NCBI RefSeq assembly: GCF_000012865.1
Contig: NC_007503.1
Coordinates: forward strand, 434,001 to 498,000
Source of the DNA: Carboxydothermus hydrogenoformans Z-2901
GTDB taxonomy: Bacteria; Bacillota; Z-2901; Carboxydothermales; Carboxydothermaceae
Direction: 5' to 3'
Length of the DNA stretch: 64,000 nt
Below, in pieces: positions 1 to 64,000 of this stretch. Numbering within the stretch: position 1 is the stretch's first letter; every line of letters starts with the position of its first letter. A model generated the notes under the pieces. It did not search any database. It saw only the letters and a list, made by a program, of their open reading frames with translations, and was not told the origin of the DNA. Position numbers and translations under genes: made by a program.

Positions 1-1
1 C

Positions 2-151
2 TTAAGAGGACTTAAAGATTCACCGCCTTATTTTCACGATGGCCGCCTGTTAACCATTGAAGATACGGTAGAATTTTTTAATCTTGTCCTGGAATTAAAA
101 CTTACCCGGGAAGAAAAGGAAGCGCTCGTTGCGTTCCTACGCCAGCTTTAA
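2..151 (+). CDS. C-terminal end of a cytochrome c peroxidase / MauG-like protein (partial)
   Basis: Only the last 49 codons lie in the window; the gene is cut by the left edge. The visible peptide contains SPPYFHDGR followed by a helix ending in LTREEKEALVAFL. This is the usual end of di-haem cytochrome c peroxidase/MauG-type proteins and related c-type cytochromes, where the segment after the last haem packs on the domain. No CxxCH haem site is visible in this fragment. The function is inferred from this tail alone; a non-peroxidase cytochrome with the same fold is possible. Confidence 0.55.
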   Translation, partial: LRGLKDSPPYFHDGRLLTIEDTVEFFNLVLELKLTREEKEALVAFLRQL

Positions 152-170
152 AACTAAACGCCAAATTTTG

Positions 171-224
171 GGACGGTTCTTTTTTTAGGCGTATAAACGC
201 AAATATAAGAACCGTTCCTTTTTT
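171..224 (+). terminator. Hairpin terminator after the cytochrome-like gene
   Basis: An inverted repeat pairs GGGACGGTTCTT (172-183) with AAGAACCGTTCC (207-218), followed by a T run (219-224). It begins about 20 bases after the upstream stop codon. The loop is long (about 23 bases) and contains a second short pairing, GGCGT/ACGC. A terminator is the simplest reading. Confidence 0.55.
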
Positions 225-276
225 GCTTTATCTTTTTGCGGAAGTGGTGTATTTTAGGGGTAGGGGGTGTAAAAAG

Positions 277-669
277 GTGGAGATAGTGCTGCGGCCGATT
301 GGCTACGTGCGTAACAGCTTTAATTCCAAAGAAAAAATGGATTACGATGAGGATATTTCGGAAATTGTAGTCTATGAGGAATTTGTTCCGGGGCTTTACA
401 GGATTGAAGACGAAGAGTACATAACTATTATTTTTTATTTTCATTTAAGCAATGAAGAAAAACTCATTACTGTTAGAAGAGACGGCAAGGAAACCGGGGT
501 TTTTGCCTCGAGAAGTCCCAATCGTCCCAATCATTTAGGGATTGCCACCGGAAGGCTTTTAAAACGGGAAGGAAATGTCTTAACTGTAAAGGGAATTGAC
601 TGCTTAAACCAAACACCTGTTTTAGACATTAAGCCTAAAAGCCGGAAATTTGACGGGGTGGATGGTTAA
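277..669 (+). CDS. trmO: TrmO/TsaA family tRNA t6A37 methyltransferase
   Basis: This 130-residue protein matches the UPF0066/TrmO family, which uses S-adenosylmethionine to methylate the N6 of threonylcarbamoyladenosine at tRNA position 37. Visible hallmarks are the N-terminal PIGYVRN, the central segment FASRSPNRPNHLG and a C-terminal IDCLNQTPVLDIKP with the conserved D-x-TPVLDIKP pattern. The GTG at 277 is chosen because a GGGGGTG ribosome binding site (about 262-268) precedes it and the family starts just before PIGYV; the frame is open further upstream. Its stop abuts the ATG of the next gene, suggesting coupled translation. Short TrmO forms without the C-terminal extension are common in Firmicutes and archaea. 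Confidence 0.85.
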   Translation: MEIVLRPIGYVRNSFNSKEKMDYDEDISEIVVYEEFVPGLYRIEDEEYITIIFYFHLSNEEKLITVRRDGKETGVFASRSPNRPNHLGIATGRLLKREGNVLTVKGIDCLNQTPVLDIKPKSRKFDGVDG

Positions 670-1215
670 ATGGTGGAGTTTGTTTTTCTCGGAGATTCTT
701 TAACTTACGGTTTTCCCTATGGACCTACCGCTTCCTGGGTAAATCTTAGTGCAGAAAAACTTGGAGTAAGTTTTCTTAATCTCGGAGTTTGCGGTGATAC
801 TTTAGAGGATATGAAGGAAAGATTTAAAAGAGAGCGGATTTTAGGTAATACCCTTGTACTTTTAGGGGGTACCAATGATATATACGTTAATCGTCCGACC
901 TCAGAAATCTTACAGGATGCACGGGAGATAATAACTGTGGCGAAAGAAAGAAATTTTTCTGCCATCGTATTAGCTTCTCCTCTGCCGGTTCTGGAAGAAG
1001 AGTGGGCTGATGAAAGATTAAAGATACTTGGAAGAAAATACCGGGAAATAGCCGGTGAATTGGGGGTAAAATATTTAGATTTTTACGAACCGTTTAAAAA
1101 GCTTTTAAAAAATAATCCGGGAGTTTTAATAGATGGTCTTCATCCCTCCCGGGAGGGTTACCGGTTTATGGCTCAAATCTTTTTGAGCTTTTTGGGTATT
1201 GAAAATGATTTTTAG
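670..1215 (+). CDS. SGNH/GDSL-family esterase
   Basis: This 181-residue single-domain hydrolase has all four SGNH blocks: block I GDSLTYG near residue 8, the block II glycine in LGVCGDT, block III GGTND with its Asn, and block V DGLHPS holding the catalytic Asp and His. The family cleaves esters of lipids, sugars or peptidoglycan O-acetyl groups; the substrate cannot be read from the sequence. No signal peptide is present, so a cytoplasmic enzyme is expected. It starts on the base after the trmO stop, so the two are probably co-transcribed, with no obvious functional link. Confidence 0.85.
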   Translation: MVEFVFLGDSLTYGFPYGPTASWVNLSAEKLGVSFLNLGVCGDTLEDMKERFKRERILGNTLVLLGGTNDIYVNRPTSEILQDAREIITVAKERNFSAIVLASPLPVLEEEWADERLKILGRKYREIAGELGVKYLDFYEPFKKLLKNNPGVLIDGLHPSREGYRFMAQIFLSFLGIENDF

Positions 1216-1342
1216 TCTAAATTACTCAAAAAAAAGCAAAAATTAAAAATAAGTTAAAAAAGCTAATAAATCCTTGCTAACAGTCACTTTTTCCTGCAAA
1301 AATAATATATAATAATAAAAAAGTTTGCGGGAGTGTTTGGTT

Positions 1343-2254
1343 TTGAACGATAAAAAAGTTTCCTGGGCAAAACTTTCGATTATCTCCAATACTCTTCTGG
1401 TGCTTTTTAAGATTGTCGTTGGCCTTTTTACCGGTTCGGTAAGTATTATTGCCGAGGGCTTACATTCGGGAGTGGATTTATTGGCTTCCATCATTACCTT
1501 TTTTTCCGTAAAAGTTGCCAGTCGACCGGCGGATGTTCGTCACCCTTACGGCCATGGTAAAGTGGAAAATATTGCCGGAACAATTGAAGGGCTTTTAATT
1601 TTTTTAGGAGCGGTATTAATAATAAAAGAAGCTTTACCCAAGTTTTGGCATCCGGAAATGCCCGAAAGCCTTGGCTGGGGCATGGGAGTCATGGCAGTTT
1701 CAGCTTTGGTTAATTTTTTTATTTCCCAAACTTTATTAAAAATTGCCAAAGAAACCGATTCTCCAGCCTTAGAAGCGGATGGCTGGCACTTAAGGACCGA
1801 TGTTTATACCTCTGCGGGTGTGTTGTTAGGTCTACTTTTAATCAAACTTACGGGCATAACTTACTTTGACCCCATTTTGGCTTTGATTGTGGCCGGTATG
1901 ATTTTAAAAGCAGCTTATGAGATTACCTTTGAAGGCTTTGCCAACATGGTTGACACGGCATTGCCGGAAAAGGAGATTGCTTTAATTAAAGATTCCATTG
2001 CCAATTACGGCGAAAAGTTTCTGGAGTTTCACAAGTTACGGGCTCGGAAAAGCGGCTCGGAGCGGTTTATTGATTTGCATTTGGTGGTACCGGAGAAGCT
2101 GTCGGTAAAAGAAGTTCATGACCTTTGCAATAAAATTGAGCGGGAGATAGAAGAAAAGCTACCCAATTCGCACGTCTTAATTCATGCCGAGCCCTGCCAG
2201 AAAGAACAGCGCCAATGTGAAAATTGTCCTTATTGTTCCGAAAAAAAAAGCTAA
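1343..2254 (+). CDS. Cation diffusion facilitator family transporter
   Basis: This 303-residue CDF (SLC30/FieF-like) protein should export divalent metals such as Zn, Fe, Mn or Co by proton antiport. Metal-site motifs HSGVD (TM2) and ADGWHLRTD (TM5) are present, together with HPYGHGKVENI after TM2/3 and a cytoplasmic C-terminal domain that ends in a Cys-rich tail with five cysteines (CQKEQRQCENCPYC). The TTG at 1343 is preferred because GCGGGAG lies about seven bases upstream; the frame is open from 1325. The tail is unusual compared with FieF and may bind metal; this is inference. Confidence 0.88.
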   Translation: MNDKKVSWAKLSIISNTLLVLFKIVVGLFTGSVSIIAEGLHSGVDLLASIITFFSVKVASRPADVRHPYGHGKVENIAGTIEGLLIFLGAVLIIKEALPKFWHPEMPESLGWGMGVMAVSALVNFFISQTLLKIAKETDSPALEADGWHLRTDVYTSAGVLLGLLLIKLTGITYFDPILALIVAGMILKAAYEITFEGFANMVDTALPEKEIALIKDSIANYGEKFLEFHKLRARKSGSERFIDLHLVVPEKLSVKEVHDLCNKIEREIEEKLPNSHVLIHAEPCQKEQRQCENCPYCSEKKS

Positions 2255-2278
2255 CCGCTCAAAGGTTAGCTTTTTTTT
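2241..2278. terminator. Bidirectional terminator between convergent genes
   Basis: A GCTAACC / GGTTAGC hairpin (2250-2256 and 2264-2270) is flanked by an A run on the left and a T run on the right, so it can terminate transcription from both sides. The stop codons of both convergent genes fall within the hairpin region, leaving almost no intergenic sequence. Confidence 0.85.
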
Positions 2279-3155
2279 CATCTTTGGCTTTTGGCCAGTA
2301 CTGGTCTAAAAACTCGGCGGTAAGCATTCCTGCCAAGATGAAAAAGGCACCAATTCCTTGCTTGGCCACTAAACTTTCACCGCCAAAGAGGACGGCAAAA
2401 AGCAAGGCAAAGACCGGCTCTAAGGTAAAGATTAGGGCTACGTGAGAAGCGCTGGTAAACTGCTGGGCTTTGGATTGAACTAAAAAAGCAAGGACGGTAG
2501 CAAAAATAGCGGTAAAAACAATTGCATAGAAAACTTCGTTAGGGTAGGGTTTAAAAGGCTCTTCCAGCCACAAAGCCGCGGGCAGGCTTAAAACTCCTAC
2601 GGTAGCAATTTGCCCGAGAGTTAACGAAGTTGCGGAAAAATTAGGAGAAAAACGCTCCACCGAAACAATTTGCATACTGAAAAATAATGCTCCGGCTAAA
2701 GTTAAAAGGTCTCCTGTGTTAAAGCCGGCTTTAAAGTCAAAGGACATTATAAATAATCCCAAAAAAGATAATCCGGTACCGAATATGACCCCTGGGGTTA
2801 CCGGTTTTTTATTTAAAATACTGCTTAAAACCGGTACCATAACCACGGCCAGGCCGGTAATAAAACCGCTATTGGCTGCGGAAGTGTATTTTAAGCCGAT
2901 GGTTTGTAAGATATAGCCAAGCCAGAGAAAAAAGCCGGCAATACTGCCGAAAAAAACTCCTTTTGGCGAGAAGCCTTCTTTTTGTAAAAGTAATGGTAAA
3001 AGGAAAAAAGTGCTAAGGAGGAAGCGAAAAGATAGAAAGGAAAAAGGTTCAATATTGGCCAAAATATTTTTAATAATGACAAAAGTTGTTCCCCAGAAAG
3101 CGGTGACTACGATTAAACTTATATCGGCCAAGAGTTGTTTGGTTTTTAGCTCCAT
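2259..3155 (-). CDS. EamA/DMT-superfamily permease
   Basis: This 298-residue membrane protein has the ten-helix, two-EamA-repeat pattern of the drug/metabolite transporter superfamily. The first repeat opens with FWGTTFVIIKN and the second is seen around SMQIVSVERFSP through LEPVFALLFAVLFGGESL, with the conserved Glu-Pro of EamA helices. It probably exports a metabolite or amino acid; the substrate is unknown. The ATG start is preceded by GGAGGG. It is transcribed alone, convergent with the CDF gene and divergent from the amino-acid ABC transporter. Confidence 0.85.
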   Translation of the reverse strand: MELKTKQLLADISLIVVTAFWGTTFVIIKNILANIEPFSFLSFRFLLSTFFLLPLLLQKEGFSPKGVFFGSIAGFFLWLGYILQTIGLKYTSAANSGFITGLAVVMVPVLSSILNKKPVTPGVIFGTGLSFLGLFIMSFDFKAGFNTGDLLTLAGALFFSMQIVSVERFSPNFSATSLTLGQIATVGVLSLPAALWLEEPFKPYPNEVFYAIVFTAIFATVLAFLVQSKAQQFTSASHVALIFTLEPVFALLFAVLFGGESLVAKQGIGAFFILAGMLTAEFLDQYWPKAKDEKKANL

Positions 3156-3246
3156 AATTTCCCTCCATTTTTTTAAGTACCTTTATATTATACAAAACAA
3201 TTAATCGTTTGGAGAAGAACGGAGAAATAATCAGAAAATTTTAACA

Positions 3247-3275
3247 TTGACTAATTGTACTAAACAATTTATAAT
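3247..3275 (+). promoter_or_regulatory. Sigma-A-type promoter of the amino-acid ABC operon
   Basis: TTGACT (3247-3252) and TATAAT (3270-3275) are separated by 17 bases, about 55 bases upstream of the substrate-binding protein gene. The match is near consensus. Confidence 0.8.
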
Positions 3276-3330
3276 TATTCAAAGGTTGATTCTTTAATAT
3301 ACTAAAGGGTATTAAAGGAGGAATTTTTTA

Positions 3331-4149
3331 ATGAAAAAATTTGGAGCTTTGTTCTTGGTTGTCGTTTTAACCTTGGGGCTTATCCTGACAGCCTGTGGCA
3401 ATAAGCAGGCGGAGCAAACAAACAGCGCCCAAAACCAGGAGCAGAAGCAGGAGCAAAAACAAAAAATTGTAGTGGCTTCCGATACTTCTTACGCTCCTTT
3501 TGAATTTCAGGATCCTTCTACCGGAAAATATGTAGGTTTTGATATGGACTTAATTCAGGCAATTGGCGAAGCGGTTGGCTTTGAAGTGGAAATTAAAAGT
3601 ATGAACTTTGATGGAGTTTTAACTTCGGTGCAAAGTGGTACGGTTGATGCGGCTATTTCCGCCATTTCGATTACCGATAAGCGCAAAGAAGTCATGAATT
3701 TTAGCGAACCGTATTACGATTCGGGTTTGGCCATTGTGGTAAAAGGTGACAACAACACCATTAAAGGTATTGATGATTTAAAAGGGAAAAGGGTAGCGGT
3801 GCAAATTGCCACTACCGGTGCCGATTATGCCAACGAGTTAAAAGCTAAAGGAATTGTGAAAGAGGTAAAAACCTTTAATACTCTTCCCGATGCTTTAATG
3901 GAACTTAGAAACAACGGTGTTGATGCGGTAATTAACGACTGGCCGGTTAATGCCTACTATATTAAGCAAAGCTTTTCCGATTTAAAAATGGTGGGGGATA
4001 AGTTAACCGGAGAATCGTATGGTATCGCTGTGCCCAAGTCCAAGCCGGAAATTTTAGCCAAAATTAACGAAGGCTTAAAGAAAGTGAAAGAATCGGGTAA
4101 GTACGCCGAAATTTACGAAAAGTGGTTTGGAGAAAAACCAAAGAACTAA
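3331..4149 (+). CDS. Amino-acid ABC transporter substrate-binding lipoprotein
   Basis: This 272-residue family 3 solute-binding protein carries a lipoprotein signal peptide with lipobox LTAC (lipidated Cys22), a Gln/Glu/Lys-rich linker to about residue 45, then the bilobed SBP domain. Typical signatures include SYAPFEF, GFDMDLIQAIGE and the ligand-binding region SAISITDKRKEVMNFSEPYY. It should capture a polar amino acid (glutamine, glutamate, arginine or similar) outside the membrane and deliver it to the permease encoded next. A strong AAAGGAGG site precedes the ATG. The three genes 3331-5565 form one operon. Confidence 0.9.
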   Translation: MKKFGALFLVVVLTLGLILTACGNKQAEQTNSAQNQEQKQEQKQKIVVASDTSYAPFEFQDPSTGKYVGFDMDLIQAIGEAVGFEVEIKSMNFDGVLTSVQSGTVDAAISAISITDKRKEVMNFSEPYYDSGLAIVVKGDNNTIKGIDDLKGKRVAVQIATTGADYANELKAKGIVKEVKTFNTLPDALMELRNNGVDAVINDWPVNAYYIKQSFSDLKMVGDKLTGESYGIAVPKSKPEILAKINEGLKKVKESGKYAEIYEKWFGEKPKN

Positions 4150-4163
4150 TTGAGGTGGCTTAA

Positions 4164-4850
4164 GTGGAACTAAAATGGTCGGTAGTAATTGAATCTTTAC
4201 CTTTATTAGCAGAAGGTGCTTTAGTAACGCTTAAAATAACGGTTATTGCAGTTACGTTGGGGAGTATAATCGGTTTATTTGCGGGGCTTATGCGCATTGC
4301 GCGTAACCCCCTTTTAAAATTTATAGCTCGGGTTTATGTGGATTTTATCCGGGGGACACCTTTATTAGTGCAAATATTTATTATTTATTACGGTTTTCCC
4401 CAGCTATGGGCAGCACTTACCGGTGGCCAGCCTCATGCTATTTCACCCTGGGCAGCGGCTATTGCCTCCACCAGTATTAACAGCGGGGCGTATGTGGCGG
4501 AGATTTTCCGGGCGGGAATCCAATCGATAGACCGGGGACAGATGGAAGCAGCCCGCTCTTTAGGGATGACTTACGGACAGGCAATGCGGTACGTTATTTT
4601 ACCCCAGGCGTTTAAGCGGGTAATACCGCCACTGGGTAACGAATTTATAGCTATGCTTAAAGATACCTCCCTGTTATCGGTGATTGGTTTTGAAGAGCTT
4701 GCGCGCCGCGGAGCTTTAATAATTGGTTATAATGCCCGGGCTTTTGAAGTGTGGTTTGCTGTGGCAATTTTATACCTGATTATGACCCTCCTAATTTCTC
4801 AGTTGGTGAGCTATACCGAAAGGAGGCTTAAAACCGGTGATCACCATTAA
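4164..4850 (+). CDS. Amino-acid ABC transporter permease (HisM/GlnP type)
   Basis: This 228-residue inner-membrane permease contains the BPD_transp_1 domain. The cytoplasmic EAA loop that contacts the ATPase is seen as [22 protein letters not shown], and the segment [15 protein letters not shown] is typical of polar amino-acid permeases. It starts at a GTG 14 bases after the binding-protein stop, with GAGGTGG upstream. Its end overlaps the ATPase start by 14 bases, so production of the two membrane-complex parts is probably coupled. A homodimer is expected because only one permease gene is present. Confidence 0.92.
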
Positions 4851-5565
4851 AAACCTTCACAAAAAATTTGGCAAGCTTCACGTTTTAAAAGGCGTAACCA
4901 CTCACATTAAAGAACGGGAAGTAGTGGTGATCATAGGGCCTTCCGGTTCGGGGAAAAGTACCCTGTTAAGGTGCATTAACCTTTTAGAAACTCCCACTTC
5001 CGGCGAAGTGTGGGTGGATGGTTTTAACCTTACTGACCCAAAGACCGATATTAATAAAGTTCGGACGGAAGTGGGGATGGTGTTTCAGCGGTTTAACCTT
5101 TTTCCCCATAAAACAGCTTTAGAAAACATCACCCTGGCTCCCATTAAGGTGCGGGGCATGAAAAAAGATGAAGCGGAAGCGATTGCTTATGACCTTTTGA
5201 AAAAAGTGGGGCTTTCCGACAAAGCCCATGCGTATCCCGACCAGCTGTCCGGCGGTCAGCAGCAGCGGGTTGCCATTGCCCGGGCTTTGGCCATGAAGCC
5301 TAAAGTTATGCTGTTTGACGAACCGACTTCTGCTTTGGACCCGGAGATGGTTGGCGAAGTTTTAGAGGTAATGTTAGAACTTGCCCATGAAGGGATGACG
5401 ATGGTGGTGGTAACTCACGAAATGGGTTTTGCCAAGGAAGTAGGCCACCGGGTAGTGTTTATGGATGAGGGGGTAATTGTGGAAGAGGGAAAACCCGAGG
5501 AGATTTTCCAGAACCCCCAGCAACAGAGGACCAAAGACTTTTTAAGTAAAATCTTACATGTTTAA
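4837..5565 (+). CDS. Amino-acid ABC transporter ATP-binding protein (GlnQ type)
   Basis: This 242-residue ATPase has Walker [11 protein letters not shown]-loop [10 protein letters not shown], signature LSGGQQQR, Walker B VMLFDEP and the switch His in [14 protein letters not shown] and the closing [14 protein letters not shown] are characteristic of polar amino-acid transporters. The GTG start lies inside the permease gene, preceded by AAAGGAGG. It energises uptake by the permease at 4164-4850; a rho-independent terminator follows. Confidence 0.94.
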
Positions 5566-5589
5566 AACCCCGCCGAGGCGGGGTTTTTT
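5566..5589 (+). terminator. Rho-independent terminator of the amino-acid ABC operon
   Basis: AACCCCGCC and GGCGGGGTT form a nine-pair stem with a GA loop, followed by a T run. It starts directly after the ATPase stop codon. Confidence 0.92.
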
Positions 5590-5657
5590 ATTTTCAATGG
5601 AAGAAGTTGTGTTATAATAGGGCAAATAGGGCAAAAAGTGCTGGGAGGGTAAAGTTT

Positions 5658-6188
5658 ATGGAAGTGACCTTAAAAAATGGGCAAAAGGTGAAAATCCGCA
5701 AAGTCAGTTTGGAAGATGCCGAAGAGCTTTTAGCATTTTATAAAAGAGCAACAAACGAAACTACTTTTTTGGCTTATGGACCGGGAGAATTTAACTTTAC
5801 TGTGGAACAGGAAAGAGAATTCATTAATGGACATCTTCAAAATAAAAAAGCCTTACTGGCAGTAGCCGACTGCCGGGGAAGGATTATTGGAAGTGTAAGC
5901 TTTAAGCCGGGTTTGGGTACGCAGTTTTCTCATTTTGGCGAAATGGGGATAGCAGTGTTACAAGAGTTCTGGGGACTGGGAGTTGGCTGGGCTTTAATTT
6001 CTTATTTAAAAAAATGGGCTAAGGACAATGGTGTTAGGAAAATTAATTTAAATGTGCGGGTGGACAACAAAAGAGCTATTTCCTTATATGAAAAAGCAGG
6101 CTTTACTTACGAAGGGCGGATTAGCCGTCATTATTTAATTAACGGTGTTTTTTATGATTCGTACATTATGGGAATAGAAATAGATTAA
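5658..6188 (+). CDS. GNAT-family N-acetyltransferase
   Basis: This 176-residue acetyltransferase matches the RimJ/RimL-like GNAT group: an N-terminal VTLKNGQKVKIRKVSLEDAE strand-helix, the acetyl-CoA loop in LQEFWGLGVGWALISYL and the terminal motif NLNVRVDNKRAISLYEKAGFTYEGR. The acceptor is unknown; proteins of this type modify protein N termini, small amines or antibiotics. The ATG at 5658 is preferred to an upstream in-frame start because GGGAGGG sits eight bases before it. A TATAAT at 5613-5618 may be its -10 box, although no good -35 is visible. Confidence 0.82.
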   Translation: MEVTLKNGQKVKIRKVSLEDAEELLAFYKRATNETTFLAYGPGEFNFTVEQEREFINGHLQNKKALLAVADCRGRIIGSVSFKPGLGTQFSHFGEMGIAVLQEFWGLGVGWALISYLKKWAKDNGVRKINLNVRVDNKRAISLYEKAGFTYEGRISRHYLINGVFYDSYIMGIEID

Positions 6189-6202
6189 AGGTGGAGGAGT
6201 TT

Positions 6203-6622
6203 ATGTTATACTATTTAGCCATTAGTTTGACTATTTTTTCAAATATTATTTACCATGTTACGCAAAAGTTGATTCCCCCTAAAGCCAATCCTTTTTTAGT
6301 TTTAACTTCAACTTATCTTACGGCAGCTTTTTTATCGTTGTTGCTTTCGCCAGTATTTAAAGGTAAAGAAAAGTTTGTTTTTGAACTTTCAAAGTTAAAC
6401 TGGGTAGGATTCGCTCTGGGGATAGCTATTTTTGGATTAGAACTGGGATTTTTACTGGCATACCGGGCCGGCTGGAAGATAAGTACCGCTGCTTTGTTCT
6501 CCAATGCAGCGGTAAGCCTTTTTTTAATCCCCATTGGGATTTTGTTTTTTGGAGAAAAATTAACCGTAACAAAAGTTTTGGGAATTATCTTTTGTTTAAT
6601 AGGGCTCTGGCTTCTTGGTTAA
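6203..6622 (+). CDS. Small EamA-like (half-size DMT) membrane protein
   Basis: This 139-residue protein has about four to five hydrophobic helices and ends in the EamA-type hairpin FFGEKLTVTKVLGIIFCLIGLWLL. It is one EamA repeat long, so it would have to dimerise to form a ten-helix carrier, as EmrE-like small transporters do. The ATG at 6203 follows GGTGGAGGAG. It lies 14 bases after the GNAT gene and is probably co-transcribed with it. The substrate is unknown. Confidence 0.72.
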   Translation: MLYYLAISLTIFSNIIYHVTQKLIPPKANPFLVLTSTYLTAAFLSLLLSPVFKGKEKFVFELSKLNWVGFALGIAIFGLELGFLLAYRAGWKISTAALFSNAAVSLFLIPIGILFFGEKLTVTKVLGIIFCLIGLWLLG

Positions 6623-6631
6623 AATTTTTCC

Positions 6632-6660
6632 TTGGCGTAAATATATGAAAATGTTATAAT
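6632..6660 (+). promoter_or_regulatory. Promoter of the YedF-like gene
   Basis: TTGGCG (6632-6637) and TATAAT (6655-6660) are separated by 17 bases, 36 bases before the GTG start at 6696. Confidence 0.65.
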
Positions 6661-6695
6661 TAAAATTAAAGAATATTATAGAAGGGTGATGGTTT

Positions 6696-7091
6696 GTGGA
6701 TATTTACGAATTAGCTGCAAAGCTTTCTCCTTTTTTTGCCAGAAAGGAGGAAATTGCCGGCACCGTTCTTTTTATTCAGGGAGAATCGCTTGGGCGAGGG
6801 GATGAGGAACTCGGAAAAATTCTGATGAAAAATTTTCTTACAACCCTGGCGGGGAATGATGAACTTCCCGAAGCTTTATTGTTTGTTAACTCCGGGGTAA
6901 AGTTAGTGGTGGAAGGCTCTCCGGTATTAGGACCTTTAAAAATTCTTGAAGAAAAAGGAGTTTATCTCGGGGCTTGCGGGACCTGCCTTGATTATTTTAA
7001 GTTAAAAGATAAGGTAGTGGCCGGCGAAGTGACCAATATGGGAAATATTGTGAATTATTTAACAAAAAGCTTAAAAGTCGTAAGCCTTTAA
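6696..7091 (+). CDS. YedF-like DsrE-domain protein (selenium-metabolism associated family)
   Basis: This 131-residue protein matches the C-terminal DsrE-like half of YedF-type proteins: ESLGRGDEELGKILMKNFL, FVNSGVKLVVEGSPVLGPL, and the cysteine pair in LGACGTCLDYF. Typical YedF proteins have an N-terminal TusA-like sulfur-carrier domain, which is absent; the first 20 residues are unrelated. The family is known to co-occur with selenium metabolism genes, though its reaction is not established. Selenoprotein candidates elsewhere in this window fit that. The GTG start is preceded by AGGGTGA. It is transcribed alone from the promoter at 6632. Confidence 0.75.
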   Translation: MDIYELAAKLSPFFARKEEIAGTVLFIQGESLGRGDEELGKILMKNFLTTLAGNDELPEALLFVNSGVKLVVEGSPVLGPLKILEEKGVYLGACGTCLDYFKLKDKVVAGEVTNMGNIVNYLTKSLKVVSL

Positions 7092-7157
7092 GAATTTTTA
7101 AAAAACCAAGAAAAAGTGATGTAAATGAATTTAATGGGGTAAATTAAAAGAAAATCA

Positions 7158-7222
7158 AAATTTGACCGGTTGACCAGCCGGTCAAATTTTTTTATATTAT
7201 TATTTGACTGACTGGTCAGTAT
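7158..7222 (+). promoter_or_regulatory. Promoter with two inverted repeats, probable TetR operators
   Basis: A -35 TTGACC (7170-7175) and -10 TATATT (7193-7198) with 17-base spacing lie upstream of the ABC ATPase gene. TTTGACCGG / CCGGTCAAA (7161-7185) is an inverted repeat across the -35, and ACTGACTGGTCAGT (around 7206-7220) is an imperfect one near the expected transcription start. Both resemble TetR-family operators, and the operon ends with a TetR gene, so autoregulation is likely. The first repeat followed by a T run could also terminate transcription from 6696-7091. Confidence 0.6.
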
Positions 7223-7245
7223 AAATCTTAAAAGGGGGTGTGCAG

Positions 7246-7917
7246 GTGATTCAGTTTAAAGATGTTAAATTTAGTAAGGATCCCCGCTTTAATCCTCTCA
7301 CTTTTTCCGTAGAACAGCCGGGGATTGTAGGAATTTGCGGACCAGCAAAGACCGGTAAGACTGCCTGCCTTTTAGCAATGATTGGTGGCGTGAGACCGGT
7401 TGCAGGATCAATAACGGTTTTAGGTTTAAATCCGGTGAAAAAACAGCGGGAAATAAGACAAAAGGTGGGGCTTTCTTTTGTAGAAGGGGTTTATGAGCCG
7501 TACTTTTCCCTCTCAGTTTTTGATAACTTTAAATTTCAAGGAGCTTTGTTAGGGAAAAAAGTCACACCCGTCGAGGTGGATAGACTTTTGGAGAAGATTG
7601 AAGCAAATTTTACAAAAGAAAGTATAATTGCCGATTTAAATCCTTTACAGAGAATTAAAGTTGGTTTAGCCCTGGCTTTACTTGGGGAACCACCGGTGGT
7701 CTTAATTGATGAACCCTTCAGGAACCTCACCTGCCTTGAACGAAAACATATTGAAAAAATTCTTGTAAATTTAAAGCAAGAAGGGAAGTTAGTTATTTAT
7801 ACCACTTTAAAAGAAGAAGAGCTTGGTATTGCCGATACAGTAGTGGACGTTGTGCAAGGAGGTGTAAGCAATGAATTTCTTGAAAATTGCGCGGGTCGAG
7901 CTAAAACAGCTTCTTAG
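7246..7917 (+). CDS. ABC transporter ATP-binding protein with degenerate signature motif
   Basis: This 223-residue ABC ATPase has Walker A GPAKTGKTA, a clear Walker B VVLIDEP and a D-loop region, but the LSGGQ signature is replaced by LNPLQRIKVGLAL. It should act with the membrane protein encoded next, whose start it overlaps by 47 bases. The GTG at 7246 is chosen since AAAAGGGGG precedes it by a few bases; a GTG at 7240 is too close to that site. It belongs to a TetR-controlled ABC/YhgE cassette; the cargo is unknown. Confidence 0.8.
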   Translation: MIQFKDVKFSKDPRFNPLTFSVEQPGIVGICGPAKTGKTACLLAMIGGVRPVAGSITVLGLNPVKKQREIRQKVGLSFVEGVYEPYFSLSVFDNFKFQGALLGKKVTPVEVDRLLEKIEANFTKESIIADLNPLQRIKVGLALALLGEPPVVLIDEPFRNLTCLERKHIEKILVNLKQEGKLVIYTTLKEEELGIADTVVDVVQGGVSNEFLENCAGRAKTAS

Positions 7918-10411
7918 TACCCGTCAAGCCCGAGTAGCGTTAATTGTGATAATTTTAATGCCGTTACTATACAGCTTTGTTTATTTGTCAGCGTTTTGGG
8001 ACCCTTATGGCAATCTAAAAAATTTGCCGGTAGCGGTAGTTAATTTAGACCGGGGTTATAACGACGGAAAGGAAAAAATCAATGCCGGGAAAGAGCTTGT
8101 AGACGAGCTAAAAAGCAATAATGCGGTAAAATGGTACTTTGTTGAGGAAAAGGAAGCTTACCGGGGGTTACTGGGGGATAAATATTATTTAATAGTAAAA
8201 ATACCCGAGGATTTTTCCGAGAAGTTATATAAAATGAAATCGTCGGATCCCCAAAAAACCGGGATTAAGGTAATTTATAACGAGGGTAAAAACTATCTGG
8301 CAGCCCAGTTAAACAGCCGGGTGGTTTTAGAATTAAAACAAAAAATAGAAGGGAAAATAGTTAAAGAAGCAATGACTACTCTTCTTGAGAAAATGGACGA
8401 CTCTTTAAAAGATGTGGAAAAAGCTGCTGATGGCAGCGAAAAGCTTGAAGGGGGTATCAAACAGGCGTACAACGGAAGTACGGAGTTAGCAAAGGGCGGG
8501 CAAAAATTAGCAGCAGGGGCCAAAAAACTTGCAGCAGGCACGGAGCAGCTTTATCAGGGAAGCAACCGGTTAAAAAGTGGAACCATGGAATTTAGCCGCA
8601 ATATGTCGGTGTTTGCCGCCAAAATGGAGGATGTTAGACGCGGAAGTGAAAAAATTTATGAAGGGCTAAAACTACTTCCCGGAGATGAGTTAGGAGGTCA
8701 GTTTGCTGAACTAAACGGTGGGGTTAAAACCGTTGCTGACGGAGCTTATGGGATTTACAGCGGAAGTCTTACTTTAGAAAGAGGAGTAGCCAATCTTGCT
8801 GCGGGTAGTAGCGGTTATATAGCGGGTGTTAATTCTTTTTTGTCAGGGGTAGAAAGCTTTTGGAGTCAAGTGTCTTCCGGCTTAAAACAATTAGCTTCCG
8901 GTTATAATCAGCTTTTAGACGGCTTAAACAAATTGAAAGATAGCTTGCAAACGGGAACTACATTGGTAGCCGGAGTAGATCAATCCCAAAAAGCTGCCCA
9001 AAACCAGATTGAACAAGCCTTAAATACCTTAGAAAATTACAAAGCTAACCATCCGGACCCGGAAATAGATAAGGCTATAAATTCTCTAAATGCAGCTAAA
9101 GAGAATTTAACAATGATTAATCAATATAATACCGGACTTTCGGCTTTGGTTAGCAAAGGCAATGAAGGAATTTCAGAGCTAAGTTCATCCCTTACAACAT
9201 TAAATCTTGGACTCACGAACTTAATAAACCAGGGAGAAGAGGGTTATAAAAGTAAGTTAAAACCGGGAATGGTGGCTTTAGAAAAGGGTAGTCAGGACTT
9301 AACCGCAGGATTTAGCCAATTGCAAGATGGCGTTGGTACCCTGGTTTACGGCAGCAAGAAGCTTTCGGAAGGTACAGATCGTTTAGCATTGAAGACCCGG
9401 GAAATACCGGCTAAAATGGAAGAGCTGGGTAGAGGACTATCGGCTTTAAAAGATGGTTACAATCAACTGTATAACGGGATAAATCTTCTGGCAGAAGGAA
9501 GTAGTAAGCTTAATAATGCGGCATTGGCCCTTAGTAACGGAACTGCTTCCTTGAATAGCGGAATCTTGCCTGTAAAAAATGGAGCTTTGGAGTTAGAAAA
9601 GGGAGCGTTAAGGTTATCGACTGGTCAGGCGGAACTAAATGACGGTTTATTTAAGCTTTATAAAGGTTCCCAGGAGCTTACTTCAGGGCTTAAGGCCGGG
9701 GTAGAGGAAGGAAAGAAAGAGCTAACTCCTTCCTTAAAAGAAAAAAGGGCTAAAATAATTTCCGATCCGGTGGAAGTTAAAGAGGAGAAAAAATATTATG
9801 TTCCCAACTACGGAACCGCTTTTACTCCCTATTTCCTTCCGCTTTCCCTCTGGATTGGTGCTTTGGTGCTGTTTTTCCTGGTAAATTTAAAAGACCACCG
9901 TTTAACCTTATCTTCGGTTCGTTCGTGGGAGATATTAATCGGTAAATTTTTAGCGGTAGCTTTAATTGGGGTGCTTCAAGCTGTAATTTCTGGTATAATT
10001 TTAGAAAAAGGGCTTGACCTTCAGGTTGCATCTCAATGGAAATTCTTTGGATTTGCTATTTTAATGTCCCTAACTTTCTTAGCGATTATCGGTTTAATGG
10101 TTTCCCTTTTTGGCATGGCAGGAAGGTTTTTGGCGGTAGTTTTATTGATTTTGCAATTAGCTTCTTGCGGTGGTGCTTTTCCCTTTGAACTATTACCAAA
10201 ATTCTTCCGGGAAATTAGCGTTTATTTGCCGATGACTTACGGAGTTTATGGCTTAAGGGAAGCCATTTCCGGTGGCTCCGGGATGAGCTTTAACCACAGT
10301 GTTTTCATGATGGCTTTGTTTGGGGTAATTGCCTTAATACTAAATTATTTTGTCACGCCAAGGCATGTAAGGCTTTCCGATTTATCGCCTAACGAAGGTA
10401 ACGTAATTTAG
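7871..10411 (+). CDS. YhgE/Pip-like membrane protein
   Basis: This 846-residue protein has the YhgE/Pip layout: a TM helix at about residues 20-40, the extracytoplasmic start FWDPYGNLKNLPVAVVNLDRGY, a very long soluble region (about 60-640) rich in repeated LxxGxxxLxxG units such as GSTELAKGGQKLAAGAKKLAAGTEQL, then five or six C-terminal TM helices resembling ABC-2 permeases. Family members include the phage-infection protein of Lactococcus and ESX-associated proteins. The repeats suggest a long coiled or beta-helical stalk outside the membrane. Gene order ATPase-YhgE-TetR suggests an exporter induced by its substrate. Confidence 0.85.
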   Translation: MNFLKIARVELKQLLSTRQARVALIVIILMPLLYSFVYLSAFWDPYGNLKNLPVAVVNLDRGYNDGKEKINAGKELVDELKSNNAVKWYFVEEKEAYRGLLGDKYYLIVKIPEDFSEKLYKMKSSDPQKTGIKVIYNEGKNYLAAQLNSRVVLELKQKIEGKIVKEAMTTLLEKMDDSLKDVEKAADGSEKLEGGIKQAYNGSTELAKGGQKLAAGAKKLAAGTEQLYQGSNRLKSGTMEFSRNMSVFAAKMEDVRRGSEKIYEGLKLLPGDELGGQFAELNGGVKTVADGAYGIYSGSLTLERGVANLAAGSSGYIAGVNSFLSGVESFWSQVSSGLKQLASGYNQLLDGLNKLKDSLQTGTTLVAGVDQSQKAAQNQIEQALNTLENYKANHPDPEIDKAINSLNAAKENLTMINQYNTGLSALVSKGNEGISELSSSLTTLNLGLTNLINQGEEGYKSKLKPGMVALEKGSQDLTAGFSQLQDGVGTLVYGSKKLSEGTDRLALKTREIPAKMEELGRGLSALKDGYNQLYNGINLLAEGSSKLNNAALALSNGTASLNSGILPVKNGALELEKGALRLSTGQAELNDGLFKLYKGSQELTSGLKAGVEEGKKELTPSLKEKRAKIISDPVEVKEEKKYYVPNYGTAFTPYFLPLSLWIGALVLFFLVNLKDHRLTLSSVRSWEILIGKFLAVALIGVLQAVISGIILEKGLDLQVASQWKFFGFAILMSLTFLAIIGLMVSLFGMAGRFLAVVLLILQLASCGGAFPFELLPKFFREISVYLPMTYGVYGLREAISGGSGMSFNHSVFMMALFGVIALILNYFVTPRHVRLSDLSPNEGNVI

Positions 10412-10427
10412 CTGTTTGGAGGATAAG

Positions 10428-10994
10428 ATGAATCCAAAGATTCGGGCGATTTTAAAAGCTGCGGCTAAAGTGATGGCCCAAAAGGGCTTTGAAAAAGCTA
10501 CCATGGATGAAATTGCTAAAATTAGTAAGGTAGCCAAGGGGACTTTATATTACTATTTCAAAAGTAAAGAGGAACTTTTTTTAAAGCTTACCCTTTCTAT
10601 TCTTGAAGAATTAGAGGAAAGAACTAAAAAGGTTTTAGAGTTAAAAGTTTCGGCGGCGGAGAAACTTAGAGCTTTAATAAAGGTCCAGGTGGAATTTTTC
10701 TTAGAGTTTCACGAGGAGGTAGTATTAGTTTTAGGGGATTTCTTTGGAAGTACCCTTCCCCGGGAAAGTTTTCGGGTAAAGATTAATGATTATTACCGGC
10801 TTATAAACCAACTAATAGCGGAAGGGATAAAAGCCAACGAATTTCGGGAAGTTAACCTGGAAATTTTTGTTCCGGCTTTTTTTGGAATGACTTCCTTTGC
10901 TACTATTCGCGGTATTTTAAGAGAGAAAGGGTTTTTAAAAGAGCAGCTTATCAATAATTTAACGGAGATAGTTTTAAACGGTTTAAAAAAATAA
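10428..10994 (+). CDS. TetR-family transcriptional regulator
   Basis: This 188-residue regulator has the TetR N-terminal helix-turn-helix: AAAKVMAQKGFEKATMDEIAKISKVAKGTLYYYFKSKEELF is the classic arrangement, here at about residues 10-50, followed by an all-helical ligand domain. The ATG at 10428 follows TTTGGAGG. It is the last gene of the ABC/YhgE operon and probably represses it through the inverted repeats at 7158-7222. The inducer is unknown. Confidence 0.88.
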   Translation: MNPKIRAILKAAAKVMAQKGFEKATMDEIAKISKVAKGTLYYYFKSKEELFLKLTLSILEELEERTKKVLELKVSAAEKLRALIKVQVEFFLEFHEEVVLVLGDFFGSTLPRESFRVKINDYYRLINQLIAEGIKANEFREVNLEIFVPAFFGMTSFATIRGILREKGFLKEQLINNLTEIVLNGLKK

Positions 10995-11018
10995 CCGGGT
11001 TATCCCGGTTATTTTTTT
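10991..11018 (+). terminator. Terminator after the TetR gene
   Basis: ATAACCGGG and CCCGGTTAT form a stem with a short loop, followed by T7. The stem overlaps the tetR stop codon. Confidence 0.88.
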
Positions 11019-11078
11019 GTAAAGGTTTTGAGAAAAAAGAGAAAAATTTTTGCACCTTGTATACATTTTGTTATTTTA

Positions 11079-11107
11079 TTGACAAAAGCGGTTGGTGTTT
11101 TATAAAA
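11079..11107 (+). promoter_or_regulatory. Promoter of the ilv-leu operon
   Basis: Consensus TTGACA (11079-11084) is followed after 16 bases by TATAAA (11101-11106). Transcription should start near 11113, at the head of the T-box leader. Confidence 0.8.
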
Positions 11108-11112
11108 TTATC

Positions 11113-11368
11113 AGCAAAACATTTTACAGAAAAAGCAGTGAATGGGAGCGGTGCAAAAGGAAGGCCCCAGAGAGCCGGGGGTAGCTGCGAACCCGGTGCC
11201 GGAGTTTTGCACAGATCGCCCAGGAGCTTTCCGGTCGAAAGGTTAGTAGGCCGGAACGGTTTTTGACCGTTATGCCAATGAAGCGGCCGGGTTACCATGC
11301 CCGGCAAGCAGGGTGGTACCGCGGGCAAAACCCCCGTCCCTGGACGTTCAGGGGCGGGGGTTGTTTTT
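11113..11368 (+). promoter_or_regulatory. T-box leader upstream of ilvE (branched-chain amino acid operon)
   Basis: This leader fills the 430-base gap between tetR and ilvE. The T-box sequence AGGGTGGTACCGCGG (11310-11324) is followed by a terminator with stem CCCCCGTCCCTG / CAGGGGCGGGGG (11331-11360) and a T run. Stem I shows GTGCAAAA pairing with TTTTGCAC, and just 3' of it ATC (11215-11217) sits where the specifier codon is expected, which suggests tRNA-Ile sensing. Uncharged tRNA would pair with the T-box and prevent the terminator, turning on the operon. The specifier assignment is from manual folding. Confidence 0.9.
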
Positions 11369-11424
11369 ATATATTTTTGGCATAAAAATTTATAATTTTT
11401 AATAAAATTGCGGAGGTGTGGGAA

Positions 11425-12306
11425 ATGGGGCTTCTTATTTACCTGGATGGAAAGTTTGTACCGGAGGAGGAAGCGAAAGTTTCGGTATTTGACCACGGTC
11501 TTTTATATGGTGATGGGGTATTTGAAGGTATCAGAGCGTACAACAACCGGGTATTTAAGCTAAAAGAACATATCGACCGGCTTTACGAGTCGGCCAAGGC
11601 TATTCTTTTAGAAATACCTCTAACCAAGGAAGAAATGACCGAAGTTGTTCTGGAAACCATGCGTAAAAACAACTTACGGGAAGGATATATTCGGTTGGTG
11701 GTTACCCGGGGGAAAGGTGACCTGGGCTTAGACCCCAGAAAATGTCCAAAAGCTACGGTTTTTTGCATCGGTTCTTCCATTACCCTTTATCCCGAGCGTT
11801 TTTACGAGGAAGGCCTTGAAGTGATTACCGTGCCAACCCGGCGCAACTTAAACGAAGCTTCCAGCCCCCGAATTAAGTCGTTAAATTACTTAAACAACAT
11901 CCTGGCCAAAATTGAAGCCAATTTACACGGGGTCTTAGAAGCAATTCTTCTAAATCAGGAGGGTTATGTGGCGGAAGCTACCGGGGACAATGTTTTTATC
12001 GTTAAAAACGGTCGCTTAATTACACCACCTTCTTATGCCGGAATTTTAGAAGGTATTACCCGTAATACGGTTATGGATTTGGCCAGAAAAAGAGGCATTC
12101 CCGTGGAAGAAAAGCTGTTTACCCGCTATGACATCTTTAATGCCGATGAGTGTTTCTTGACCGGTACTGCGGCGGAAGTAATACCGGTAGTAAAAGTTGA
12201 TGGAAGAACTATCGGTGAAGGTGTACCCGGTCCTATGACCAAGACGTTAATCAAAGATTTCCGGGAATACGTTACTACCGACGGTCCATTTATTTTCAGC
12301 GAGTAG
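11425..12306 (+). CDS. ilvE: Branched-chain amino acid aminotransferase
   Basis: This 293-residue class IV PLP aminotransferase transfers amino groups between glutamate and the 2-oxo acids of valine, leucine and isoleucine. Landmarks are the start LIYLDGKFVPEEEAKVSVFDHGLLYGDGVFEGIR, here split over about 35 residues, SPRIKSLNYLNNI with the likely PLP Lys, and GYVAEATGDNVFIVKNG. The ATG at 11425 has GGAGG eight bases upstream. It is the first gene after the T-box, so its place in branched-chain synthesis is well supported. D-amino acid transaminase and ADC lyase share the fold but lack this context. Confidence 0.93.
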   Translation: MGLLIYLDGKFVPEEEAKVSVFDHGLLYGDGVFEGIRAYNNRVFKLKEHIDRLYESAKAILLEIPLTKEEMTEVVLETMRKNNLREGYIRLVVTRGKGDLGLDPRKCPKATVFCIGSSITLYPERFYEEGLEVITVPTRRNLNEASSPRIKSLNYLNNILAKIEANLHGVLEAILLNQEGYVAEATGDNVFIVKNGRLITPPSYAGILEGITRNTVMDLARKRGIPVEEKLFTRYDIFNADECFLTGTAAEVIPVVKVDGRTIGEGVPGPMTKTLIKDFREYVTTDGPFIFSE

Positions 12307-12318
12307 AGGGGGAGAAAG

Positions 12319-13980
12319 ATGCCAAGTCACCTCATTAAGTCAGGCATTAGCAAAGCACCGCATCGAAGTTTACTTAAGGCTTTGGGAATTACCGATAATG
12401 AGCTAAAACGCCCGTTTATCGGCGTTGTTCACAGTTTTTCGGAAATTGTTCCCGGGCACGTTCATTTAAGAACGGTGGTTGAAGCGGTAAAAGCCGGAGT
12501 GAGAACTGCCGGCGGGGTTCCCTTTGAGCTCCCGGTAATCGGTGTTTGCGATGGTATAGCCATGAACCACGAGGGAATGAAGTATTCGCTTGCCAGCCGG
12601 GAACTTATTGCCGATTCGGTGGAAGTAATGGTTAAAGCTCACCAGTTTGATGCCCTTGTCTTTGTTCCCAACTGCGACAAAATTGTTCCCGGAATGTTAA
12701 TTGCGGCAATGCGTTTAAATCTTCCGGCTATTTTTGTCAGCGGTGGGCCGATGTTAGCGGGAAGAGTAAGGGGAAAAAGCGTTTCCCTCAGCAATGTTTT
12801 TGAAGGGGTAGGGGCTGTTGCTGCCGGCCTTATGAGTGAAGAGGAACTTTTAGAGTATGAAAATTACGCCTGCCCCGGCTGTGGCTCGTGTGCCGGGATG
12901 TTTACCGCCAACTCGATGAACTGTTTAACCGAGGCCATAGGGATGGCCCTTCCCGGAAACGGCACTATTCCGGCGGTGTATGCCGAAAGGTTAAGGCTTG
13001 CTAAACTTTCCGGGGAAAAGGTAATGGAACTACTTTCCCAAAATATCCGTCCCCGGGATATCTTTACCCGGGAGAGTTTGTTAAATGGTTTGGCGGTAGA
13101 TATGGCTTTAGGGTGCTCGACCAATACGGTTTTACATTTGGCGGCGGTAGCTTATGAGGCGGGAGTGGAGTTCGATTTAAACCTGGTTAACGAGGTAAGT
13201 GAAAGAACGCCAAACCTCTGCCGTTTAAGCCCGGCGGGACCGCACCACATGGAAGACCTGTATTTTGCCGGGGGAATTCCGGCGGTAATGAAGGAGCTTT
13301 CAAAGAAAGGTTTGATCAGAGAAGACCTCCTTACCGTTTCGGGAAAAACGGTGGGGGAAAACCTGAAAAATGCTGTCAATAAAAATCCCGAAGTTATCCG
13401 ACCCATTGATAATCCTTACTCGGAGACGGGGGGCTTAGCAATTTTGTTTGGAACCCTGGCACCCCGGGGAGCGGTGGTGAAAAAATCGGCGGTTTTACCG
13501 GAAATGTTAACCCATACCGGTCCGGCCCGGGTTTTTGATAGCGAAGAAGATGCTACCACTGCCATTTTAACCGGGCAAATAAAGAAAGGCGATGTGGTGG
13601 TTATCCGCTATGAAGGCCCCAAAGGTGGTCCTGGCATGCGGGAGATGTTAACACCAACTTCGGCCCTTGCCGGGATGGGCTTGGATAAAGATGTGGCATT
13701 GATTACCGATGGCCGGTTTTCGGGAGCAACCCGGGGAGCAGCAATCGGGCATGTTTCTCCCGAAGGTTATGAAGGTGGACCGATAGCTTTGGTTCGGGAA
13801 GGAGACTTAATAAAAATAGATATTCCGGGGCAAAGATTAGATCTTTTAGTATCAGAAGAAGAACTTAACCAAAGAAAAGCCCGGTTACAAATTCCCGAGC
13901 CTAAGATTAAAGAAGGTTACCTTGCTCGTTATCAAAAATTAGTGAGCTCTGCTAATTTAGGTGCGGTGTTTTTAAAGTAG
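12319..13980 (+). CDS. ilvD: Dihydroxy-acid dehydratase
   Basis: This 553-residue IlvD/Edd-family enzyme dehydrates 2,3-dihydroxyisovalerate and 2,3-dihydroxy-3-methylvalerate to the 2-oxo acids. Iron-sulfur ligands are seen in NCDKIVPGM and [11 protein letters not shown], and the C-terminal domain has [12 protein letters not shown]. Length matches the family. It sits 12 bases after ilvE with GAGGGGGAG before the ATG, inside the ilv operon. Confidence 0.96.
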
Positions 13981-13991
13981 GGGTGAGCGAA

Positions 13992-15650
13992 ATGGAGTTA
14001 ACCGGAGCGCAAATTTTAATTAAAGTATTAGAGGATTTAGGAGTGGATACTGTATTTGGCTATCCCGGTGGAGCGGTACTGCCCATTTACGATGCCCTTT
14101 ATGATTCAAAAATTACCCATTACTTGACCCGGCACGAACAGGGAGCGGCCCATGCTGCCGATGGCTATGCCCGCGCTTCGGGGAAGGTAGGGGTATGTTT
14201 TGCAACTTCCGGCCCAGGAGCCACTAACCTGGTAACCGGTCTTGCCACTGCCTATATGGATTCGGTTCCGGTGGTTGCCATTACCGGACAGGTGGCAACC
14301 TCGCTTTTGGGACGGGATTCCTTTCAGGAAGCGGATATTACCGGCATAACCATGCCGATTACCAAACATAATTATTTGGTAAAAGATCCGGGGGAACTGG
14401 CCCAGACGGTGGTGGAAGCATTTTACATTGCCCGGACGGGACGACCGGGGCCGGTTTTAATTGATATTCCCAAGGATGTTTCGGCGGCCCGGGCGCGCTA
14501 TGAATTTCCCGAAAAAGTTGAGCTTCCAGGGTACAAACCGGTTTTAACTCCCGGCGAGGAAGAGGTTAATAAGGCTATAGCGTTAATTAATTCCTCCGAG
14601 CGTCCGTTAATTTTTAGCGGAGGCGGGACTGTTAACGCCGGGGCCGAGCAATTATTGCTGGCTTTTGCCGAGAAAATCAATGCACCGGTGGTTGCAAGTT
14701 TAATGGGTTTAGGAGGATTTCCCGGAGACCATCCCTTATTCTTGGGAATGCTGGGTATGCACGGGACCAAGCCGGCCAATTATGCGGTCAGCGAATGTGA
14801 TGTCCTGATAGCCGTGGGAGTGCGCTTTGACGACCGGGTAACCGGAGATGTTAAAAGCTTTGCCCCTAATGCCAAGATTGTTCACATAGATATTGACCCG
14901 GCGGAAATCAATAAGAATGTGCTGGTGGAAGTGCCTTTGGTGGGGGATGTAAAGAACAGCTTAGAGCTTTTAATTAAAGGGGTAAAGGAAAAAAAGCCGG
15001 AGAAATGGCTTAAGTATGTTTTTGGTTTAAAGGAAAAATATCCTTTAACTTATAACCGGGAGTGTGGCTTAAAACCCCAAAAAGTTATCGAAACTCTTTA
15101 TAAGATAACCGGAGGCGAAGCAATTATCGTTACCGATGTGGGACAGCATCAGATGTGGGCTGCCCAGTTTTACAAATTTAATAAGCCGAGGAGATTTATT
15201 TCCTCCGGTGGGTTAGGAACGATGGGGTTTGGTTTACCGGCAGGAATTGGGGCTCAGGTGGCAAGACCGGAGCAGCAGGTAATAGTGGTATCGGGCGATG
15301 GTAGTATCCAGATGAATAGCCAGGAACTAATGACCGTTGCGGCCTATAATATCCCCGTTAAGGTTATTATCTTAAACAACGGTTACCTGGGGATGGTGCG
15401 GCAGTGGCAGGAACTTTTCCATCAGCGCCGTTATTCGCATACGGAACTTAAAAATCCCGACTTTGTTAAGTTAGCCGATGCTTACGGGATAAGGGGTTTG
15501 CGCATTAAAAAAGAAGAAAACTTGGAAGAAAAACTTTTGGAGGCAATAAATTATGCCGGACCGGTAGTGGTAGATGTTTGGGTAGACCGGGAGGAAAATG
15601 TTTTTCCCATGGTGCCACCGGGAGGCGCAATTCACAAAATGATCGGTTAA
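13992..15650 (+). CDS. ilvB: Acetohydroxyacid synthase large subunit
   Basis: This 552-residue ThDP enzyme condenses two pyruvates, or pyruvate with 2-oxobutyrate. Motifs are FGYPGGAVLPIYDAL, catalytic Glu in TRHEQGAAHAADGYARA, RFDDRVTG, and ThDP motif GDGSIQMNSQELMT...NN. Trp472 in MVRQWQEL corresponds to the Trp that gives AHAS its preference for 2-oxobutyrate. The ATG at 13992 is chosen because AGGGGTGAG precedes it and its paralogue at 17183 begins at the same residue. The regulatory subunit gene follows directly. Confidence 0.95.
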   Translation: MELTGAQILIKVLEDLGVDTVFGYPGGAVLPIYDALYDSKITHYLTRHEQGAAHAADGYARASGKVGVCFATSGPGATNLVTGLATAYMDSVPVVAITGQVATSLLGRDSFQEADITGITMPITKHNYLVKDPGELAQTVVEAFYIARTGRPGPVLIDIPKDVSAARARYEFPEKVELPGYKPVLTPGEEEVNKAIALINSSERPLIFSGGGTVNAGAEQLLLAFAEKINAPVVASLMGLGGFPGDHPLFLGMLGMHGTKPANYAVSECDVLIAVGVRFDDRVTGDVKSFAPNAKIVHIDIDPAEINKNVLVEVPLVGDVKNSLELLIKGVKEKKPEKWLKYVFGLKEKYPLTYNRECGLKPQKVIETLYKITGGEAIIVTDVGQHQMWAAQFYKFNKPRRFISSGGLGTMGFGLPAGIGAQVARPEQQVIVVSGDGSIQMNSQELMTVAAYNIPVKVIILNNGYLGMVRQWQELFHQRRYSHTELKNPDFVKLADAYGIRGLRIKKEENLEEKLLEAINYAGPVVVDVWVDREENVFPMVPPGGAIHKMIG

Positions 15651-15662
15651 AGGGGGGATTTG

Positions 15663-17170
<1,508 letters not shown>

Positions 17171-17182
17171 GGGGGATGTCTT

Positions 17183-18847
17183 TTGGAGATAACTGGTGCT
17201 CAGGCTTTGGTAAAAGCGTTAGAACTGGAGGGGGTAACTACTATCTTCGGTTACCCTGGAGGAGCGGTTGTACCCCTTTATGATGCCTTAAGCCGATCCA
17301 AAATTCAGCATGTTTTGGTGCGCCATGAGCCGGGAGCAATTCATGCTGCTAATGGTTATGCCCGGGCTTCGGGGAAAGTTGGGGTATGTGTTGCCACCTC
17401 GGGCCCGGGGGCAACCAACCTGGTTACGGGGATTGCTACGGCATATATGGATTCGGTACCGGTGGTGGTGATTACCGGGCAAGTACCGACAACGATGGTG
17501 GGCACCGATGCGTTTCAGGAAGTGGATATTACCGGAATTACCATGCCCATCACCAAACATAACTTTTTGGTAAAAAATCCTGCAGATATTCCGGCGGTGG
17601 TGAAAAAGGCTTTTTATATCGCTGCCACGGGACGACCGGGGCCGGTACTGATTGATTTACCCAAAGATGTAGCAGCGCGGACCATAGATTTTCAGTATCC
17701 TGAAAAAGTAGAAATTCGCGGTTACAAGCCTAATTTAAAAGGGCATCCGCAAAAAATTGCCGAAGCGGTAAAGCTCATAAGGGAAGCGAAAAGGCCGGTA
17801 ATTATTGCCGGAGGCGGTGTGCTTGCGGCCAATGCCAGTCAGGAGCTTTATGAATTTGCGGTAAGAGCTGAGATTCCGGTAACTAATACGCTAATGGGAC
17901 TTACTTCCTTTCCCCAGGATAGTCCGCTTTTCCTGGGCATGCTTGGCCTGCATGGAACCAGGTATGCCAATTTAGCGGTGACCGAATGTGATGTTTTAAT
18001 TGGACTGGGAGTGCGTTTTGCCGACCGGGTAACGGGAGAGTTATCCGGCTTTGCTCCCAAAGCAAAAATTATCCATATCGATGTAGATCCGGCGGAAATC
18101 GGCAAGAACGTGCGGGCGGATGTTCCCATTGTTGGTGATGTCAAAAACGTTTTGCAGGAGATGTTAAAGCAAATTGAGCCGCAGAATCGTCAGGAATGGC
18201 TTTCCCAAATTAACACCTGGAAGCAAGAGTTTCCCTTAAAGTATGAAAAAGATGATTTTATCAAACCCCAGGAGACTATTAAGCTTTTGGGGGAAAAGAC
18301 CACCGCCGACACTATAATCGCTACCGATGTGGGACAGCATCAGATGTGGACAGCGCAATTTTATCCCTTTAAAAAACCCCGTACTTTCTTAACCAGCGGG
18401 GGTCTTGGCTGCATGGGTTATGGTTTGCCGGCAGCTATAGGTGCGGCGGTAGCTTTTCGGGATAAACAGGTAATTTTAATTACCGGCGATGGCAGTTTCC
18501 AAATGAATATGGGGGAGTTGGCTACTGCCCGGGAACAGAATTTGTCGTTGAAGATTATTTTGTTTGTTAATAAAAAATTAGGTATGGTAAAGCAGTTGCA
18601 GGAATATTATGCCAATAAAAATTACTTTGGGGTTGACTTGGGCTTTGTTCCGGATTTTGTAGCTTTAGCTAAGGCTTATGGAATTCCCGGACGGAAGATT
18701 ACCAGACCAGAAGAGGTTGACGGGGCTTTAGATGAAATGCTTGCCCATAAGGGAATGTATCTTTTGGAGATTGAAATCAGTCCTGAAGAAAAAGTTTTAC
18801 CCATGGTTTTATCCGGGGCTCCTATAGGAGAAGCGGTGGACTGGTAA
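17183..18847 (+). CDS. Second acetolactate synthase-type large subunit, Trp472 replaced by Leu
   Basis: This 554-residue ThDP enzyme is a clear paralogue of the ilvB product: the same FGYPGGAVVPLYDAL, VRHEPGAIHAANGYARA and GDGSFQMNMGELAT motifs align almost without gaps. Two conserved AHAS positions differ: RFDDR is RFADR, and the substrate-selecting Trp (472 in IlvB) is Leu in MVKQLQEYY. In E. coli AHAS II, changing this Trp lowers preference for 2-oxobutyrate, so this enzyme may make mainly acetolactate. It starts at TTG with GGGGGATG upstream. It has no small-subunit gene of its own. Whether it binds FAD cannot be told here. Confidence 0.9.
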   Translation: MEITGAQALVKALELEGVTTIFGYPGGAVVPLYDALSRSKIQHVLVRHEPGAIHAANGYARASGKVGVCVATSGPGATNLVTGIATAYMDSVPVVVITGQVPTTMVGTDAFQEVDITGITMPITKHNFLVKNPADIPAVVKKAFYIAATGRPGPVLIDLPKDVAARTIDFQYPEKVEIRGYKPNLKGHPQKIAEAVKLIREAKRPVIIAGGGVLAANASQELYEFAVRAEIPVTNTLMGLTSFPQDSPLFLGMLGLHGTRYANLAVTECDVLIGLGVRFADRVTGELSGFAPKAKIIHIDVDPAEIGKNVRADVPIVGDVKNVLQEMLKQIEPQNRQEWLSQINTWKQEFPLKYEKDDFIKPQETIKLLGEKTTADTIIATDVGQHQMWTAQFYPFKKPRTFLTSGGLGCMGYGLPAAIGAAVAFRDKQVILITGDGSFQMNMGELATAREQNLSLKIILFVNKKLGMVKQLQEYYANKNYFGVDLGFVPDFVALAKAYGIPGRKITRPEEVDGALDEMLAHKGMYLLEIEISPEEKVLPMVLSGAPIGEAVDW

Positions 18848-18917
18848 TCTTGAAGTTTGAAGTTGGAAATTAGAGGTTAGAATAAAACGAAAAAACATTT
18901 AAAGTGTGGTGAGGTAA

Positions 18918-20447
18918 ATGGAAAGGGTTAGGATTTTTGATACGACGTTAAGGGATGGGGAACAGTCGCCAGGAGTTAGTTTAAATGCTATGGAGAAATT
19001 GCAAATCGCCCGGCAGTTACAAAAGCTGGGCGTTGATGTTATAGAGGCAGGTTTTCCTATAACTTCTCCCGGAGATAAGGAAGCCGTTTCCTTAATTGCC
19101 CGGGAAGTAAAAGGGGTGGTAGTGGCTGCCCTGGCCCGGGCTTCGGCTTTGGATATAGAAACGGCCTGGGACGCCATTAAAGATGCGGAAAGTCCCCGGA
19201 TTCATACTTTTATTGCCACTTCCGATATTCATTTGAAATATAAGCTGAAAATGGACCGGGAAACGGTAGTGGAACGGGCGGTAGCAGCGGTCAAACTTGC
19301 TAAAAAATTTACCGCCGATGTGGAGTTTTCGGCGGAAGATGCTTCAAGAAGTGACCTGGACTTTTTGTGCCGGGTGGTGGAAGCGGCGGTAAAAGCGGGA
19401 GCTACTACCATAAACATTCCCGATACCGTTGGCTATGCCGAACCGGAAGAGTTTGGGGAGTTTATTTGCAAAATTTTAGAAAAAGTTCCGGTAATGGACC
19501 GGGCGGTGTTAAGCGTTCACTGTCATGATGATTTGGGCCTTGCGGTGGCCAATAGTTTAGCTGCCATCAAAAACGGCGCCCGGCAGGTGGAATGTACCAT
19601 TAACGGAATTGGTGAACGGGCTGGAAACTGTTCCTTAGAGGAGATTGTAATGGCTCTTTATACCCGCAAAGATGTATTGCCTTTTTATACCGGCATTAAA
19701 ACCGAGGAGATTTACCGGACCAGTAAGCTCGTTAGCAATTTAACCGGGATGCCGGTACAGCCCAACAAAGCGATTGTAGGGAAAAATGCCTTTTCCCACG
19801 AATCGGGGATTCACCAGGATGGGGTTTTAAAGGAAAGAACTACTTATGAAATAATGAATCCCAGGCTGGTGGGTATTCCCGAATCCCGTCTGGTACTGGG
19901 TAAACATTCGGGAAGACATGCGTTAAAGGAGAGGTTATTAGAGCTTGGTTATGAATTAACCGAAGAGCAGTTGAATGAGGCTTTTGTTAAATTTAAAGCT
20001 TTAGCCGATAAGAAAAAAGAAGTTACCGATCAGGATTTAGAAGCAATGATGGAAGAAGAAATAAGAAAAGTTCCCGAAACTTACACCCTGGATTATTTCC
20101 ATATTTCTACCGGTTCAACGATTATTCCCACGGCCACGGTGGGCTTAATCAAGGAAGGGGAAAAATTAGAAGACGCCGCCACCGGCGATGGACCGGTGGA
20201 TGCCATTTATAAAGCTATCAATAAAATAACCGGTTTAACTCCGGTTTTAGAGCAATATTCAATTAATGCCGTAACTTCTGGCGAAGATGCCCTGGGAGAA
20301 GTAGTGGTAAAACTAAAAAATGGCCTCGGGAAAATTGTCACCGGTCGCGGAGTTTCCACCGATATTTTAGAAGCATCGGCCAAGGCTTATTTAAATGGTA
20401 TCAATAAATTACTTTTTGATTACCAGGCGAAAGGGGAGAAGCAGTAA
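18918..20447 (+). CDS. leuA: 2-Isopropylmalate synthase
   Basis: This 509-residue enzyme condenses acetyl-CoA with 2-oxoisovalerate, committing carbon to leucine. [15 protein letters not shown] and the metal-site [15 protein letters not shown] are present in the TIM barrel (1-280), followed by the LeuA dimer domain (about 360-509) with [14 protein letters not shown] 70-base gap separates it from the second ilvB, the largest in the operon; a weak promoter may lie there but none is convincing. RBS GTGAGG precedes the ATG by about seven bases. Its last base overlaps the leuC start. Confidence 0.95.
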
Positions 20448-21712
20448 TGGGGATGACGATGACCGAGAAAATTCTTGCCTATCATGCCGGAAAAGAGCTT
20501 GTTGAACCGGGAGAATTAATTTCCTGCAAGGTAGATGCGGTTTTAGCCAACGACATAACCGGACCGGTAGCGATAAGCGAGTTTAAAAAAATTGGAGTGG
20601 ACTCGGTTTTTGACCGGGACAGGGTTTATTTGGTGCCCGACCATTTTACCCCCAATAAAGACATTAAAAGTGCCGAACAGGCCAAAATTTTGCGGGATTT
20701 TGCTAAAGAGCAAAACCTAACCTATTATTTTGAAGTGGGTAAAATGGGAATTGAGCATGTGCTTCTGCCGGAAGAAGGGTTGGTATTGCCGGGAGAGGTG
20801 ATTATCGGTGCCGATTCCCATACCTGTACTTACGGGGGGCTGGGGGCTTTTGCTACCGGGGTAGGTTCAACTGACCTTGCGGCGGCGATGGCCCTCGGGG
20901 AAACCTGGTTTAAAGTTCCGGAAAGCATTAAGTTTTACCTTTACGGGGAAAAGCTTTTACCTTACGTTTCCGCCAAAGATATCATTCTGTTTATAATCGG
21001 GCAGATTGGTGTTGACGGGGCGTTATATAAAGCGATGGAGTTCGCCGGTTCGGCTTTAAAGCTTATTTCGGTTGAAGGACGGTTAACCATGGCCAATATG
21101 GCTATAGAAGCGGGAGCAAAAAACGGCATCTTTCCGGTGGATGAGCTTACCCTGGAATATGTAAAAGGCCGGGCAAAACGGGAGTTTAAGGTTTTTGCCA
21201 GCGATCCCGATGCCAGATACGAAGCGGTTTACGAAATTAACGTGGAAGAAATCGAACCGCAGGTAGCTCTTCCCCATCTTCCGGAAAATGCCGTGCCGGT
21301 AAAGGAGGTATCCGGCAAGGACATTGATCAGGTGGTAATTGGTTCGTGCACCAACGGCCGAATTGAGGATTTACGGGTGGCGGCGGCGATCTTAAAAGGT
21401 AAAAAAGTAAAGGATTATGTGCGGTGCATTATTATTCCCGGATCCCAGTCGGTTTACCGGCAGGCCCTTAAGGAAGGACTTATAGATATTTTCCTTGAAG
21501 CGGGGGCGGCGGTTTCCACTCCTACCTGTGGCCCCTGCCTGGGCGGCCACATGGGGATTTTAGCCAAGGGAGAGAGAGCGGTTGCTACTACCAACCGCAA
21601 TTTTGTGGGCAGGATGGGGCATGTAGAATCGGAAGTTTACCTGGCGGGACCGGCGGTAGCAGCAGCTTCAGCCATTGCCGGAAAAATCGTTCATCCCGAG
21701 GAGGTGCGGTAA
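20447..21712 (+). CDS. leuC: 3-Isopropylmalate dehydratase large subunit, short (HACN-like) type
   Basis: This 421-residue aconitase-family subunit has cluster cysteines in [15 protein letters not shown] and [13 protein letters not shown] and the His-rich [18 protein letters not shown]. It is about 45 residues shorter than enterobacterial LeuC and matches the archaeal/clostridial short type, which pairs with a short LeuD. The ATG at 20447 overlaps the leuA stop and has AAGGGGAG eight bases upstream; ATGs at 20453 and 20459 are alternatives. It forms isopropylmalate isomerase with the next gene product. Confidence 0.93.
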
Positions 21713-22201
21713 ATGCGTGCTTTTAAATTTGGCGATGACATTGATACCGATGTAATTATTCCGGCAAGGTATCTTAATACTTCTGATCCTTTGGAATTAG
21801 CCAAACACTGCATGGAGGATGCGGATCCGGAGTTTTCCAAAAAAGCTCGCCCCGGGGATGTGATCGTTGCCGGGAAAAACTTTGGCTGCGGTAGTTCCCG
21901 GGAGCATGCTCCTATTGCGATCAAAGCTCTGGGGATCGAAGCGGTAATTGCCAAATCCTTTGCCCGGATTTTTTACCGGAATAGTTTTAATATTGGGTTA
22001 AAAATTTTGGAATGTCCGGAAGCGGCGGAAAAAATTCGCGATGGAGATGAACTTTCCATCAATTACGATACCGGAGAAATAAAAAATCTTACTACCGGCG
22101 AAAGCTACTTTGCCAAACCCATACCGGAGTTTATGCAGAATATTATTGCCAAAGGAGGACTTATTAACTATGTCCGGGAGAAGCTGCAAGGGACCGTTTA
22201 A
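21713..22201 (+). CDS. leuD: 3-Isopropylmalate dehydratase small subunit, short type
   Basis: This 162-residue swivelling domain carries [16 protein letters not shown] and [21 protein letters not shown], which position substrate against the LeuC cluster. Length matches the short LeuD that accompanies short LeuC. It starts at the base after the leuC stop with GAGGTG upstream, and its 3' end overlaps leuB by 32 bases. Confidence 0.94.
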
Positions 22202-23294
22202 AATTTTGGTGCTGCCGGGGGATGGTATTGGACCGGAGATAATTAAGGAAGCGGTGAAGGTTTTAAAAGCGTTAGGGGAGAAAAAGGGCATTACTTTTAA
22301 TTTTCAGTACGGTTTAATCGGGGGAGCGGCCATCGACGAAAGGGGAGTGCCCCTTCCCGAAGAAACGGTGGAACTTGGAAAACAATGTGATGCTATTTTG
22401 TTAGGGGCTGTAGGGGGGCCCAAGTGGGATAATTTGCCGCCGGAAATTCGGCCCGAATTGGGAGGGCTTTTAAAAATTCGCAAAGTATTTGACCTGTATG
22501 CCAACCTGCGGCCGGTAATGTTTTTTCCGGAGCTGAAAAATGCTTCCCCTTTAAAGCCGGACATAATTGAGGGTGTGGATATTTTAATGGTCCGGGAGTT
22601 AACGGGAGGTCTTTATTTTGGCGAGAAGAAGCGGTTCACTACCGAGCAAGGGGAACAAGCGGTAATTGATACCTTGATTTATACCGAAAAAGAAGTGGAA
22701 AGGGTAGTAAGACTTGGTTTTGAGTTAGCGCAAAAACGAAGAGGTAAACTTACTTTGGTGGATAAAGCCAATGTTTTAGAAAGCTCCCGTTTTTGGCGGG
22801 AGATAACCGGGGAGATTAAAAAAGAGTATCCGGATGTTGAGCTTTCCTACATGTATGTTGATAACTGTGCAATGCAGCTTATAAGGAATCCCCGGCAGTT
22901 TGATGTAATCGTTACCGAAAACATGTTTGGGGATATTTTAACCGATGAAGGCTCGGTTTTGGCCGGTTCCATTGGCCTTTTACCCTCGGCCAGCTTAAAC
23001 GGAAAGTTTGGGTTATATGAGCCGATCCACGGTTCGGCACCGGATATTGCCGGACAAAACAAAGCTAACCCCCTGGCGACAATTTTATCCGCCGGGATGA
23101 TGTTAAGATACAGTTTAGACTGCCCGGAAGAAGCGTTACTTATTGAAAAAGCGGTAAAAGCAGTATTACAAAAAGGTTACCGGACGGGTGATATTTTGGA
23201 GCCGGGTACTACGTTAGTTACCTGTGAAGAAATGGGTGATTTAGTAGCGGAAGAAATCTTAGGTGGGGTTTATGATGAAGGTTTACCTTTATGA
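22170..23294 (+). CDS. leuB: 3-Isopropylmalate dehydrogenase
   Basis: This 374-residue enzyme oxidises and decarboxylates 3-isopropylmalate with NAD+. Motifs are [10 protein letters not shown], the substrate-binding [11 protein letters not shown], the lysine in [10 protein letters not shown] and [27 protein letters not shown], which is typical of the family. The ATG at 22170 lies inside leuD and is preferred to a longer upstream frame because AAAGGAGG precedes it and it places the glycine-rich start near residue 15. Confidence 0.95.
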
Positions 23295-24846
23295 TACTAC
23301 TTTAAGGGATGGAGCTCAGGCGGAAGGGATAAATTATACCGTTTCCGATAAATTAAAAATTGCCAGGAAATTAATTGCCTTTGGCATTGATTATTTAGAA
23401 GGTGGGTGGCCGGGAGCAAATCCTAAAGATTTAGAGTTTTTCCAGGAAGCCAAAAAGCTTGATTTTAATAAAACTAAGCTTGCGGCTTTTGGTTCAACCC
23501 GCCATCCAAGGCTAAAAGTTAAGGACGACCCTAACCTTCTGAACCTGATAAAAAGTGAAGCCCCGGTAGTTACGGTATTTGGTAAATCATGGGACTTGCA
23601 TGTAGAGAGTGCTCTGGCTACAACCCTGGAAAACAACCTTTTAATGGTGTACGAAACGGTTGCCTTTTTAAAAGAGGTTGGGCGGGAAGTGGTTTTTGAT
23701 GCGGAACATTTTTTTGACGGTTTTAAAAATAATCCCGAGTATGCTCTCAAAGTTATCGAACAGGCCGCCAGGGCTGGAGCCGATTTCATAGTATTATGTG
23801 ATACCAACGGTGGAAGTTTGCCCAAAGAGATTCGGGCCGGGGTGGAAGCAGCTTTAAAAATTCACCCCCGTATCGGTATTCACGCTCATAACGATTCGGA
23901 ACTGGCGGTGGCCAACAGTTTAATAGCGGTGGAAACGGGAGCTACTATGGTTCAGGGGACGATTAACGGCTATGGAGAACGGTGCGGTAATGCCAACCTC
24001 TGTTCCGTAATTCCTAACCTTATTTTAAAAATGGGAGTGGAGGTAAATTGTCAGGATAATTTAAAAAACCTGACCCGGCTTTCCCGTTATGTATCGGAGA
24101 TAGCCAACCTCCATCCCAATCCCTATCAGCCGTATACCGGGCAGAGCGCCTTTACCCATAAAGGCGGGGTTCATGCCAGTGCGCTCTTAAAGGATAAGGG
24201 TACTTATGAGCATATTCCGCCGGAACTGGTAGGCAACCACCGGAAAGTTTCCATTTCCGACCAAGCCGGAGTTTCAAACCTTCTTTTTAACAGTGAGAAC
24301 CTGGGGCTATCGGAAGAAGAGGTAAAAACCTATGGTAAAGAACTGGTGGCGGCAATTAAGGCGATGGAGCACCAGGGCTACCAGTTTGAAGGGGCCGAAG
24401 CTTCTTTGGAGCTTTTGGTTCGAAAAGTTACGGGAAAGCTTTCGGAACCGTTTAAAATTGACAACTCCAAGCTGATCATTGAAATCAAGGAAGATGGCCG
24501 GGTCTTATCCGAAGCGGTGGTTAAAGTCCGGGTGGGGGATACCACCATTCATACCGCTTCCGATGGCAACGGTCCGGTTAACGCTTTAGATAATGCCTTA
24601 AGGAAAGCTCTTTTAGAAATATACCCCAATCTTTCGGAGCTTAAGCTTACCGACTATAAGGTCCGGGTCTTAAACGAAAAAGCCGGGACGGAGGCGGTGG
24701 TGCGGGTGTTAATTGAATCGTCAGCTGGCGAGAAAAGTATCAACACCGTGGGAGTTTCCACCAATATCATTGAAGCCAGTTTAAAAGCCCTGACCGACAG
24801 CTTGATTTACTTTTTAATCAATAACAATGAAGGGACTGTTTCTTAA
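23275..24846 (+). CDS. cimA: (R)-Citramalate synthase
   Basis: This 523-residue LeuA-like enzyme has [31 protein letters not shown] and a C-terminal dimer domain. The AQ after DG and the WPGANPKD region are typical of the CimA group, which condenses pyruvate and acetyl-CoA to citramalate. LeuC, LeuD and LeuB can then carry citramalate to 2-oxobutyrate for isoleucine, without threonine deaminase. The ATG at 23275 (AGGTGG eight bases before) overlaps leuB by 20 bases; ATG 23272 is an alternative. It is the last gene of the operon. Confidence 0.92.
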
Positions 24847-24863
24847 AACAGTCCCTTGTCTTT
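24830..24863. terminator. Terminator between cimA and the minus-strand nucleotidyltransferase
   Basis: AGGGACTGTT (24831-24840) pairs with AACAGTCCCT (24847-24856), followed by TGTCTTTTT. The stop codons of both convergent genes lie in the loop, so it probably serves both directions. Confidence 0.8.
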
Positions 24864-25394
24864 TTCATAAATGCTTATAAACTTTAAAAAGGGTTCGAGA
24901 TTTATTTTATATTTTTGCAGGTGTAACTTAAGGGAATCTAATGAGATATTTTTTTGGTTATATTTTAAAAGCATTGCTACATCAAATAAATCTTTAGGTC
25001 CTCCAGCTAAGAGTTTTTGAGCAATTAAATCATAAAGGCTAATTATTTTAAATTTCTCTTTTTCCTCAATGGTTACTTCTATAGCATTATTTACGAAATC
25101 GATTTCATGAGGGAAGCGTGCCATAATTATGTCAATACTCACATTATCAATTACAGCTTTAATTATGTCTCCTACGGGATCTGCTAAAGATGATTTTATA
25201 TAGTTAAATTTTACTGAATTTCTTTCAAGGATATCAAAAAAAATTTCCTGGGGTTCGGGCCAAAGGGCTAAGATGTCAATATCAAAAGTGCTTCTTGGTT
25301 CAGCATAAAAAGAAACGGCCAATCCCCCGATTAGGCAATAACGAATCTTTTCTTTTTCAAAGATGTTAGTTATTTTCTTTAAACTTTGAATCAC
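24843..25394 (-). CDS. Nucleotidyltransferase-fold protein (AbiEii/DUF6036-like)
   Basis: This 183-residue protein begins with a helix and then YCLIGGLAVSFYAEPRSTFDIDILAL, the G-G...D-x-D arrangement of the minimal nucleotidyltransferase fold found in AbiEii-type toxins and DUF6036 proteins. Later DLIAQKLLAGGPKDLFDVAMLL contains the K-x-x-D-x-x-D pattern common in this group. Such proteins are often toxins of toxin-antitoxin or abortive-infection pairs, but housekeeping roles occur. It starts at GTG 25394, overlapping the small gene before it by 29 bases. AT-rich codon use differs from the surrounding operons, which suggests accessory DNA. Confidence 0.72.
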   Translation of the reverse strand: MIQSLKKITNIFEKEKIRYCLIGGLAVSFYAEPRSTFDIDILALWPEPQEIFFDILERNSVKFNYIKSSLADPVGDIIKAVIDNVSIDIIMARFPHEIDFVNNAIEVTIEEKEKFKIISLYDLIAQKLLAGGPKDLFDVAMLLKYNQKNISLDSLKLHLQKYKINLEPFLKFISIYEKDKGLF

Positions 25395-25554
25395 CTATTT
25401 CACCCTTTTTCAAGGTCAAAATCGTTTCGTTAATTTTTTCAATAATTAATAACTTTTCTTTAAAGGAGAGATTTGCCGTCGGCGATAATGGTCGAGAATC
25501 GTTTTTTATTTTTGCAAAAATGAATTCTAGCTGAGCTTGGAAATTGGATTTCAT
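25366..25554 (-). CDS. Small hypothetical protein paired with the nucleotidyltransferase gene
   Basis: A 62-residue charged protein of unknown function. It is mostly helical by eye (FQAQLEFIFAKIKND; FKEKLLIIEKINETILTLKKGE) with no recognisable DNA-binding motif. It overlaps the start of the nucleotidyltransferase gene, which suggests coupled translation and a partner role, as small antitoxin-like or helper proteins have. A GGGGGTTA sequence lies a few bases before the ATG. Confidence 0.55.
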   Translation of the reverse strand: MKSNFQAQLEFIFAKIKNDSRPLSPTANLSFKEKLLIIEKINETILTLKKGEIGDSKFKENN

Positions 25555-25698
25555 AGTAACCCCCTGAAGTAATTATAGCTAAAATACCAGATAATGTAAA
25601 TATGGGGTTTTTACAGATATTTTTGGTAACCGTGGTAAGTTTCTACCAGCCTTCCGGCGGCTAAGGATTACATTAAAATAACGACCCTAAAAATCCTT

Positions 25699-26124
25699 TT
25701 AACGCCGGCTTTTTTTTCTTTTTCGGTCATAATTTGACCAGACAATTCCCACAGCGGTGACTGCAGCCAAAGTGATACCTTTTACCAGAGCGCGTTCAAC
25801 TAAATCCGGCTTTAATTCAGGGGCAAATTTTGCTGCCATAGGTAAAATTTTTGTCACAATTACCCCAATAAAGCCATTTAATCTTAAAAAGGAAGGGGCC
25901 CCGTATATAAGCAGGATTAAAAGGGGATGAAGGTTAAAGCGATTTACCAGTAAACTTGCCAGGAGAGTTAAAAGAATAAGGCTCGGCAGATAAGTAATTA
26001 AAATGGTTTTGGCGAGTGCGATAATTTTTGGCGTGCCGAGAAAGAGAAAATCATTATCGGTCACATATAATGCTGCAATCAAACCAGCTATTGCCCAAAG
26101 AATTTTGTCAGTGAATTTTTCCAT
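25699..26124 (-). CDS. Hypothetical multi-pass membrane protein
   Basis: I do not recognise this 141-residue protein. It has about four hydrophobic stretches (residues 8-25, 32-60, 65-95, 112-130) and a very basic C-terminus (NYDRKRKKSRR), so the end is probably cytoplasmic. The ATG is preceded by GAGGAGG. It lies 21 bases downstream of the RMD1-like gene on the same strand and may be co-transcribed with it. Confidence 0.6.
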   Translation of the reverse strand: MEKFTDKILWAIAGLIAALYVTDNDFLFLGTPKIIALAKTILITYLPSLILLTLLASLLVNRFNLHPLLILLIYGAPSFLRLNGFIGVIVTKILPMAAKFAPELKPDLVERALVKGITLAAVTAVGIVWSNYDRKRKKSRR

Positions 26125-26145
26125 GATTTGGCCTCCTCAGGTAAA

Positions 26146-27198
26146 CTACTTAAAATAAGGTAAGAGCGCCAAAATAAATTCTAAAAGTATCAGTAAAACA
26201 ATGGTAATCTCTAACGCTAAAAAGCGGCTGGTGACCACTTCTTCGGACAGCATGGAGTAGCTTCGCTCCAGGACATTTAATTTATGACGAATTTGCTCAG
26301 CCCAGATGTTGGTTCGGAAAATCCGTAAAGCCTGGGAATAGACCCGGGCGTAAAAGACATCTTCGGTAACTTTTAAAGCATTTTGCACCCGCTCGGTAAT
26401 TTCGGTGATATCGGCTACGGTTTTTAGCAGGCGTTTCATTATTGTTCGGTACTTACCAAGCTTTTTGTAGCCCCGTTCTTCTTCGGCCTGGTCGATATCC
26501 TGGTACATTTCGTTAATTGCTTTTGTTAGTAAGCTATCATAGTAACGAAGCTCTAAGAGCTGAGAGACGGCAAACTCTAAAAGGTCAATAACATCCATAT
26601 TGCCATTGGCGTCATAGACGAAGGCTGCATCCCAGGTAATTATGGTCATATCGGTGTCGGCATAGGAAAAGCGGTTGTTTAAAATTTCCGCCCGGGTTGT
26701 GGAGGATATAGGTTCTTTTTCTCCTAAAAGAAGCGGAACTGGATCGTAATTTGGTTTTTCGTTTGTAAAAAAAATCAGGAAATCTTCTTCAAAAAGTTCT
26801 GGCGAAGGTTTAATTAAAGCAGGAGTTAAAAGGTCTTTTAAAAACTTCACTTCTTTTTTAAAAAGTCCGTCAAATTCTTCAGTATTGTTTAAGTAAACCA
26901 TCAGTTCTAAAAACTCATCATGGTTTAAATCTTTAAGGTCCAAACTTAAGTTTAAACTTAAGACACCCCAGGCGAAAATTTTTCCCGCTATTTTGGTCTG
27001 TAAAGTTTTACCATTAAAGAAATAAAAACCGGTAGAATATTCGAAGATTAATGGTGGTTCTTCTATGTGAATGGCTTTGGGCGGAATTTTTTTAAGCTTT
27101 AACCGAAAAGGCCTTTTTTCACTCAGGATTTCTTCGGCTTTGGCAAGGTTTATCTCTTCCGCGATATCAAAAAGACGGTATAAAAATATCTGATTCAA
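26146..27198 (-). CDS. RMD1/DUF155-like protein with C-terminal membrane anchor
   Basis: About 350 residues. The N-terminal half is a mixed alpha/beta domain, the second half a long helical, coiled-coil-like region (from about residue 215: DLLEFAVSQLLELRYYD...), and the last 25 residues are a hydrophobic anchor (LEITIVLLILLEFILALLPYF). This layout and the ending are those of RMD1/Sif2/DUF155 proteins, whose biochemical role is unsettled. TTG at 27198 is preferred because GGGGTGA precedes it; a GTG at 27207 is the alternative. The family call rests on layout rather than a sharp motif. Confidence 0.55.
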   Translation of the reverse strand: MNQIFLYRLFDIAEEINLAKAEEILSEKRPFRLKLKKIPPKAIHIEEPPLIFEYSTGFYFFNGKTLQTKIAGKIFAWGVLSLNLSLDLKDLNHDEFLELMVYLNNTEEFDGLFKKEVKFLKDLLTPALIKPSPELFEEDFLIFFTNEKPNYDPVPLLLGEKEPISSTTRAEILNNRFSYADTDMTIITWDAAFVYDANGNMDVIDLLEFAVSQLLELRYYDSLLTKAINEMYQDIDQAEEERGYKKLGKYRTIMKRLLKTVADITEITERVQNALKVTEDVFYARVYSQALRIFRTNIWAEQIRHKLNVLERSYSMLSEEVVTSRFLALEITIVLLILLEFILALLPYFK

Positions 27199-27293
27199 AA
27201 AAATCACCCCATAATTTTAATTATAAACAAAACTGGGGCAAAAGGGAAATAACGAGAGAAAAGAGAGGTTTTCAAGGGAAAATCGGTTTTTAC

Positions 27294-28019
27294 TTAAAAA
27301 GGAATGTTTCCTGAAACAATCTGAGCCAGTTCTTCGGGTAGGCCTTTTTTTCTGATTGCAGCAGCGGTTATATCATACGGATAGGGAATCGGGCGAAAAT
27401 TTACCGTAAGTTTATCATAAGTAACTTCTACCTGGGCGTAAACGGCCCGGGGGTCTTTGGTTTTGGGTTTACCGAGGGAGCCGGGGTTTAAAAAATGCCG
27501 TCCCTGGTGGAGGAAATAAAAAGGATAATGGGTGTGTCCGAAAACAAAAACATCGATATCCGGGTAATCTTCAATAAGTTTATTAAACCGGCCGGGGAAA
27601 AGATCCGGTGTTAAATACTCGTTTAACCGCTCGGGAGAGCCGTGAAATAGGAGAAAGTTTTTGCCATGAATGACAAACTTAATAGTATTTGGTAGTTTTT
27701 TGAGGTATTCTCTATTTTCCGGCAACAGGCTTTTGACGGTAAATGCCAAAGATTTTGCCCCAATTTCGTGTTCCTTGGCCGTTTTATAATCGCAACCACA
27801 GGTTGGCTTTTTATTGGCAGCACCGTCATCGTAATTGCCAAGAACTCCTTCAATATTTTTATCCCGGATAAGTTCAATAACTTCGTTGGGATAAGGGCCG
27901 TAACCGATAAGGTCGCCGGTGTGGTAGATTTTTTCCACTTTATTCATTTCGGCATCGGCCAGGACTTCTTTTAAAGCTGGCAGGTTACCATGGATATCGC
28001 CGATAAAAGCTAATAGCAT
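27294..28019 (-). CDS. Metallophosphoesterase (YfcE/MJ0936-like)
   Basis: This 241-residue calcineurin-like phosphoesterase has the full metal-site set: GDIHGN near the start, GDLIGYGP, GNYDD, FHGSP and GHTHYP, with a closing NPGSLGKPK. Such enzymes cleave phosphodiesters or phosphomonoesters; the substrate is unknown. A loop insertion CGCDYKTAKEHEIG (about residues 75-88) adds two cysteines not usual in YfcE. The ATG is preceded by GAGGTG. It is transcribed singly. Confidence 0.87.
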   Translation of the reverse strand: MLLAFIGDIHGNLPALKEVLADAEMNKVEKIYHTGDLIGYGPYPNEVIELIRDKNIEGVLGNYDDGAANKKPTCGCDYKTAKEHEIGAKSLAFTVKSLLPENREYLKKLPNTIKFVIHGKNFLLFHGSPERLNEYLTPDLFPGRFNKLIEDYPDIDVFVFGHTHYPFYFLHQGRHFLNPGSLGKPKTKDPRAVYAQVEVTYDKLTVNFRPIPYPYDITAAAIRKKGLPEELAQIVSGNIPF

Positions 28020-28040
28020 AACTTACACCTCGTTTTTGTA

Positions 28041-28071
28041 GACTACTTTCTTAGTATACCAGGACTACTTT
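28041..28071 (-). promoter_or_regulatory. Promoter region of the phosphoesterase gene with a 22-base direct repeat
   Basis: On the plus strand GACTACTTT occurs at 28041-28049 and again at 28063-28071, a 22-base spacing (two helical turns). Between the copies, AGTATA (28053-28058) reads as the -10 box TATACT on the minus strand. The repeats are placed as an operator would be. Confidence 0.4.
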
Positions 28072-28135
28072 AATTTTAAAAAAAATTAAGTTAAAATTTA
28101 GTTAATTAAATTTTCTTAACGAAGGGGAATTTACC

Positions 28136-28441
28136 GTGATTGAAGCATTATTTTTTGTAATGGAAGAAGAAGAAACGACCTTAATTTGGAAGAAAATAAA
28201 AGAAAAGTTGTCTCTTGAAGAAGAACCGGGCTTTGTAAATCCGTTAGGTAAAAACATTATCTTATTAAAACGAGGGATGGGAATAGGGGGCAGATTTTCT
28301 TTTTTTCTGGCAGAAGATTTATTGGTGTTGGTAAGAGAAGGAGAAGATAATTTACTTGATGGTACTACCATTAGTTCTTTTAGGGGTCCATTATTGACGA
28401 ATCTAATATTTGACCATATAATATCATATGAGTTTAACTAA
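28136..28441 (+). CDS. Hypothetical protein
   Basis: A possible 101-residue protein starting at GTG with GAAGGGGAA upstream. It is acidic at the N-terminus (MEEEETT) and has a Gly/Phe-rich centre (GMGIGGRFSFFLAEDLLVLVREGEDN). No family is recognised. The ileS promoter lies inside its last 50 bases, and the T-box leader begins near its stop. It could be a fast-evolving gene or a chance frame; the readable ribosome binding site and start favour a gene. Confidence 0.45.
   Translation: MIEALFFVMEEEETTLIWKKIKEKLSLEEEPGFVNPLGKNIILLKRGMGIGGRFSFFLAEDLLVLVREGEDNLLDGTTISSFRGPLLTNLIFDHIISYEFN
28394..28422 (+). promoter_or_regulatory. Promoter of the T-box-ileS unit
   Basis: TTGACG (28394-28399) and TATAAT (28417-28422) have 17-base spacing. 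The promoter lies within the 3' end of the upstream 101-residue reading frame, so the T-box leader starts at about 28429. Confidence 0.78.
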
Positions 28442-28694
28442 ATTAGAAAAATCCTGTGAACGGGACGAGTAGCAAGGCTCAAGGCCCCAAGCGAGCCGGG
28501 GAGGGTGGAAGCCCGGCGGTCGTGGCTTTGGCGAAAATCCCCCGGGAGGAGGCGACCCAAAGGCGAAAAGCCCAGTAGGTTTGCCCGGCGCCTGTGCCGT
28601 TATTTTAACGAAGTGACCGGATTTTTCCGGTAATTTGGGTGGTACCGCGGTGTAAAGCCGTCCCTTAACCTTTTTGGGTTAAGGGATTTTTTAT
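28430..28694 (+). promoter_or_regulatory. T-box leader of ileS
   Basis: This fills the 309-base gap before ileS. The T-box sequence TGGGTGGTACCGCGG (28636-28650) is followed by a terminator of TCCCTTAACC / GGTTAAGGGA (28661-28686) with a T run. In stem I, CAAGGC pairs with GCTTTG, and ATC (28537-28539) sits at the specifier position in GAAAATCCC. This is consistent with tRNA-Ile control of isoleucyl-tRNA synthetase. Confidence 0.92.
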
Positions 28695-28750
28695 TTGGGT
28701 TACAAGCGCTTAATAATAAAATTTATGCCATAAAGGAGAGGATAGAGGAA

Positions 28751-31528
28751 ATGGACTACGGAAAAACCTTAAATCTTCCCGTTACCGATTTTCCAATGCG
28801 GGGAAATCTTCCGGAACGGGAACCGGAAATTTTGGCTTACTGGCAAAAAATTGACCTTTACCGGAAGGTACAGCAAAAAAATGAAGGGCGTCCGAAGTTT
28901 ATCCTGCACGATGGTCCTCCCTATGCCAATGGCGATATTCATATGGGCCATGTTTTAAATAAAGTCTTAAAAGATATGATTGTGAAATTTAAAAGTATGG
29001 ATGGTTATGATGCACCGTATGTGCCGGGCTGGGATACCCACGGGCTTCCCATTGAACAGCGGGCCATAAAAGATCTTGGGATTAACCGTAAGGAAATAAG
29101 TCCCTTAGAGTTTCGGGCTAAATGCCGGGAGTATGCGGAAAAATATGCTCGGATCCAAAAGGAACAGTTTAAACGCCTCGGGGTACGGGGAGACTGGGAA
29201 AATCCCTATCTTACCCTTATGCCCCACTACGAGGCCAAGCAAATTGAAATTTTCGGGGAAATGGCGAAAAAAGGTTATATTTATAAAGGTTTAAAACCGG
29301 TTTACTGGTGTCCGGTTTGTGAGACCGCTTTAGCGGAAGCGGAAATCGAGTATGCTGAGAAAAAATCACCGTCTATTTATGTGCGCTTTAAGGTGGTAGA
29401 GGGTAAGGGAAAAGTGCCGGAAGATGCTTATCTAGTAATCTGGACTACCACACCCTGGACCCTTCCGGCTAACGTGGCCATTGCCGTCCACCCGGAATTT
29501 ACTTATGCTTTGGTTAAAACCGAAAAAGGTGATTATGTGGTAGCCGAGGGGTTAGTTCAGCAATTTTTTGAGGCAACAAAACTCACCGGAGAAATAGTTG
29601 CCCGTTTTAAAGGGGAAGAGCTGTTGGGAGTAGTGACCCGGCATCCGTTTATCGAGCGGGAATCTCCGGTGGTATTAGCTGATTATGTTACCCTGGAATC
29701 CGGTACCGGTCTTGTCCATACCGCGCCAGGCCATGGTACCGAAGACTTCGAAACCGGGAAAAAATATAACCTTCCGGTGCTTTCACCGGTAAACCACCAG
29801 GGAGTTTTTACCGAAGGTGCGGGAAAATATGCGGGGATGAAAATTGATGATGGCAACAAAGCCATTACCCAGGATTTAGAAGCTTCCGGAGATTTACTGG
29901 CAATGTCGTTTATTAAGCACTCATATCCCCACTGCTGGCGGTGTAAAAACCCGGTGATTTTTAGGGCTACCGAGCAGTGGTTTGCTTCCATTGATGGCTT
30001 TAGAGAACAGGCTTTAAAAGAAATTGAAAAGGTCGAATGGATCCCTGCCTGGGGTAAAGATAGGATTTACAACATGGTGCGCGACCGGGGTGATTGGTGT
30101 ATTTCCCGGCAAAGAACCTGGGGCGTGCCGATACCGATTTTTTACTGTGAAGCCTGCGGCAAGGAAATTATTACCGATGAAAGCATCAAAGCGGTTTCCG
30201 ATTTATTCCGCGTCGAGGGAAGCGATGCCTGGTGGAAATACGAGGCCGGGGAAATTCTCCCCGATGGTTTTAGATGTCCCCATTGTGGAGGGGTGAAATT
30301 CCGTAAGGAAACCGATATCATGGACGTCTGGTTTGATTCCGGTTCCAGCCATGCGGCGGTTTTAGAGCAGCCGGAATACTGGCCGGATTTGCGCTGGCCG
30401 GCTGACCTTTATTTAGAGGGTTCGGACCAGCACCGGGGCTGGTTTAACTCTTCCCTTTCTACTGCCGTTGCTACCAGAGGGATGGCACCTTATAAAGCGG
30501 TTTTAACCCATGGCTTTTTGGTGGACGAAAAGGGGAGGAAAATGTCCAAGTCTTTAGGCAATGTGGTAGATCCCCTGAAAGTTATTAAAGAACTGGGAGC
30601 GGATATTTTGCGGCTCTGGGTGGCATCGGCTGATTACCGCTCCGACTTAGCAATTTCCAATAACATTTTAAAACAGACCGCCGAAGGCTACCGGAAGATT
30701 AGAAATACCATTCGGTTCTTACTGGGGAACCTCTATGATTACGACCATGAAAAACACCGGGTACCTTATGAGCGGCTGTTAGAAATTGACCGCTGGGCCC
30801 TTGCCAAGCTCCATCGCTTAATTGCCCGGGTGGTAAGAGCTTATCGGGATTATGAGTTTCACGTAGTATTCCATGCGGTTCATAACTTCTGTACGGTCGA
30901 TATGAGCGCAATTTATTTAGATATTATTAAAGACAGACTTTATGTTGAACTGCCGGATAGCGAAAAACGCCGTTCAGCCCAGACGGTGCTGTATGAAATC
31001 CTTGATAGCCTTTTACGGCTACTGACACCGATTTTGGCTTTTACCACCGAAGAAGCCTATCGCCATTTCCCGGCCAAAGGCAAAAAAGAGTCGGTGCAGC
31101 TTTTAGACATGCCGAAAGTTGAAGAGAGATATCTGGATTTAACTTTAGAAGAGACCTGGGATAAAATCTTAGAGGTTCGAGCTAAAGTCTTAAAAGCTTT
31201 AGAAATTGCCCGGCAGGAAAAGTTAATAGGCCACAGTCTTGATGCCTGGGTAACTTTAAAGGCTTCGGGCGAACTTTACGACTTTTTAGTAGAGCGGGTA
31301 AATATGTGGCCGGAAATTTTCATTGTTTCCCAGGTTGATATTCAAAACGAGGAAGTTACCGGAGAAAACGGTGAATTACCTTTAGAAGTTGTGGTGAACA
31401 AAGCTTTAGGAGAAAAGTGCCAGCGTTGCTGGATGTATTCCCCTGAAGTGGGATTGGATCCGGAATTTCCGGATACCTGTCCGCGCTGTGCTGGAGTCCT
31501 GCACGAGTTAAAAAACCGTCCGCTGTAG
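28751..31528 (+). CDS. ileS: Isoleucyl-tRNA synthetase
   Basis: This 925-residue class I synthetase has the HIGH-type motif ANGDIHMGHVLNK near residue 60, the editing domain with TTTPWTLPANVA at about 235, the KMSKS loop GRKMSKSLGN near 600, and a C-terminal zinc-binding domain with CQRCW...CPRC. Length is that of the bacterial type. It charges tRNA-Ile and edits valine. Regulation is by the T-box at 28430-28694, matching its amino acid. Confidence 0.97.
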   Translation: MDYGKTLNLPVTDFPMRGNLPEREPEILAYWQKIDLYRKVQQKNEGRPKFILHDGPPYANGDIHMGHVLNKVLKDMIVKFKSMDGYDAPYVPGWDTHGLPIEQRAIKDLGINRKEISPLEFRAKCREYAEKYARIQKEQFKRLGVRGDWENPYLTLMPHYEAKQIEIFGEMAKKGYIYKGLKPVYWCPVCETALAEAEIEYAEKKSPSIYVRFKVVEGKGKVPEDAYLVIWTTTPWTLPANVAIAVHPEFTYALVKTEKGDYVVAEGLVQQFFEATKLTGEIVARFKGEELLGVVTRHPFIERESPVVLADYVTLESGTGLVHTAPGHGTEDFETGKKYNLPVLSPVNHQGVFTEGAGKYAGMKIDDGNKAITQDLEASGDLLAMSFIKHSYPHCWRCKNPVIFRATEQWFASIDGFREQALKEIEKVEWIPAWGKDRIYNMVRDRGDWCISRQRTWGVPIPIFYCEACGKEIITDESIKAVSDLFRVEGSDAWWKYEAGEILPDGFRCPHCGGVKFRKETDIMDVWFDSGSSHAAVLEQPEYWPDLRWPADLYLEGSDQHRGWFNSSLSTAVATRGMAPYKAVLTHGFLVDEKGRKMSKSLGNVVDPLKVIKELGADILRLWVASADYRSDLAISNNILKQTAEGYRKIRNTIRFLLGNLYDYDHEKHRVPYERLLEIDRWALAKLHRLIARVVRAYRDYEFHVVFHAVHNFCTVDMSAIYLDIIKDRLYVELPDSEKRRSAQTVLYEILDSLLRLLTPILAFTTEEAYRHFPAKGKKESVQLLDMPKVEERYLDLTLEETWDKILEVRAKVLKALEIARQEKLIGHSLDAWVTLKASGELYDFLVERVNMWPEIFIVSQVDIQNEEVTGENGELPLEVVVNKALGEKCQRCWMYSPEVGLDPEFPDTCPRCAGVLHELKNRPL

Positions 31529-31542
31529 CGGGCGGTTTTTTG
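31511..31542 (+). terminator. Terminator of ileS
   Basis: ACCGTCCGC and GCGGGCGGT form a stem overlapping the ileS stop codon, followed by TTTTTT. Confidence 0.88.
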
Positions 31543-31612
31543 TCTATAGGTATGAAAATTTTGTTTTGCGGTAATACTACCAATAAAATTACCGCGGTGC
31601 GGAGGGGATACG

Positions 31613-31786
31613 ATGAATTGTCCGATTTGTGGTGGACGGGCTACCGGAAAGGTGGGAACCGACCAGTATTTTTGCTGGAATTGTTGTGTTGAATACCGGA
31701 TAAATAAAGAAGGGGTGCAAATTTTTGAATTGGGCGAGGATGGAAGCCTCATGGCCTTTGATCCTTACAATCAGCAACTGTACTAA
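31613..31786 (+). CDS. Small zinc-ribbon-like protein
   Basis: A 57-residue protein with MNCPICGG at the N-terminus and CWNCC at residues 21-25; together CxxC...CxxC gives a likely zinc ribbon. Its second half is acidic (FELGEDGSLMAFD). The ATG has GGAGGGG six bases upstream. No specific family is recognised. It lies between ileS and alaS, in front of a YtxH-like protein and an AI-2E protein that may be co-transcribed. Confidence 0.65.
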   Translation: MNCPICGGRATGKVGTDQYFCWNCCVEYRINKEGVQIFELGEDGSLMAFDPYNQQLY

Positions 31787-31809
31787 AAGGGAGCAAGGGA
31801 GGTAGCATT

Positions 31810-31977
31810 ATGCGGCGGAATTTTTGGAGTGGCCTTTTAGCCGGAAGCCTTTTGGGTATGACATTGCTGGCATCGGTAGCCAACCGGCGGGAGGGCCGGA
31901 AGCTTATGCGGGAAGGCACTAAAGCCCGTAAGAAATTAATGCGGTTGTATGATGATTTGACCGATTTATGGAAATAG
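31810..31977 (+). CDS. Small YtxH-like membrane-anchored protein
   Basis: A 55-residue protein with an N-terminal glycine-containing hydrophobic segment (FWSGLLAGSLLGMTLLASVA) followed by a basic amphipathic helix (RREGRKLMREGTKARKKLMR). This is the YtxH-type layout, often linked to envelope stress, although it is shorter than usual. GGGAGGTAG precedes the ATG. Its end overlaps the next gene by 10 bases. Confidence 0.6.
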   Translation: MRRNFWSGLLAGSLLGMTLLASVANRREGRKLMREGTKARKKLMRLYDDLTDLWK

Positions 31978-33041
31978 GTGAGAGAGTGTTCCCAAAATTT
32001 CTTTATTTCTTTCTAAGAGTAGCAGGGATTGTTGTTGCCCTTATCTTTTTTTATCGGATAAGGGCAGTTTTTTTCCCTTTTATTTTAGCGGGATTTTTAG
32101 CTTATCTTTTGCACTGGCCGGTAGAATGGCTTGAACGAAAAAAAATTAATCGGGGCTTTGGTATATTTCTACTTTACCTGGTGCTGGGTATAATGATTTT
32201 TCTTATTACAAAATTTTTTCTGCCGTCTTTTATAAAGCAAATCAATGAGTTAATAGCTGTTCTTCCGGGTTACTTGAATCAAGTGCAGGAGTTTTTGGAT
32301 CGACAGCAGGCGGGAATTGACCGGGGTAGTCTTCCCCCGGAAATAAAAAAGAGCCTTCTAATCCAAATAGATTCTTTAGAAAAAAGCGTAGCGGGGATTT
32401 TAAAGAGCCTTTTAGCTACCCTGTGGGGAATATCTTCCCATCTTTTTGATTTTCTTTTAGCTCCGATTCTTGCCTATTATATTTTAAAAGATGTCCATAA
32501 TTTAAAAAAAAATATTCTGGGTTATTTACCCGTTGATTTCCGGGATGAAGCGATTATTTTTCTTAAGGTCTGTGACCACGTTTTTGGGCGTTTTATCAAA
32601 GGCCATTTGTTAATTTGCCTAACGGTGGGTATACTAACCGGTTTAATTCTTTATATATTAAAGATACCTTACAGTTTTCTCCTGGGGCTATTAGCCGGAA
32701 TTATGGAGTTGGTTCCTTATTTTGGACCAATTTTAGCTAGTATTCCCATTTTAGCTCTTGCTCTTTTGAAGGGAAAGGTTTTATTTATAAAAACTTTATT
32801 AGCAATAGTTTTAATTCAACAGATAGAAGGAAACGTCTTAGCCCCGAAAATTTTGGGAGATAGCCTTGGATTACATCCCCTTACCGTTATTTTTTTACTC
32901 CTTTGCGGTTTTAATTTAGGAGGGGTTTTGGGCATGATTTTAGCAGTCCCGGTTGCTGCAGTTGTTCGCAATTTATATTTTCTCTTTCGCTGGCGGGGGA
33001 ATAGCCTTGAAGTTGACAGTAAAAATTTTGGTAAAGTATAA
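31968..33041 (+). CDS. AI-2E family transporter (YtvI/PerM-like)
   Basis: This 357-residue protein has seven or eight TM helices and the AI-2E family signature near the C-terminal half (FGRFIKGHLLICLTVGILTGL; AGIMELVPYFGPILASIP), plus the central extracytoplasmic segment (about residues 90-150). Family members export various solutes, including ions and signal molecules; the name does not prove AI-2 transport. The ATG overlaps the previous stop; in Firmicutes an AI-2E gene often lies directly upstream of alaS, as here. Confidence 0.85.
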   Translation: MEIGERVFPKFLYFFLRVAGIVVALIFFYRIRAVFFPFILAGFLAYLLHWPVEWLERKKINRGFGIFLLYLVLGIMIFLITKFFLPSFIKQINELIAVLPGYLNQVQEFLDRQQAGIDRGSLPPEIKKSLLIQIDSLEKSVAGILKSLLATLWGISSHLFDFLLAPILAYYILKDVHNLKKNILGYLPVDFRDEAIIFLKVCDHVFGRFIKGHLLICLTVGILTGLILYILKIPYSFLLGLLAGIMELVPYFGPILASIPILALALLKGKVLFIKTLLAIVLIQQIEGNVLAPKILGDSLGLHPLTVIFLLLCGFNLGGVLGMILAVPVAAVVRNLYFLFRWRGNSLEVDSKNFGKV

Positions 33042-33079
33042 TTAGATAAAGTTAAAACCGTTTGAATGGGGGAAATTTT

Positions 33080-35704
33080 GTGTTAGCGCGCGAAATCCGG
33101 GAAAAGTTCTTGAAATTTTTCGAAAGCAAAGGTCATAAGATTTTGCCCAGTGCTTCCCTTATTCCTGCAAATGACCCAAGTCTTTTGTGGACGGCAGCAG
33201 GGATGGTGCCTTTTAAGCCTTATTTTACCGGAGCGGCGGTTCCGGAGGTAAGGAGAGTTACTACTTGCCAGAAGTGTCTCAGGACTCCCGACATTGAGTC
33301 GGTAGGACGGACTGCCCGCCACCATACGTTTTTTGAGATGCTTGGTAACTTTTCCTTTGGGGATTATTTTAAGAAAGAAGCGATTACCTGGGCCTGGGAA
33401 TTTGTTACCGAACATTTGGGCATATCCAAAGATAAATTATACATAACGATTTATTTGGATGATGATGAGGCTTTTGATATCTGGCACAACGTGGTGGGGG
33501 TTCCGGCGGAGCGTATAACCCGCCTTGGAAAAGATACCAACTTCTGGGAGATTGGGGTAGGACCCTGCGGACCATGTTCGGAAATTTATGTTGACCTGGG
33601 CCCAGAAAAGGGTTGTGGCAGCCCTGACTGCGGTGTGGCGTGTGATTGTGGTCGCTTTTTGGAAATCTGGAACCTGGTGTTTATCCAGTTTTTCCGGGAT
33701 GAACAGGGGAACTATACTCCTTTAGAGCAAAAAGGGATCGATACCGGCATGGGGTTGGAACGAGTGGCGTCGGTTTTGCAAGGGGTACCTTCCAACTTTG
33801 ATACCGATATTTTCCGGGAAATAATGGATTATGCCGCTCAAATCCTTGGGGTCAAATACGGTTACGATGAAAAGGTAGATGTGGCTTTAAAGGTGATTGC
33901 CGACCATACCCGGGCAATTACCTTTGCCATTACCGATGGAGCCCTTCCTTCCAATGAAGGCCGGGGATATGTGATTAGACGCTTGCTTCGCCGGGCGCTG
34001 CGCTTTGGCCGGCTTTTAGACCGGGAGGAGCCGTTTTTACACTTAGTAGCTGCCAAAGTAATAGAGCAGATGGGCGATGTGTACCCGGAATTAAGGGAAA
34101 AAGCAGAACATACTTTAAAAATCATTAAACTTGAAGAAGAAAAGTTCAGGGAAACTCTTAATCAGGGACTATCAATGTTAGCAGAACTGATGGAGCGCTT
34201 GACACAGGAAGGAAAAAAGGAAATTCCCGGACATCTTGCTTTTAAACTTTATGATACTTACGGTTTTCCCATTGAGTTAACCAAGGAGATCGCCGAGGAA
34301 AAAGGTTTTACGGTTGATGAGGAAGGCTTTAAACAGCAAATGGAAGAACAGCGCCGGCGGGCCCGGGAAGCACGGGAAGATGTGGATTATTTATCTACCA
34401 GGGATGCATTCTTAAAACAATTGAAAGAAGAACTGGGAGAGGTAACTTTTGTCGGCTATGAGAAGCTTTCGGAATCGACAGAGATAATTGCCATCATTAA
34501 AAACGGTCAAAAGGTTGAAAGCTTAGCAGCGGAAGAGGAAGGAGAGATTATTACCCGGGTAACTCCCTTTTACCCCGAAGGGGGTGGACAGGTAGCCGAT
34601 AAAGGCGAAATTTTAGGTGACGGTTTTAAACTTTCGGTTTTGGATGTAGAAAAGCCTTTAAGTGATTTTATCCTTCACAAGGTTAAAGTTGTTGAGGGCA
34701 GTGTAAAAGTGGGCGATAAAGCCACTTTGATGGTGGATGAAACCACCCGCATGAGTACTGCCCGCAACCATACCGCCACCCACCTGCTCCACAAAGCCTT
34801 AAAAATGGTGTTGGGTGAACATGTAAATCAGGCGGGTTCGCTGGTTACTCCGGAACGGTTGCGCTTTGACTTTACCCATTTTGAGGGAGTTAGTGACGAA
34901 GACCTCCGGAAAATTGAAAATATTGTTAATGAGGCAATTTTACGAAATCTTTTAGTGCAAATTGATTACACCACCTTAGATGAAGCGCGCAAAGCAGGAG
35001 TTATTGCCCTCTTTGACGAAAAATACGGCGACCTCGTTCGGGTTGTTAAAATAGGTGAATTTTCCGCAGAACTCTGTGGTGGAACCCATGTTTCTTCTAC
35101 GGGGGTAATAGGTTTCTTTAAAATCTTGGGCGAGAGCAGTATCGGTGCCGGGGTACGGCGCATAGAAGCCCTGACTGGCCTTGGAGCTTTAGAATACGTA
35201 AGAAGTTTGGAAGATACCCTGCAAAAGGCTACAGAACCTTATAAATGCACTTTTGCCGAATTACCGGAGAAAATAAGCAATACTTTAAAAACCCTGAAGG
35301 AAAAAGACCGGGAAATTGAAGCTCTTATGCAAAAAATTGCGTCCATTGAAGTTAAAAGTTTACTTAACTCCGTACGGGAGATAAAGGGAGTTAAGGTTCT
35401 TTCGGCCATAATTGATGGGGCCGATATGGAGGGACTTAGAAAAGCTTACGATGTGGTGAAGGCTTCCCTGGCCAATTACGTTGTTTTATTAGCGGGGGTT
35501 AAGGATGGAAAAGTGAACTTCCTGGCGGGCGTGGATAAAAACCTTACCGATAAATATCACGCCGGTGAACTGGTAAAGGAAGCGGCAAAAATCGCCGGAG
35601 GCGGCGGTGGTGGGAGACCGGATATGGCCCAGGCGGGCGGAAAGAATCCGGAAAAAGTTAAGGAAGCTTTACAGGTAATAGACGCCTACGTTCAGTCAAA
35701 ATAA
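33080..35704 (+). CDS. alaS: Alanyl-tRNA synthetase
   Basis: This 874-residue class II synthetase has the N-terminal catalytic core (TAAGMVPFKPYF, TRTARHHTFFEMLGNFSFGDYFK-like motif 2 region), zinc/editing site HTATHLLH and CGGTH in the editing domain, and the C-terminal C-Ala domain ending with a GGGGGGRPDMAQAGG glycine-rich segment. GTG 33080 is chosen because ATGGGGGA precedes it by about eight bases; TTG at 33062 is in frame but would add six atypical residues. No T-box was seen before it. Confidence 0.97.
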   Translation: MLAREIREKFLKFFESKGHKILPSASLIPANDPSLLWTAAGMVPFKPYFTGAAVPEVRRVTTCQKCLRTPDIESVGRTARHHTFFEMLGNFSFGDYFKKEAITWAWEFVTEHLGISKDKLYITIYLDDDEAFDIWHNVVGVPAERITRLGKDTNFWEIGVGPCGPCSEIYVDLGPEKGCGSPDCGVACDCGRFLEIWNLVFIQFFRDEQGNYTPLEQKGIDTGMGLERVASVLQGVPSNFDTDIFREIMDYAAQILGVKYGYDEKVDVALKVIADHTRAITFAITDGALPSNEGRGYVIRRLLRRALRFGRLLDREEPFLHLVAAKVIEQMGDVYPELREKAEHTLKIIKLEEEKFRETLNQGLSMLAELMERLTQEGKKEIPGHLAFKLYDTYGFPIELTKEIAEEKGFTVDEEGFKQQMEEQRRRAREAREDVDYLSTRDAFLKQLKEELGEVTFVGYEKLSESTEIIAIIKNGQKVESLAAEEEGEIITRVTPFYPEGGGQVADKGEILGDGFKLSVLDVEKPLSDFILHKVKVVEGSVKVGDKATLMVDETTRMSTARNHTATHLLHKALKMVLGEHVNQAGSLVTPERLRFDFTHFEGVSDEDLRKIENIVNEAILRNLLVQIDYTTLDEARKAGVIALFDEKYGDLVRVVKIGEFSAELCGGTHVSSTGVIGFFKILGESSIGAGVRRIEALTGLGALEYVRSLEDTLQKATEPYKCTFAELPEKISNTLKTLKEKDREIEALMQKIASIEVKSLLNSVREIKGVKVLSAIIDGADMEGLRKAYDVVKASLANYVVLLAGVKDGKVNFLAGVDKNLTDKYHAGELVKEAAKIAGGGGGGRPDMAQAGGKNPEKVKEALQVIDAYVQSK

Positions 35705-35716
35705 CTTTAGCGGTAT

Positions 35717-35760
35717 AAACCCCTCTTTTTTGGGGAAAATTCCCCTAAAGGGGGGCTTTT
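35717..35760 (+). terminator. Hairpins after alaS that overlap the next ribosome binding site
   Basis: CCCC...GGGG (about 35719-35734), the palindrome GGGGAAAATTCCCC (35731-35744) and CCCC-TAAA-GGGG (35741-35752) followed by CTTTTCTT can form alternative stems. The last resembles a weak terminator. AAAGGGGGG within it is also the Shine-Dalgarno site of the small gene at 35764, so folding could affect translation. Confidence 0.5.
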
Positions 35761-35763
35761 CTT

Positions 35764-35943
35764 ATGAAAATACGCTGTCAATCCGACTGCTGGCATCAGA
35801 TAAACGGTTACTGCAATCAGGAAAAAGTCTGGCTGAAACAGGAAGGTCTTAGGGTAGTGTGCCGGGATTATGACCGAAAAATGCCCGAAAAAGATACTAC
35901 CACCGTCTTTTATTACCACTATAACGATAACCTCTGGACTTAA
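35764..35943 (+). CDS. Small cysteine-containing hypothetical protein
   Basis: A 59-residue protein with cysteines at positions 5, 9, 17 and 33 (MKIRCQSDCW...GYCNQ...VVCRDY) and a Tyr-rich end (VFYYHYNDNLW). The four cysteines suggest metal or disulfide binding. No family is recognised. The AAAGGGGGG site 10 bases upstream of ATG supports translation. Confidence 0.55.
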   Translation: MKIRCQSDCWHQINGYCNQEKVWLKQEGLRVVCRDYDRKMPEKDTTTVFYYHYNDNLWT

Positions 35944-36030
35944 AGAAAATTTTTTTGGTTTACAGGAAATGTCTTTAAAGATGCCGAATAATATATATAA
36001 GATTTGGCGCAGAAAAGGGGGTGCTTATCA

Positions 36031-36288
36031 TTGGGTGAAGATATGGAAAAAACCATGCGCTTTGGTTTTGATAAAGAAAAAAACACCAAGCATAAAGCCC
36101 TTTTACTTACCATTTATGAAGCGTTGCAGGAAAAAGGTTATAATCCGATAAATCAACTGGTGGGATACCTTTTATCAGGAGATCCGGCGTACATTACCAG
36201 TCATAAAAACGCCCGGAATTTAATTCGCAAAATTGAACGGGATGAATTACTGGAAGAGCTTTTAAAAGTGTACTTGGAAAGGGAATAA
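36031..36288 (+). CDS. IreB-family regulatory phosphoprotein (UPF0297/YrzL)
   Basis: This 85-residue protein matches UPF0297: TMRFGF near the start, then [34 protein letters not shown] with the conserved NPINQ and [18 protein letters not shown]. The family is phosphorylated by the IreK/PrkC kinase on threonine near the TMRF motif in enterococci. TTG at 36031 fits an AAAAGGGGGTG site eight bases upstream; an earlier in-frame TTG (36004) has no such site. The alaS-ireB-ruvX order is conserved in Firmicutes. Confidence 0.88.
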
Positions 36289-36291
36289 AAA

Positions 36292-37245
36292 TTGGAAAGA
36301 AGGGTTCTTGGAAGAACGGGAATTGAAGTTTCGCGGCTTTGCTTTGGAGCTCTAACAATTGGACCGCTGCAAAGAAATTTGCCCTTAAAGGAAGGAGCCC
36401 GGCTTATACGCCTTGCTATAGAAAACGGGGTAAATTTTATTGATACCGCAGAGCTTTACCAAACCTACCCGTATATCAGAAGGGCATTAAAAGGTTTGCC
36501 CCCGGATCAGGTGGTAATTGCCACAAAATCGTATGCGGCAACAGCTCAAGCTATGGAGAAAAGCCTTAAGGAAGCTTTAACTTCCCTGGGGCGGGATTAT
36601 ATAGATATTTTTCTCTTACACGAGCAGGAGTCGTATTTTACCTTAAAGGGGCATGAAGAGGCCCTTTTTTATCTCCAAAAGGCCAAGGAAAAAGGCTATG
36701 TTCGGGCAGTAGGTATTTCTACTCATTTTATTGCCGGGGTAAGGGCGGGAATGATGCATCCTGCCGTGGAAGTGATTCATCCTCTGATAAATTACCGCGG
36801 CATAGGTATTGCCGATGGCACGGCTGAGGAAATGCTTGCAGCTATTTCTGAAGCTTATCTCATGGGTAAAGGGCTTTATGGTATGAAGCCTTTAGGTGGC
36901 GGGCATTTGGGAAGCGATTTTAAAAAAGCTTTTGACTTCGTTCTGGGGATAAAAGAACTTTCCGCAATTGCTGTGGGGATGAAATCGGAAATTGAGGTAA
37001 TTGCTAATATAAACTACTTTCAAAAAAGTGAAATTGATGGTAAGATAGAAGAGAGTTTAAAAAAAACTGCCAGGAAGCTTCATATTGAAAGCTGGTGCCA
37101 GGGCTGTGGACGTTGTGTTAAAGTCTGTTCCCAGAAAGCTTTAACGCTGGGACCGAAGGGCAAAGTGCGGGTAAATCAGGAGAAATGCCTTTTTTGCGGA
37201 TACTGTGGTGCTCACTGTCCTCATTTTGCCATCAAAGTAATTTAA
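36292..37245 (+). CDS. Aldo/keto reductase with C-terminal 4Fe-4S ferredoxin domain
   Basis: This 317-residue protein has an AKR TIM barrel: NFIDTAELY with catalytic Asp/Tyr, the Lys in IATKSYA, and DIFLLHEQ with the active-site His. From about residue 265 it has a two-cluster ferredoxin domain (CQGCGRCVKVCSQKAL; CLFCGYCGAHCPHFAI). Such fusions occur in anaerobes and probably exchange electrons with ferredoxin, unlike NADPH-only AKRs. It starts at TTG three bases after ireB with GGAAAGGGA upstream. It interrupts the usual ireB-ruvX adjacency. Confidence 0.85.
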   Translation: MERRVLGRTGIEVSRLCFGALTIGPLQRNLPLKEGARLIRLAIENGVNFIDTAELYQTYPYIRRALKGLPPDQVVIATKSYAATAQAMEKSLKEALTSLGRDYIDIFLLHEQESYFTLKGHEEALFYLQKAKEKGYVRAVGISTHFIAGVRAGMMHPAVEVIHPLINYRGIGIADGTAEEMLAAISEAYLMGKGLYGMKPLGGGHLGSDFKKAFDFVLGIKELSAIAVGMKSEIEVIANINYFQKSEIDGKIEESLKKTARKLHIESWCQGCGRCVKVCSQKALTLGPKGKVRVNQEKCLFCGYCGAHCPHFAIKVI

Positions 37246-37261
37246 CCCGGCGGGTGGATGG

Positions 37262-37678
37262 ATGAAAGTTTTAGGACTGGATGTTGGAGATAAAAAAATT
37301 GGGGTTGCGCTGTCCGATGAACTTGGCCTTACGGCTCAAGGATTAACGGTTATTTACCGGACAAGCTTAAAAAAAGATTTGGAGGAAATAAAAAAAATCA
37401 TTGACCTGCATCATGTTACCGAAGTTGTTATTGGTTACCCGCGCAATATGAACGGGACTGCAGGACCCCGGGCGGAGCTGGTTAAGCGGTTTGCCCGGGA
37501 GCTTTACAAATTTACAGGGATTAAACCCGTTTTTTGGGATGAACGTTTATCTACCGTGGAAGCGGAAAAGCTATTAATAAGCGGAGATATCAGCCGCCGG
37601 AAGCGAAAAAAGGTAATTGATAAGCTGGCGGCAACGCTCATCCTTTCGGGTTATCTAAATTATAAAAGTAAAAATTAG
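37262..37678 (+). CDS. ruvX: Putative pre-16S rRNA nuclease / Holliday junction resolvase (YqgF)
   Basis: This 138-residue RNase H-fold protein has LGLDVGDKKIGVALSDE, EVVIGYPRNMNGTAG and WDERLSTVEAEKLL with the conserved acidic residues. The family processes the 5' end of 16S rRNA precursor and was once called a Holliday resolvase. GGGTGGATGG precedes the ATG. It is part of the conserved alaS-ireB-yqgF-DUF1292 block. Confidence 0.92.
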   Translation: MKVLGLDVGDKKIGVALSDELGLTAQGLTVIYRTSLKKDLEEIKKIIDLHHVTEVVIGYPRNMNGTAGPRAELVKRFARELYKFTGIKPVFWDERLSTVEAEKLLISGDISRRKRKKVIDKLAATLILSGYLNYKSKN

Positions 37679-37693
37679 AAAGAGGTGGAATCT

Positions 37694-37975
37694 ATGGAAG
37701 TAGGCGAAGTAATTACCCTCGTTGATGAGGAACAAAATGAATTTGAATTTGCCGTCATTGACCTTCTTGAAGTTGAAGGCAAGAAGTACGCAATCTTGGT
37801 TCCGGCAGTGGAGGAAGACGAAGAAGAGTTAGAAGATGAAGAAGAAGCGGTGATCCTCCGTTTAGAGATGGACGAGGATGGTAACGAAATTTTAGTTGAC
37901 CTGGAAGATGAAGAATGGGAAATGGTTGCCGATGCCTGGACCGAAAAAATGGAAGATGAAGGTTCAGATGAGTAA
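37694..37975 (+). CDS. DUF1292 family protein (YrzB-like)
   Basis: This 93-residue acidic protein has the DUF1292 start (EVITLVDEEQNEFEFAVIDLLEVEGKKYAILVP) and a run of Glu/Asp (residues 40-55) before LRLEMDEDGNEILVDL. Function is unknown. ATG 37694 has AGAGGTGG six bases upstream; an in-frame GTG at 37685 overlaps that site. It ends the conserved block and is followed by a terminator. Confidence 0.88.
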   Translation: MEVGEVITLVDEEQNEFEFAVIDLLEVEGKKYAILVPAVEEDEEELEDEEEAVILRLEMDEDGNEILVDLEDEEWEMVADAWTEKMEDEGSDE

Positions 37976-38004
37976 AAAGAAAGCTTTTAAAGCTTTCTTT
38001 TTTT
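37976..38004 (+). terminator. Terminator after the DUF1292 gene
   Basis: AAAGAAAGCTTT (37976-37987) pairs with AAAGCTTTCTTT (37989-38000) followed by more T residues. It starts right after the stop codon. Confidence 0.8.
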
Positions 38005-38078
38005 GTGGCATAAAAGGAAAAAAAGAAAAAACGTAGTATTATATAACGGTACCAAATTATTAGTTTAGGTGGGGAAAA

Positions 38079-39476
38079 ATGAAAAAGAGCTACATAATTT
38101 TAACTGTATTAATTGCCCTGGTGATTATGTTTTTAGCTGGCATTGTGGGTTTTTCTTACTATACCTACATAAAGCCTTACCAGGGGAAAATCGCGTACGG
38201 CGTGACCGTGGAAGGTGAGCCGGTAGGGGGCATGACTTTTAAGGAATTTAAACGTTACTTGGAGGGATTAAATAACGAACTTCAAAATCAACCGGTAGTG
38301 CTAACCCTTGGTAATAAAACCTGGACTTATAAAAAAGGCGACCTTGGTATATCGTTAAATACCGCTGAAATGTACCGGAAAGCTTATGAATTAGGGCGTA
38401 AAGGTTCGTTATTAAAACAAATTATGGAAAGACGGCAATTAAACAAAGCAGCAGTCGATATAAAATATCTTGTTCGACTTGAGGAAAGAAAGCTTTTGGC
38501 CAAGCTTGACCAAATCAATAAGGAAATTTATGTCGAACCCAAAAACGCGGAGTTTCGCCTTTTGCCCAATGAAACTTTTGCCATAATTCCCCATAAAACA
38601 GGTATTGCCCTGGATAGTGAACAGGCTGTTAAAGATGTGCGGGCAAATTTACTGGAAAATCCTCTAAAAGTAAGTTTTAAGTTAAAAGAAGTATTGCCGG
38701 ACAAAACCACCGAAGACATAAAAAAGATGCGTTTAACCGGTCTTTTAGCAAGTTTTACCACGAGCTTTGATGTCAGGAAAGTTAACCGGTCTTATAATAT
38801 TGGAGTAGCTGCCGGAAAGCTAAACGGTATTTTAATAGCTCCGGGGGAAGTGTTTTCCTTTAATAAAACGGTGGGCCCGAGGAGTGCCAAAGAAGGATAT
38901 AAAAATGCCCCGGTGATTTTACGGGACCAGTTGGTAGAAGCGCTGGGCGGTGGGGTTTGTCAGGTATCGACAACTCTTTATAATGCGGTTTTGCTGGCCA
39001 ATTTACCGATTGTTGAGCGGCATAACCATTCCCTGCCGGTAGCGTATGTGCCGCCGGGTCGGGATGCGACGGTAACCGACGGGGGCAAAGACTTTAAATT
39101 TAAAAATAACCTGCCCTGTTACTTGTATATTAAATCTTACGTTAACGGCAATCGGATTACCTTTAAAATCTTTGGGGATGCCAGCTTAAAAAAGCACGTG
39201 GTGATTAAAAGCTGGGTTACGAAAACTATTCCTTATAAGACAATTATCATAAAAGACTCAAGCCTTCCCGAAGGGAAAAAGGTTGTTAAACAGGAAGGAG
39301 CCCTTGGCAAGTATGCCAAAGCCCAGCGAATAGTCTACCAAAACGGCCGGGTAGTAAAAGTGGAAAACTTAAGGGACAGTTACTACAAACCAATGAATGA
39401 AATTATCCTGGTAGGAACCAAGAAAGTTCCAAACTCTTCTGCAAAGGAAAGTTCAGTAACGGAAAATGTTTATTAA
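38079..39476 (+). CDS. VanW-like, membrane-anchored peptidoglycan-associated protein
   Basis: This 465-residue protein has one N-terminal TM helix (IILTVLIALVIMFLAGIVGF), a peptidoglycan-binding-like (PG_binding_4) region around residues 45-200, and a VanW domain at about 235-370 with FNKTVGPRSAKEGYKNAP and ALGGGVCQVSTTLYNAVL, hallmarks of the family. The last 90 residues are basic. It faces the outside and is probably a cell-wall protein; VanW itself has no settled role. GGTGGGGAA precedes the ATG. galE, murJ and mltG follow, an envelope-related neighbourhood. Confidence 0.88.
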   Translation: MKKSYIILTVLIALVIMFLAGIVGFSYYTYIKPYQGKIAYGVTVEGEPVGGMTFKEFKRYLEGLNNELQNQPVVLTLGNKTWTYKKGDLGISLNTAEMYRKAYELGRKGSLLKQIMERRQLNKAAVDIKYLVRLEERKLLAKLDQINKEIYVEPKNAEFRLLPNETFAIIPHKTGIALDSEQAVKDVRANLLENPLKVSFKLKEVLPDKTTEDIKKMRLTGLLASFTTSFDVRKVNRSYNIGVAAGKLNGILIAPGEVFSFNKTVGPRSAKEGYKNAPVILRDQLVEALGGGVCQVSTTLYNAVLLANLPIVERHNHSLPVAYVPPGRDATVTDGGKDFKFKNNLPCYLYIKSYVNGNRITFKIFGDASLKKHVVIKSWVTKTIPYKTIIIKDSSLPEGKKVVKQEGALGKYAKAQRIVYQNGRVVKVENLRDSYYKPMNEIILVGTKKVPNSSAKESSVTENVY

Positions 39477-39496
39477 TATTTAGAGGAGAGGATTGG

Positions 39497-40480
39497 ATGA
39501 TTTTAGTTACCGGTGGAGCTGGTTATATTGGTTCTCACATAGTTCGGCAGTTATGCCTAAAAAATGAAAAAGTTTTGGTAGTGGATAATCTTTCTAAAGG
39601 GCATAAGAAAGCTGTGGATACAAGGGCTAAGCTTATTGTGGGCGATTTCGGGGATGAAAACCTCCTTCTGGAAATTTTCAAGAAATATGATATAAAAGCG
39701 GTTATTCACATGGCGGCGCAAAGTTTAGTGGGGGAATCAATGAGCCAGCCGGAAAAATATTTTGAGGAAAATATCAGTAAAACCCTGAGTTTGTTAAAAG
39801 TAATGCTCAAAGCTAATGTTAAGAAAATGGTGTTTTCCAGTACTGCAGCGGTTTACGGAGAACCGGAAAAATGGCCGATAACCGAAGATTTTCCGCAAAA
39901 ACCAACCAATGTTTACGGTTATTCCAAACTGGTAATTGAGCAGTGCCTTGAGTGGTATCGCCAAATACATGGTTTTAATTACGTATCTTTACGGTATTTT
40001 AATGCTGCCGGGGCAGACCCTTCCGGGGATATTGGGGAAGACCACAATCCGGAAACCCACTTAATTCCCCTGATTTTCAAAGTAATTTTAGGAGAACAGG
40101 AAGAGTTGACGGTTTTTGGGACCGATTATCCCACCCCGGATGGCACTTGTATCCGGGATTATATTCACGTAAACGACCTTGCCGAGGCCCATATTCTGGC
40201 TTTAAATAAACTCAATAAAGACGAAAGCGGCGTTTACAATCTCGGGAACCAAAAAGGTTTTTCCGTAAAAGAAATAATTAAGGTCGCAGAAGAAGTTACC
40301 GGGGTAAAAGTTAAAGTTCGTTACGGCCAGCGTCGTCCCGGAGATCCGGCGGTTTTGGTGGCTTCTTCGGAAAAAATTCAGAAAGAACTCAATTTTACTC
40401 CCAAATTTGGAGACATTAAAACTATCGTCCAAACTGCCTGGGAGTGGCACAAAAACAATCCCCGGGGGTATGACCGGTAA
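39497..40480 (+). CDS. galE: UDP-glucose 4-epimerase
   Basis: This 327-residue extended SDR has GGAGYIGSH for NAD binding, the catalytic Ser in FSSTAAVYG, YGYSK with the active-site Tyr/Lys, RYFNAAGADPSG and RDYIHVNDLAEAH, which identify GalE. It interconverts UDP-glucose and UDP-galactose for surface polysaccharide or galactose metabolism. RBS GAGGAGAGG precedes ATG. The next gene starts at the base after its stop. Confidence 0.93.
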   Translation: MILVTGGAGYIGSHIVRQLCLKNEKVLVVDNLSKGHKKAVDTRAKLIVGDFGDENLLLEIFKKYDIKAVIHMAAQSLVGESMSQPEKYFEENISKTLSLLKVMLKANVKKMVFSSTAAVYGEPEKWPITEDFPQKPTNVYGYSKLVIEQCLEWYRQIHGFNYVSLRYFNAAGADPSGDIGEDHNPETHLIPLIFKVILGEQEELTVFGTDYPTPDGTCIRDYIHVNDLAEAHILALNKLNKDESGVYNLGNQKGFSVKEIIKVAEEVTGVKVKVRYGQRRPGDPAVLVASSEKIQKELNFTPKFGDIKTIVQTAWEWHKNNPRGYDR

Positions 40481-42019
40481 ATGTCCAAGAAAATAGTATT
40501 AAAAGCCACCCTTTTAATAATGGCTTTAACATTAACCAGCAGGATTCTGGGTTTTGTCCGGGAGATGGCCATTGCTTCCGTTTTCGGGGCAAGTAAGCTT
40601 GTGGATGCTTATCTTGCTGCGCAAATTATCCCGACGTTTTTTGCCAGTTTCATAGGTGGCGGGCTGATGGTGGTAGTTGTACCGATAATTAACGAATTTT
40701 TGGCGCAAAAAAAACATCAAGAAGCAACATATGTTACCAACTCTATCCTAACGCTATCTTTTTTGGCCCTTGGAATTATTATGGTTATCGGAGTTTTTAC
40801 TGCGCCTTCTTTAATAAAATTTGTTGGTTATGGGTTTCAGGGGGATACTCTAAAACTTGCCCGGACCCTCTCCACCTGGCTTTTTCCCCTGGCAGTTTTA
40901 ATGAGTTTGACCCAAATTTTAACCGGAGTATTAAATGCTTACCAGCATTTTTTTACACCGGCCTTGGGACCGGTGTTAAACAATGTGGTTTTAATAGCCG
41001 CAGTCATCCTGCTTGGGAAAAGCCAGGGAATTGTTGCTCTGGTAGGGGGAACGTTAGCCGGCTGGACTATTTACCTTTTAATTATGCTTCCGGCGTTTAA
41101 GAAAACTGGCTTTTATTTTAGGCCGGTTTTAGATATCCACCATCCGGCAGTAGTAAGGGCCTGGGAGATGTTTTTGCCGGTAATCATTGGTACCACCTTC
41201 ACTCAAATAAATTTACTGGTAGACCGGATGCTGGCGTCATCCCTTACGGAAGGCAGCATTTCTGCTTTAAACTATGCGGCAAAGCTCTACCAGCTGCCAC
41301 TGGGCTTGATTTCCCTGGCAGTTTCAAGTGCCATCTTTCCGAGTCTTTCAATTTTGGCGGCCCAAGGAGAAAAAACGAGGCTTTTAGAACTTACCCGCTT
41401 TGGCTTAAAGCTGAGCACGGTAATTTCCCTGCCGGCTCAGGTGGGACTTATGGTTTTAGCAACACCCATTGTGGCGGTGCTTTTTGAACGGGGGGCTTTT
41501 GATGCCCGGGCTACCGAGTTAACGGCTGGCGCCCTTTTCTTTTATAGCTTAGCAATCGTTTTTTACGTTATCAATGCGGTATTAACCAGACTTTTTTATG
41601 CCCAGAATGACACCCTTACCCCTTTAAAAGTGGGGGCTTTAGCGGTTCTGGGAAATATCGGGGCGAATCTTATTTTAGTCCGTTTTCTTGCCCACCGGGG
41701 GCTTGCTTTGGGGACAAGTTTTGCGGCAATTTTAAGTAATGTTCTCTTCTTTTATTTTGCCCAAAAAAAAATTGGCAATTTGTTTGACCGGGAAATGCAA
41801 AGCTTCTTTCTTAAATCATTAGCTGCCTCTCTTTTAATGGGAATAGGTGCTTATAAAATATACGATTGGTTATTATTTGAGGGACGGGCCGTTGCTTTAT
41901 TTACCGCTATTTTGTTCGGGGTAACCCTGTATTTTGTTTTGCTTGTGGTTTTTGGGGTGGAAGAGGTAAAATATATTAAAAAGCTTTTTTTAAAATTTAA
42001 GGCAAAGCTTTCTTTATAA
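40481..42019 (+). CDS. murJ: Lipid II flippase MurJ
   Basis: This 512-residue polytopic protein has 13-14 TM helices and MviN/MurJ motifs: SRILGFVREMAIASVFGAS at the start, then GGGLMVVVVPIINEF and AAKLYQLPLGLISLAVSSAIFPSLS. It flips lipid-linked peptidoglycan precursor across the membrane. It starts directly after galE; the fit with mltG and VanW downstream and upstream suggests an envelope gene cluster. A 172-base gap follows in which I see no clear gene or RNA. Confidence 0.93.
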   Translation: MSKKIVLKATLLIMALTLTSRILGFVREMAIASVFGASKLVDAYLAAQIIPTFFASFIGGGLMVVVVPIINEFLAQKKHQEATYVTNSILTLSFLALGIIMVIGVFTAPSLIKFVGYGFQGDTLKLARTLSTWLFPLAVLMSLTQILTGVLNAYQHFFTPALGPVLNNVVLIAAVILLGKSQGIVALVGGTLAGWTIYLLIMLPAFKKTGFYFRPVLDIHHPAVVRAWEMFLPVIIGTTFTQINLLVDRMLASSLTEGSISALNYAAKLYQLPLGLISLAVSSAIFPSLSILAAQGEKTRLLELTRFGLKLSTVISLPAQVGLMVLATPIVAVLFERGAFDARATELTAGALFFYSLAIVFYVINAVLTRLFYAQNDTLTPLKVGALAVLGNIGANLILVRFLAHRGLALGTSFAAILSNVLFFYFAQKKIGNLFDREMQSFFLKSLAASLLMGIGAYKIYDWLLFEGRAVALFTAILFGVTLYFVLLVVFGVEEVKYIKKLFLKFKAKLSL

Positions 42020-42191
42020 AATTAAATTCTTTTTTTATTTGCTGATTGTAAAAAGAAATGATATTTCGCTGGTTTTCCAAGATTTTTACGTAGCTTATAC
42101 TTGCTCTGGGGATGTAAGTCCCTTGAATTAAGCGGTTTTTTGCAAATGGTAGGAAATGCTGGGTAAATTGTTGAGAAAAGAGTGGTAAAAG

Positions 42192-43205
42192 GTGAAAAAA
42201 CTCCTTTATAGCATAACAGCTTCAGCATTGGTAGTTCTGGCGGTTTTTTTGGGCTTTTGGTCCTGGTGGCAGGAAAATATGGCTCCTGTAAACCCTGACG
42301 ACCATAAACTTGTGGTGGTTAATATAAAAAAAGGTATGTCACCGGAGACAATTGCTCGAATTTTAAAGGAAAAAGAGTTAATTAAAAGTGAAACGGCTTT
42401 TCTTCTTTACCTTCGTTATCACAGGCTGAATTTAAAATTACAGGCGGGAACCTATGCGTTAACGAAAAGTATGACTACGCCGGAAATTGTTAAAACGGTA
42501 GTGGAAGGTAAAAGTTTAACTTTTAAAATTACCATTCCTGAAGGTTACAACGTGGCCAAAATAGCAAAGTTAATGGCAAGCTTTGGTTTTAATGAAAAAA
42601 AGGTTTTAGCTTTGGCCAAAAACCCTCCTTATGATTATCCTTATTTGAAAGAAATACCGGACAATGTCCAGTATAAACTTGAAGGGTATCTTTTTCCTGC
42701 AACTTACGAAATTTCCTATACCGATACTGAAGAAAAAATTATCGGTAGGATGTTAAAAAAATTTAACAGTATTGTTGAGGAAGAAAACCTTATAAAAGAA
42801 GCCCAAAAACGGGGGTTTACTTTACATCAGCTGCTAACTTTAGCGTCTCTTATCGAGCTGGAAGCCAAAAAGGCATCGGAAAGGCCGTTAATTTCCGGGG
42901 TAATTTACAATCGCTTGCAAAAAGGGATGCTCTTGGAACTTTGCCCCACGGTGGAATATGCGCTGGGGCGCCATAAACTACGGCTTTCAGCAGAGGATTT
43001 AAAAATAGAATCGCCCTATAATACCTATAAATACCGGGGATTACCCCCGGGGCCCATTGCTAACCCCGGACTTTCTTCCATTAAAGCGGCGTTAAATCCC
43101 GCAAAACACGACTATCTTTTTTATGTAGCCCGACCGGATGGTTATCATGCTTTTGCCAGAACTTATCAAGAGCATTTGCAAAACGTAAAAAAATATCTGC
43201 CTTAA
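42192..43205 (+). CDS. mltG: Endolytic transglycosylase MltG
   Basis: This 337-residue protein has an N-terminal TM helix (SITASALVVLAVFLGFWSWW), a LysM-like region (about 40-90) and the YceG/MltG catalytic domain with ASLIELEAKKASERPLISGVIYNRL holding the catalytic Glu, PTVEYALG and SPYNTYKYRGLPPGPIANPG. It cuts nascent glycan strands. The GTG start has AGAGTGG upstream. In Firmicutes mltG lies in the same alaS-downstream neighbourhood. Confidence 0.94.
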   Translation: MKKLLYSITASALVVLAVFLGFWSWWQENMAPVNPDDHKLVVVNIKKGMSPETIARILKEKELIKSETAFLLYLRYHRLNLKLQAGTYALTKSMTTPEIVKTVVEGKSLTFKITIPEGYNVAKIAKLMASFGFNEKKVLALAKNPPYDYPYLKEIPDNVQYKLEGYLFPATYEISYTDTEEKIIGRMLKKFNSIVEEENLIKEAQKRGFTLHQLLTLASLIELEAKKASERPLISGVIYNRLQKGMLLELCPTVEYALGRHKLRLSAEDLKIESPYNTYKYRGLPPGPIANPGLSSIKAALNPAKHDYLFYVARPDGYHAFARTYQEHLQNVKKYLP

Positions 43206-43216
43206 GGAGGCAGTTT

Positions 43217-44428
43217 ATGAACTACGAGATTTTAGCTCCGGCAGGAAATTTGGAAAAACTTATTTTTGCCTTTGTCTATGGTGCCGATGCTGCTTATTTA
43301 GCCGGACCAAAATACGGTCTTCGGGCCCGAGCCGGAAATTTTACCTGGGAAGAATTAAAAAAAGCCCGGGAAATAGCCCGGGAGCTCAACCGTAAAATTT
43401 ATATTACCATTAACATTTTTGCCCATAATAAAGATCTTGAAGAACTTCCGGACTATCTGGAGTATTTAAATAAGATAAAGCCGGACGGGGTAATTGTGGC
43501 CGATCCGGGGGTTTTTCGCCTGGTAAAAAGGTATCTTCCGGAGATACCAATCCACATCAGCACCCAGGCCAATACTACCAATATTGAAGCTGTAAAATTC
43601 TGGGAAGAGCTGGGGGCCAAAAGGATAGTTTTAGCGCGGGAGCTAACTCTGGAGGAGATTGCCGAAATTCGTCAAAATACGGCAATGGAACTGGAAATGT
43701 TTGTTCATGGCGCCATGTGCATTTCCTACTCCGGAAGGTGTCTTTTAAGCAGTTACCTTACCGGACGGGATGCCAACCTGGGGGATTGTGCCCAGGTTTG
43801 CCGCTGGCCTTTTCATCTCTATGAAGAAAAAGCTCCCGGTCAGTTTTTTCCCATTGAAGAAGACGAGCGGGGAAGCTATATTTTTAACTCTTATGATCTT
43901 TCTTTAATCGAAGACCTGCCGAAATTGGTGGAAATTGGGATAAATAGCTTTAAAATCGAAGGACGGATGAAATCGGTTCATTATGTGGCAACTACGGCGC
44001 GAATTTATAAAGAAGCTTTAACCCTGGCTTTAGAAGGGAAAACTCTCTCACCGGAAAAGCAGAACGAACTTTTAAAAATACGCCACCGGCCTTACAATAA
44101 AGGCTTTTTGTACGGAAAACCGCAGCAGGGAAGGGTGGATGAAAAAAATTATACCCTGGAATACGAATTTGTGGGCATCGTTTGGGGCTTTCAAGATGGC
44201 TTAAATTATGCGGAGCAGCGGGGAAAGATTGAAAAGGGAGATTATCTGGAAATCTTTACCCCCGACGGCCTAACGGTAAGGGGGATAGCGCAAAAACTTT
44301 ATGATGAAGAACAAAGGGAAATTCCTTCAACTCCCCATCCGCAGATGCGCTTTTATTTTGCAGGGTTTCCGCCGCTCCCGAAATACAGTTTAATTCGCAA
44401 GGTTCCCAGGGGGGTTTACAATGAGTGA
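43217..44428 (+). CDS. U32 peptidase family protein (TrhP/RlhA-like RNA hydroxylase group)
   Basis: This 403-residue protein has the U32 core: APAGNLEKL near the start, HISTQANTTN, and VHGAMCISYSGRCLLSSYLTGRDANLGDCAQVCRWPF with the conserved cysteines that bind an iron-sulfur cluster in RNA-hydroxylating members. In Bacillus the U32 genes yrrN/yrrO next to mltG hydroxylate uridine 34 of tRNA using prephenate; the same context here suggests that role, though this single longer gene replaces two. RBS AAGGAGG. The end overlaps the DUF4911 gene by eight bases. Confidence 0.85.
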   Translation: MNYEILAPAGNLEKLIFAFVYGADAAYLAGPKYGLRARAGNFTWEELKKAREIARELNRKIYITINIFAHNKDLEELPDYLEYLNKIKPDGVIVADPGVFRLVKRYLPEIPIHISTQANTTNIEAVKFWEELGAKRIVLARELTLEEIAEIRQNTAMELEMFVHGAMCISYSGRCLLSSYLTGRDANLGDCAQVCRWPFHLYEEKAPGQFFPIEEDERGSYIFNSYDLSLIEDLPKLVEIGINSFKIEGRMKSVHYVATTARIYKEALTLALEGKTLSPEKQNELLKIRHRPYNKGFLYGKPQQGRVDEKNYTLEYEFVGIVWGFQDGLNYAEQRGKIEKGDYLEIFTPDGLTVRGIAQKLYDEEQREIPSTPHPQMRFYFAGFPPLPKYSLIRKVPRGVYNE

Positions 44429-44636
44429 AAAAGAAATGGTGCTCGTTGAGGTAAACCCGAGCGAAATTGTTTATCTGGACTTTCTTTTAGAAGGGTTTAA
44501 TGGCCTTGGCATTGGGCATACCCTTGATCCGAAAATTGCTCGTGTTGCTATTTACACTACTTCTTCCATGAAGGCGGAACTTATCTCAACCTTAAAAAAA
44601 CTGCCTATTAACGTAACCCTTATCGGTGAAGAATAA
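44421..44636 (+). CDS. DUF4911 family protein
   Basis: A 71-residue protein of the DUF4911 type (MVLVEVNPSEIVYLDFLLEGFNGLGIGHTLD...), with no enzymatic motif. The family commonly sits after U32 peptidase genes in clostridia, as here, so it may assist that protein; the role is unknown. AGGGGGG lies before the ATG inside the U32 gene. Confidence 0.8.
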   Translation: MSEKEMVLVEVNPSEIVYLDFLLEGFNGLGIGHTLDPKIARVAIYTTSSMKAELISTLKKLPINVTLIGEE

Positions 44637-44660
44637 AACCGGTAGGGGTTTTTACGTAAA

Positions 44661-44717
44661 TAGCGAAATTTTCGCTAAAAATCGTTGACTATTTTAGTAT
44701 AAGTAATATAAGATAAT
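44661..44717 (+). promoter_or_regulatory. Promoter and palindrome before the triple-HTH regulator
   Basis: The palindrome TAGCGAAATTTTCGCTA (44661-44677) lies just before TTGACT (44685-44690); a -10 candidate is TAAGAT (44709-44714, 18-base spacing), with GATAAT (44712-44717) as an alternative. The palindrome could be an operator for the regulator encoded next, or for another factor. Confidence 0.5.
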
Positions 44718-44752
44718 AGTATAATCAAAAAATGTAAAAAGAGGTGTAGGAA

Positions 44753-45526
44753 ATGACGGTAAAGGGAAATAAAATTCGCGAGCTCAGGGAAGAGCGCGGA
44801 CTTACCTTAAATGAACTTTCCAAAAAAGCGGGTCTTTCAATTTCCTACTTGAGCGAAATTGAAAGGGGTTCCAAAAAGCCGTCATTAAAAACCATTGACA
44901 AAATTGCCAAAGCTTTAAACGTTAATAAAGCGCAAATTTTGGAAACCGAGCAATTGGAAGTAAGCCTAACTTTAGGCGAGCGAATTCGCTTGATAAGGGA
45001 AGAAAAAAAGCTTACCATAAGCGAACTTGCGGCGCGGGTGGGCATATCGGTTTCCTATTTAAGTGAAATTGAAAGGGATACGGTGAACCCTTCCGTTGCT
45101 ACCTTACGCCGGATTGCGGAAGAATTAGGTGTATCGGTAGCCGATTTAATGGGGAAGGAACATTCCCTTGGTTACAAGTTAAAAAAGTTAAGGGAAGATA
45201 TGGGCCTTACCCAGGCGGAATTAGCCAGTCAGGCGGGGGTTTCTCCGGGATTAATTGGCCAGATAGAACAGGGGAAAGTTCAACCTTCGCTAAAAACTAT
45301 CGAAAAATTGGCGGAAGTATTGGGAACAACTCCTTGTTACTTTATTTTGGAACAAACCTCTCCGGAACAAATGTTAAATTTAATGAGTCCGGAATTAAGG
45401 GAGCTTTTGCTAAATCCCAACGTTCAATCGTTATTGAGCAGTATTTGTACCTTGAATGAAAAGGAACTCCAGTTTATTTTAAACTTTATCCAGCTGTTTA
45501 AAAAATCAGGGGTAATGGAAGAATAA
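44753..45526 (+). CDS. Transcriptional regulator with three tandem XRE helix-turn-helix domains
   Basis: This 257-residue protein contains three Cro/C1-type HTH domains in a row: about residues 6-62 (IRELREERGLTLNELSKKAGLSISYLSEIERG), 73-130 (IRLIREEKKLTISELAARVGISVSYLSEIERD) and 138-195 (LKKLREDMGLTQAELASQAGVSPGLIGQIEQG). A short helical tail follows with no sensor domain recognised. The first two domains are most alike, suggesting internal duplication. Three HTH units could read a long or repeated operator. It lies just upstream of the peptide-maturation locus, in the same direction. Confidence 0.88.
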   Translation: MTVKGNKIRELREERGLTLNELSKKAGLSISYLSEIERGSKKPSLKTIDKIAKALNVNKAQILETEQLEVSLTLGERIRLIREEKKLTISELAARVGISVSYLSEIERDTVNPSVATLRRIAEELGVSVADLMGKEHSLGYKLKKLREDMGLTQAELASQAGVSPGLIGQIEQGKVQPSLKTIEKLAEVLGTTPCYFILEQTSPEQMLNLMSPELRELLLNPNVQSLLSSICTLNEKELQFILNFIQLFKKSGVMEE

Positions 45527-45543
45527 ATTTTACACATATATTA

Positions 45544-45572
45544 TTGACAGCGAAAAATTTTTATACTATAAT
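45544..45572 (+). promoter_or_regulatory. Consensus promoter of the peptide/redox locus
   Basis: TTGACA (45544-45549) and TATAAT (45567-45572) with 17-base spacing match sigma-A consensus exactly. The spacer contains AGCGAAAAATTT, similar to one half and centre of the palindrome at 44661-44677. Confidence 0.88.
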
Positions 45573-45598
45573 CGTAAAGTGTCGGAGGGAGGTTAAAA

Positions 45599-45805
45599 AT
45601 GCCAAGGTACGATTTTCGTTGTGAAGACTGTGGCGAAAAATTTACTGCCTGGGCTTCCATAAACGACCGGGATAAAGTAGTTTGTCCAAAATGTGAAAGT
45701 AACCGCGTAAAACAACTTTTAACGGGATTTGGCATCATAGGCGGAAGCCAGAGTAGCAGCTCTTTAAGTTCTGCCGGAAGTTCGGGCTGTACTTCCTTTG
45801 GCTGA
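45599..45805 (+). CDS. FmdB-type zinc-ribbon protein
   Basis: This 68-residue protein has the FmdB/CxxC_CXXC_SSSS layout: MPRYDFRCEDCGEKFTAW, CPKCESNRVKQLL and a Ser/Gly-rich tail ending with a lone Cys. Two CxxC pairs should bind zinc. FmdB was proposed as a regulator but the family's role is unclear. RBS GGAGGGAGG. It is the first gene behind the consensus promoter at 45544. Confidence 0.85.
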   Translation: MPRYDFRCEDCGEKFTAWASINDRDKVVCPKCESNRVKQLLTGFGIIGGSQSSSSLSSAGSSGCTSFG

Positions 45806-45818
45806 GGAATATAAGCAG

Positions 45819-45837
45819 TTTAGCCCGGGAGGCTAAA
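45819..45837 (+). promoter_or_regulatory. Hairpin enclosing the ribosome binding site of the next gene
   Basis: TTTAGCC (45819-45825) pairs with GGCTAAA (45831-45837) and the CGGGAGG Shine-Dalgarno of the methyltransferase gene (ATG 45842) falls in the loop and stem. No T run follows, so it is unlikely to be a terminator. Confidence 0.45.
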
Positions 45838-45841
45838 ATTT

Positions 45842-46576
45842 ATGGATAAAAAAGCGAAATTACAGGAATTGGAAAAACGGTATCAGGATCTTTTAGCGCG
45901 CTGGCCGGCTCATTCGGTGAAGCCGGAAATGATTATCGAAAAAGAAGAACTGGAAGACGAAATAGCTGAGCTCAAAAAGGCTATTGCGGAAGAAAAGATG
46001 GGTCATGTTTTTGATCCGCAAAATCGGCATAGGTTAAAAAACGAAAAACGAAAAAAAATCCTGCCCCCCGAGGAGACGGTGGCCAAACTGCCGCTAAATC
46101 CCGGGGAGGTTATTTTAGACTACGGTGCGGGGATTGGTTATTTTACCGTACCTCTTGCTAAAAGAACCGGGAGCTCGGGGGTGGTTTATGCCGTTGATAT
46201 TTCCCCCGAGATTATAAAAGACCTGGAAGAAGAAGTGTTAAAAGAGGGACTTACAAATGTTAAAACAGCTTTAGTTCCCGGGGATGGGAGTCTACCGGAA
46301 GAGTTTCCGGAGTTTGATGTAATTTTTTTAGCAACGGTGTTGCACGAGCTTTCGGAAAAAGAAGCGGTTTTATCCGCATTGACCCAAAAACTGAAAAAAC
46401 AGGGTAAGCTAATTATCATTGACTGGGAAAAGAAAGAAACCGAATTTGGCCCTCCGGTAGCCCACAGGGTTTCTGTGGAGGAGGCGGTTTCTTATCTTGA
46501 AAAAGCTGGTTTAAAGCTACTGCAGAAGATGAACGTAAGTGCAGCTCACTGGGGTATAATAGGGATAAAAGAATAA
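45842..46576 (+). CDS. Class I SAM-dependent methyltransferase with N-terminal coiled coil
   Basis: This 244-residue protein has a charged helical N-terminus (about residues 1-60, KAKLQELEKRYQDLLARW... EELEDEIAELKKAIAEEK), then HVFDPQNRHRLKNEKR and a Rossmann methyltransferase domain with motif I VILDYGAGIGYFTVPLAKR and acidic motif II AVDIS. The substrate is unknown. The start has GGGAGG upstream, partly within a hairpin. It lies between an FmdB-type gene and thioredoxin in a same-strand run. Confidence 0.82.
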   Translation: MDKKAKLQELEKRYQDLLARWPAHSVKPEMIIEKEELEDEIAELKKAIAEEKMGHVFDPQNRHRLKNEKRKKILPPEETVAKLPLNPGEVILDYGAGIGYFTVPLAKRTGSSGVVYAVDISPEIIKDLEEEVLKEGLTNVKTALVPGDGSLPEEFPEFDVIFLATVLHELSEKEAVLSALTQKLKKQGKLIIIDWEKKETEFGPPVAHRVSVEEAVSYLEKAGLKLLQKMNVSAAHWGIIGIKE

Positions 46577-46591
46577 AAGGAGGAGGTCTTT

Positions 46592-46915
46592 ATGGTTTTA
46601 AAGTTTACCGATGCCAATTTTGAAGATGAAGTAATTAATTCCGATATGCCGGTATTAGTAGATTTTTGGGCGGAGTGGTGTGGTCCGTGCCGGATGATTG
46701 CCCCCATCATCGAAAGACTGGCGATTGATTATCTCGGTCAGGTTAAAGTTGGCAAGCTAAATGTTGATGAAAACCGGGAAACGGCTATTGCTCTTGGAAT
46801 CATGAGCATTCCTACGGTAATGATTTTTAAAGATGGAAAGGTGCTTGATACCATTATCGGTTATCAGCCGGAAAACGTCTTTCGCGAGAAAATAGAAAAA
46901 GCGTTAAAAAAGTAG
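46592..46915 (+). CDS. trxA: Thioredoxin
   Basis: This 107-residue protein has the canonical active site WAEWCGPCRMIAPI at residues 28-41, the cis-Pro in SIPTVMIFKDG and length typical of thioredoxin. It reduces protein disulfides in the cytoplasm. AAAGGAGGAGG precedes ATG. Being inside this locus, it may supply electrons to the downstream thiol-rich proteins; a thioredoxin-thioredoxin reductase fusion is encoded at 50181. Confidence 0.95.
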   Translation: MVLKFTDANFEDEVINSDMPVLVDFWAEWCGPCRMIAPIIERLAIDYLGQVKVGKLNVDENRETAIALGIMSIPTVMIFKDGKVLDTIIGYQPENVFREKIEKALKK

Positions 46916-46951
46916 GTTAAAAACGTAATTGAGAAAAGGGAGAATCTTAAG

Positions 46952-47143
46952 GTGTTTGCCAAAAAACAAGCGGTAATAATTTACGAGCGGTGCAAAAACT
47001 GTGAAGTTTGTGAACCCCAGGAGAAGTGTCCGGCCTACGCCATCATTAAGGAAGACGATGAATATTACATCGGACCCTCCTGTCAGGGGTGCGGTTACTG
47101 CCGTAAGTTTTGCCCTTATAATGCTATTGAGCTTACCAGTTAG
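46952..47143 (+). CDS. 4Fe-4S ferredoxin-like protein
   Basis: A 63-residue protein with two cysteine groups: RCKNCEVCEPQEKCP (residues 13-27) and CQGCGYCRKFCPYNAI (about 44-59). The second is a standard CxxCxxCxxxCP cluster motif; the first has a longer last gap. It starts at GTG. It probably carries electrons, possibly to the radical SAM enzyme at 47904, which needs a reductant. That link is inferred from position. Confidence 0.82.
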   Translation: MFAKKQAVIIYERCKNCEVCEPQEKCPAYAIIKEDDEYYIGPSCQGCGYCRKFCPYNAIELTS

Positions 47144-47152
47144 GTGATTAAA

Positions 47153-47767
47153 TTGTTAGAAAAGATTATAGCTCGTTACGAAAAGGAATCCGGTGAAGGT
47201 CTTTCCTGCGGCAACAATATAGCGGTGGGAAGCTTAAAACCGGGCATGATAGTACTGGATTTGGGATGCGGCAATGGGGGAGAAACAATTAGAGCTGCAC
47301 AAATTGTTGCTCCGGGGTTTGCCGTTGGACTTGATATTACCGAAAAACTTTTAGAAAAAGGGCAAAAAAAAGCCCGGGAACAGGGAGTTAAAAACGTTGT
47401 TTTTATCAAAGGTGAAATAGAAAACTTACCCTTTGTCGGGGAAAGCTTTGATGTGGTAATTTCCAATTGTGCTTTAAATCATGCCCGGGATAAGTTAAAA
47501 GTATACCGGGAGATTTACAGGGTTTTAAAGGAAGACGGCTATTTTATTGTATCCGACCCGGTTAGCCTGGTGGAACTTCCACCGGAAATAAAAAATAACG
47601 AGGAACTCTGGGCCCAGTGTTTTGCTGGAGCGGAAGAAGAGTCGAAGTATTTACGCTACATTATCGAAGCCGGGTTTACTTTGGAGATTTTAAAAAGAAG
47701 GGAATACGAAAAAAACGGCTATCCTTTTGCCAGTCTTACCATTAAAGGTACCAAGAAAAGGAGGTGA
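47153..47767 (+). CDS. ArsM-like SAM-dependent methyltransferase
   Basis: This protein of about 204 residues resembles arsenite methyltransferases: SAM motif VLDLGCGNGGETIRAAQ, then VVISNCALNHARDK and LWAQCFAGAEEE. ArsM uses three cysteines at matching places to bind As(III); here Cys19 (LSCGNN), Cys106 (SNC) and Cys156 (QCFAGA) fit them. It lacks the long C-terminal domain of typical ArsM. The substrate could be a metalloid or a peptide/thiol. TTG 47153 has AGGTGA at good spacing; GTG 47144 is the alternative. Its stop overlaps the ribosome binding site of the peptide gene. Confidence 0.8.
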   Translation: MLEKIIARYEKESGEGLSCGNNIAVGSLKPGMIVLDLGCGNGGETIRAAQIVAPGFAVGLDITEKLLEKGQKKAREQGVKNVVFIKGEIENLPFVGESFDVVISNCALNHARDKLKVYREIYRVLKEDGYFIVSDPVSLVELPPEIKNNEELWAQCFAGAEEESKYLRYIIEAGFTLEILKRREYEKNGYPFASLTIKGTKKRR

Positions 47768-47771
47768 AATC

Positions 47772-47876
47772 ATGAAAGCTATTACCAGAAAACAAACCGC
47801 AAAGTGTGACTACAACCTTGGGTGCGCTCAGTGCTGCTCCAAGACCTCCAAGGTGGTTGCGGGTTGCCACGACTAA
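47772..47876 (+). CDS. Cys-rich 34-residue peptide, probable RiPP precursor
   Basis: A 34-residue peptide with cysteines at 12, 18, 21, 22 and 32 (leader MKAITRKQTAK, core CDYNLGCAQCC, tail GCHD). The Shine-Dalgarno AGGAGGTGA four bases from ATG is the strongest in the locus. The radical SAM/SPASM gene follows by 27 bases. Known Cys-rich precursor families paired with such enzymes (SCIFF, CbpA-type and others) have this size and arrangement. It may be modified by thioether bonds or bind a metal. Family membership cannot be confirmed by eye. Confidence 0.75.
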   Translation: MKAITRKQTAKCDYNLGCAQCCSKTSKVVAGCHD

Positions 47877-47903
47877 GTTTTATCCGGAAAAGAGGAGATA
47901 ACC

Positions 47904-49262
47904 ATGTATTTTAGTAAGTATAACTTAATTTTACCCTTTGCAGATAATTACTTACTTTTAAATCCTCTTTCCGGAGCGGTGGATTTGCTGGAAGAAAGCG
48001 ATTACCAACTTTTAGAGGAGCTAAGAAAAAGCTCCTCTAAAAATTTTGACCGGCAATTTATCGCTTACCTCCGGGAAAGAGGTTATATATATGAAGATGA
48101 AGGGGAAGAAGAGGAGAAATTAACCGAAACCTTTAAAGAATTCTTGGAGATAAACAATACCTCCCCTACCCAGATTTTTTTTGTACCAACTTACAACTGT
48201 AATTTAGCGTGCAGTTACTGTTTTCAGCAGGGGATTAAAGATAAAAAAGATTTACCAACAAAAGAGGTTTTGGATGCCTTTTTTAATTACGTAAATCAAA
48301 ATTTTAAAAACGAGCCGGAAAAGCCGTTTTTAACTTTATTTGGCGGTGAACCGTTAATTGCTTCGGAATACCAAAAAGAAGTTATAGCTTACTTTCTCTA
48401 TCAGGCGAAGATTAACGGGTATGAAGTTTCAATAGTTACCAACGGTTATGCCCTTAAGGAGTACATGCCAATTTTAACAAAGGGCGTAATTAAAGAAGTG
48501 CAAATTACCGTTGACGGACCACCGGAAATTCACGACCAGCGGCGGGTTACCAAAGGCGGCGGTAAAACCTTTGACAGGATTTTTGAAGGGCTGCTTCTTT
48601 TAAAAGAAGCGGGCATTCCTATCAACCTGCGGGCAGTGGTGGATAAAAGCAATCTTATAACCCTGGTTGAACTGGCTAAACTTCTTGACGAGAACGGATT
48701 TTTGGATTTACCCAAAAGCAAGTTTAAAACCCAGATAGGGAGAAATTACGAGCTGTTTGAATGCCAGGACCAGAGTCAAAATCTGTATGACCGCTTAGCT
48801 CTCTGGGCAGAATATGCCAAGCTCTCTAAACAATATCCGATTTTACAAAAATTCCACCTTCCAGAATTTAAAGGAGTAAAGTACCTGGTGGATAACGGGG
48901 AGATGCCTTTTCCCACTTATGATAACTGCCCGGCATTTAAAAAAGAATGGGCTTTTGATTATCAGGGAAAAATTTATGGCTGCACCGCCAATGTAGGCCG
49001 GGAGGAGTTCATGGTAGGAACTTTTTATCCGGAAGTTCGCCTTGATGAAGAAAAAATCAAACCCTGGCAAAAGCGGTCAATTTTGACTATCCCAAAATGC
49101 CGGGAATGCGAAGTGGCCCTTTTGTGTGGTGGCGGTTGCGGTACCGTTGCTTACAACCGGGAAAAAACCGTTTTAGCACCGGACTGCCGGCCAATTCGCG
49201 AGCTCTGGGAAATCGGAGTAAATTACTACAGCAAAGAAATTAAAGCCTTAGGAGAGAACTAA
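47904..49262 (+). CDS. Radical SAM/SPASM peptide-maturase-like protein
   Basis: This 452-residue protein begins with a small RRE-like or leader domain (SKYNLILPFADNYLLLNPLSGAVDLLEE), typical of peptide-modifying radical SAM enzymes. The SAM cluster motif CNLACSYC is at Cys99, 103 and 106. The C-terminal SPASM region has CPAF, YGCTANV, then CRECEVALLCGGGC (about 399-412) and a last Cys near 428, enough for auxiliary clusters. The immediately upstream Cys-rich peptide is the likely substrate, so thioether formation is the leading guess. RBS AGAGGAG precedes ATG. Confidence 0.88.
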   Translation: MYFSKYNLILPFADNYLLLNPLSGAVDLLEESDYQLLEELRKSSSKNFDRQFIAYLRERGYIYEDEGEEEEKLTETFKEFLEINNTSPTQIFFVPTYNCNLACSYCFQQGIKDKKDLPTKEVLDAFFNYVNQNFKNEPEKPFLTLFGGEPLIASEYQKEVIAYFLYQAKINGYEVSIVTNGYALKEYMPILTKGVIKEVQITVDGPPEIHDQRRVTKGGGKTFDRIFEGLLLLKEAGIPINLRAVVDKSNLITLVELAKLLDENGFLDLPKSKFKTQIGRNYELFECQDQSQNLYDRLALWAEYAKLSKQYPILQKFHLPEFKGVKYLVDNGEMPFPTYDNCPAFKKEWAFDYQGKIYGCTANVGREEFMVGTFYPEVRLDEEKIKPWQKRSILTIPKCRECEVALLCGGGCGTVAYNREKTVLAPDCRPIRELWEIGVNYYSKEIKALGEN

Positions 49263-49264
49263 AT

Positions 49265-49957
49265 ATGGCGTATACCGAAGGCTGTCTGATTTGCGGTGCC
49301 GAGATTACTTACCAGGAGGAACCGGCGGAGAAAACCTGCACCATTTGCGGGAAAAAAGAATTAAGTCAGGCCCAGTGCAGTCAAGGACATTTTGTTTGCA
49401 GTGACTGCCACCGGGGGGAACATTTAAAGACTATCATAAATTTTTGTCAAAACACTGATTGGCAAAATCCGGTGGATATCTTTGATTATCTTACCCAGGT
49501 GCCGGGTTTTCCCCTGCACGGTCCAGAACACCATGCTTTAACTGCAGCAAGTTTAATTGCCGCTTATCAGAATATTACCGGGCAGAAAAATCCCAGAGCC
49601 ATTCGGGATGCGGTGGTACGGGCTAAACAGTTAGTGGGCGGTAGTTGCGGGCTCTGGGGGGCCTGCAGTTCAGCTCTGGGTGCAGGAATTGCCTTTTCGA
49701 TAATTTTTGGTAATACTCCGTTGTCCCGGGAAAGATGGGGGGATGCTAACCGGGCTACCGGTAAAATCCTGGAAAAAATCGGCGCTATCGGTGGTCCAAG
49801 ATGCTGCAAAAGGACTTCTTATTTAAGCTTAATAAACGGAGCTAAAATCTTAGAACAGCTTACTGGAATAAAATTTCAGCTAACCACACCTAAATGTATG
49901 TTTAGCCGTCGTAATAAAGAGTGCTTAAAAGAAAAATGCCCCTTTTATCCCGGATGA
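49265..49957 (+). CDS. DUF5714 domain protein
   Basis: This 230-residue protein starts with zinc-ribbon-like pairs (CLICGAE, CTICGKK, then CSQGHFVCSDCHRG) and continues with a helical domain marked by GPEHHALTAASLIAAY, GSCGLWGACSSALGAGIAFS and GGPRCCKRTSYLSL, ending in CMFSRRNKECLKEKCPFY. I recognise this as the DUF5714 family of unknown function, often near methyltransferase or radical SAM genes. It has about 18 cysteines. It begins two bases after the radical SAM stop, so close co-expression is likely. Confidence 0.8.
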   Translation: MAYTEGCLICGAEITYQEEPAEKTCTICGKKELSQAQCSQGHFVCSDCHRGEHLKTIINFCQNTDWQNPVDIFDYLTQVPGFPLHGPEHHALTAASLIAAYQNITGQKNPRAIRDAVVRAKQLVGGSCGLWGACSSALGAGIAFSIIFGNTPLSRERWGDANRATGKILEKIGAIGGPRCCKRTSYLSLINGAKILEQLTGIKFQLTTPKCMFSRRNKECLKEKCPFYPG

Positions 49958-50009
49958 TTGATAAATTTTCGGGGAAAATAAGAAAAAATCGTATTAAGGG
50001 GGTAATTAA

Positions 50010-50153
50010 ATGACCGAATTAATTTTAACACCGGAAGAAAGAGAAGTTTTATTAAAAGCTATTGACCATTGTTTAAATACGTGTAAATCCGGGGGAGCAG
50101 CAAGTGGATGCCCGGACTGCGAGACCCTGGAAAAAATAAAGCAAAAGCTCTAA
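50010..50153 (+). CDS. Small CxxC-containing hypothetical protein
   Basis: A 47-residue protein, helical at both ends (LTPEEREVLLKAIDHCLNTC; CETLEKIKQKL) with CLNTC and CPDC cysteine pairs around a Gly/Ala turn. This looks like a tiny zinc or redox module. AAGGGGG precedes the ATG. It lies between DUF5714 and the thioredoxin-reductase fusion and shares their orientation. No family recognised. Confidence 0.65.
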   Translation: MTELILTPEEREVLLKAIDHCLNTCKSGGAASGCPDCETLEKIKQKL

Positions 50154-50180
50154 AAATTTAAACTCAAGGGGGAGAGGAAA

Positions 50181-51461
50181 ATGAGCGACAAAGTTATATA
50201 TTTAAGCCAAGAACAGTTTGACGAAGTGGTATTAAAAAGCGATGTTCCGGTAATTGTGGATTTTTATTCCGAAGATTGTCCACCCTGCGAGGCACTGGCT
50301 CCGGCTTACGAGAAGCTTGCCCAGCAGTACGGGGATAAATTTAAGTTTGTCAAAATCTACCGGCAGCAAAACCGACCTTTAGCCGAAAAGCTGGGAGTTA
50401 AGGGTAGCCCCACAGTTCTGTTTTATGTCAACGGGCAAGAAGTGGGCCAGAGGTTAACCGGCTATATTTCCAAGCGTCAGCTAAGGGAAGCCATGGAAAA
50501 AGCTTTTGGCCAGAAACTTTTGCCGGAAGTTCCGGAAACGGTTAAGTATGATGTTATTGTTCTTGGTGGCGGTCCGGCAGGTTTAAGTGCGGCTCTGTAT
50601 ACCGCCCGGGCCAAGTTAAGAACCATTGTGGTGGATGAAAGTGTTCCCGGTGGCCAGGCGGCTACCACCTACCATATTGCTAACTACCCCGGTACCCCCG
50701 GAACGATTAGAGGTAAGGAACTAACTCAAAATATGCTTAATCAGGCCTTAGCTTTTGGTGCAGAAGTTGATGATTTAAAAGAAGTATTAAAAGTTGAATT
50801 AACCGGAGAGGTTAAGAGGGTTATCACCGAAGATAAGATTTATGAAGCTCCGGCCATCATTTTAGCCACCGGAGCAGAACCAAGAAAACTTCCGGCGGAA
50901 GGGGAAGACCTTTTCCGGGGCCGCGGCGTCCACTACTGTGCTACCTGTGATGGGGCAATGTACCAGGGCATGAAAGTAGTGGTGGTTGGCGGTGGCAACT
51001 CAGCCGTAGAAGAAGCGGTATTTTTGACCCGTTTTGCCACCGAAGTTACGATTATTCACCAGTTTGACCACTTCCAGGCTTCCAAAGTTGCCCAGGAAGA
51101 AGCTTTTGCCAATCCCAAAATAAAGGTTATCTGGGATTCGGAAGTACGTAAGGTTGTTGGGGATAAACATGTAACCGGCGTTGTGATTGAAAATCTGAAA
51201 ACCAAAGAACTTTCTACCGTGCCTACCGATGGGGTGTTTGTTTACATTGGAACTCAGCCTAAAACCAATTTGTTTGCCGGACAGGTAGAGATGAACGAAT
51301 GGGGTTATATTATTACCGATGAAGAAATGCGGACCAATATACCGGGAGTTTTTGCGGCGGGAGATTTAAGGCAGAAGTCAGTACGGCAGGCGGTAACCGC
51401 TGCGGCCGATGGGGTAATTGCGGCAGTAAATGTGGAGAGATATCTTGCCAGTAAAAAGTAA
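50181..51461 (+). CDS. Thioredoxin-thioredoxin reductase fusion
   Basis: This 426-residue protein has an N-terminal thioredoxin domain (about 1-110) with active site SEDCPPCEALAP, then a full flavoprotein reductase (from about 125: VIVLGGGPAGLSAAL for FAD, CATCDGA for the redox disulfide, VVVGGGNSAVEEA for the nucleotide, and FAAGDLRQ). The order Trx-TrxR is the reverse of the more usual TrxR-Trx fusion. It may pass electrons from NAD(P)H or ferredoxin to thiol proteins of this locus. GGGGGAGAGG precedes the ATG. Confidence 0.92.
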   Translation: MSDKVIYLSQEQFDEVVLKSDVPVIVDFYSEDCPPCEALAPAYEKLAQQYGDKFKFVKIYRQQNRPLAEKLGVKGSPTVLFYVNGQEVGQRLTGYISKRQLREAMEKAFGQKLLPEVPETVKYDVIVLGGGPAGLSAALYTARAKLRTIVVDESVPGGQAATTYHIANYPGTPGTIRGKELTQNMLNQALAFGAEVDDLKEVLKVELTGEVKRVITEDKIYEAPAIILATGAEPRKLPAEGEDLFRGRGVHYCATCDGAMYQGMKVVVVGGGNSAVEEAVFLTRFATEVTIIHQFDHFQASKVAQEEAFANPKIKVIWDSEVRKVVGDKHVTGVVIENLKTKELSTVPTDGVFVYIGTQPKTNLFAGQVEMNEWGYIITDEEMRTNIPGVFAAGDLRQKSVRQAVTAAADGVIAAVNVERYLASKK

Positions 51462-51479
51462 ATTTAGTATTATTGAAAA

Positions 51480-51500
51480 GGGGCACCTCCGCGGGTGCCC
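51480..51500 (+). terminator. Hairpin after the thioredoxin-reductase fusion
   Basis: GGGCACC and GGGTGCCC form a GC-rich stem, followed by TTAAATAATAGTTT rather than a T run. Termination may be partial, leaving the HesB-like gene at 51599 on the same transcript. Confidence 0.55.
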
Positions 51501-51598
51501 TTAAATAATAGTTTATTGGTATAATAAGATTAATACCCCCCGTTAAACATAGATGTGTTATAAGTTATAAAAAAGTGAAATGAAAGGGAGATGAGGAG

Positions 51599-51886
51599 AT
51601 GAATATAACTTTTACCGAAGAAGCTAAAAAATATTTGGAAGGAAAAAATGATACCATTAGAATTGAATTTATGGCTTACGGAGGTGGGTGATGCCCGGTA
51701 CAGCAATTGCCCACCGTGTTTGTGGGAAAACCGCAGGATGAACGATTTTTTAATCTTTATGAAGTAGAAGGAATTAAGGTCTATGTGCCGAAAAATACAA
51801 TAGCGGTTAAAGATCCGGTTAAAATCTACCTTGAAGGCAAGTGGATGTTTCAGCGCTTAGAGGTTGATGGTCTTGATCTTGCTTAA
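51599..51886 (+). CDS. HesB-like selenoprotein (in-frame UGA as selenocysteine)
   Basis: A 95-residue reading frame with one UGA at codon 31 (51689-51691), in the context YGGG-U-CPVQQLPTVFVGKP. Both halves fit one HesB/IscA-like protein: the N-terminus MNITFTEEAKKYL is typical, and the UGA stands beside Cys32 in the conserved cysteine region. HesB-like selenoproteins are an established family. An 18-base hairpin begins 18 bases after the UGA. AGGGAG precedes the ATG by eight bases. A nonsense mutation is the alternative, but the frame remains intact after the UGA. Confidence 0.82.
51689..51730 (+). promoter_or_regulatory. Candidate bacterial SECIS of the HesB-like gene
   Basis: Starting 18 bases after the UGA, CCCAC (51710-51714) pairs with GTGGG (51722-51726) around the seven-base loop CGTGTTT, with possible extension by TT/AA. 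Position and size fit a bacterial SECIS for SelB. Confidence 0.65.
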
Positions 51887-51908
51887 TATTTCTTAGGGGG
51901 GTATTCTC

Positions 51909-52370
51909 TTGCCTTTAAAAAAGATTTTCCTCTTCACAGCGGTAATTTTAGTGGTGGTTAGTAGTTTTCCAGCCCTGGGAGAAGTGGACCAAGACGTTTT
52001 AAACGATGTAATTCATACTTTTTGGGCTCCGGATTTTTGTGGTATGAACCTGGCCGATTGTCCGGCTTCTTCCGCTGAAGAAATGCGGAATCAAATTAAA
52101 GAAATGTTGGAACAGGGAAAAACCAAACAGGAAATAATAAATTACTACACAAACCTTTACGGTACCAAAATTTTAGCGGAACCTCCCAAAACGGGTGTAT
52201 ATGCGGCAATTTGGGTTATGCCGGCAATTGCGGTAGTTGCCGGCGGTGTATTAGTTTACACCGTGGTCAAGAAACGCCGGAAGGAAGTAAAGGTGGAGGA
52301 GAAGAAAGAGCTAACGGTAGATGACGACCTTAGTTTGGAAGTGGAAAAGGAGTTGAAGAAATATTTATAA
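51909..52370 (+). CDS. CcmH/NrfF-like membrane protein with altered cysteine motif
   Basis: This 153-residue protein has a signal-like N-terminus (IFLFTAVILVVVSSFPALG), a CcmH-like domain (about 25-95: EEMRNQIKEMLEQGKTKQEIINYYTNLYGTKILAEPP), a TM helix (about 100-120) and a charged tail. The family reduces apocytochrome c cysteines with an LRCxxC motif, but here it is FCGMNLADC, Cys44 and Cys51 six residues apart. It may have changed partner. No other ccm genes are visible. It starts at TTG with GGGGGG upstream, 22 bases after the HesB-like gene. Confidence 0.75.
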   Translation: MPLKKIFLFTAVILVVVSSFPALGEVDQDVLNDVIHTFWAPDFCGMNLADCPASSAEEMRNQIKEMLEQGKTKQEIINYYTNLYGTKILAEPPKTGVYAAIWVMPAIAVVAGGVLVYTVVKKRRKEVKVEEKKELTVDDDLSLEVEKELKKYL

Positions 52371-52395
52371 GTGGCTAACACTTGGCATTTCTCCA

Positions 52396-53121
52396 GTGGC
52401 TTTAAAGATTGGCTCGCTGGAAATTCGCTGGTACGGAGTTTTGATGGCGATAAGTGTATTGATTGGTACTTATCTTGCTTTAAAAGAAGCAAAACGGAAA
52501 AATATCCATGAGGACCATATTTACAACTTGGTTTTACTCGGAGCTCCAATAGGGTGGATTGGAGCCCGGATCTGGTACGTTCTCTGGAACTGGGATTATT
52601 ACAGCAAGTATCCGGCCGAGATTCCGGCTATCTGGCATGGCGGGCTTGCCTTTCACGGTGGTATTTTAGCGGCAATCCTAGTGGGGATTGTTTACGCCCG
52701 GATGAAAAAGCAGTCTTTTTGGCAACTGGCGGATCTTTTTGCTCCCAGCATAATTTTAGGGCAGGCAATTGGCCGCTGGGGAAATTATTTTAACCAGGAA
52801 GCTTATGGCTACCCTACCGATCTTCCCTGGGCTATGTATATTGACGGTGCCTGGCGCCATCCCACCTTTTTATACGAATCCCTCTGGGATCTGGGGGTGT
52901 TTGTTTACCTCTGGCAAACCCGTAAAAAACAAAGGTATAGTGGCGAAATCTTTTTAAAATATCTTCTCTGGTATTCGGTAGGAAGGTTTATTGTAGAAGG
53001 TTTTCGGGTGGATAGCTTTTGGGTTGGCCCCTTTCGTTTAGAACAGCTTTTAAGTGTGGGGTTAATCGTATTTAGCCTTATTATGATGAGGGTGTTGGGG
53101 AGAAATGAGGGAGAGAATTAG
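52396..53121 (+). CDS. lgt: Prolipoprotein diacylglyceryl transferase
   Basis: This 241-residue protein has seven TM helices and the Lgt signatures IGSLEIRWYGVLMA at the start, HGGLAFHGGILAA and GRWGNYFNQEAYG, with the C-terminal GEIFLKYLLWYSVGRFIVEGFR. It attaches diacylglyceryl to lipobox cysteines. The GTG at 52396 lacks a good Shine-Dalgarno; family alignment would fit a start a few codons further upstream (ISP...), where no standard start is visible. Lipoproteins at 3331 and 53431 would be substrates. The end overlaps the MerT-like gene. Confidence 0.92.
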   Translation: MALKIGSLEIRWYGVLMAISVLIGTYLALKEAKRKNIHEDHIYNLVLLGAPIGWIGARIWYVLWNWDYYSKYPAEIPAIWHGGLAFHGGILAAILVGIVYARMKKQSFWQLADLFAPSIILGQAIGRWGNYFNQEAYGYPTDLPWAMYIDGAWRHPTFLYESLWDLGVFVYLWQTRKKQRYSGEIFLKYLLWYSVGRFIVEGFRVDSFWVGPFRLEQLLSVGLIVFSLIMMRVLGRNEGEN

Positions 53122-53419
53122 CAGTATTCTTTCGGTTATTACTGCGGTTTTAGGGTGCATTACCTGAGTGGGACCGGTAATATTAGCCTCCTTGGGTCTG
53201 GGAGGAGCGTCTTTTTCGTTTTTTGCGCCACTGGCCCCTTACCGGAGTTTCTTTTTAGTACTTACCTTTGTTTTTTTAGGTTACGCCTTTTATGAAACTT
53301 ATTTTAAAGGCAAAAGTTCGAAGTTAAACAAAATCGTCCTCTGGTCGGCAACCGTTTTGGTTGTGATAGTTTTAACTTATACTTATCGCTATACCTTACT
53401 AAGCTTATTTTCTTTTTAA
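53105..53419 (+). CDS. MerT-like membrane selenoprotein (in-frame UGA)
   Basis: A 104-residue frame with UGA at codon 21 (53165-53167): LGCIT-U-VGPVILASLGLGGASFSF...APLAPYRSFF. The MerT mercuric transporter has a Cys-Cys-x-GP motif in its first helix followed by LxSLGLGGAW and LEPYRP; here U21 takes the second Cys position and Cys18 is nearby, making CxxU. Three TM helices follow. A hairpin begins 19 bases after the UGA. It starts inside lgt (ATG 53105). Reading only from the GTG after UGA would remove the first helix, so recoding is favoured. Confidence 0.82.
53165..53208 (+). promoter_or_regulatory. Candidate bacterial SECIS of the MerT-like gene
   Basis: CCTCC (53187-53191) pairs with GGAGG (53201-53205) around TTGGGTCTG, with GC/GC extending the stem past a bulged A. 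The stem begins 19 bases after the UGA, and the loop has the G residues typical of SelB-bound loops. Confidence 0.65.
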
Positions 53420-53430
53420 GGGGAGGGGTT

Positions 53431-53814
53431 TTGTTGCCGCGGAGCAAATATGTATTTTGGGTAATAATAGTTTTGCTATTATTTGCTTTGACGGGGTGCT
53501 TAAAAGCCGGTTATAAGGATTTAGAGCCCGATGAAGCCAAGAAGCTTATTGATGAAAATCCAATGCTTTTAATTATGGATGTCAGAGAACCTTATGAGTA
53601 TGCCGAAGCGCGTATTCCCGGTTCCCATAACATTCCTATGGGAGAGGTGGAACAGCAGTTACCCAACATTGATAAAGAACAGGAAATTTTAGTGGTATGT
53701 GAAACCGGAAGTCGGTCGGCAAGTATTGCCCAGATGCTGGTGAGTAAAGGTTACAAGCATGTTTACAATTTAAAAGGGGGCATTGCTAACTGGCCCTATG
53801 AATTGGAAAAATAA
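53431..53814 (+). CDS. Lipoprotein rhodanese
   Basis: This 127-residue protein has a lipoprotein signal peptide (hydrophobic core to lipobox ALTGC, Cys23) and a rhodanese domain (DVREPYEYAEARIPGSHNIP, active site CETGSRS, then LKGGIANWPYEL). It would handle sulfane sulfur or a related thiol on the outer face of the membrane. It starts at TTG with GGGGAGGGG upstream, 11 bases after the MerT-like gene, so the two are probably expressed together. Lgt, encoded just before, would lipidate it. Confidence 0.9.
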   Translation: MLPRSKYVFWVIIVLLLFALTGCLKAGYKDLEPDEAKKLIDENPMLLIMDVREPYEYAEARIPGSHNIPMGEVEQQLPNIDKEQEILVVCETGSRSASIAQMLVSKGYKHVYNLKGGIANWPYELEK

Positions 53815-53817
53815 AGA

Positions 53818-53850
53818 AAAACACACACGTCCAAAGGGCGGGTGTGTTTT
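53818..53850. terminator. Terminator between the rhodanese and glutaredoxin genes
   Basis: AACACACACGTCC and GGGCGGGTGTGTT pair with two imperfect positions, followed by a T run; the A-rich left flank would serve the minus-strand gene. Confidence 0.7.
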
Positions 53851-53862
53851 TTGTTTTAAAGC

Positions 53863-54102
53863 TTAGCTTTCGTTTACCGCTTTTAAAATTCTTTCTTCAT
53901 CCAAACCAATAATAACTTCTTTATCGTTAATAATCAATGTAGGTACCGTGGTATAGCCGGTTGTTTTAAACATCCGCTCAAAGGCATCAAGGTCTTTCGT
54001 AATATCGTAATCGGTAAAATTTAGCCCTTTTTCCTGAAGAAAATTTCGCACCAGGCGACAGTACGGACAGGTAGGGGTACTGAACAACTCAATTTTAGCC
54101 AT
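53863..54102 (-). CDS. Glutaredoxin-like protein
   Basis: This 79-residue protein has the TPTCPYCRLVRNFL active site (CPYC), the cis-Pro in TTVPTLIINDKEV and the fold length of small bacterial glutaredoxins (NrdH/YruB-like). It probably uses thioredoxin reductase or another thiol source, since clostridia often lack glutathione. GGAGG lies seven bases before the ATG at 54102; an upstream in-frame ATG (54123) would add seven residues. Confidence 0.9.
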   Translation of the reverse strand: MAKIELFSTPTCPYCRLVRNFLQEKGLNFTDYDITKDLDAFERMFKTTGYTTVPTLIINDKEVIIGLDEERILKAVNES

Positions 54103-54176
54103 GATTTTTACCTCCTTACTCATAGTATAGCTTTTTCCGGGGGAAAATGATACCGAAAAAATTTTACCACAGGGTA

Positions 54177-54205
54177 TTGACAGGCGGGAGATGGTTTTTT
54201 AAAAT
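54177..54205 (+). promoter_or_regulatory. Promoter of the rubrerythrin-like gene
   Basis: TTGACA (54177-54182) and TAAAAT (54200-54205) with 17-base spacing. Confidence 0.78.
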
Positions 54206-54260
54206 AAAAAATGTAAATAATAACTATTACTAATAATAAAAAATTAATGGAGGGATGGTT

Positions 54261-54686
54261 ATGGATTTACAGCTTATTAATGAAAACCAAATCGGGGTTG
54301 CGAAAGACACAGAGGCTTTAGCGGCGGTTGAAGGTGAGTTTAAAGGTGAAACCTATGAAGTTGGAGTGTATCTGGCAATGGCCCGGCAGGCGGAAAGGGA
54401 AGGACTGCCGGAAGTAGCCCGGGTTTTAGAAAAAATTGCCTTGGAAGAAGCCTGGCATGCTGCCCGTTTTGCTGAACTTGCCGGCAAAATTTCGTCCAGC
54501 ACCAAGGAAAATATCGAAAAAATGCTGAAAGGTGAAATGGAAGCCAATAAAGGTAAAAAAGAAGCTGCTAAAAAAGCCAAAGAATTAGGTTTGGATGAAG
54601 TGCATGATGCTTTGGACGAATCTTCCCGGGATGAAGCAAGACATGCCCGTGCTTTAAAAGGTTTACTGGATAGGTACTTTAAATAA
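54261..54686 (+). CDS. Rubrerythrin-like ferritin-domain protein without rubredoxin
   Basis: This 141-residue four-helix protein has two diiron half-sites: [22 protein letters not shown], then GEMEANKG and [11 protein letters not shown], which are typical of rubrerythrins (E-E-ExxH repeated). The C-terminal rubredoxin domain is absent, as in short rubrerythrin-like proteins. It likely reduces hydrogen peroxide with electrons from a separate donor. ATG 54261 has GGAGGG six bases upstream; ATG 54255 is too near that site. Monocistronic, with its own promoter and terminator. Confidence 0.88.
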
Positions 54687-54691
54687 GAAAA

Positions 54692-54722
54692 AGGTCCGGG
54701 TAACCCCGGGCTTTTTTCTTTC
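54692..54722 (+). terminator. Terminator of the rubrerythrin-like gene
   Basis: CCGGG and CCCGG form a stem around TAAC, extended by weaker pairs, followed by TTTTTTCTTTCTT. Confidence 0.78.
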
Positions 54723-54751
54723 TTGACAGTTTCAGGAAGTTTTAATATAAA
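54723..54751 (+). promoter_or_regulatory. Promoter of the PAP2 gene
   Basis: TTGACA (54723-54728) and TATAAA (54746-54751) with 17-base spacing, 45 bases before the GTG start. Confidence 0.72.
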
Positions 54752-54796
54752 CTTAGTTATAGATAGAAAATTTTTTTCCGTGGATGGGGGACTGCG

Positions 54797-55798
54797 GTGT
54801 TTGGAAATTATTTTGGGAAAATTATTTTAAGCTTTTTTTCCTTTTTTCTCTTAACGGTTATTTTGCACGGGGGATTTAGAGGGTATCTAAAAAGCCTTTT
54901 TGTTTCCCTGAAACGATTATTAACAACCAGGGAGTATTTATTATATTTTCTGGGGATTCTTCTTCTTTTGCTTTTGGATGTGCTGGAATTAAAAGGGGAG
55001 AGTGGTTTTCCTTCTTCTTACCTTTATTCGTACTTTATTGCCAAAATTGAAGCTCCTCTGATTATAAAGTTACAGAGCTTTCAGCCTGCTTGGTTAGTAT
55101 TTTTGTTGAGCTATGTCTACGTTTTTCTTTTTCCGGTTCTGTTTGCTGCTATCCTTTATTATGGTCTGATTAACGATCAAAAGACATTAATTGCCGGACT
55201 TTTTTATATTTATCTTATAAACTATTTAGTGGCCATGCCTTTTTATGTTAACCTGCCGGTATATGAAGCCTGGTCGATTCACCCGGGGATTAAACTTTTA
55301 CTGGTGAAATACTACCCTCAATTTAATGTGGAGTACCGCTCCTTTTCCGGAATTAATAACAATTTTCCCAGCCTCCACACTGCCCTTTCGGTTAGCTTTT
55401 TCTATTTAGCATTTAAACTTCGAGATAAAAGGCTTACGGGTGTGCTGGGGGTTTCTTCGAGCTTGATAGTAATTTCCACCATTTACCTGGGGATTCACTG
55501 GATAATTGACATTATTGCAGGCATCTTTTTGGGAGTTGGGGTGGTCTATTTTTACACCTACCAAATAGAAGAGCGGGAATTTATGGTAAATTTTTACAAA
55601 AAATTAGCTTTTGCTTTTTTAGCAATAGTCTTTTTTCTTGGCGGATTGGTTAACGGCGCTCCCCATGCGGAAAAATATTATGCCTACTTTAAACAGCAGG
55701 TGAGTTACATGGAGATTCAGGAAAAAGCAGCAACCAAGCTGAAAAGTTTGTACGATGTTTTTAAAAATGAGTTCAAGGAATTTAGCGACCGGCTGTAA
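54797..55798 (+). CDS. PAP2-superfamily membrane phosphatase (inositolphosphotransferase-like)
   Basis: This 333-residue protein has about eight TM helices. The PAP2 catalytic motifs are NNFPSLHTALSVSF (PSxHT) near residue 190 and IYLGIHWIIDIIAG (HxxxD) near 235. The layout fits the Aur1/Ipt1-like PAP2_3 branch, which handles phospholipid or polyprenyl phosphate groups. It starts at GTG. A long unpaired C-terminal extension follows the last helix (residues 290-333). Function in this organism is not known. Confidence 0.8.
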   Translation: MFGNYFGKIILSFFSFFLLTVILHGGFRGYLKSLFVSLKRLLTTREYLLYFLGILLLLLLDVLELKGESGFPSSYLYSYFIAKIEAPLIIKLQSFQPAWLVFLLSYVYVFLFPVLFAAILYYGLINDQKTLIAGLFYIYLINYLVAMPFYVNLPVYEAWSIHPGIKLLLVKYYPQFNVEYRSFSGINNNFPSLHTALSVSFFYLAFKLRDKRLTGVLGVSSSLIVISTIYLGIHWIIDIIAGIFLGVGVVYFYTYQIEEREFMVNFYKKLAFAFLAIVFFLGGLVNGAPHAEKYYAYFKQQVSYMEIQEKAATKLKSLYDVFKNEFKEFSDRL

Positions 55799-55909
55799 TT
55801 AAGCCGGAATTTTCTTTTTTAGGCAGGAATTTTAAAAAGAATAGCGAAAGCATATAGTATTTTAAGAAAAATCAAAATATTAAAATATTATTAAAACTGG
55901 GGTGAGGAG

Positions 55910-56851
55910 ATGGAACTATTAGAACAGTTCTGGAAAAAAGAAAAAAGAGCTCTGGCCCGGATAATTTCTTTAGTAGAAAATAACGGGCCGGAAAAAGAAG
56001 AAGTTTTGGCCAAAATTTATCCCCATACCGGGACAGCGCAAATAGTTGGGATTACCGGGGCTCCGGGGGCGGGGAAAAGCTCATTAACCGATAGTTTAAT
56101 CGAACTTCTGCGGCGGGAAGGGAAAACGGTAGCGGTGGTAGCGGTTGATCCTTCAAGCCCGTTTACCGGCGGAGCTCTCTTGGGGGATAGAATTCGCATG
56201 CAAAACCATGCGCTGGATGAAGGGGTATTTATTCGCAGTATGGGAAGTAGAGGAAGCCTTGGAGGAATTTCTGCAGCCACCAAAGATGTTGTGAAAGTTT
56301 TAGACGCCTTTGGTTATGATTATATAATTGTGGAAACGGTTGGCGTGGGTCAGGGCGAACTGGATGTTATGCATGTGGCGGACACCGTTCTGGTGGTGTT
56401 AACTCCTGCTGCCGGTGATAGTATTCAAACCATAAAGGCGGGTATTATGGAAATTGCCGATATTTTTGTGGTTAATAAAGCGGACTTACCCGGTGCCGGG
56501 AAAATGGTAACGGATGTAAATGCTATGTTAGACTTAAAAGGTGAGCAGCTTGTCTGGCGTCCCCCGGTAGTTAAAACGTCTACCACTACCGGCGAAGGTC
56601 TGGAAGAGCTTTTAGAACTTATTAAAAAACATTTTGCCTTTTTAGCGGAAAGCTCTGAGTTGGAAAAGCGAAGACAGGAACGACGGGAGCGGGAAATTAT
56701 CGAAATAGCCATGAATGCCCTTTACCGGAAACTTAAGTTTTTACTAACGGAAGAGGATATTAAACATTTAATTGAGAGGGTAAACCGCAAAGAAATTCCG
56801 CCGCAGGCGGCTTCTGAGGAGCTCTTAAAAAGGTTGGGGGTAAGGAGGTAA
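55910..56851 (+). CDS. meaB: MeaB-type GTPase chaperone of B12 mutases
   Basis: This 313-residue G3E GTPase has Walker A GAPGAGKSSLTDSL, switch regions including DPSSPFTGGALLGDRIRM, ETVGVGQGE and NKADLPG. MeaB protects and repairs adenosylcobalamin-dependent acyl-CoA mutases and gates cofactor loading. It is followed with one-base overlap by a cobalamin adenosyltransferase and then the mutase genes, so its partner is clearly the mutase at 59213-61286. GGTGAGGAG precedes the ATG. Confidence 0.94.
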   Translation: MELLEQFWKKEKRALARIISLVENNGPEKEEVLAKIYPHTGTAQIVGITGAPGAGKSSLTDSLIELLRREGKTVAVVAVDPSSPFTGGALLGDRIRMQNHALDEGVFIRSMGSRGSLGGISAATKDVVKVLDAFGYDYIIVETVGVGQGELDVMHVADTVLVVLTPAAGDSIQTIKAGIMEIADIFVVNKADLPGAGKMVTDVNAMLDLKGEQLVWRPPVVKTSTTTGEGLEELLELIKKHFAFLAESSELEKRRQERREREIIEIAMNALYRKLKFLLTEEDIKHLIERVNRKEIPPQAASEELLKRLGVRR

Positions 56852-57432
56852 TGCTCCATCTTTACTATGGGCCGGGAAAAGGAAAAAGTACCGCTGCCCT
56901 GGGAATGCTTTTAAGGGCTTACGGCCATGGACTTAAGGTGGCGTACTTTGGTTTTCTTAAGGGCGAAGGGTTTTACGGGGAATTTGAAACGCTTAAGAAA
57001 TTGGACATTGAAAAATATTGCCTTGGGAAAAGCTGCCCTTATGCTTCGTTAATTAAAACCGGAATAAAATCCTGTCCGGTAAAAGATAACTGCAACCTTT
57101 GCCACGTAAACCTTAAAAATCCGGACGAGGAAGATAAAAAGCTTTTCCTGGAAGGATTTTTCTGGGCCAAAGCTCAAATTAACGCTTCACCCTACCGGCT
57201 GGTCGTGATGGATGAATTAGCTTTAGCGGCAAAGATTGATTTAATTGATGAAGAGAGTTTAACATCCTTTCTTAAGGAGATAAAAAGAAAAGAAAATCTT
57301 GAAATGATTCTTACCGGACGGGAAGCGCCGCTTTATCTAAAAGCTTATGCCGACTACGTTACTTATTTTGCCGAAGAGAAACATCCTTTTACTGAGCTTG
57401 GACTTACTTCCCGAAAGGGGGTTGAGTTTTAG
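56851..57432 (+). CDS. cobO: Corrinoid adenosyltransferase (CobO/BtuR family) with cysteine insertion
   Basis: This 193-residue ATP:cob(I)alamin adenosyltransferase has the P-loop GPGKGKSTAALG at residues 7-18 and DELALAAKIDLI, and ends like BtuR/CobO. It makes the adenosylcobalamin the downstream mutase uses. An insertion with cysteines at 57, 62, 75, 81 and 84 (YCLGKSCPY...SCPVKDNCNLC) is absent from the enterobacterial enzyme and may bind a metal or iron-sulfur cluster. GAGGTA precedes ATG, which overlaps the meaB stop. Confidence 0.88.
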   Translation: MLHLYYGPGKGKSTAALGMLLRAYGHGLKVAYFGFLKGEGFYGEFETLKKLDIEKYCLGKSCPYASLIKTGIKSCPVKDNCNLCHVNLKNPDEEDKKLFLEGFFWAKAQINASPYRLVVMDELALAAKIDLIDEESLTSFLKEIKRKENLEMILTGREAPLYLKAYADYVTYFAEEKHPFTELGLTSRKGVEF

Positions 57433-57547
57433 CCAAAAAATCAACCGTTTAACCTCAAAATTTTGCAGTTCACGGTAAGTTTATTGGAAGCAGCAGCTTT
57501 TTGGATTATAACTTAAAGTAGCAAAACATTTTGAGGAGGGGTTTTAA

Positions 57548-59185
57548 ATGCCAAACATGGTCGACTATGAAAAAACTTACCGTGAATTTCGGCACCAGGT
57601 GCCCGAGTATTTTAATTTTGCCCGGGATACTTTTGATGTCTGGGCCCAAGATCCGAATAAACTTGCTATGCTCTGGGTCGATGACTTCGGCAATGAACGG
57701 CGTTTTACTTTTAAACAATTTTCAGAATTATCAAAACAAACTGCCAATTTCTTTAATTTTCTGGGGGTTAAGCAGGGGGACCGAATTTTAGTTATTTTGC
57801 CGCGGTTACCGGAATGGTGGGTAATTTACCTGGCGGCAATTCGGGCTGGGATAATTTTTATTCCGGGGACTACCCAGCTGACTTCTAAGGATATTAAATA
57901 CCGGGTGGAAACAGCGGAAACGGTTATGGTGATTACCGATGAGGATAATGCGGCCAAGGTGGAAGAAATTAAAGGAGAGTTACCGGTATTAAAACATCTC
58001 GTAATCGTCGGCAAGAGGGACGGATGGCTTTCCTTAAACGAGGAGATTGCTAAATTTAGTCCGGAGTACGAAGCTGCTAACACTAAAAGCGATGACCCGG
58101 CGATTATCTTTTTCACTTCGGGAACCACCGGCTATCCCAAGATGGCCGTGCATACCCACGCCAGTTACCCGATAGGCCACTATATTACCGGAAAGTACTG
58201 GCTGGATTTAACTCCCGATGACCTGCACTGGAATATGTCCGATACCGGGTGGGCAAAAGCGGCCTGGTCCAGCTTTTTTGGGCCGTGGATTTGCGGTGCG
58301 GCAATTTTTGTCCACCATTCGGTGGGTAAATTTGACGCTAAAAAAACGTTGGAGCTTTTAGCTAAATATCCCATCACCACCTTCTGTGGTCCGCCAACCG
58401 CTTACCGGGTTTTTGTTCTGGAAGATTTAAAAAAGTATAAGTTTCCGCATTTACGCCATTGCGTAGCTGCGGGCGAACCTTTAAACCCCGAGGTAATCAA
58501 AGTGTGGAAAGAAGCAACCGGGCTAACCATCCGGGATGGTTACGGCCAAACGGAAACCTGCGTCCTGGTGGCGAACTTCCCCTGTTTTGAAGTAAAACCC
58601 GGGTCGATGGGTAAACCGGCTCCCGGCTATTATGTCTCGATCATTGACGATGAAGGGAACGAACTGCCGCCCGGCAAGGAAGGTAATATTGCCATTAAAG
58701 TTAAACCGGAGCGGCCGGTGGGACTGTTTAAAGAATACTGGAAAAATCCCGATAAAACCGCCGAAGTGTTCCGGGGCGACTGGTATTTAACCGGCGACCG
58801 GGCTATTAAAGATGAGGATGGCTACTTCTGGTTTGTGGGCCGGGCTGATGATGTTATCCTGGCTGCCGGCTACCGGATAGGACCGTTTGAGGTGGAAAGC
58901 GCCCTGGTGGAGCATCCGGCGGTGGCCGAGGCGGCGGTCGTGGCGAGCCCCGATGAAATCCGGGGAGAAATTGTCAAGGCGTTTGTGGTACTGGCCCCGG
59001 GATATTCTCCGTCGGAGGAACTGGTTAAAGAATTGCAGGAGCACGTGAAGAAAGTTACCGCTCCTTATAAGTACCCGCGGGAAATCGAATTTATCGATGC
59101 TTTACCCAAAACCGTTTCCGGTAAAATCCGCCGGGTGGAGTTGAGGGAAAGAGAGTGGGCCAAAAAGCTCGGTAAAAAGAAATAA
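57548..59185 (+). CDS. Acyl-CoA synthetase (medium/branched-chain type)
   Basis: This 545-residue ANL-superfamily ligase has the ATP loop FFTSGTTGYPKMAVH, GYGQTETC, DRAIKDEDGYFWFVGRADDVI and the catalytic lysine segment LPKTVSGKIRR. It resembles the AcsM-like group active on C4-C8 acids. Placed before the B12 mutase, it probably activates isobutyrate, butyrate or a similar short acid. GAGGAGGGG precedes the ATG. The substrate is inferred from context. Confidence 0.88.
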   Translation: MPNMVDYEKTYREFRHQVPEYFNFARDTFDVWAQDPNKLAMLWVDDFGNERRFTFKQFSELSKQTANFFNFLGVKQGDRILVILPRLPEWWVIYLAAIRAGIIFIPGTTQLTSKDIKYRVETAETVMVITDEDNAAKVEEIKGELPVLKHLVIVGKRDGWLSLNEEIAKFSPEYEAANTKSDDPAIIFFTSGTTGYPKMAVHTHASYPIGHYITGKYWLDLTPDDLHWNMSDTGWAKAAWSSFFGPWICGAAIFVHHSVGKFDAKKTLELLAKYPITTFCGPPTAYRVFVLEDLKKYKFPHLRHCVAAGEPLNPEVIKVWKEATGLTIRDGYGQTETCVLVANFPCFEVKPGSMGKPAPGYYVSIIDDEGNELPPGKEGNIAIKVKPERPVGLFKEYWKNPDKTAEVFRGDWYLTGDRAIKDEDGYFWFVGRADDVILAAGYRIGPFEVESALVEHPAVAEAAVVASPDEIRGEIVKAFVVLAPGYSPSEELVKELQEHVKKVTAPYKYPREIEFIDALPKTVSGKIRRVELREREWAKKLGKKK

Positions 59186-59212
59186 TTTACCGTGGAAAAG
59201 GGAGGGAGATTT

Positions 59213-60865
59213 ATGGATGAGTTAAAAAAAGCTTATGAAGAGTGGCAGAAGAAGTATCAGGAAAAATGCCCCGATAAAGATGAAGATTTTGTAACCATTT
59301 CCGGTGAACCAATAAAAAGCCTGTATACTCCCCTTGATCTGGAAGGGCATAATTACCTCGAAAAATTAGGATTCCCCGGGGAATATCCCTTTACCCGGGG
59401 AATCCACTACAACATGTACCGGGGGAAGGTCTGGACTTTCCGCCAGTTTTCCGGCTTTGCCACTGCCAAGGAAACCAATGAACGGTACAAAATGCTTTTA
59501 GCCAAAGGGCAGACCGGTTTATCGGTAGCTTTTGATATGCCTACCATCATGGGGTACGACTCGGACCACCCGCGGGCCGAAGGAGAAGTGGGACGCTGCG
59601 GCGTAGCGATCGACTCGTTGGCGGACATGGAAGAGCTTTTTGACGGAATCCCCCTTGACAAGGTGAGCACCTCGATGACCATTAACGGTCCGGCAGCGGT
59701 TCTCTGGGCGATGTACATTGCCTGTGCCGAAAAGCAGGGGGTACCCTCGGAAAAGCTTTCCGGCACCATTCAAAACGATATCTTGAAAGAATATATAGCG
59801 CAGAAATCCTGGATTTTCCCGCCGGAGCCGTCCATGCGGATTATCACCGATATCTTTGCTTACGGGGCCAAGCACGTGCCCAGGTGGAATACGATAAGCA
59901 TTTCCGGTTACCATATTCGGGAAGCAGGAGCCACGGCAGTTCAGGAATTAGCTTTTACCTTAGCCGATGGTTTTGCTTATGTGGAGGCGGGAATTAAAGC
60001 CGGCCTTGATGTGGATGAGTTTGCTCCGAGACTTTCCTTCTTCTTCAATTCGCACATGGATTTCTTTGAAGAAATAGCTAAATTTAGAGCGGCCCGGCGC
60101 ATCTGGGCCCGCCGGATGAAAGAGAAGTATGGAGCTAAGAATCCGCGGTCCTGGCTTTTAAGATTTCACACCCAGACGGCGGGCTGCAGTTTAACCGCCC
60201 AGCAGCCGGAAAATAATATTGTGCGTACAGCCTTTGAGGCTTTGGCTGCAGTTTTAGGGGGTACCCAGTCCCTCCATACCAACTCCATGGATGAAGTTTT
60301 AGCACTGCCTACCGAAAAAGCGGTCACCATAGCTTTAAGAACGCAGCAAATAATTGCCCACGAAACCGGTGTCATTAACACCATTGATCCCTTGGGCGGT
60401 TCGTATTATGTGGAAGCGTTAACCGATAAAATGGAGGAGGAAGCGGAAAAATATTTCAAGAAAATTGAGGAACTGGGCGGAGTTATCGAAGCCATTAACA
60501 AAGGTTTCTTCCAGCAGGAAATTGCCGATGCGGCTTATCGTTACCAGCAGGCGGTGGAGCGGAAAAAACGGATTATTGTGGGAGTCAATGAATACGTGGA
60601 AGAAGATGAAAAGATCGACATTCCGATCTTGAAAATTGATCCCGAGGTGGAAGAGCGGCAAAAACGGAAGTTAAAATCCTTAAGGGCTACCCGGGATAAT
60701 GAAAAGGTGGAAATTGCCCTGCGGGAGTTAAAAGATGCGGCGCGGGGAACGGATAATTTAATGCCGTATATCTTAAATGCAGTTCGGGTTTATGCCACCG
60801 AAGGGGAAATTATTCAAAGCTTAAAAGAAGTGTTTGGGGAATATAAAGAAAAACCGATTTTTTAA
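59213..60865 (+). CDS. icmA: B12-dependent acyl-CoA mutase large subunit, isobutyryl-CoA mutase-like
   Basis: This 550-residue TIM-barrel subunit lacks the B12 domain, which is encoded separately. In methylmalonyl-CoA mutase Tyr89 (RQY) and Arg207 (FMVR) bind the carboxylate; here they are Phe79 (WTFRQFSGF) and Gln197 (EYIAQKSW). Phe/Gln is the pair of isobutyryl-CoA mutase, and hydroxyisobutyryl-CoA mutase has Ile/Gln. EYIAQK and YGAKN...[12 protein letters not shown] also fit IcmA. It should convert isobutyryl-CoA and n-butyryl-CoA. Databases may well label it methylmalonyl-CoA mutase. ATG 59213 follows GGGAGGGAG; GTG 59192 is less likely. Confidence 0.88.
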
Positions 60866-60878
60866 GGGAGGGGAGAAG

Positions 60879-61286
60879 ATGGCGCGGAAAATAAGAGTAC
60901 TGGTTGCAAAACCCGGACTGGACGGTCACGATCGCGGCGCCAAGGTGGTGGCCAGGGCGCTTCGGGATGCGGGCATGGAGGTTATTTATACCGGATTGCA
61001 TCAGACCCCCGAGCAAATCGTCCAGGCAGCCATTCAGGAAGATGTGGATGTGGTGGGGATCAGCATATTATCCGGTGCCCATATGACCGTTTTTCCCAAG
61101 GTAAAAAAGCTTTTAGAGGAAAAGGGAGCGGGAGATATCATCGTCATGGGAGGCGGAATAATACCGGACGATGATAAAAAAGAGCTGATTGAAAAAGGAT
61201 ATGCTGCTGAGCTCTTTACCCCGGGAACCCCTTTAGAGGAGATTATTGAATGGGTCCGGAAAAATGTAAAACCAAAAGAATATTAA
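60879..61286 (+). CDS. icmB: B12-binding small subunit of the acyl-CoA mutase
   Basis: This 135-residue cobalamin-binding domain has the base-off/His-on motif DGHDRG (Asp15, His17, Gly20), then [10 protein letters not shown] and [11 protein letters not shown]. It pairs with the large subunit encoded 13 bases upstream to form the active mutase. The length matches stand-alone small subunits of isobutyryl- and hydroxyisobutyryl-CoA mutases. GGGAGGGGAG precedes the ATG at 60879. Confidence 0.93.
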
Positions 61287-61298
61287 AGGGAATATAAT

Positions 61299-61329
61299 AA
61301 ATCCCCGGTTTTGGCCGGGGATTTTTTTA
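61299..61329. terminator. Terminator between the mutase operon and the convergent oxidoreductase operon
   Basis: ATCCCCGG (61301-61308) pairs with CCGGGGAT (61315-61322), followed by a T run. The minus-strand gene stops right next to it, so it may serve both. Confidence 0.85.
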
Positions 61330-61863
61330 AATTACTTTTAAACTTTGAAAGCCGGTTTTCAGGGCTTTTTCGTTTACGGCAAGCACTTCCGGTTTATTTT
61401 TAAAAATATAGCTTAAATTGAGAGTGGCTGTTTCCAAGGAAATCAGGTTGGTTACGGCTAAAACTGCGCCTAACATCACCATATTGGAAGCCCGGGATTC
61501 GCCGATTTTAAGAGCAAGTTCATTGGCTGGTATTTGATGGATATGGATATCACTTTTTATTTCAGGGATGGAAGGGATAAGAGAGCTATTAATAAAAAGA
61601 TGCCCGCCTTTTTTTACCGTATCTTTAAACTTTAGTAACGAAGGGTAGTTCATTGCTACCAAGACATCGGGCTCGGTAACCACCGGTGAGGCAATGAACT
61701 CTTTTTCTATCACTACGCTGCAGTTGGCAGTGCCTCCTCGCATTTCCGGACCGTAAGAAGGGATAAATGAACTATTAAAACCTTCTTTAATGGCAGCATG
61801 GGCTAACAGCATGCCCATGGCCATAATACCCTGACCGCCAAAGCCTGCAAAGATAAACTCCAT
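61327..61863 (-). CDS. 2-Oxoacid:ferredoxin oxidoreductase gamma subunit
   Basis: This 178-residue protein is the gamma domain of POR/VOR-type enzymes: FAGFGGQGIMAMGMLLAHAA, SYGPEMRGGTANC and the segment VLVAMNYPSLLKF. It helps bind CoA and shape the complex. The start at 61863 is one base after the beta stop with AAGGGG upstream; the longer frame to 61932 would overlap the beta gene. Last gene of the minus-strand operon. Confidence 0.92.
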   Translation of the reverse strand: MEFIFAGFGGQGIMAMGMLLAHAAIKEGFNSSFIPSYGPEMRGGTANCSVVIEKEFIASPVVTEPDVLVAMNYPSLLKFKDTVKKGGHLFINSSLIPSIPEIKSDIHIHQIPANELALKIGESRASNMVMLGAVLAVTNLISLETATLNLSYIFKNKPEVLAVNEKALKTGFQSLKVI

Positions 61864-61864
61864 T

Positions 61865-62608
61865 TTACCACACCCCTTCCGGTTTTTTAAATTCCCCCGG
61901 AGGATAATACTGAGCCATTGTTTCTTTAACATACTTTAAAGCTTTTACCGGACTTAAGCCCCAGTTGGTCGGACAGGTGGAGAGGATTTCAACCAGGGAA
62001 AAACCTAAACCTTTTTCTTGAACGGTAAAGGCGGTTTTAATCGCTTTTTTAGCTTTTATGACCTGACCGGGATCAAAAAGCGCTACCCGGGCAATATAAG
62101 CTACCCCATCTAAAGTGGCCAGCATTTCTGAAACTTTAAGGGGAAAACCGTTATCTTTGGTGCGCCCTTCGGGGGTGGTAGTGGTCTTTTGGCCCATTAA
62201 AGTAGTGGGGGCCATTTGCCCTCCGGTCATGCCGTAAATGGAATTATTAATAAAGATTACCGTTATATTTTCTCCCCGGCCTGCGGCGTGAACGATTTCA
62301 CCCATGCCAATAGAAGCCAGGTCACCGTCTCCCTGATAAGTAAAGACAATTCTATCCGGCAGTGCCCTTTTAATTCCGGTAGCTACTGCCGGGGCTCGCC
62401 CGTGGGCAGCTTGCTGCATGTCAAGGTTAAAGTAGTCGTAGGCTAAAACCGAGCAGCCAACGGAGGCAACCCCAATGGTCTTTTCCATGAGTCCCAGTTC
62501 GTCGATGACTTCTGCCACCAACCGGTGGGCGATACCGTGGGTACAGCCCGGGCAGTAATGAAAGGGTATCTTGGTTAAGCTTTCCGGCCGGGTTAAAATT
62601 TCTGCCAT
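61865..62608 (-). CDS. 2-Oxoacid:ferredoxin oxidoreductase beta subunit (ThDP-binding)
   Basis: This 247-residue subunit binds thiamine diphosphate: YQGDGDLASIGMGEIVHAA followed by INNSIYGMTGGQM, with cluster-related Cys in HYCPGCTHG. It contains the decarboxylation centre. The TxGQMAPTTLMGQKTTTTPEGR loop is common in VOR and KOR beta subunits. Its first base is shared with the last base of the alpha gene. Confidence 0.93.
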   Translation of the reverse strand: MAEILTRPESLTKIPFHYCPGCTHGIAHRLVAEVIDELGLMEKTIGVASVGCSVLAYDYFNLDMQQAAHGRAPAVATGIKRALPDRIVFTYQGDGDLASIGMGEIVHAAGRGENITVIFINNSIYGMTGGQMAPTTLMGQKTTTTPEGRTKDNGFPLKVSEMLATLDGVAYIARVALFDPGQVIKAKKAIKTAFTVQEKGLGFSLVEILSTCPTNWGLSPVKALKYVKETMAQYYPPGEFKKPEGVW

Positions 62609-63669
62609 TATTCCTGCCCCCCTTCAAGGATTTCTAAAGTTCTTCTAAAAATTTTCTGGGGTGAGGGGACAATACCGCCGGCGGTACCGTAAAAATAAAC
62701 CGGTTTTTGGCCTTTTACTGCCCGTTCGACATCTTCGACCATTTGCCCCATGCTCATCTCCACTACCATAAATCCTTTACTCTGGTTAACTTTTTCGGCA
62801 ATTACGGTATAAGGGAAAGGCCACAGGGTTATCGGCCTGATTAACCCGGCATTGATACCTTTTTCCTTTAAAAGCTCAATTACTTTTAAGGAAAATCGGG
62901 CCGAGGAGCCATAGGCTACAAAGAAAAATTCAGCCTCTTCATTTATTACTTCAACCCGGACTTCTTTTTCGGCAATTACTTGATATTTTTTAAAGAGTTT
63001 TTGGTTGTGACTGAATAACTTTTCCGGATCAAGGTACAGGGAGTTTATAATGTTGGGTTTCCGGTTCTTCCTTCCACGGGTGGCCCAGGTTTTTTCCTCC
63101 AAGGGAAAAGCGGGGATATAGGGTTTTAACGTAACCGACTCCATCATTTGTCCCAGTAAACCGTCGCCCAAGACCATGACCGGGTTTCGGTAGTGGTCGG
63201 CTAAATCAAAGGCTAACATTGTATGGTCGTATAATTCTTGAACCGAAGAAGGAGCTAAGACAATTAACCGGTAGTCGCCGTGACCGCCGCCTTTGGTGGC
63301 TTGAAAATAATCCGATTGCGAAGGCTGGATGCCTCCAAGGCCGGGACCTCCCCGCATCATATTGACAATTACAGCGGGGAGTTCTGCTGCGGCGAGGTAG
63401 GAAATCCCTTCCTGCATTAGACTAATACCCGGGCCGGAAGAGGAAGTCATGGTTCTAACGCCGGCGCCGGCTGCTCCGTAAACCATGTTAATTGCAGCAA
63501 CTTCGCTTTCAGCTTGCAAAAAGGTGCCACCGGCCCGAGGAAGATGTTTGGCTAAATATTCACCAACTTCGTTTTGGGGGGTGATGGGATAGCCAAAATA
63601 AACATTCAGTCCGGCCCTAATTGCCGCTTCGGCCAGCGCTTCATTGCCTTTCATTAAAACCGTTTCCAT
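62608..63669 (-). CDS. vorB: 3-Methyl-2-oxobutanoate:ferredoxin oxidoreductase alpha subunit (VorB-type)
   Basis: This 353-residue alpha subunit opens with VLMKGNEALAEAAIRAG and YFGYPITPQNEVGEY, then QAESEVAAINMVYGAAGAG, SSSGPGISLMQEGISY and GGPGLGGIQPSQSDYFQATKGGGHGDYR, which are the hallmarks of VorB proteins. With the beta, gamma and delta subunits it should oxidise 2-ketoisovalerate to isobutyryl-CoA, reducing ferredoxin; 2-oxoglutarate and others may also be used. The product fits the nearby isobutyryl-CoA mutase. It starts at ATG next to the delta stop with GGGAGGGAAG upstream. Confidence 0.9.
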   Translation of the reverse strand: METVLMKGNEALAEAAIRAGLNVYFGYPITPQNEVGEYLAKHLPRAGGTFLQAESEVAAINMVYGAAGAGVRTMTSSSGPGISLMQEGISYLAAAELPAVIVNMMRGGPGLGGIQPSQSDYFQATKGGGHGDYRLIVLAPSSVQELYDHTMLAFDLADHYRNPVMVLGDGLLGQMMESVTLKPYIPAFPLEEKTWATRGRKNRKPNIINSLYLDPEKLFSHNQKLFKKYQVIAEKEVRVEVINEEAEFFFVAYGSSARFSLKVIELLKEKGINAGLIRPITLWPFPYTVIAEKVNQSKGFMVVEMSMGQMVEDVERAVKGQKPVYFYGTAGGIVPSPQKIFRRTLEILEGGQE

Positions 63670-63879
63670 TTACCTTCCCTCCCTCTGGACCGTGATAGCA
63701 AGGTCCGGGCACATGCGGTAGCAGGTACCGCAGGCGGTGCAAACTTCCTGGTCAAAGCTTAGGACGCGGTAGCCCTTTTCATTTAAATTATCGGTAAAAG
63801 TTATCGCTTTAACCGGACAAAATTCCACACAAAGACCGCAGGCTTTACAGAGATTTTGAACGTAAATTATTTTTGGCAA
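63670..63879 (-). CDS. 2-Oxoacid oxidoreductase delta subunit (2x 4Fe-4S ferredoxin)
   Basis: This 69-residue ferredoxin has two full CxxCxxCxxxCP sites: CKACGLCVEFCPVKAI and CTACGTCYRMCPDLAI. It carries electrons from the beta subunit to free ferredoxin. TTG 63879 has AAAGGAGGG upstream; a longer frame is open but lacks such a site. First subunit gene of the oxidoreductase operon, after the dehydrogenase fragment. Confidence 0.92.
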   Translation of the reverse strand: MPKIIYVQNLCKACGLCVEFCPVKAITFTDNLNEKGYRVLSFDQEVCTACGTCYRMCPDLAITVQREGR

Positions 63880-63880
63880 G

Positions 63881-64000
63881 TTAAGCCCTCCTTTGTAAAA
63901 GCCGCTTTTTGGCATACATGATTGCAGCTTCCTGGGGAGTTATCTTTTGTTCCCGGGAAAGAGTTAAGACTTCTTTAACTTTATCGTAAATTGTGGCAAC
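63881..64000 (-). CDS. C-terminal fragment, probable Glu/Leu/Phe/Val dehydrogenase (partial)
   Basis: Only the last 39 residues are inside the window, cut by the right edge. The segment has YDKVKEVLTLSREQKITPQEAAIMYAKKRL, which resembles the C-terminal helix of leucine/glutamate-type dehydrogenases (EVF-x-A-x-E-x-x-x-TPREAA). If correct, it would turn valine into 2-ketoisovalerate for the oxidoreductase encoded next. The short fragment limits confidence. Confidence 0.5.
   Translation of the reverse strand, partial: VATIYDKVKEVLTLSREQKITPQEAAIMYAKKRLLQRRA

Follow-up and report, generated by a model that had tools for sequence, protein, structure and literature searches.

A MerT-like gene of Carboxydothermus hydrogenoformans Z-2901 carries an in-frame UGA codon where MerT proteins have the second cysteine of their Cys-Cys pair, raising the questions of whether this codon is read as selenocysteine (Sec) and what a relative of the mercury importers would carry outside a mercury resistance operon. 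The gene lies in the window, the stretch of 64,000 nucleotides analysed here (NC_007503.1, positions 434,001 to 498,000), and its coordinates and those of the other features are given in Table 1. Here we argue that the gene very probably encodes a selenoprotein, and we tentatively propose that its product and the rhodanese encoded next to it form a relay for sulfane sulfur or selenium.

The core finding, a MerT-like selenoprotein, is already known as an uncharacterised prediction. A 2022 review (PMC9312934) lists a "Putative mercuric transport protein, PF02411, ABB16073.1" among predicted selenoproteins, a 2026 review (PMC13188914) also lists ABB16073.1, with the motif C/SxxU, and both cite a 2007 paper (Zhang and Gladyshev) for the MerT-type selenoprotein. 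ABB16073.1 is almost certainly the window gene, because accessions of this series belong to C. hydrogenoformans, in whose genome no other MerT-family gene was found; one of them, ABB15282.1, is a selenoprotein of Grx-like (AhpF N-terminal) type, a kind reported for C. hydrogenoformans. The review lists give no partner gene, SECIS covariation or CxxU/CU split for ABB16073.1, and these are what the present analysis adds.

Results

Table 1. Features of the window, and UGA-bearing plasmid relatives in their own locus coordinates.
Feature	Position	Strand	Remarks
MerT-like gene, predicted selenoprotein	53105..53419	+	104 aa; ATG 53105, TAA 53417-53419
UGA codon, predicted Sec21 of CxxU motif	53165..53167	+	column of second Cys of MerT Cys-Cys
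Putative bacterial SECIS hairpin	53187..53205	+	family covariation; apical loop UGGGUCU 53193-53199; 19 nt past UGA
Lipoprotein rhodanese	53431..53814	+	PF00581 85.4 bits; lipobox LTGC; catalytic loop CETGSR
Presumed lgt-like prolipoprotein diacylglyceryl transferase	52396..53121	+	ORF; neighbour cluster 8
CcmH/NrfF-like thiol protein	51909..52370	+	PF03918 79.1 bits; neighbour cluster 9
Second selenoprotein gene	51599-51886	+	TGA 51689-51691; GGGUCP motif
Trx/TrxR (thioredoxin/thioredoxin-reductase) fusion	50181-51461		same gene run as MerT-like gene
DUF5714 protein	49265-49957	+	210.8 bits
Radical SAM/SPASM maturase-like gene	47904-49262		adjoins DUF5714 gene
T-box leaders	11129-11344; 28447-28668	+	
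UGA-bearing plasmid MerT	L144 3001-3300; L145 2995-3294; L146 3001-3303		merR-merF-merT-merA operons, Bacilli

The frame contains a single UGA, at codon 21, and its translation is open elsewhere. The protein begins MRERISSILSVITAVLGCITUVGPVILASLGLGGASFSFFAPLAPYRSFF and holds across that codon the segments CITUVGP, GLGGASFSF and APYRSFF, the first and last of which a reading made from the letters alone (hereafter the sequence-only reading) had picked out as MerT-like around a Cys-Cys-x-GP motif. With UGA read as a residue, the Pfam MerT model PF02411 matches the protein at 36.2 bits (E=7e-9), above the curated cutoff of 32.9 bits, which places it in the MerT family by profile score. In the alignment with MerT, Sec21 falls on the column of the second Cys; the TM1 Cys-Cys pair itself is missing, its columns being held by Thr-Sec with a Cys three residues ahead of the Sec (CxxU). 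Cys18 and Sec21 are the only Cys or Sec residues of the protein, and the second Cys pair that long MerT proteins have between TM2 and TM3 is absent from it and from all 29 Sec homologs. Three transmembrane helices are predicted, and an AF2 model of low confidence (pLDDT 65) puts helices at residues 3-29, 46-68 and 73-102. Foldseek against the PDB returned no fold match for this model, and a sequence profile matched MerF alone in the PDB (E=0.17).

Whether the UGA is decoded or is a true stop, leaving a pseudogene or two separate genes, was judged from relatives. Wherever checked, the UGA occupies one single column. TGA stood there in 12 of 12 homologs, from 10 genomes, when 61 genomes of relatives were searched; over 398 genomes of the phylum it was in frame in 31 of the 34 matches to a profile built in this analysis and in 24 of the 26 matches to PF02411, a curated model built by others. 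The homologs lacking UGA (in G445, G059 and G372, and the third copy in G210) have Cys at the Sec column, and neither a frameshift nor a sense codon other than Cys, which the sequence-only reading had named as signs of a pseudogene, was seen in the relatives examined. SelB is present in 25 of 25 genomes with a UGA copy versus 266 of the 398 overall (67%; P=2.8e-5, with kinship ignored), and the host itself has SelB (398.7 bits) and a tRNA-Sec with anticodon UCA.

The sequence-only reading had also pointed to a GC-rich hairpin 19 bases past the UGA. Its position proved exact, but its folding energy is unexceptional (z -0.1, no better than shuffled sequence), and a SECIS call from window folding energy alone was dropped; the convincing part is comparative. 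The family hairpin, relative to which the Carboxydothermus register is slipped by 1-2 nt, has the stem CCnCTN/N'AGnGG, a five-base loop GGUCU or similar and a constant spacing from the UGA. Stem cells are paired at 87% in homologs compared to 76.5% in shuffled sequences, double-change cells number 22 compared to 6.9, and the family covariation score was attained by none of 500 shuffles. Sliding the partner strand by 1-3 columns lowers the pairing to 37-60%. As the innermost pair (CG 10, AU 6, GC 4, UA 3, GU 1) joins synonymous codon positions on both sides, the protein sequence does not explain the pairing. In Cys homologs stem pairing drops to a mean of 3.3 of 6, as against 5.2.

The locus thus shows what marks a bacterial selenoprotein gene, namely a UGA at a conserved Cys column, a SECIS hairpin 3' of it and host Sec machinery. 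Homology, a conserved UGA, SECIS-like hairpins that covary and co-occurrence with SelB leave very little doubt that the window gene is a genuine selenoprotein gene, in which Sec would be inserted at the UGA by SelB, tRNA-Sec and the downstream hairpin. Sec would then stand in for the second Cys and the first helix would carry a CxxU site, as the sequence-only reading had it. A true stop could be argued from the window hairpin, by itself no better than shuffles, and from the UGA copies that Enterococcus faecalis carries on plasmids, since this species reportedly has no Sec system. We consider it highly improbable, given a UGA at one column over many genera with frames intact on both sides, a covarying hairpin and SelB in every host, and the pseudogene reading was rejected on these grounds.

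The Sec-encoding genes divide into two subtypes: in CU genes (15 loci) the Cys partner immediately precedes Sec, and in CxxU genes (14 loci including the window) it stands three residues ahead. In all 14 CxxU loci the next gene encodes a rhodanese, 315-360 nt from the MerT-like start, and the same holds for two more CxxU loci found later, kin to L073 and L076; a class-level extension of the search added just these two CxxU genes, similar to loci already in the set. A rhodanese therefore lies directly downstream of 16 of 16 CxxU genes, compared to 0 of 15 CU and 0 of 7 CC genes; two CU loci have a rhodanese more than 4 kb upstream. The partner rhodaneses are anchored, mostly as lipoproteins by their lipobox, and keep the catalytic Cys. 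The one in the window starts 11 nt past the stop of the MerT-like gene, and its lipobox and PF00581 match agree with the lipoprotein rhodanese that the sequence-only reading had placed there.

The neighbours of CU genes encode ArsR regulators or zf_CopZ proteins, or are unrelated, and an ortholog of CU type that has Cys-Cys retains the ArsR and CopZ-like neighbours. Five genomes (G006, G052, G081, G090 and G124, the first two being close kin) carry both subtypes, each with different neighbours. A tree built without the motif columns did not recover a single CxxU clade; it needs three changes and is of low resolution. As CxxU and rhodanese change together three times only on this weakly resolved tree, their association is strong in count and thin in independent events. 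The CxxU/CU split and the CxxU-rhodanese pairing are new as far as our literature search reached: no description of the rule was found in the literature searched, with a mention possible in the genome paper of 2005, in that of 2007 on selenoproteins or in the Haft papers of 2023 and 2025. Four CxxU loci (L051, L052, L059 and L060) have a two-component regulator pair upstream of the MerT-like gene, directly so in three; downstream, three loci encode an FmdB-like zinc ribbon and a TPR protein.

Upstream of the MerT-like gene, and overlapping its start by 17 nt, is an ORF that we take to be lgt-like from its sequence; an lgt-like gene is directly upstream in L075 too. In 6 of the 14 CxxU loci a CcmH-like gene is no more than 2.5 kb away from the MerT-like gene. 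These surroundings invite a reading as an electron conduit of the CcdA/DsbD type, in which the Cys18/Sec21 pair would cycle between a selenenylsulfide and its reduced form and supply the extracellular rhodanese and CcmH with electrons from the cytoplasmic thioredoxin system. In favour of this, the CxxU motif is of a redox type, the run of genes that includes the MerT-like gene also encodes the Trx/TrxR fusion and CcmH, CcmH is found repeatedly near CxxU genes, and such coupling has been proposed elsewhere, the NCBIfam family TsoB being a rhodanese/DsbD-like fusion selenoprotein. Yet the protein has a single Cys/Sec pair in about 100 residues, CcdA and DsbD have more helices, no CcdA or DsbD sequence match was obtained, and the CcmH linkage is confined to 6 of 14 loci; we regard a conduit as less probable than the relay proposed below, though as a serious rival.

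Further genes of the window deserve mention in their own right. The second selenoprotein gene just upstream belongs to the NCBIfam CC/Se motif family NF041239 (87.9 bits; cutoff 40), a family already listed. The DUF5714 protein, whose gene adjoins one that is radical SAM/SPASM maturase-like, matches a portion of MbdU, the metal-binding double selenoprotein, at 146.9 bits, below the cutoff. The window also contains two T-box leaders.

Instead of the merR, merP and merA of a mer operon, the neighbours of the window gene are lgt, ccmH and the rhodanese gene. A search of the whole genome gave no MerA above the cutoff, and the surroundings of the MerT-like gene showed no MerR, bearing out the remark of the sequence-only reading that neither was visible. 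The best MerA match in the genome (361.7 bits, below the cutoff) is dihydrolipoyl-dehydrogenase-like and has no C-terminal Cys pair.

Plasmids of Cytobacillus, Alkalihalophilus and Enterococcus do carry merR-merF-merT-merA operons in which merT is a UGA-bearing close sister of the CU type. These sisters have TGT TGA at the Cys/Sec pair where it was read, and the SECIS-like hairpin is intact in L144, the one checked. Given these operons, mercury is a plausible cargo of the CU subtype. On the Enterococcus faecalis plasmids, this amounts to a selenoprotein gene in a host expected to read UGA as stop.

It is accordingly conceivable that the window protein, too, carries a soft metal (Hg(II), Cu(I) or Ag(I)) as MerT does, with Sec raising the metal affinity and the rhodanese protecting or loading the protein. 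Its membership of the MerT family by Pfam and NCBIfam, the plasmid sisters and the CU genes beside ArsR and zf_CopZ all speak for this. So does the short MerT of a Listeria merR-merT-merP-merA operon, which is likewise devoid of the second Cys pair; we had counted the missing pair against Hg transport and dropped that argument. Nevertheless, CxxU genes are accompanied by a rhodanese rather than by merP, merA or metal regulators, the genome has no MerA, and CxxU replaces the vicinal CC or CU pair of the metal-linked genes. We give soft-metal transport about the same standing as the conduit, likewise as a serious rival of the relay.

Discussion

Based on our data we propose, with a probability of roughly 45% for the whole statement including the cargo, that the short (RC607-type) MerT-like selenoprotein and the rhodanese form a relay for sulfane sulfur (or selenium). 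The lipoprotein rhodanese would be tethered to the membrane from outside, in the place that MerP holds in a mer operon, and its active-site Cys would take up sulfane sulfur, or perhaps selenium, in persulfide form. The rhodanese would then pass the sulfane atom to the Cys18/Sec21 pair in TM1 of the MerT-like protein, which may transport the atom or its reducing equivalents through the membrane. The data show the UGA frame, the homology, the signals for Sec decoding and the pairing of the genes; the membrane side, the cargo, the direction and the transfer itself we infer. That the CxxU subtype as a whole is such a two-gene transmembrane relay, a repurposed mercury importer, we put forward slightly more cautiously still.

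The relay is favoured because CxxU genes have a rhodanese as constant partner, 6 of the 14 loci have CcmH and mercury genes are missing, and the CxxU motif, the nearby CcmH and the Trx/TrxR fusion point to thiol or sulfur chemistry. Against it stand the nearest characterised relatives, which move Hg(II), and the UGA-bearing CU sisters in real mer operons with merA. The sequence-only reading had tentatively favoured soft metal, selenium or sulfur transport over a classic mer operon; the strict rhodanese coupling and the absence of merA fit that suggestion.

The strict CxxU/rhodanese pairing, set against the metal-type neighbours of CU genes, gives the Sec-containing MerT a specific partner and a candidate cargo. 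Both reviews (PMC9312934, PMC13188914) pose the question of how prokaryotes take up selenium specifically; according to the later one, no transport system of high affinity that is specific for selenium has been identified in them. The pair bears on this question and, if the relay holds true, would be a candidate for prokaryotic uptake of selenium or sulfane sulfur.

Among known systems, the best NCBIfam match of the window protein is NF033560, the MerT model for the Bacillus RC607 type (56.3 bits, far below the 130-bit cutoff), a type about 97-100 aa long whose model is matched by all 29 Sec members. The Listeria short MerT of this type likewise has no second Cys pair but has CC and belongs to a mer operon with merP and merA, whereas the window protein has CxxU and stands beside a rhodanese. 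The long MerT proteins of plasmid mer operons (L142, L143) align with the window protein over TM1-TM3 at 34-41% identity; they have CC and, in the loop that joins TM2 to TM3, a CxxxxxC motif that the window protein lacks. In the MerT/CopZ fusion MerT_CopZ_Se (NF045683) the MerT-like part carries Sec, as in the window protein, and several CU genes of our survey lie near zf_CopZ proteins, recalling that fusion. The window protein, in contrast, has no CopZ part and falls outside this family (40.5 bits against a cutoff of 375).
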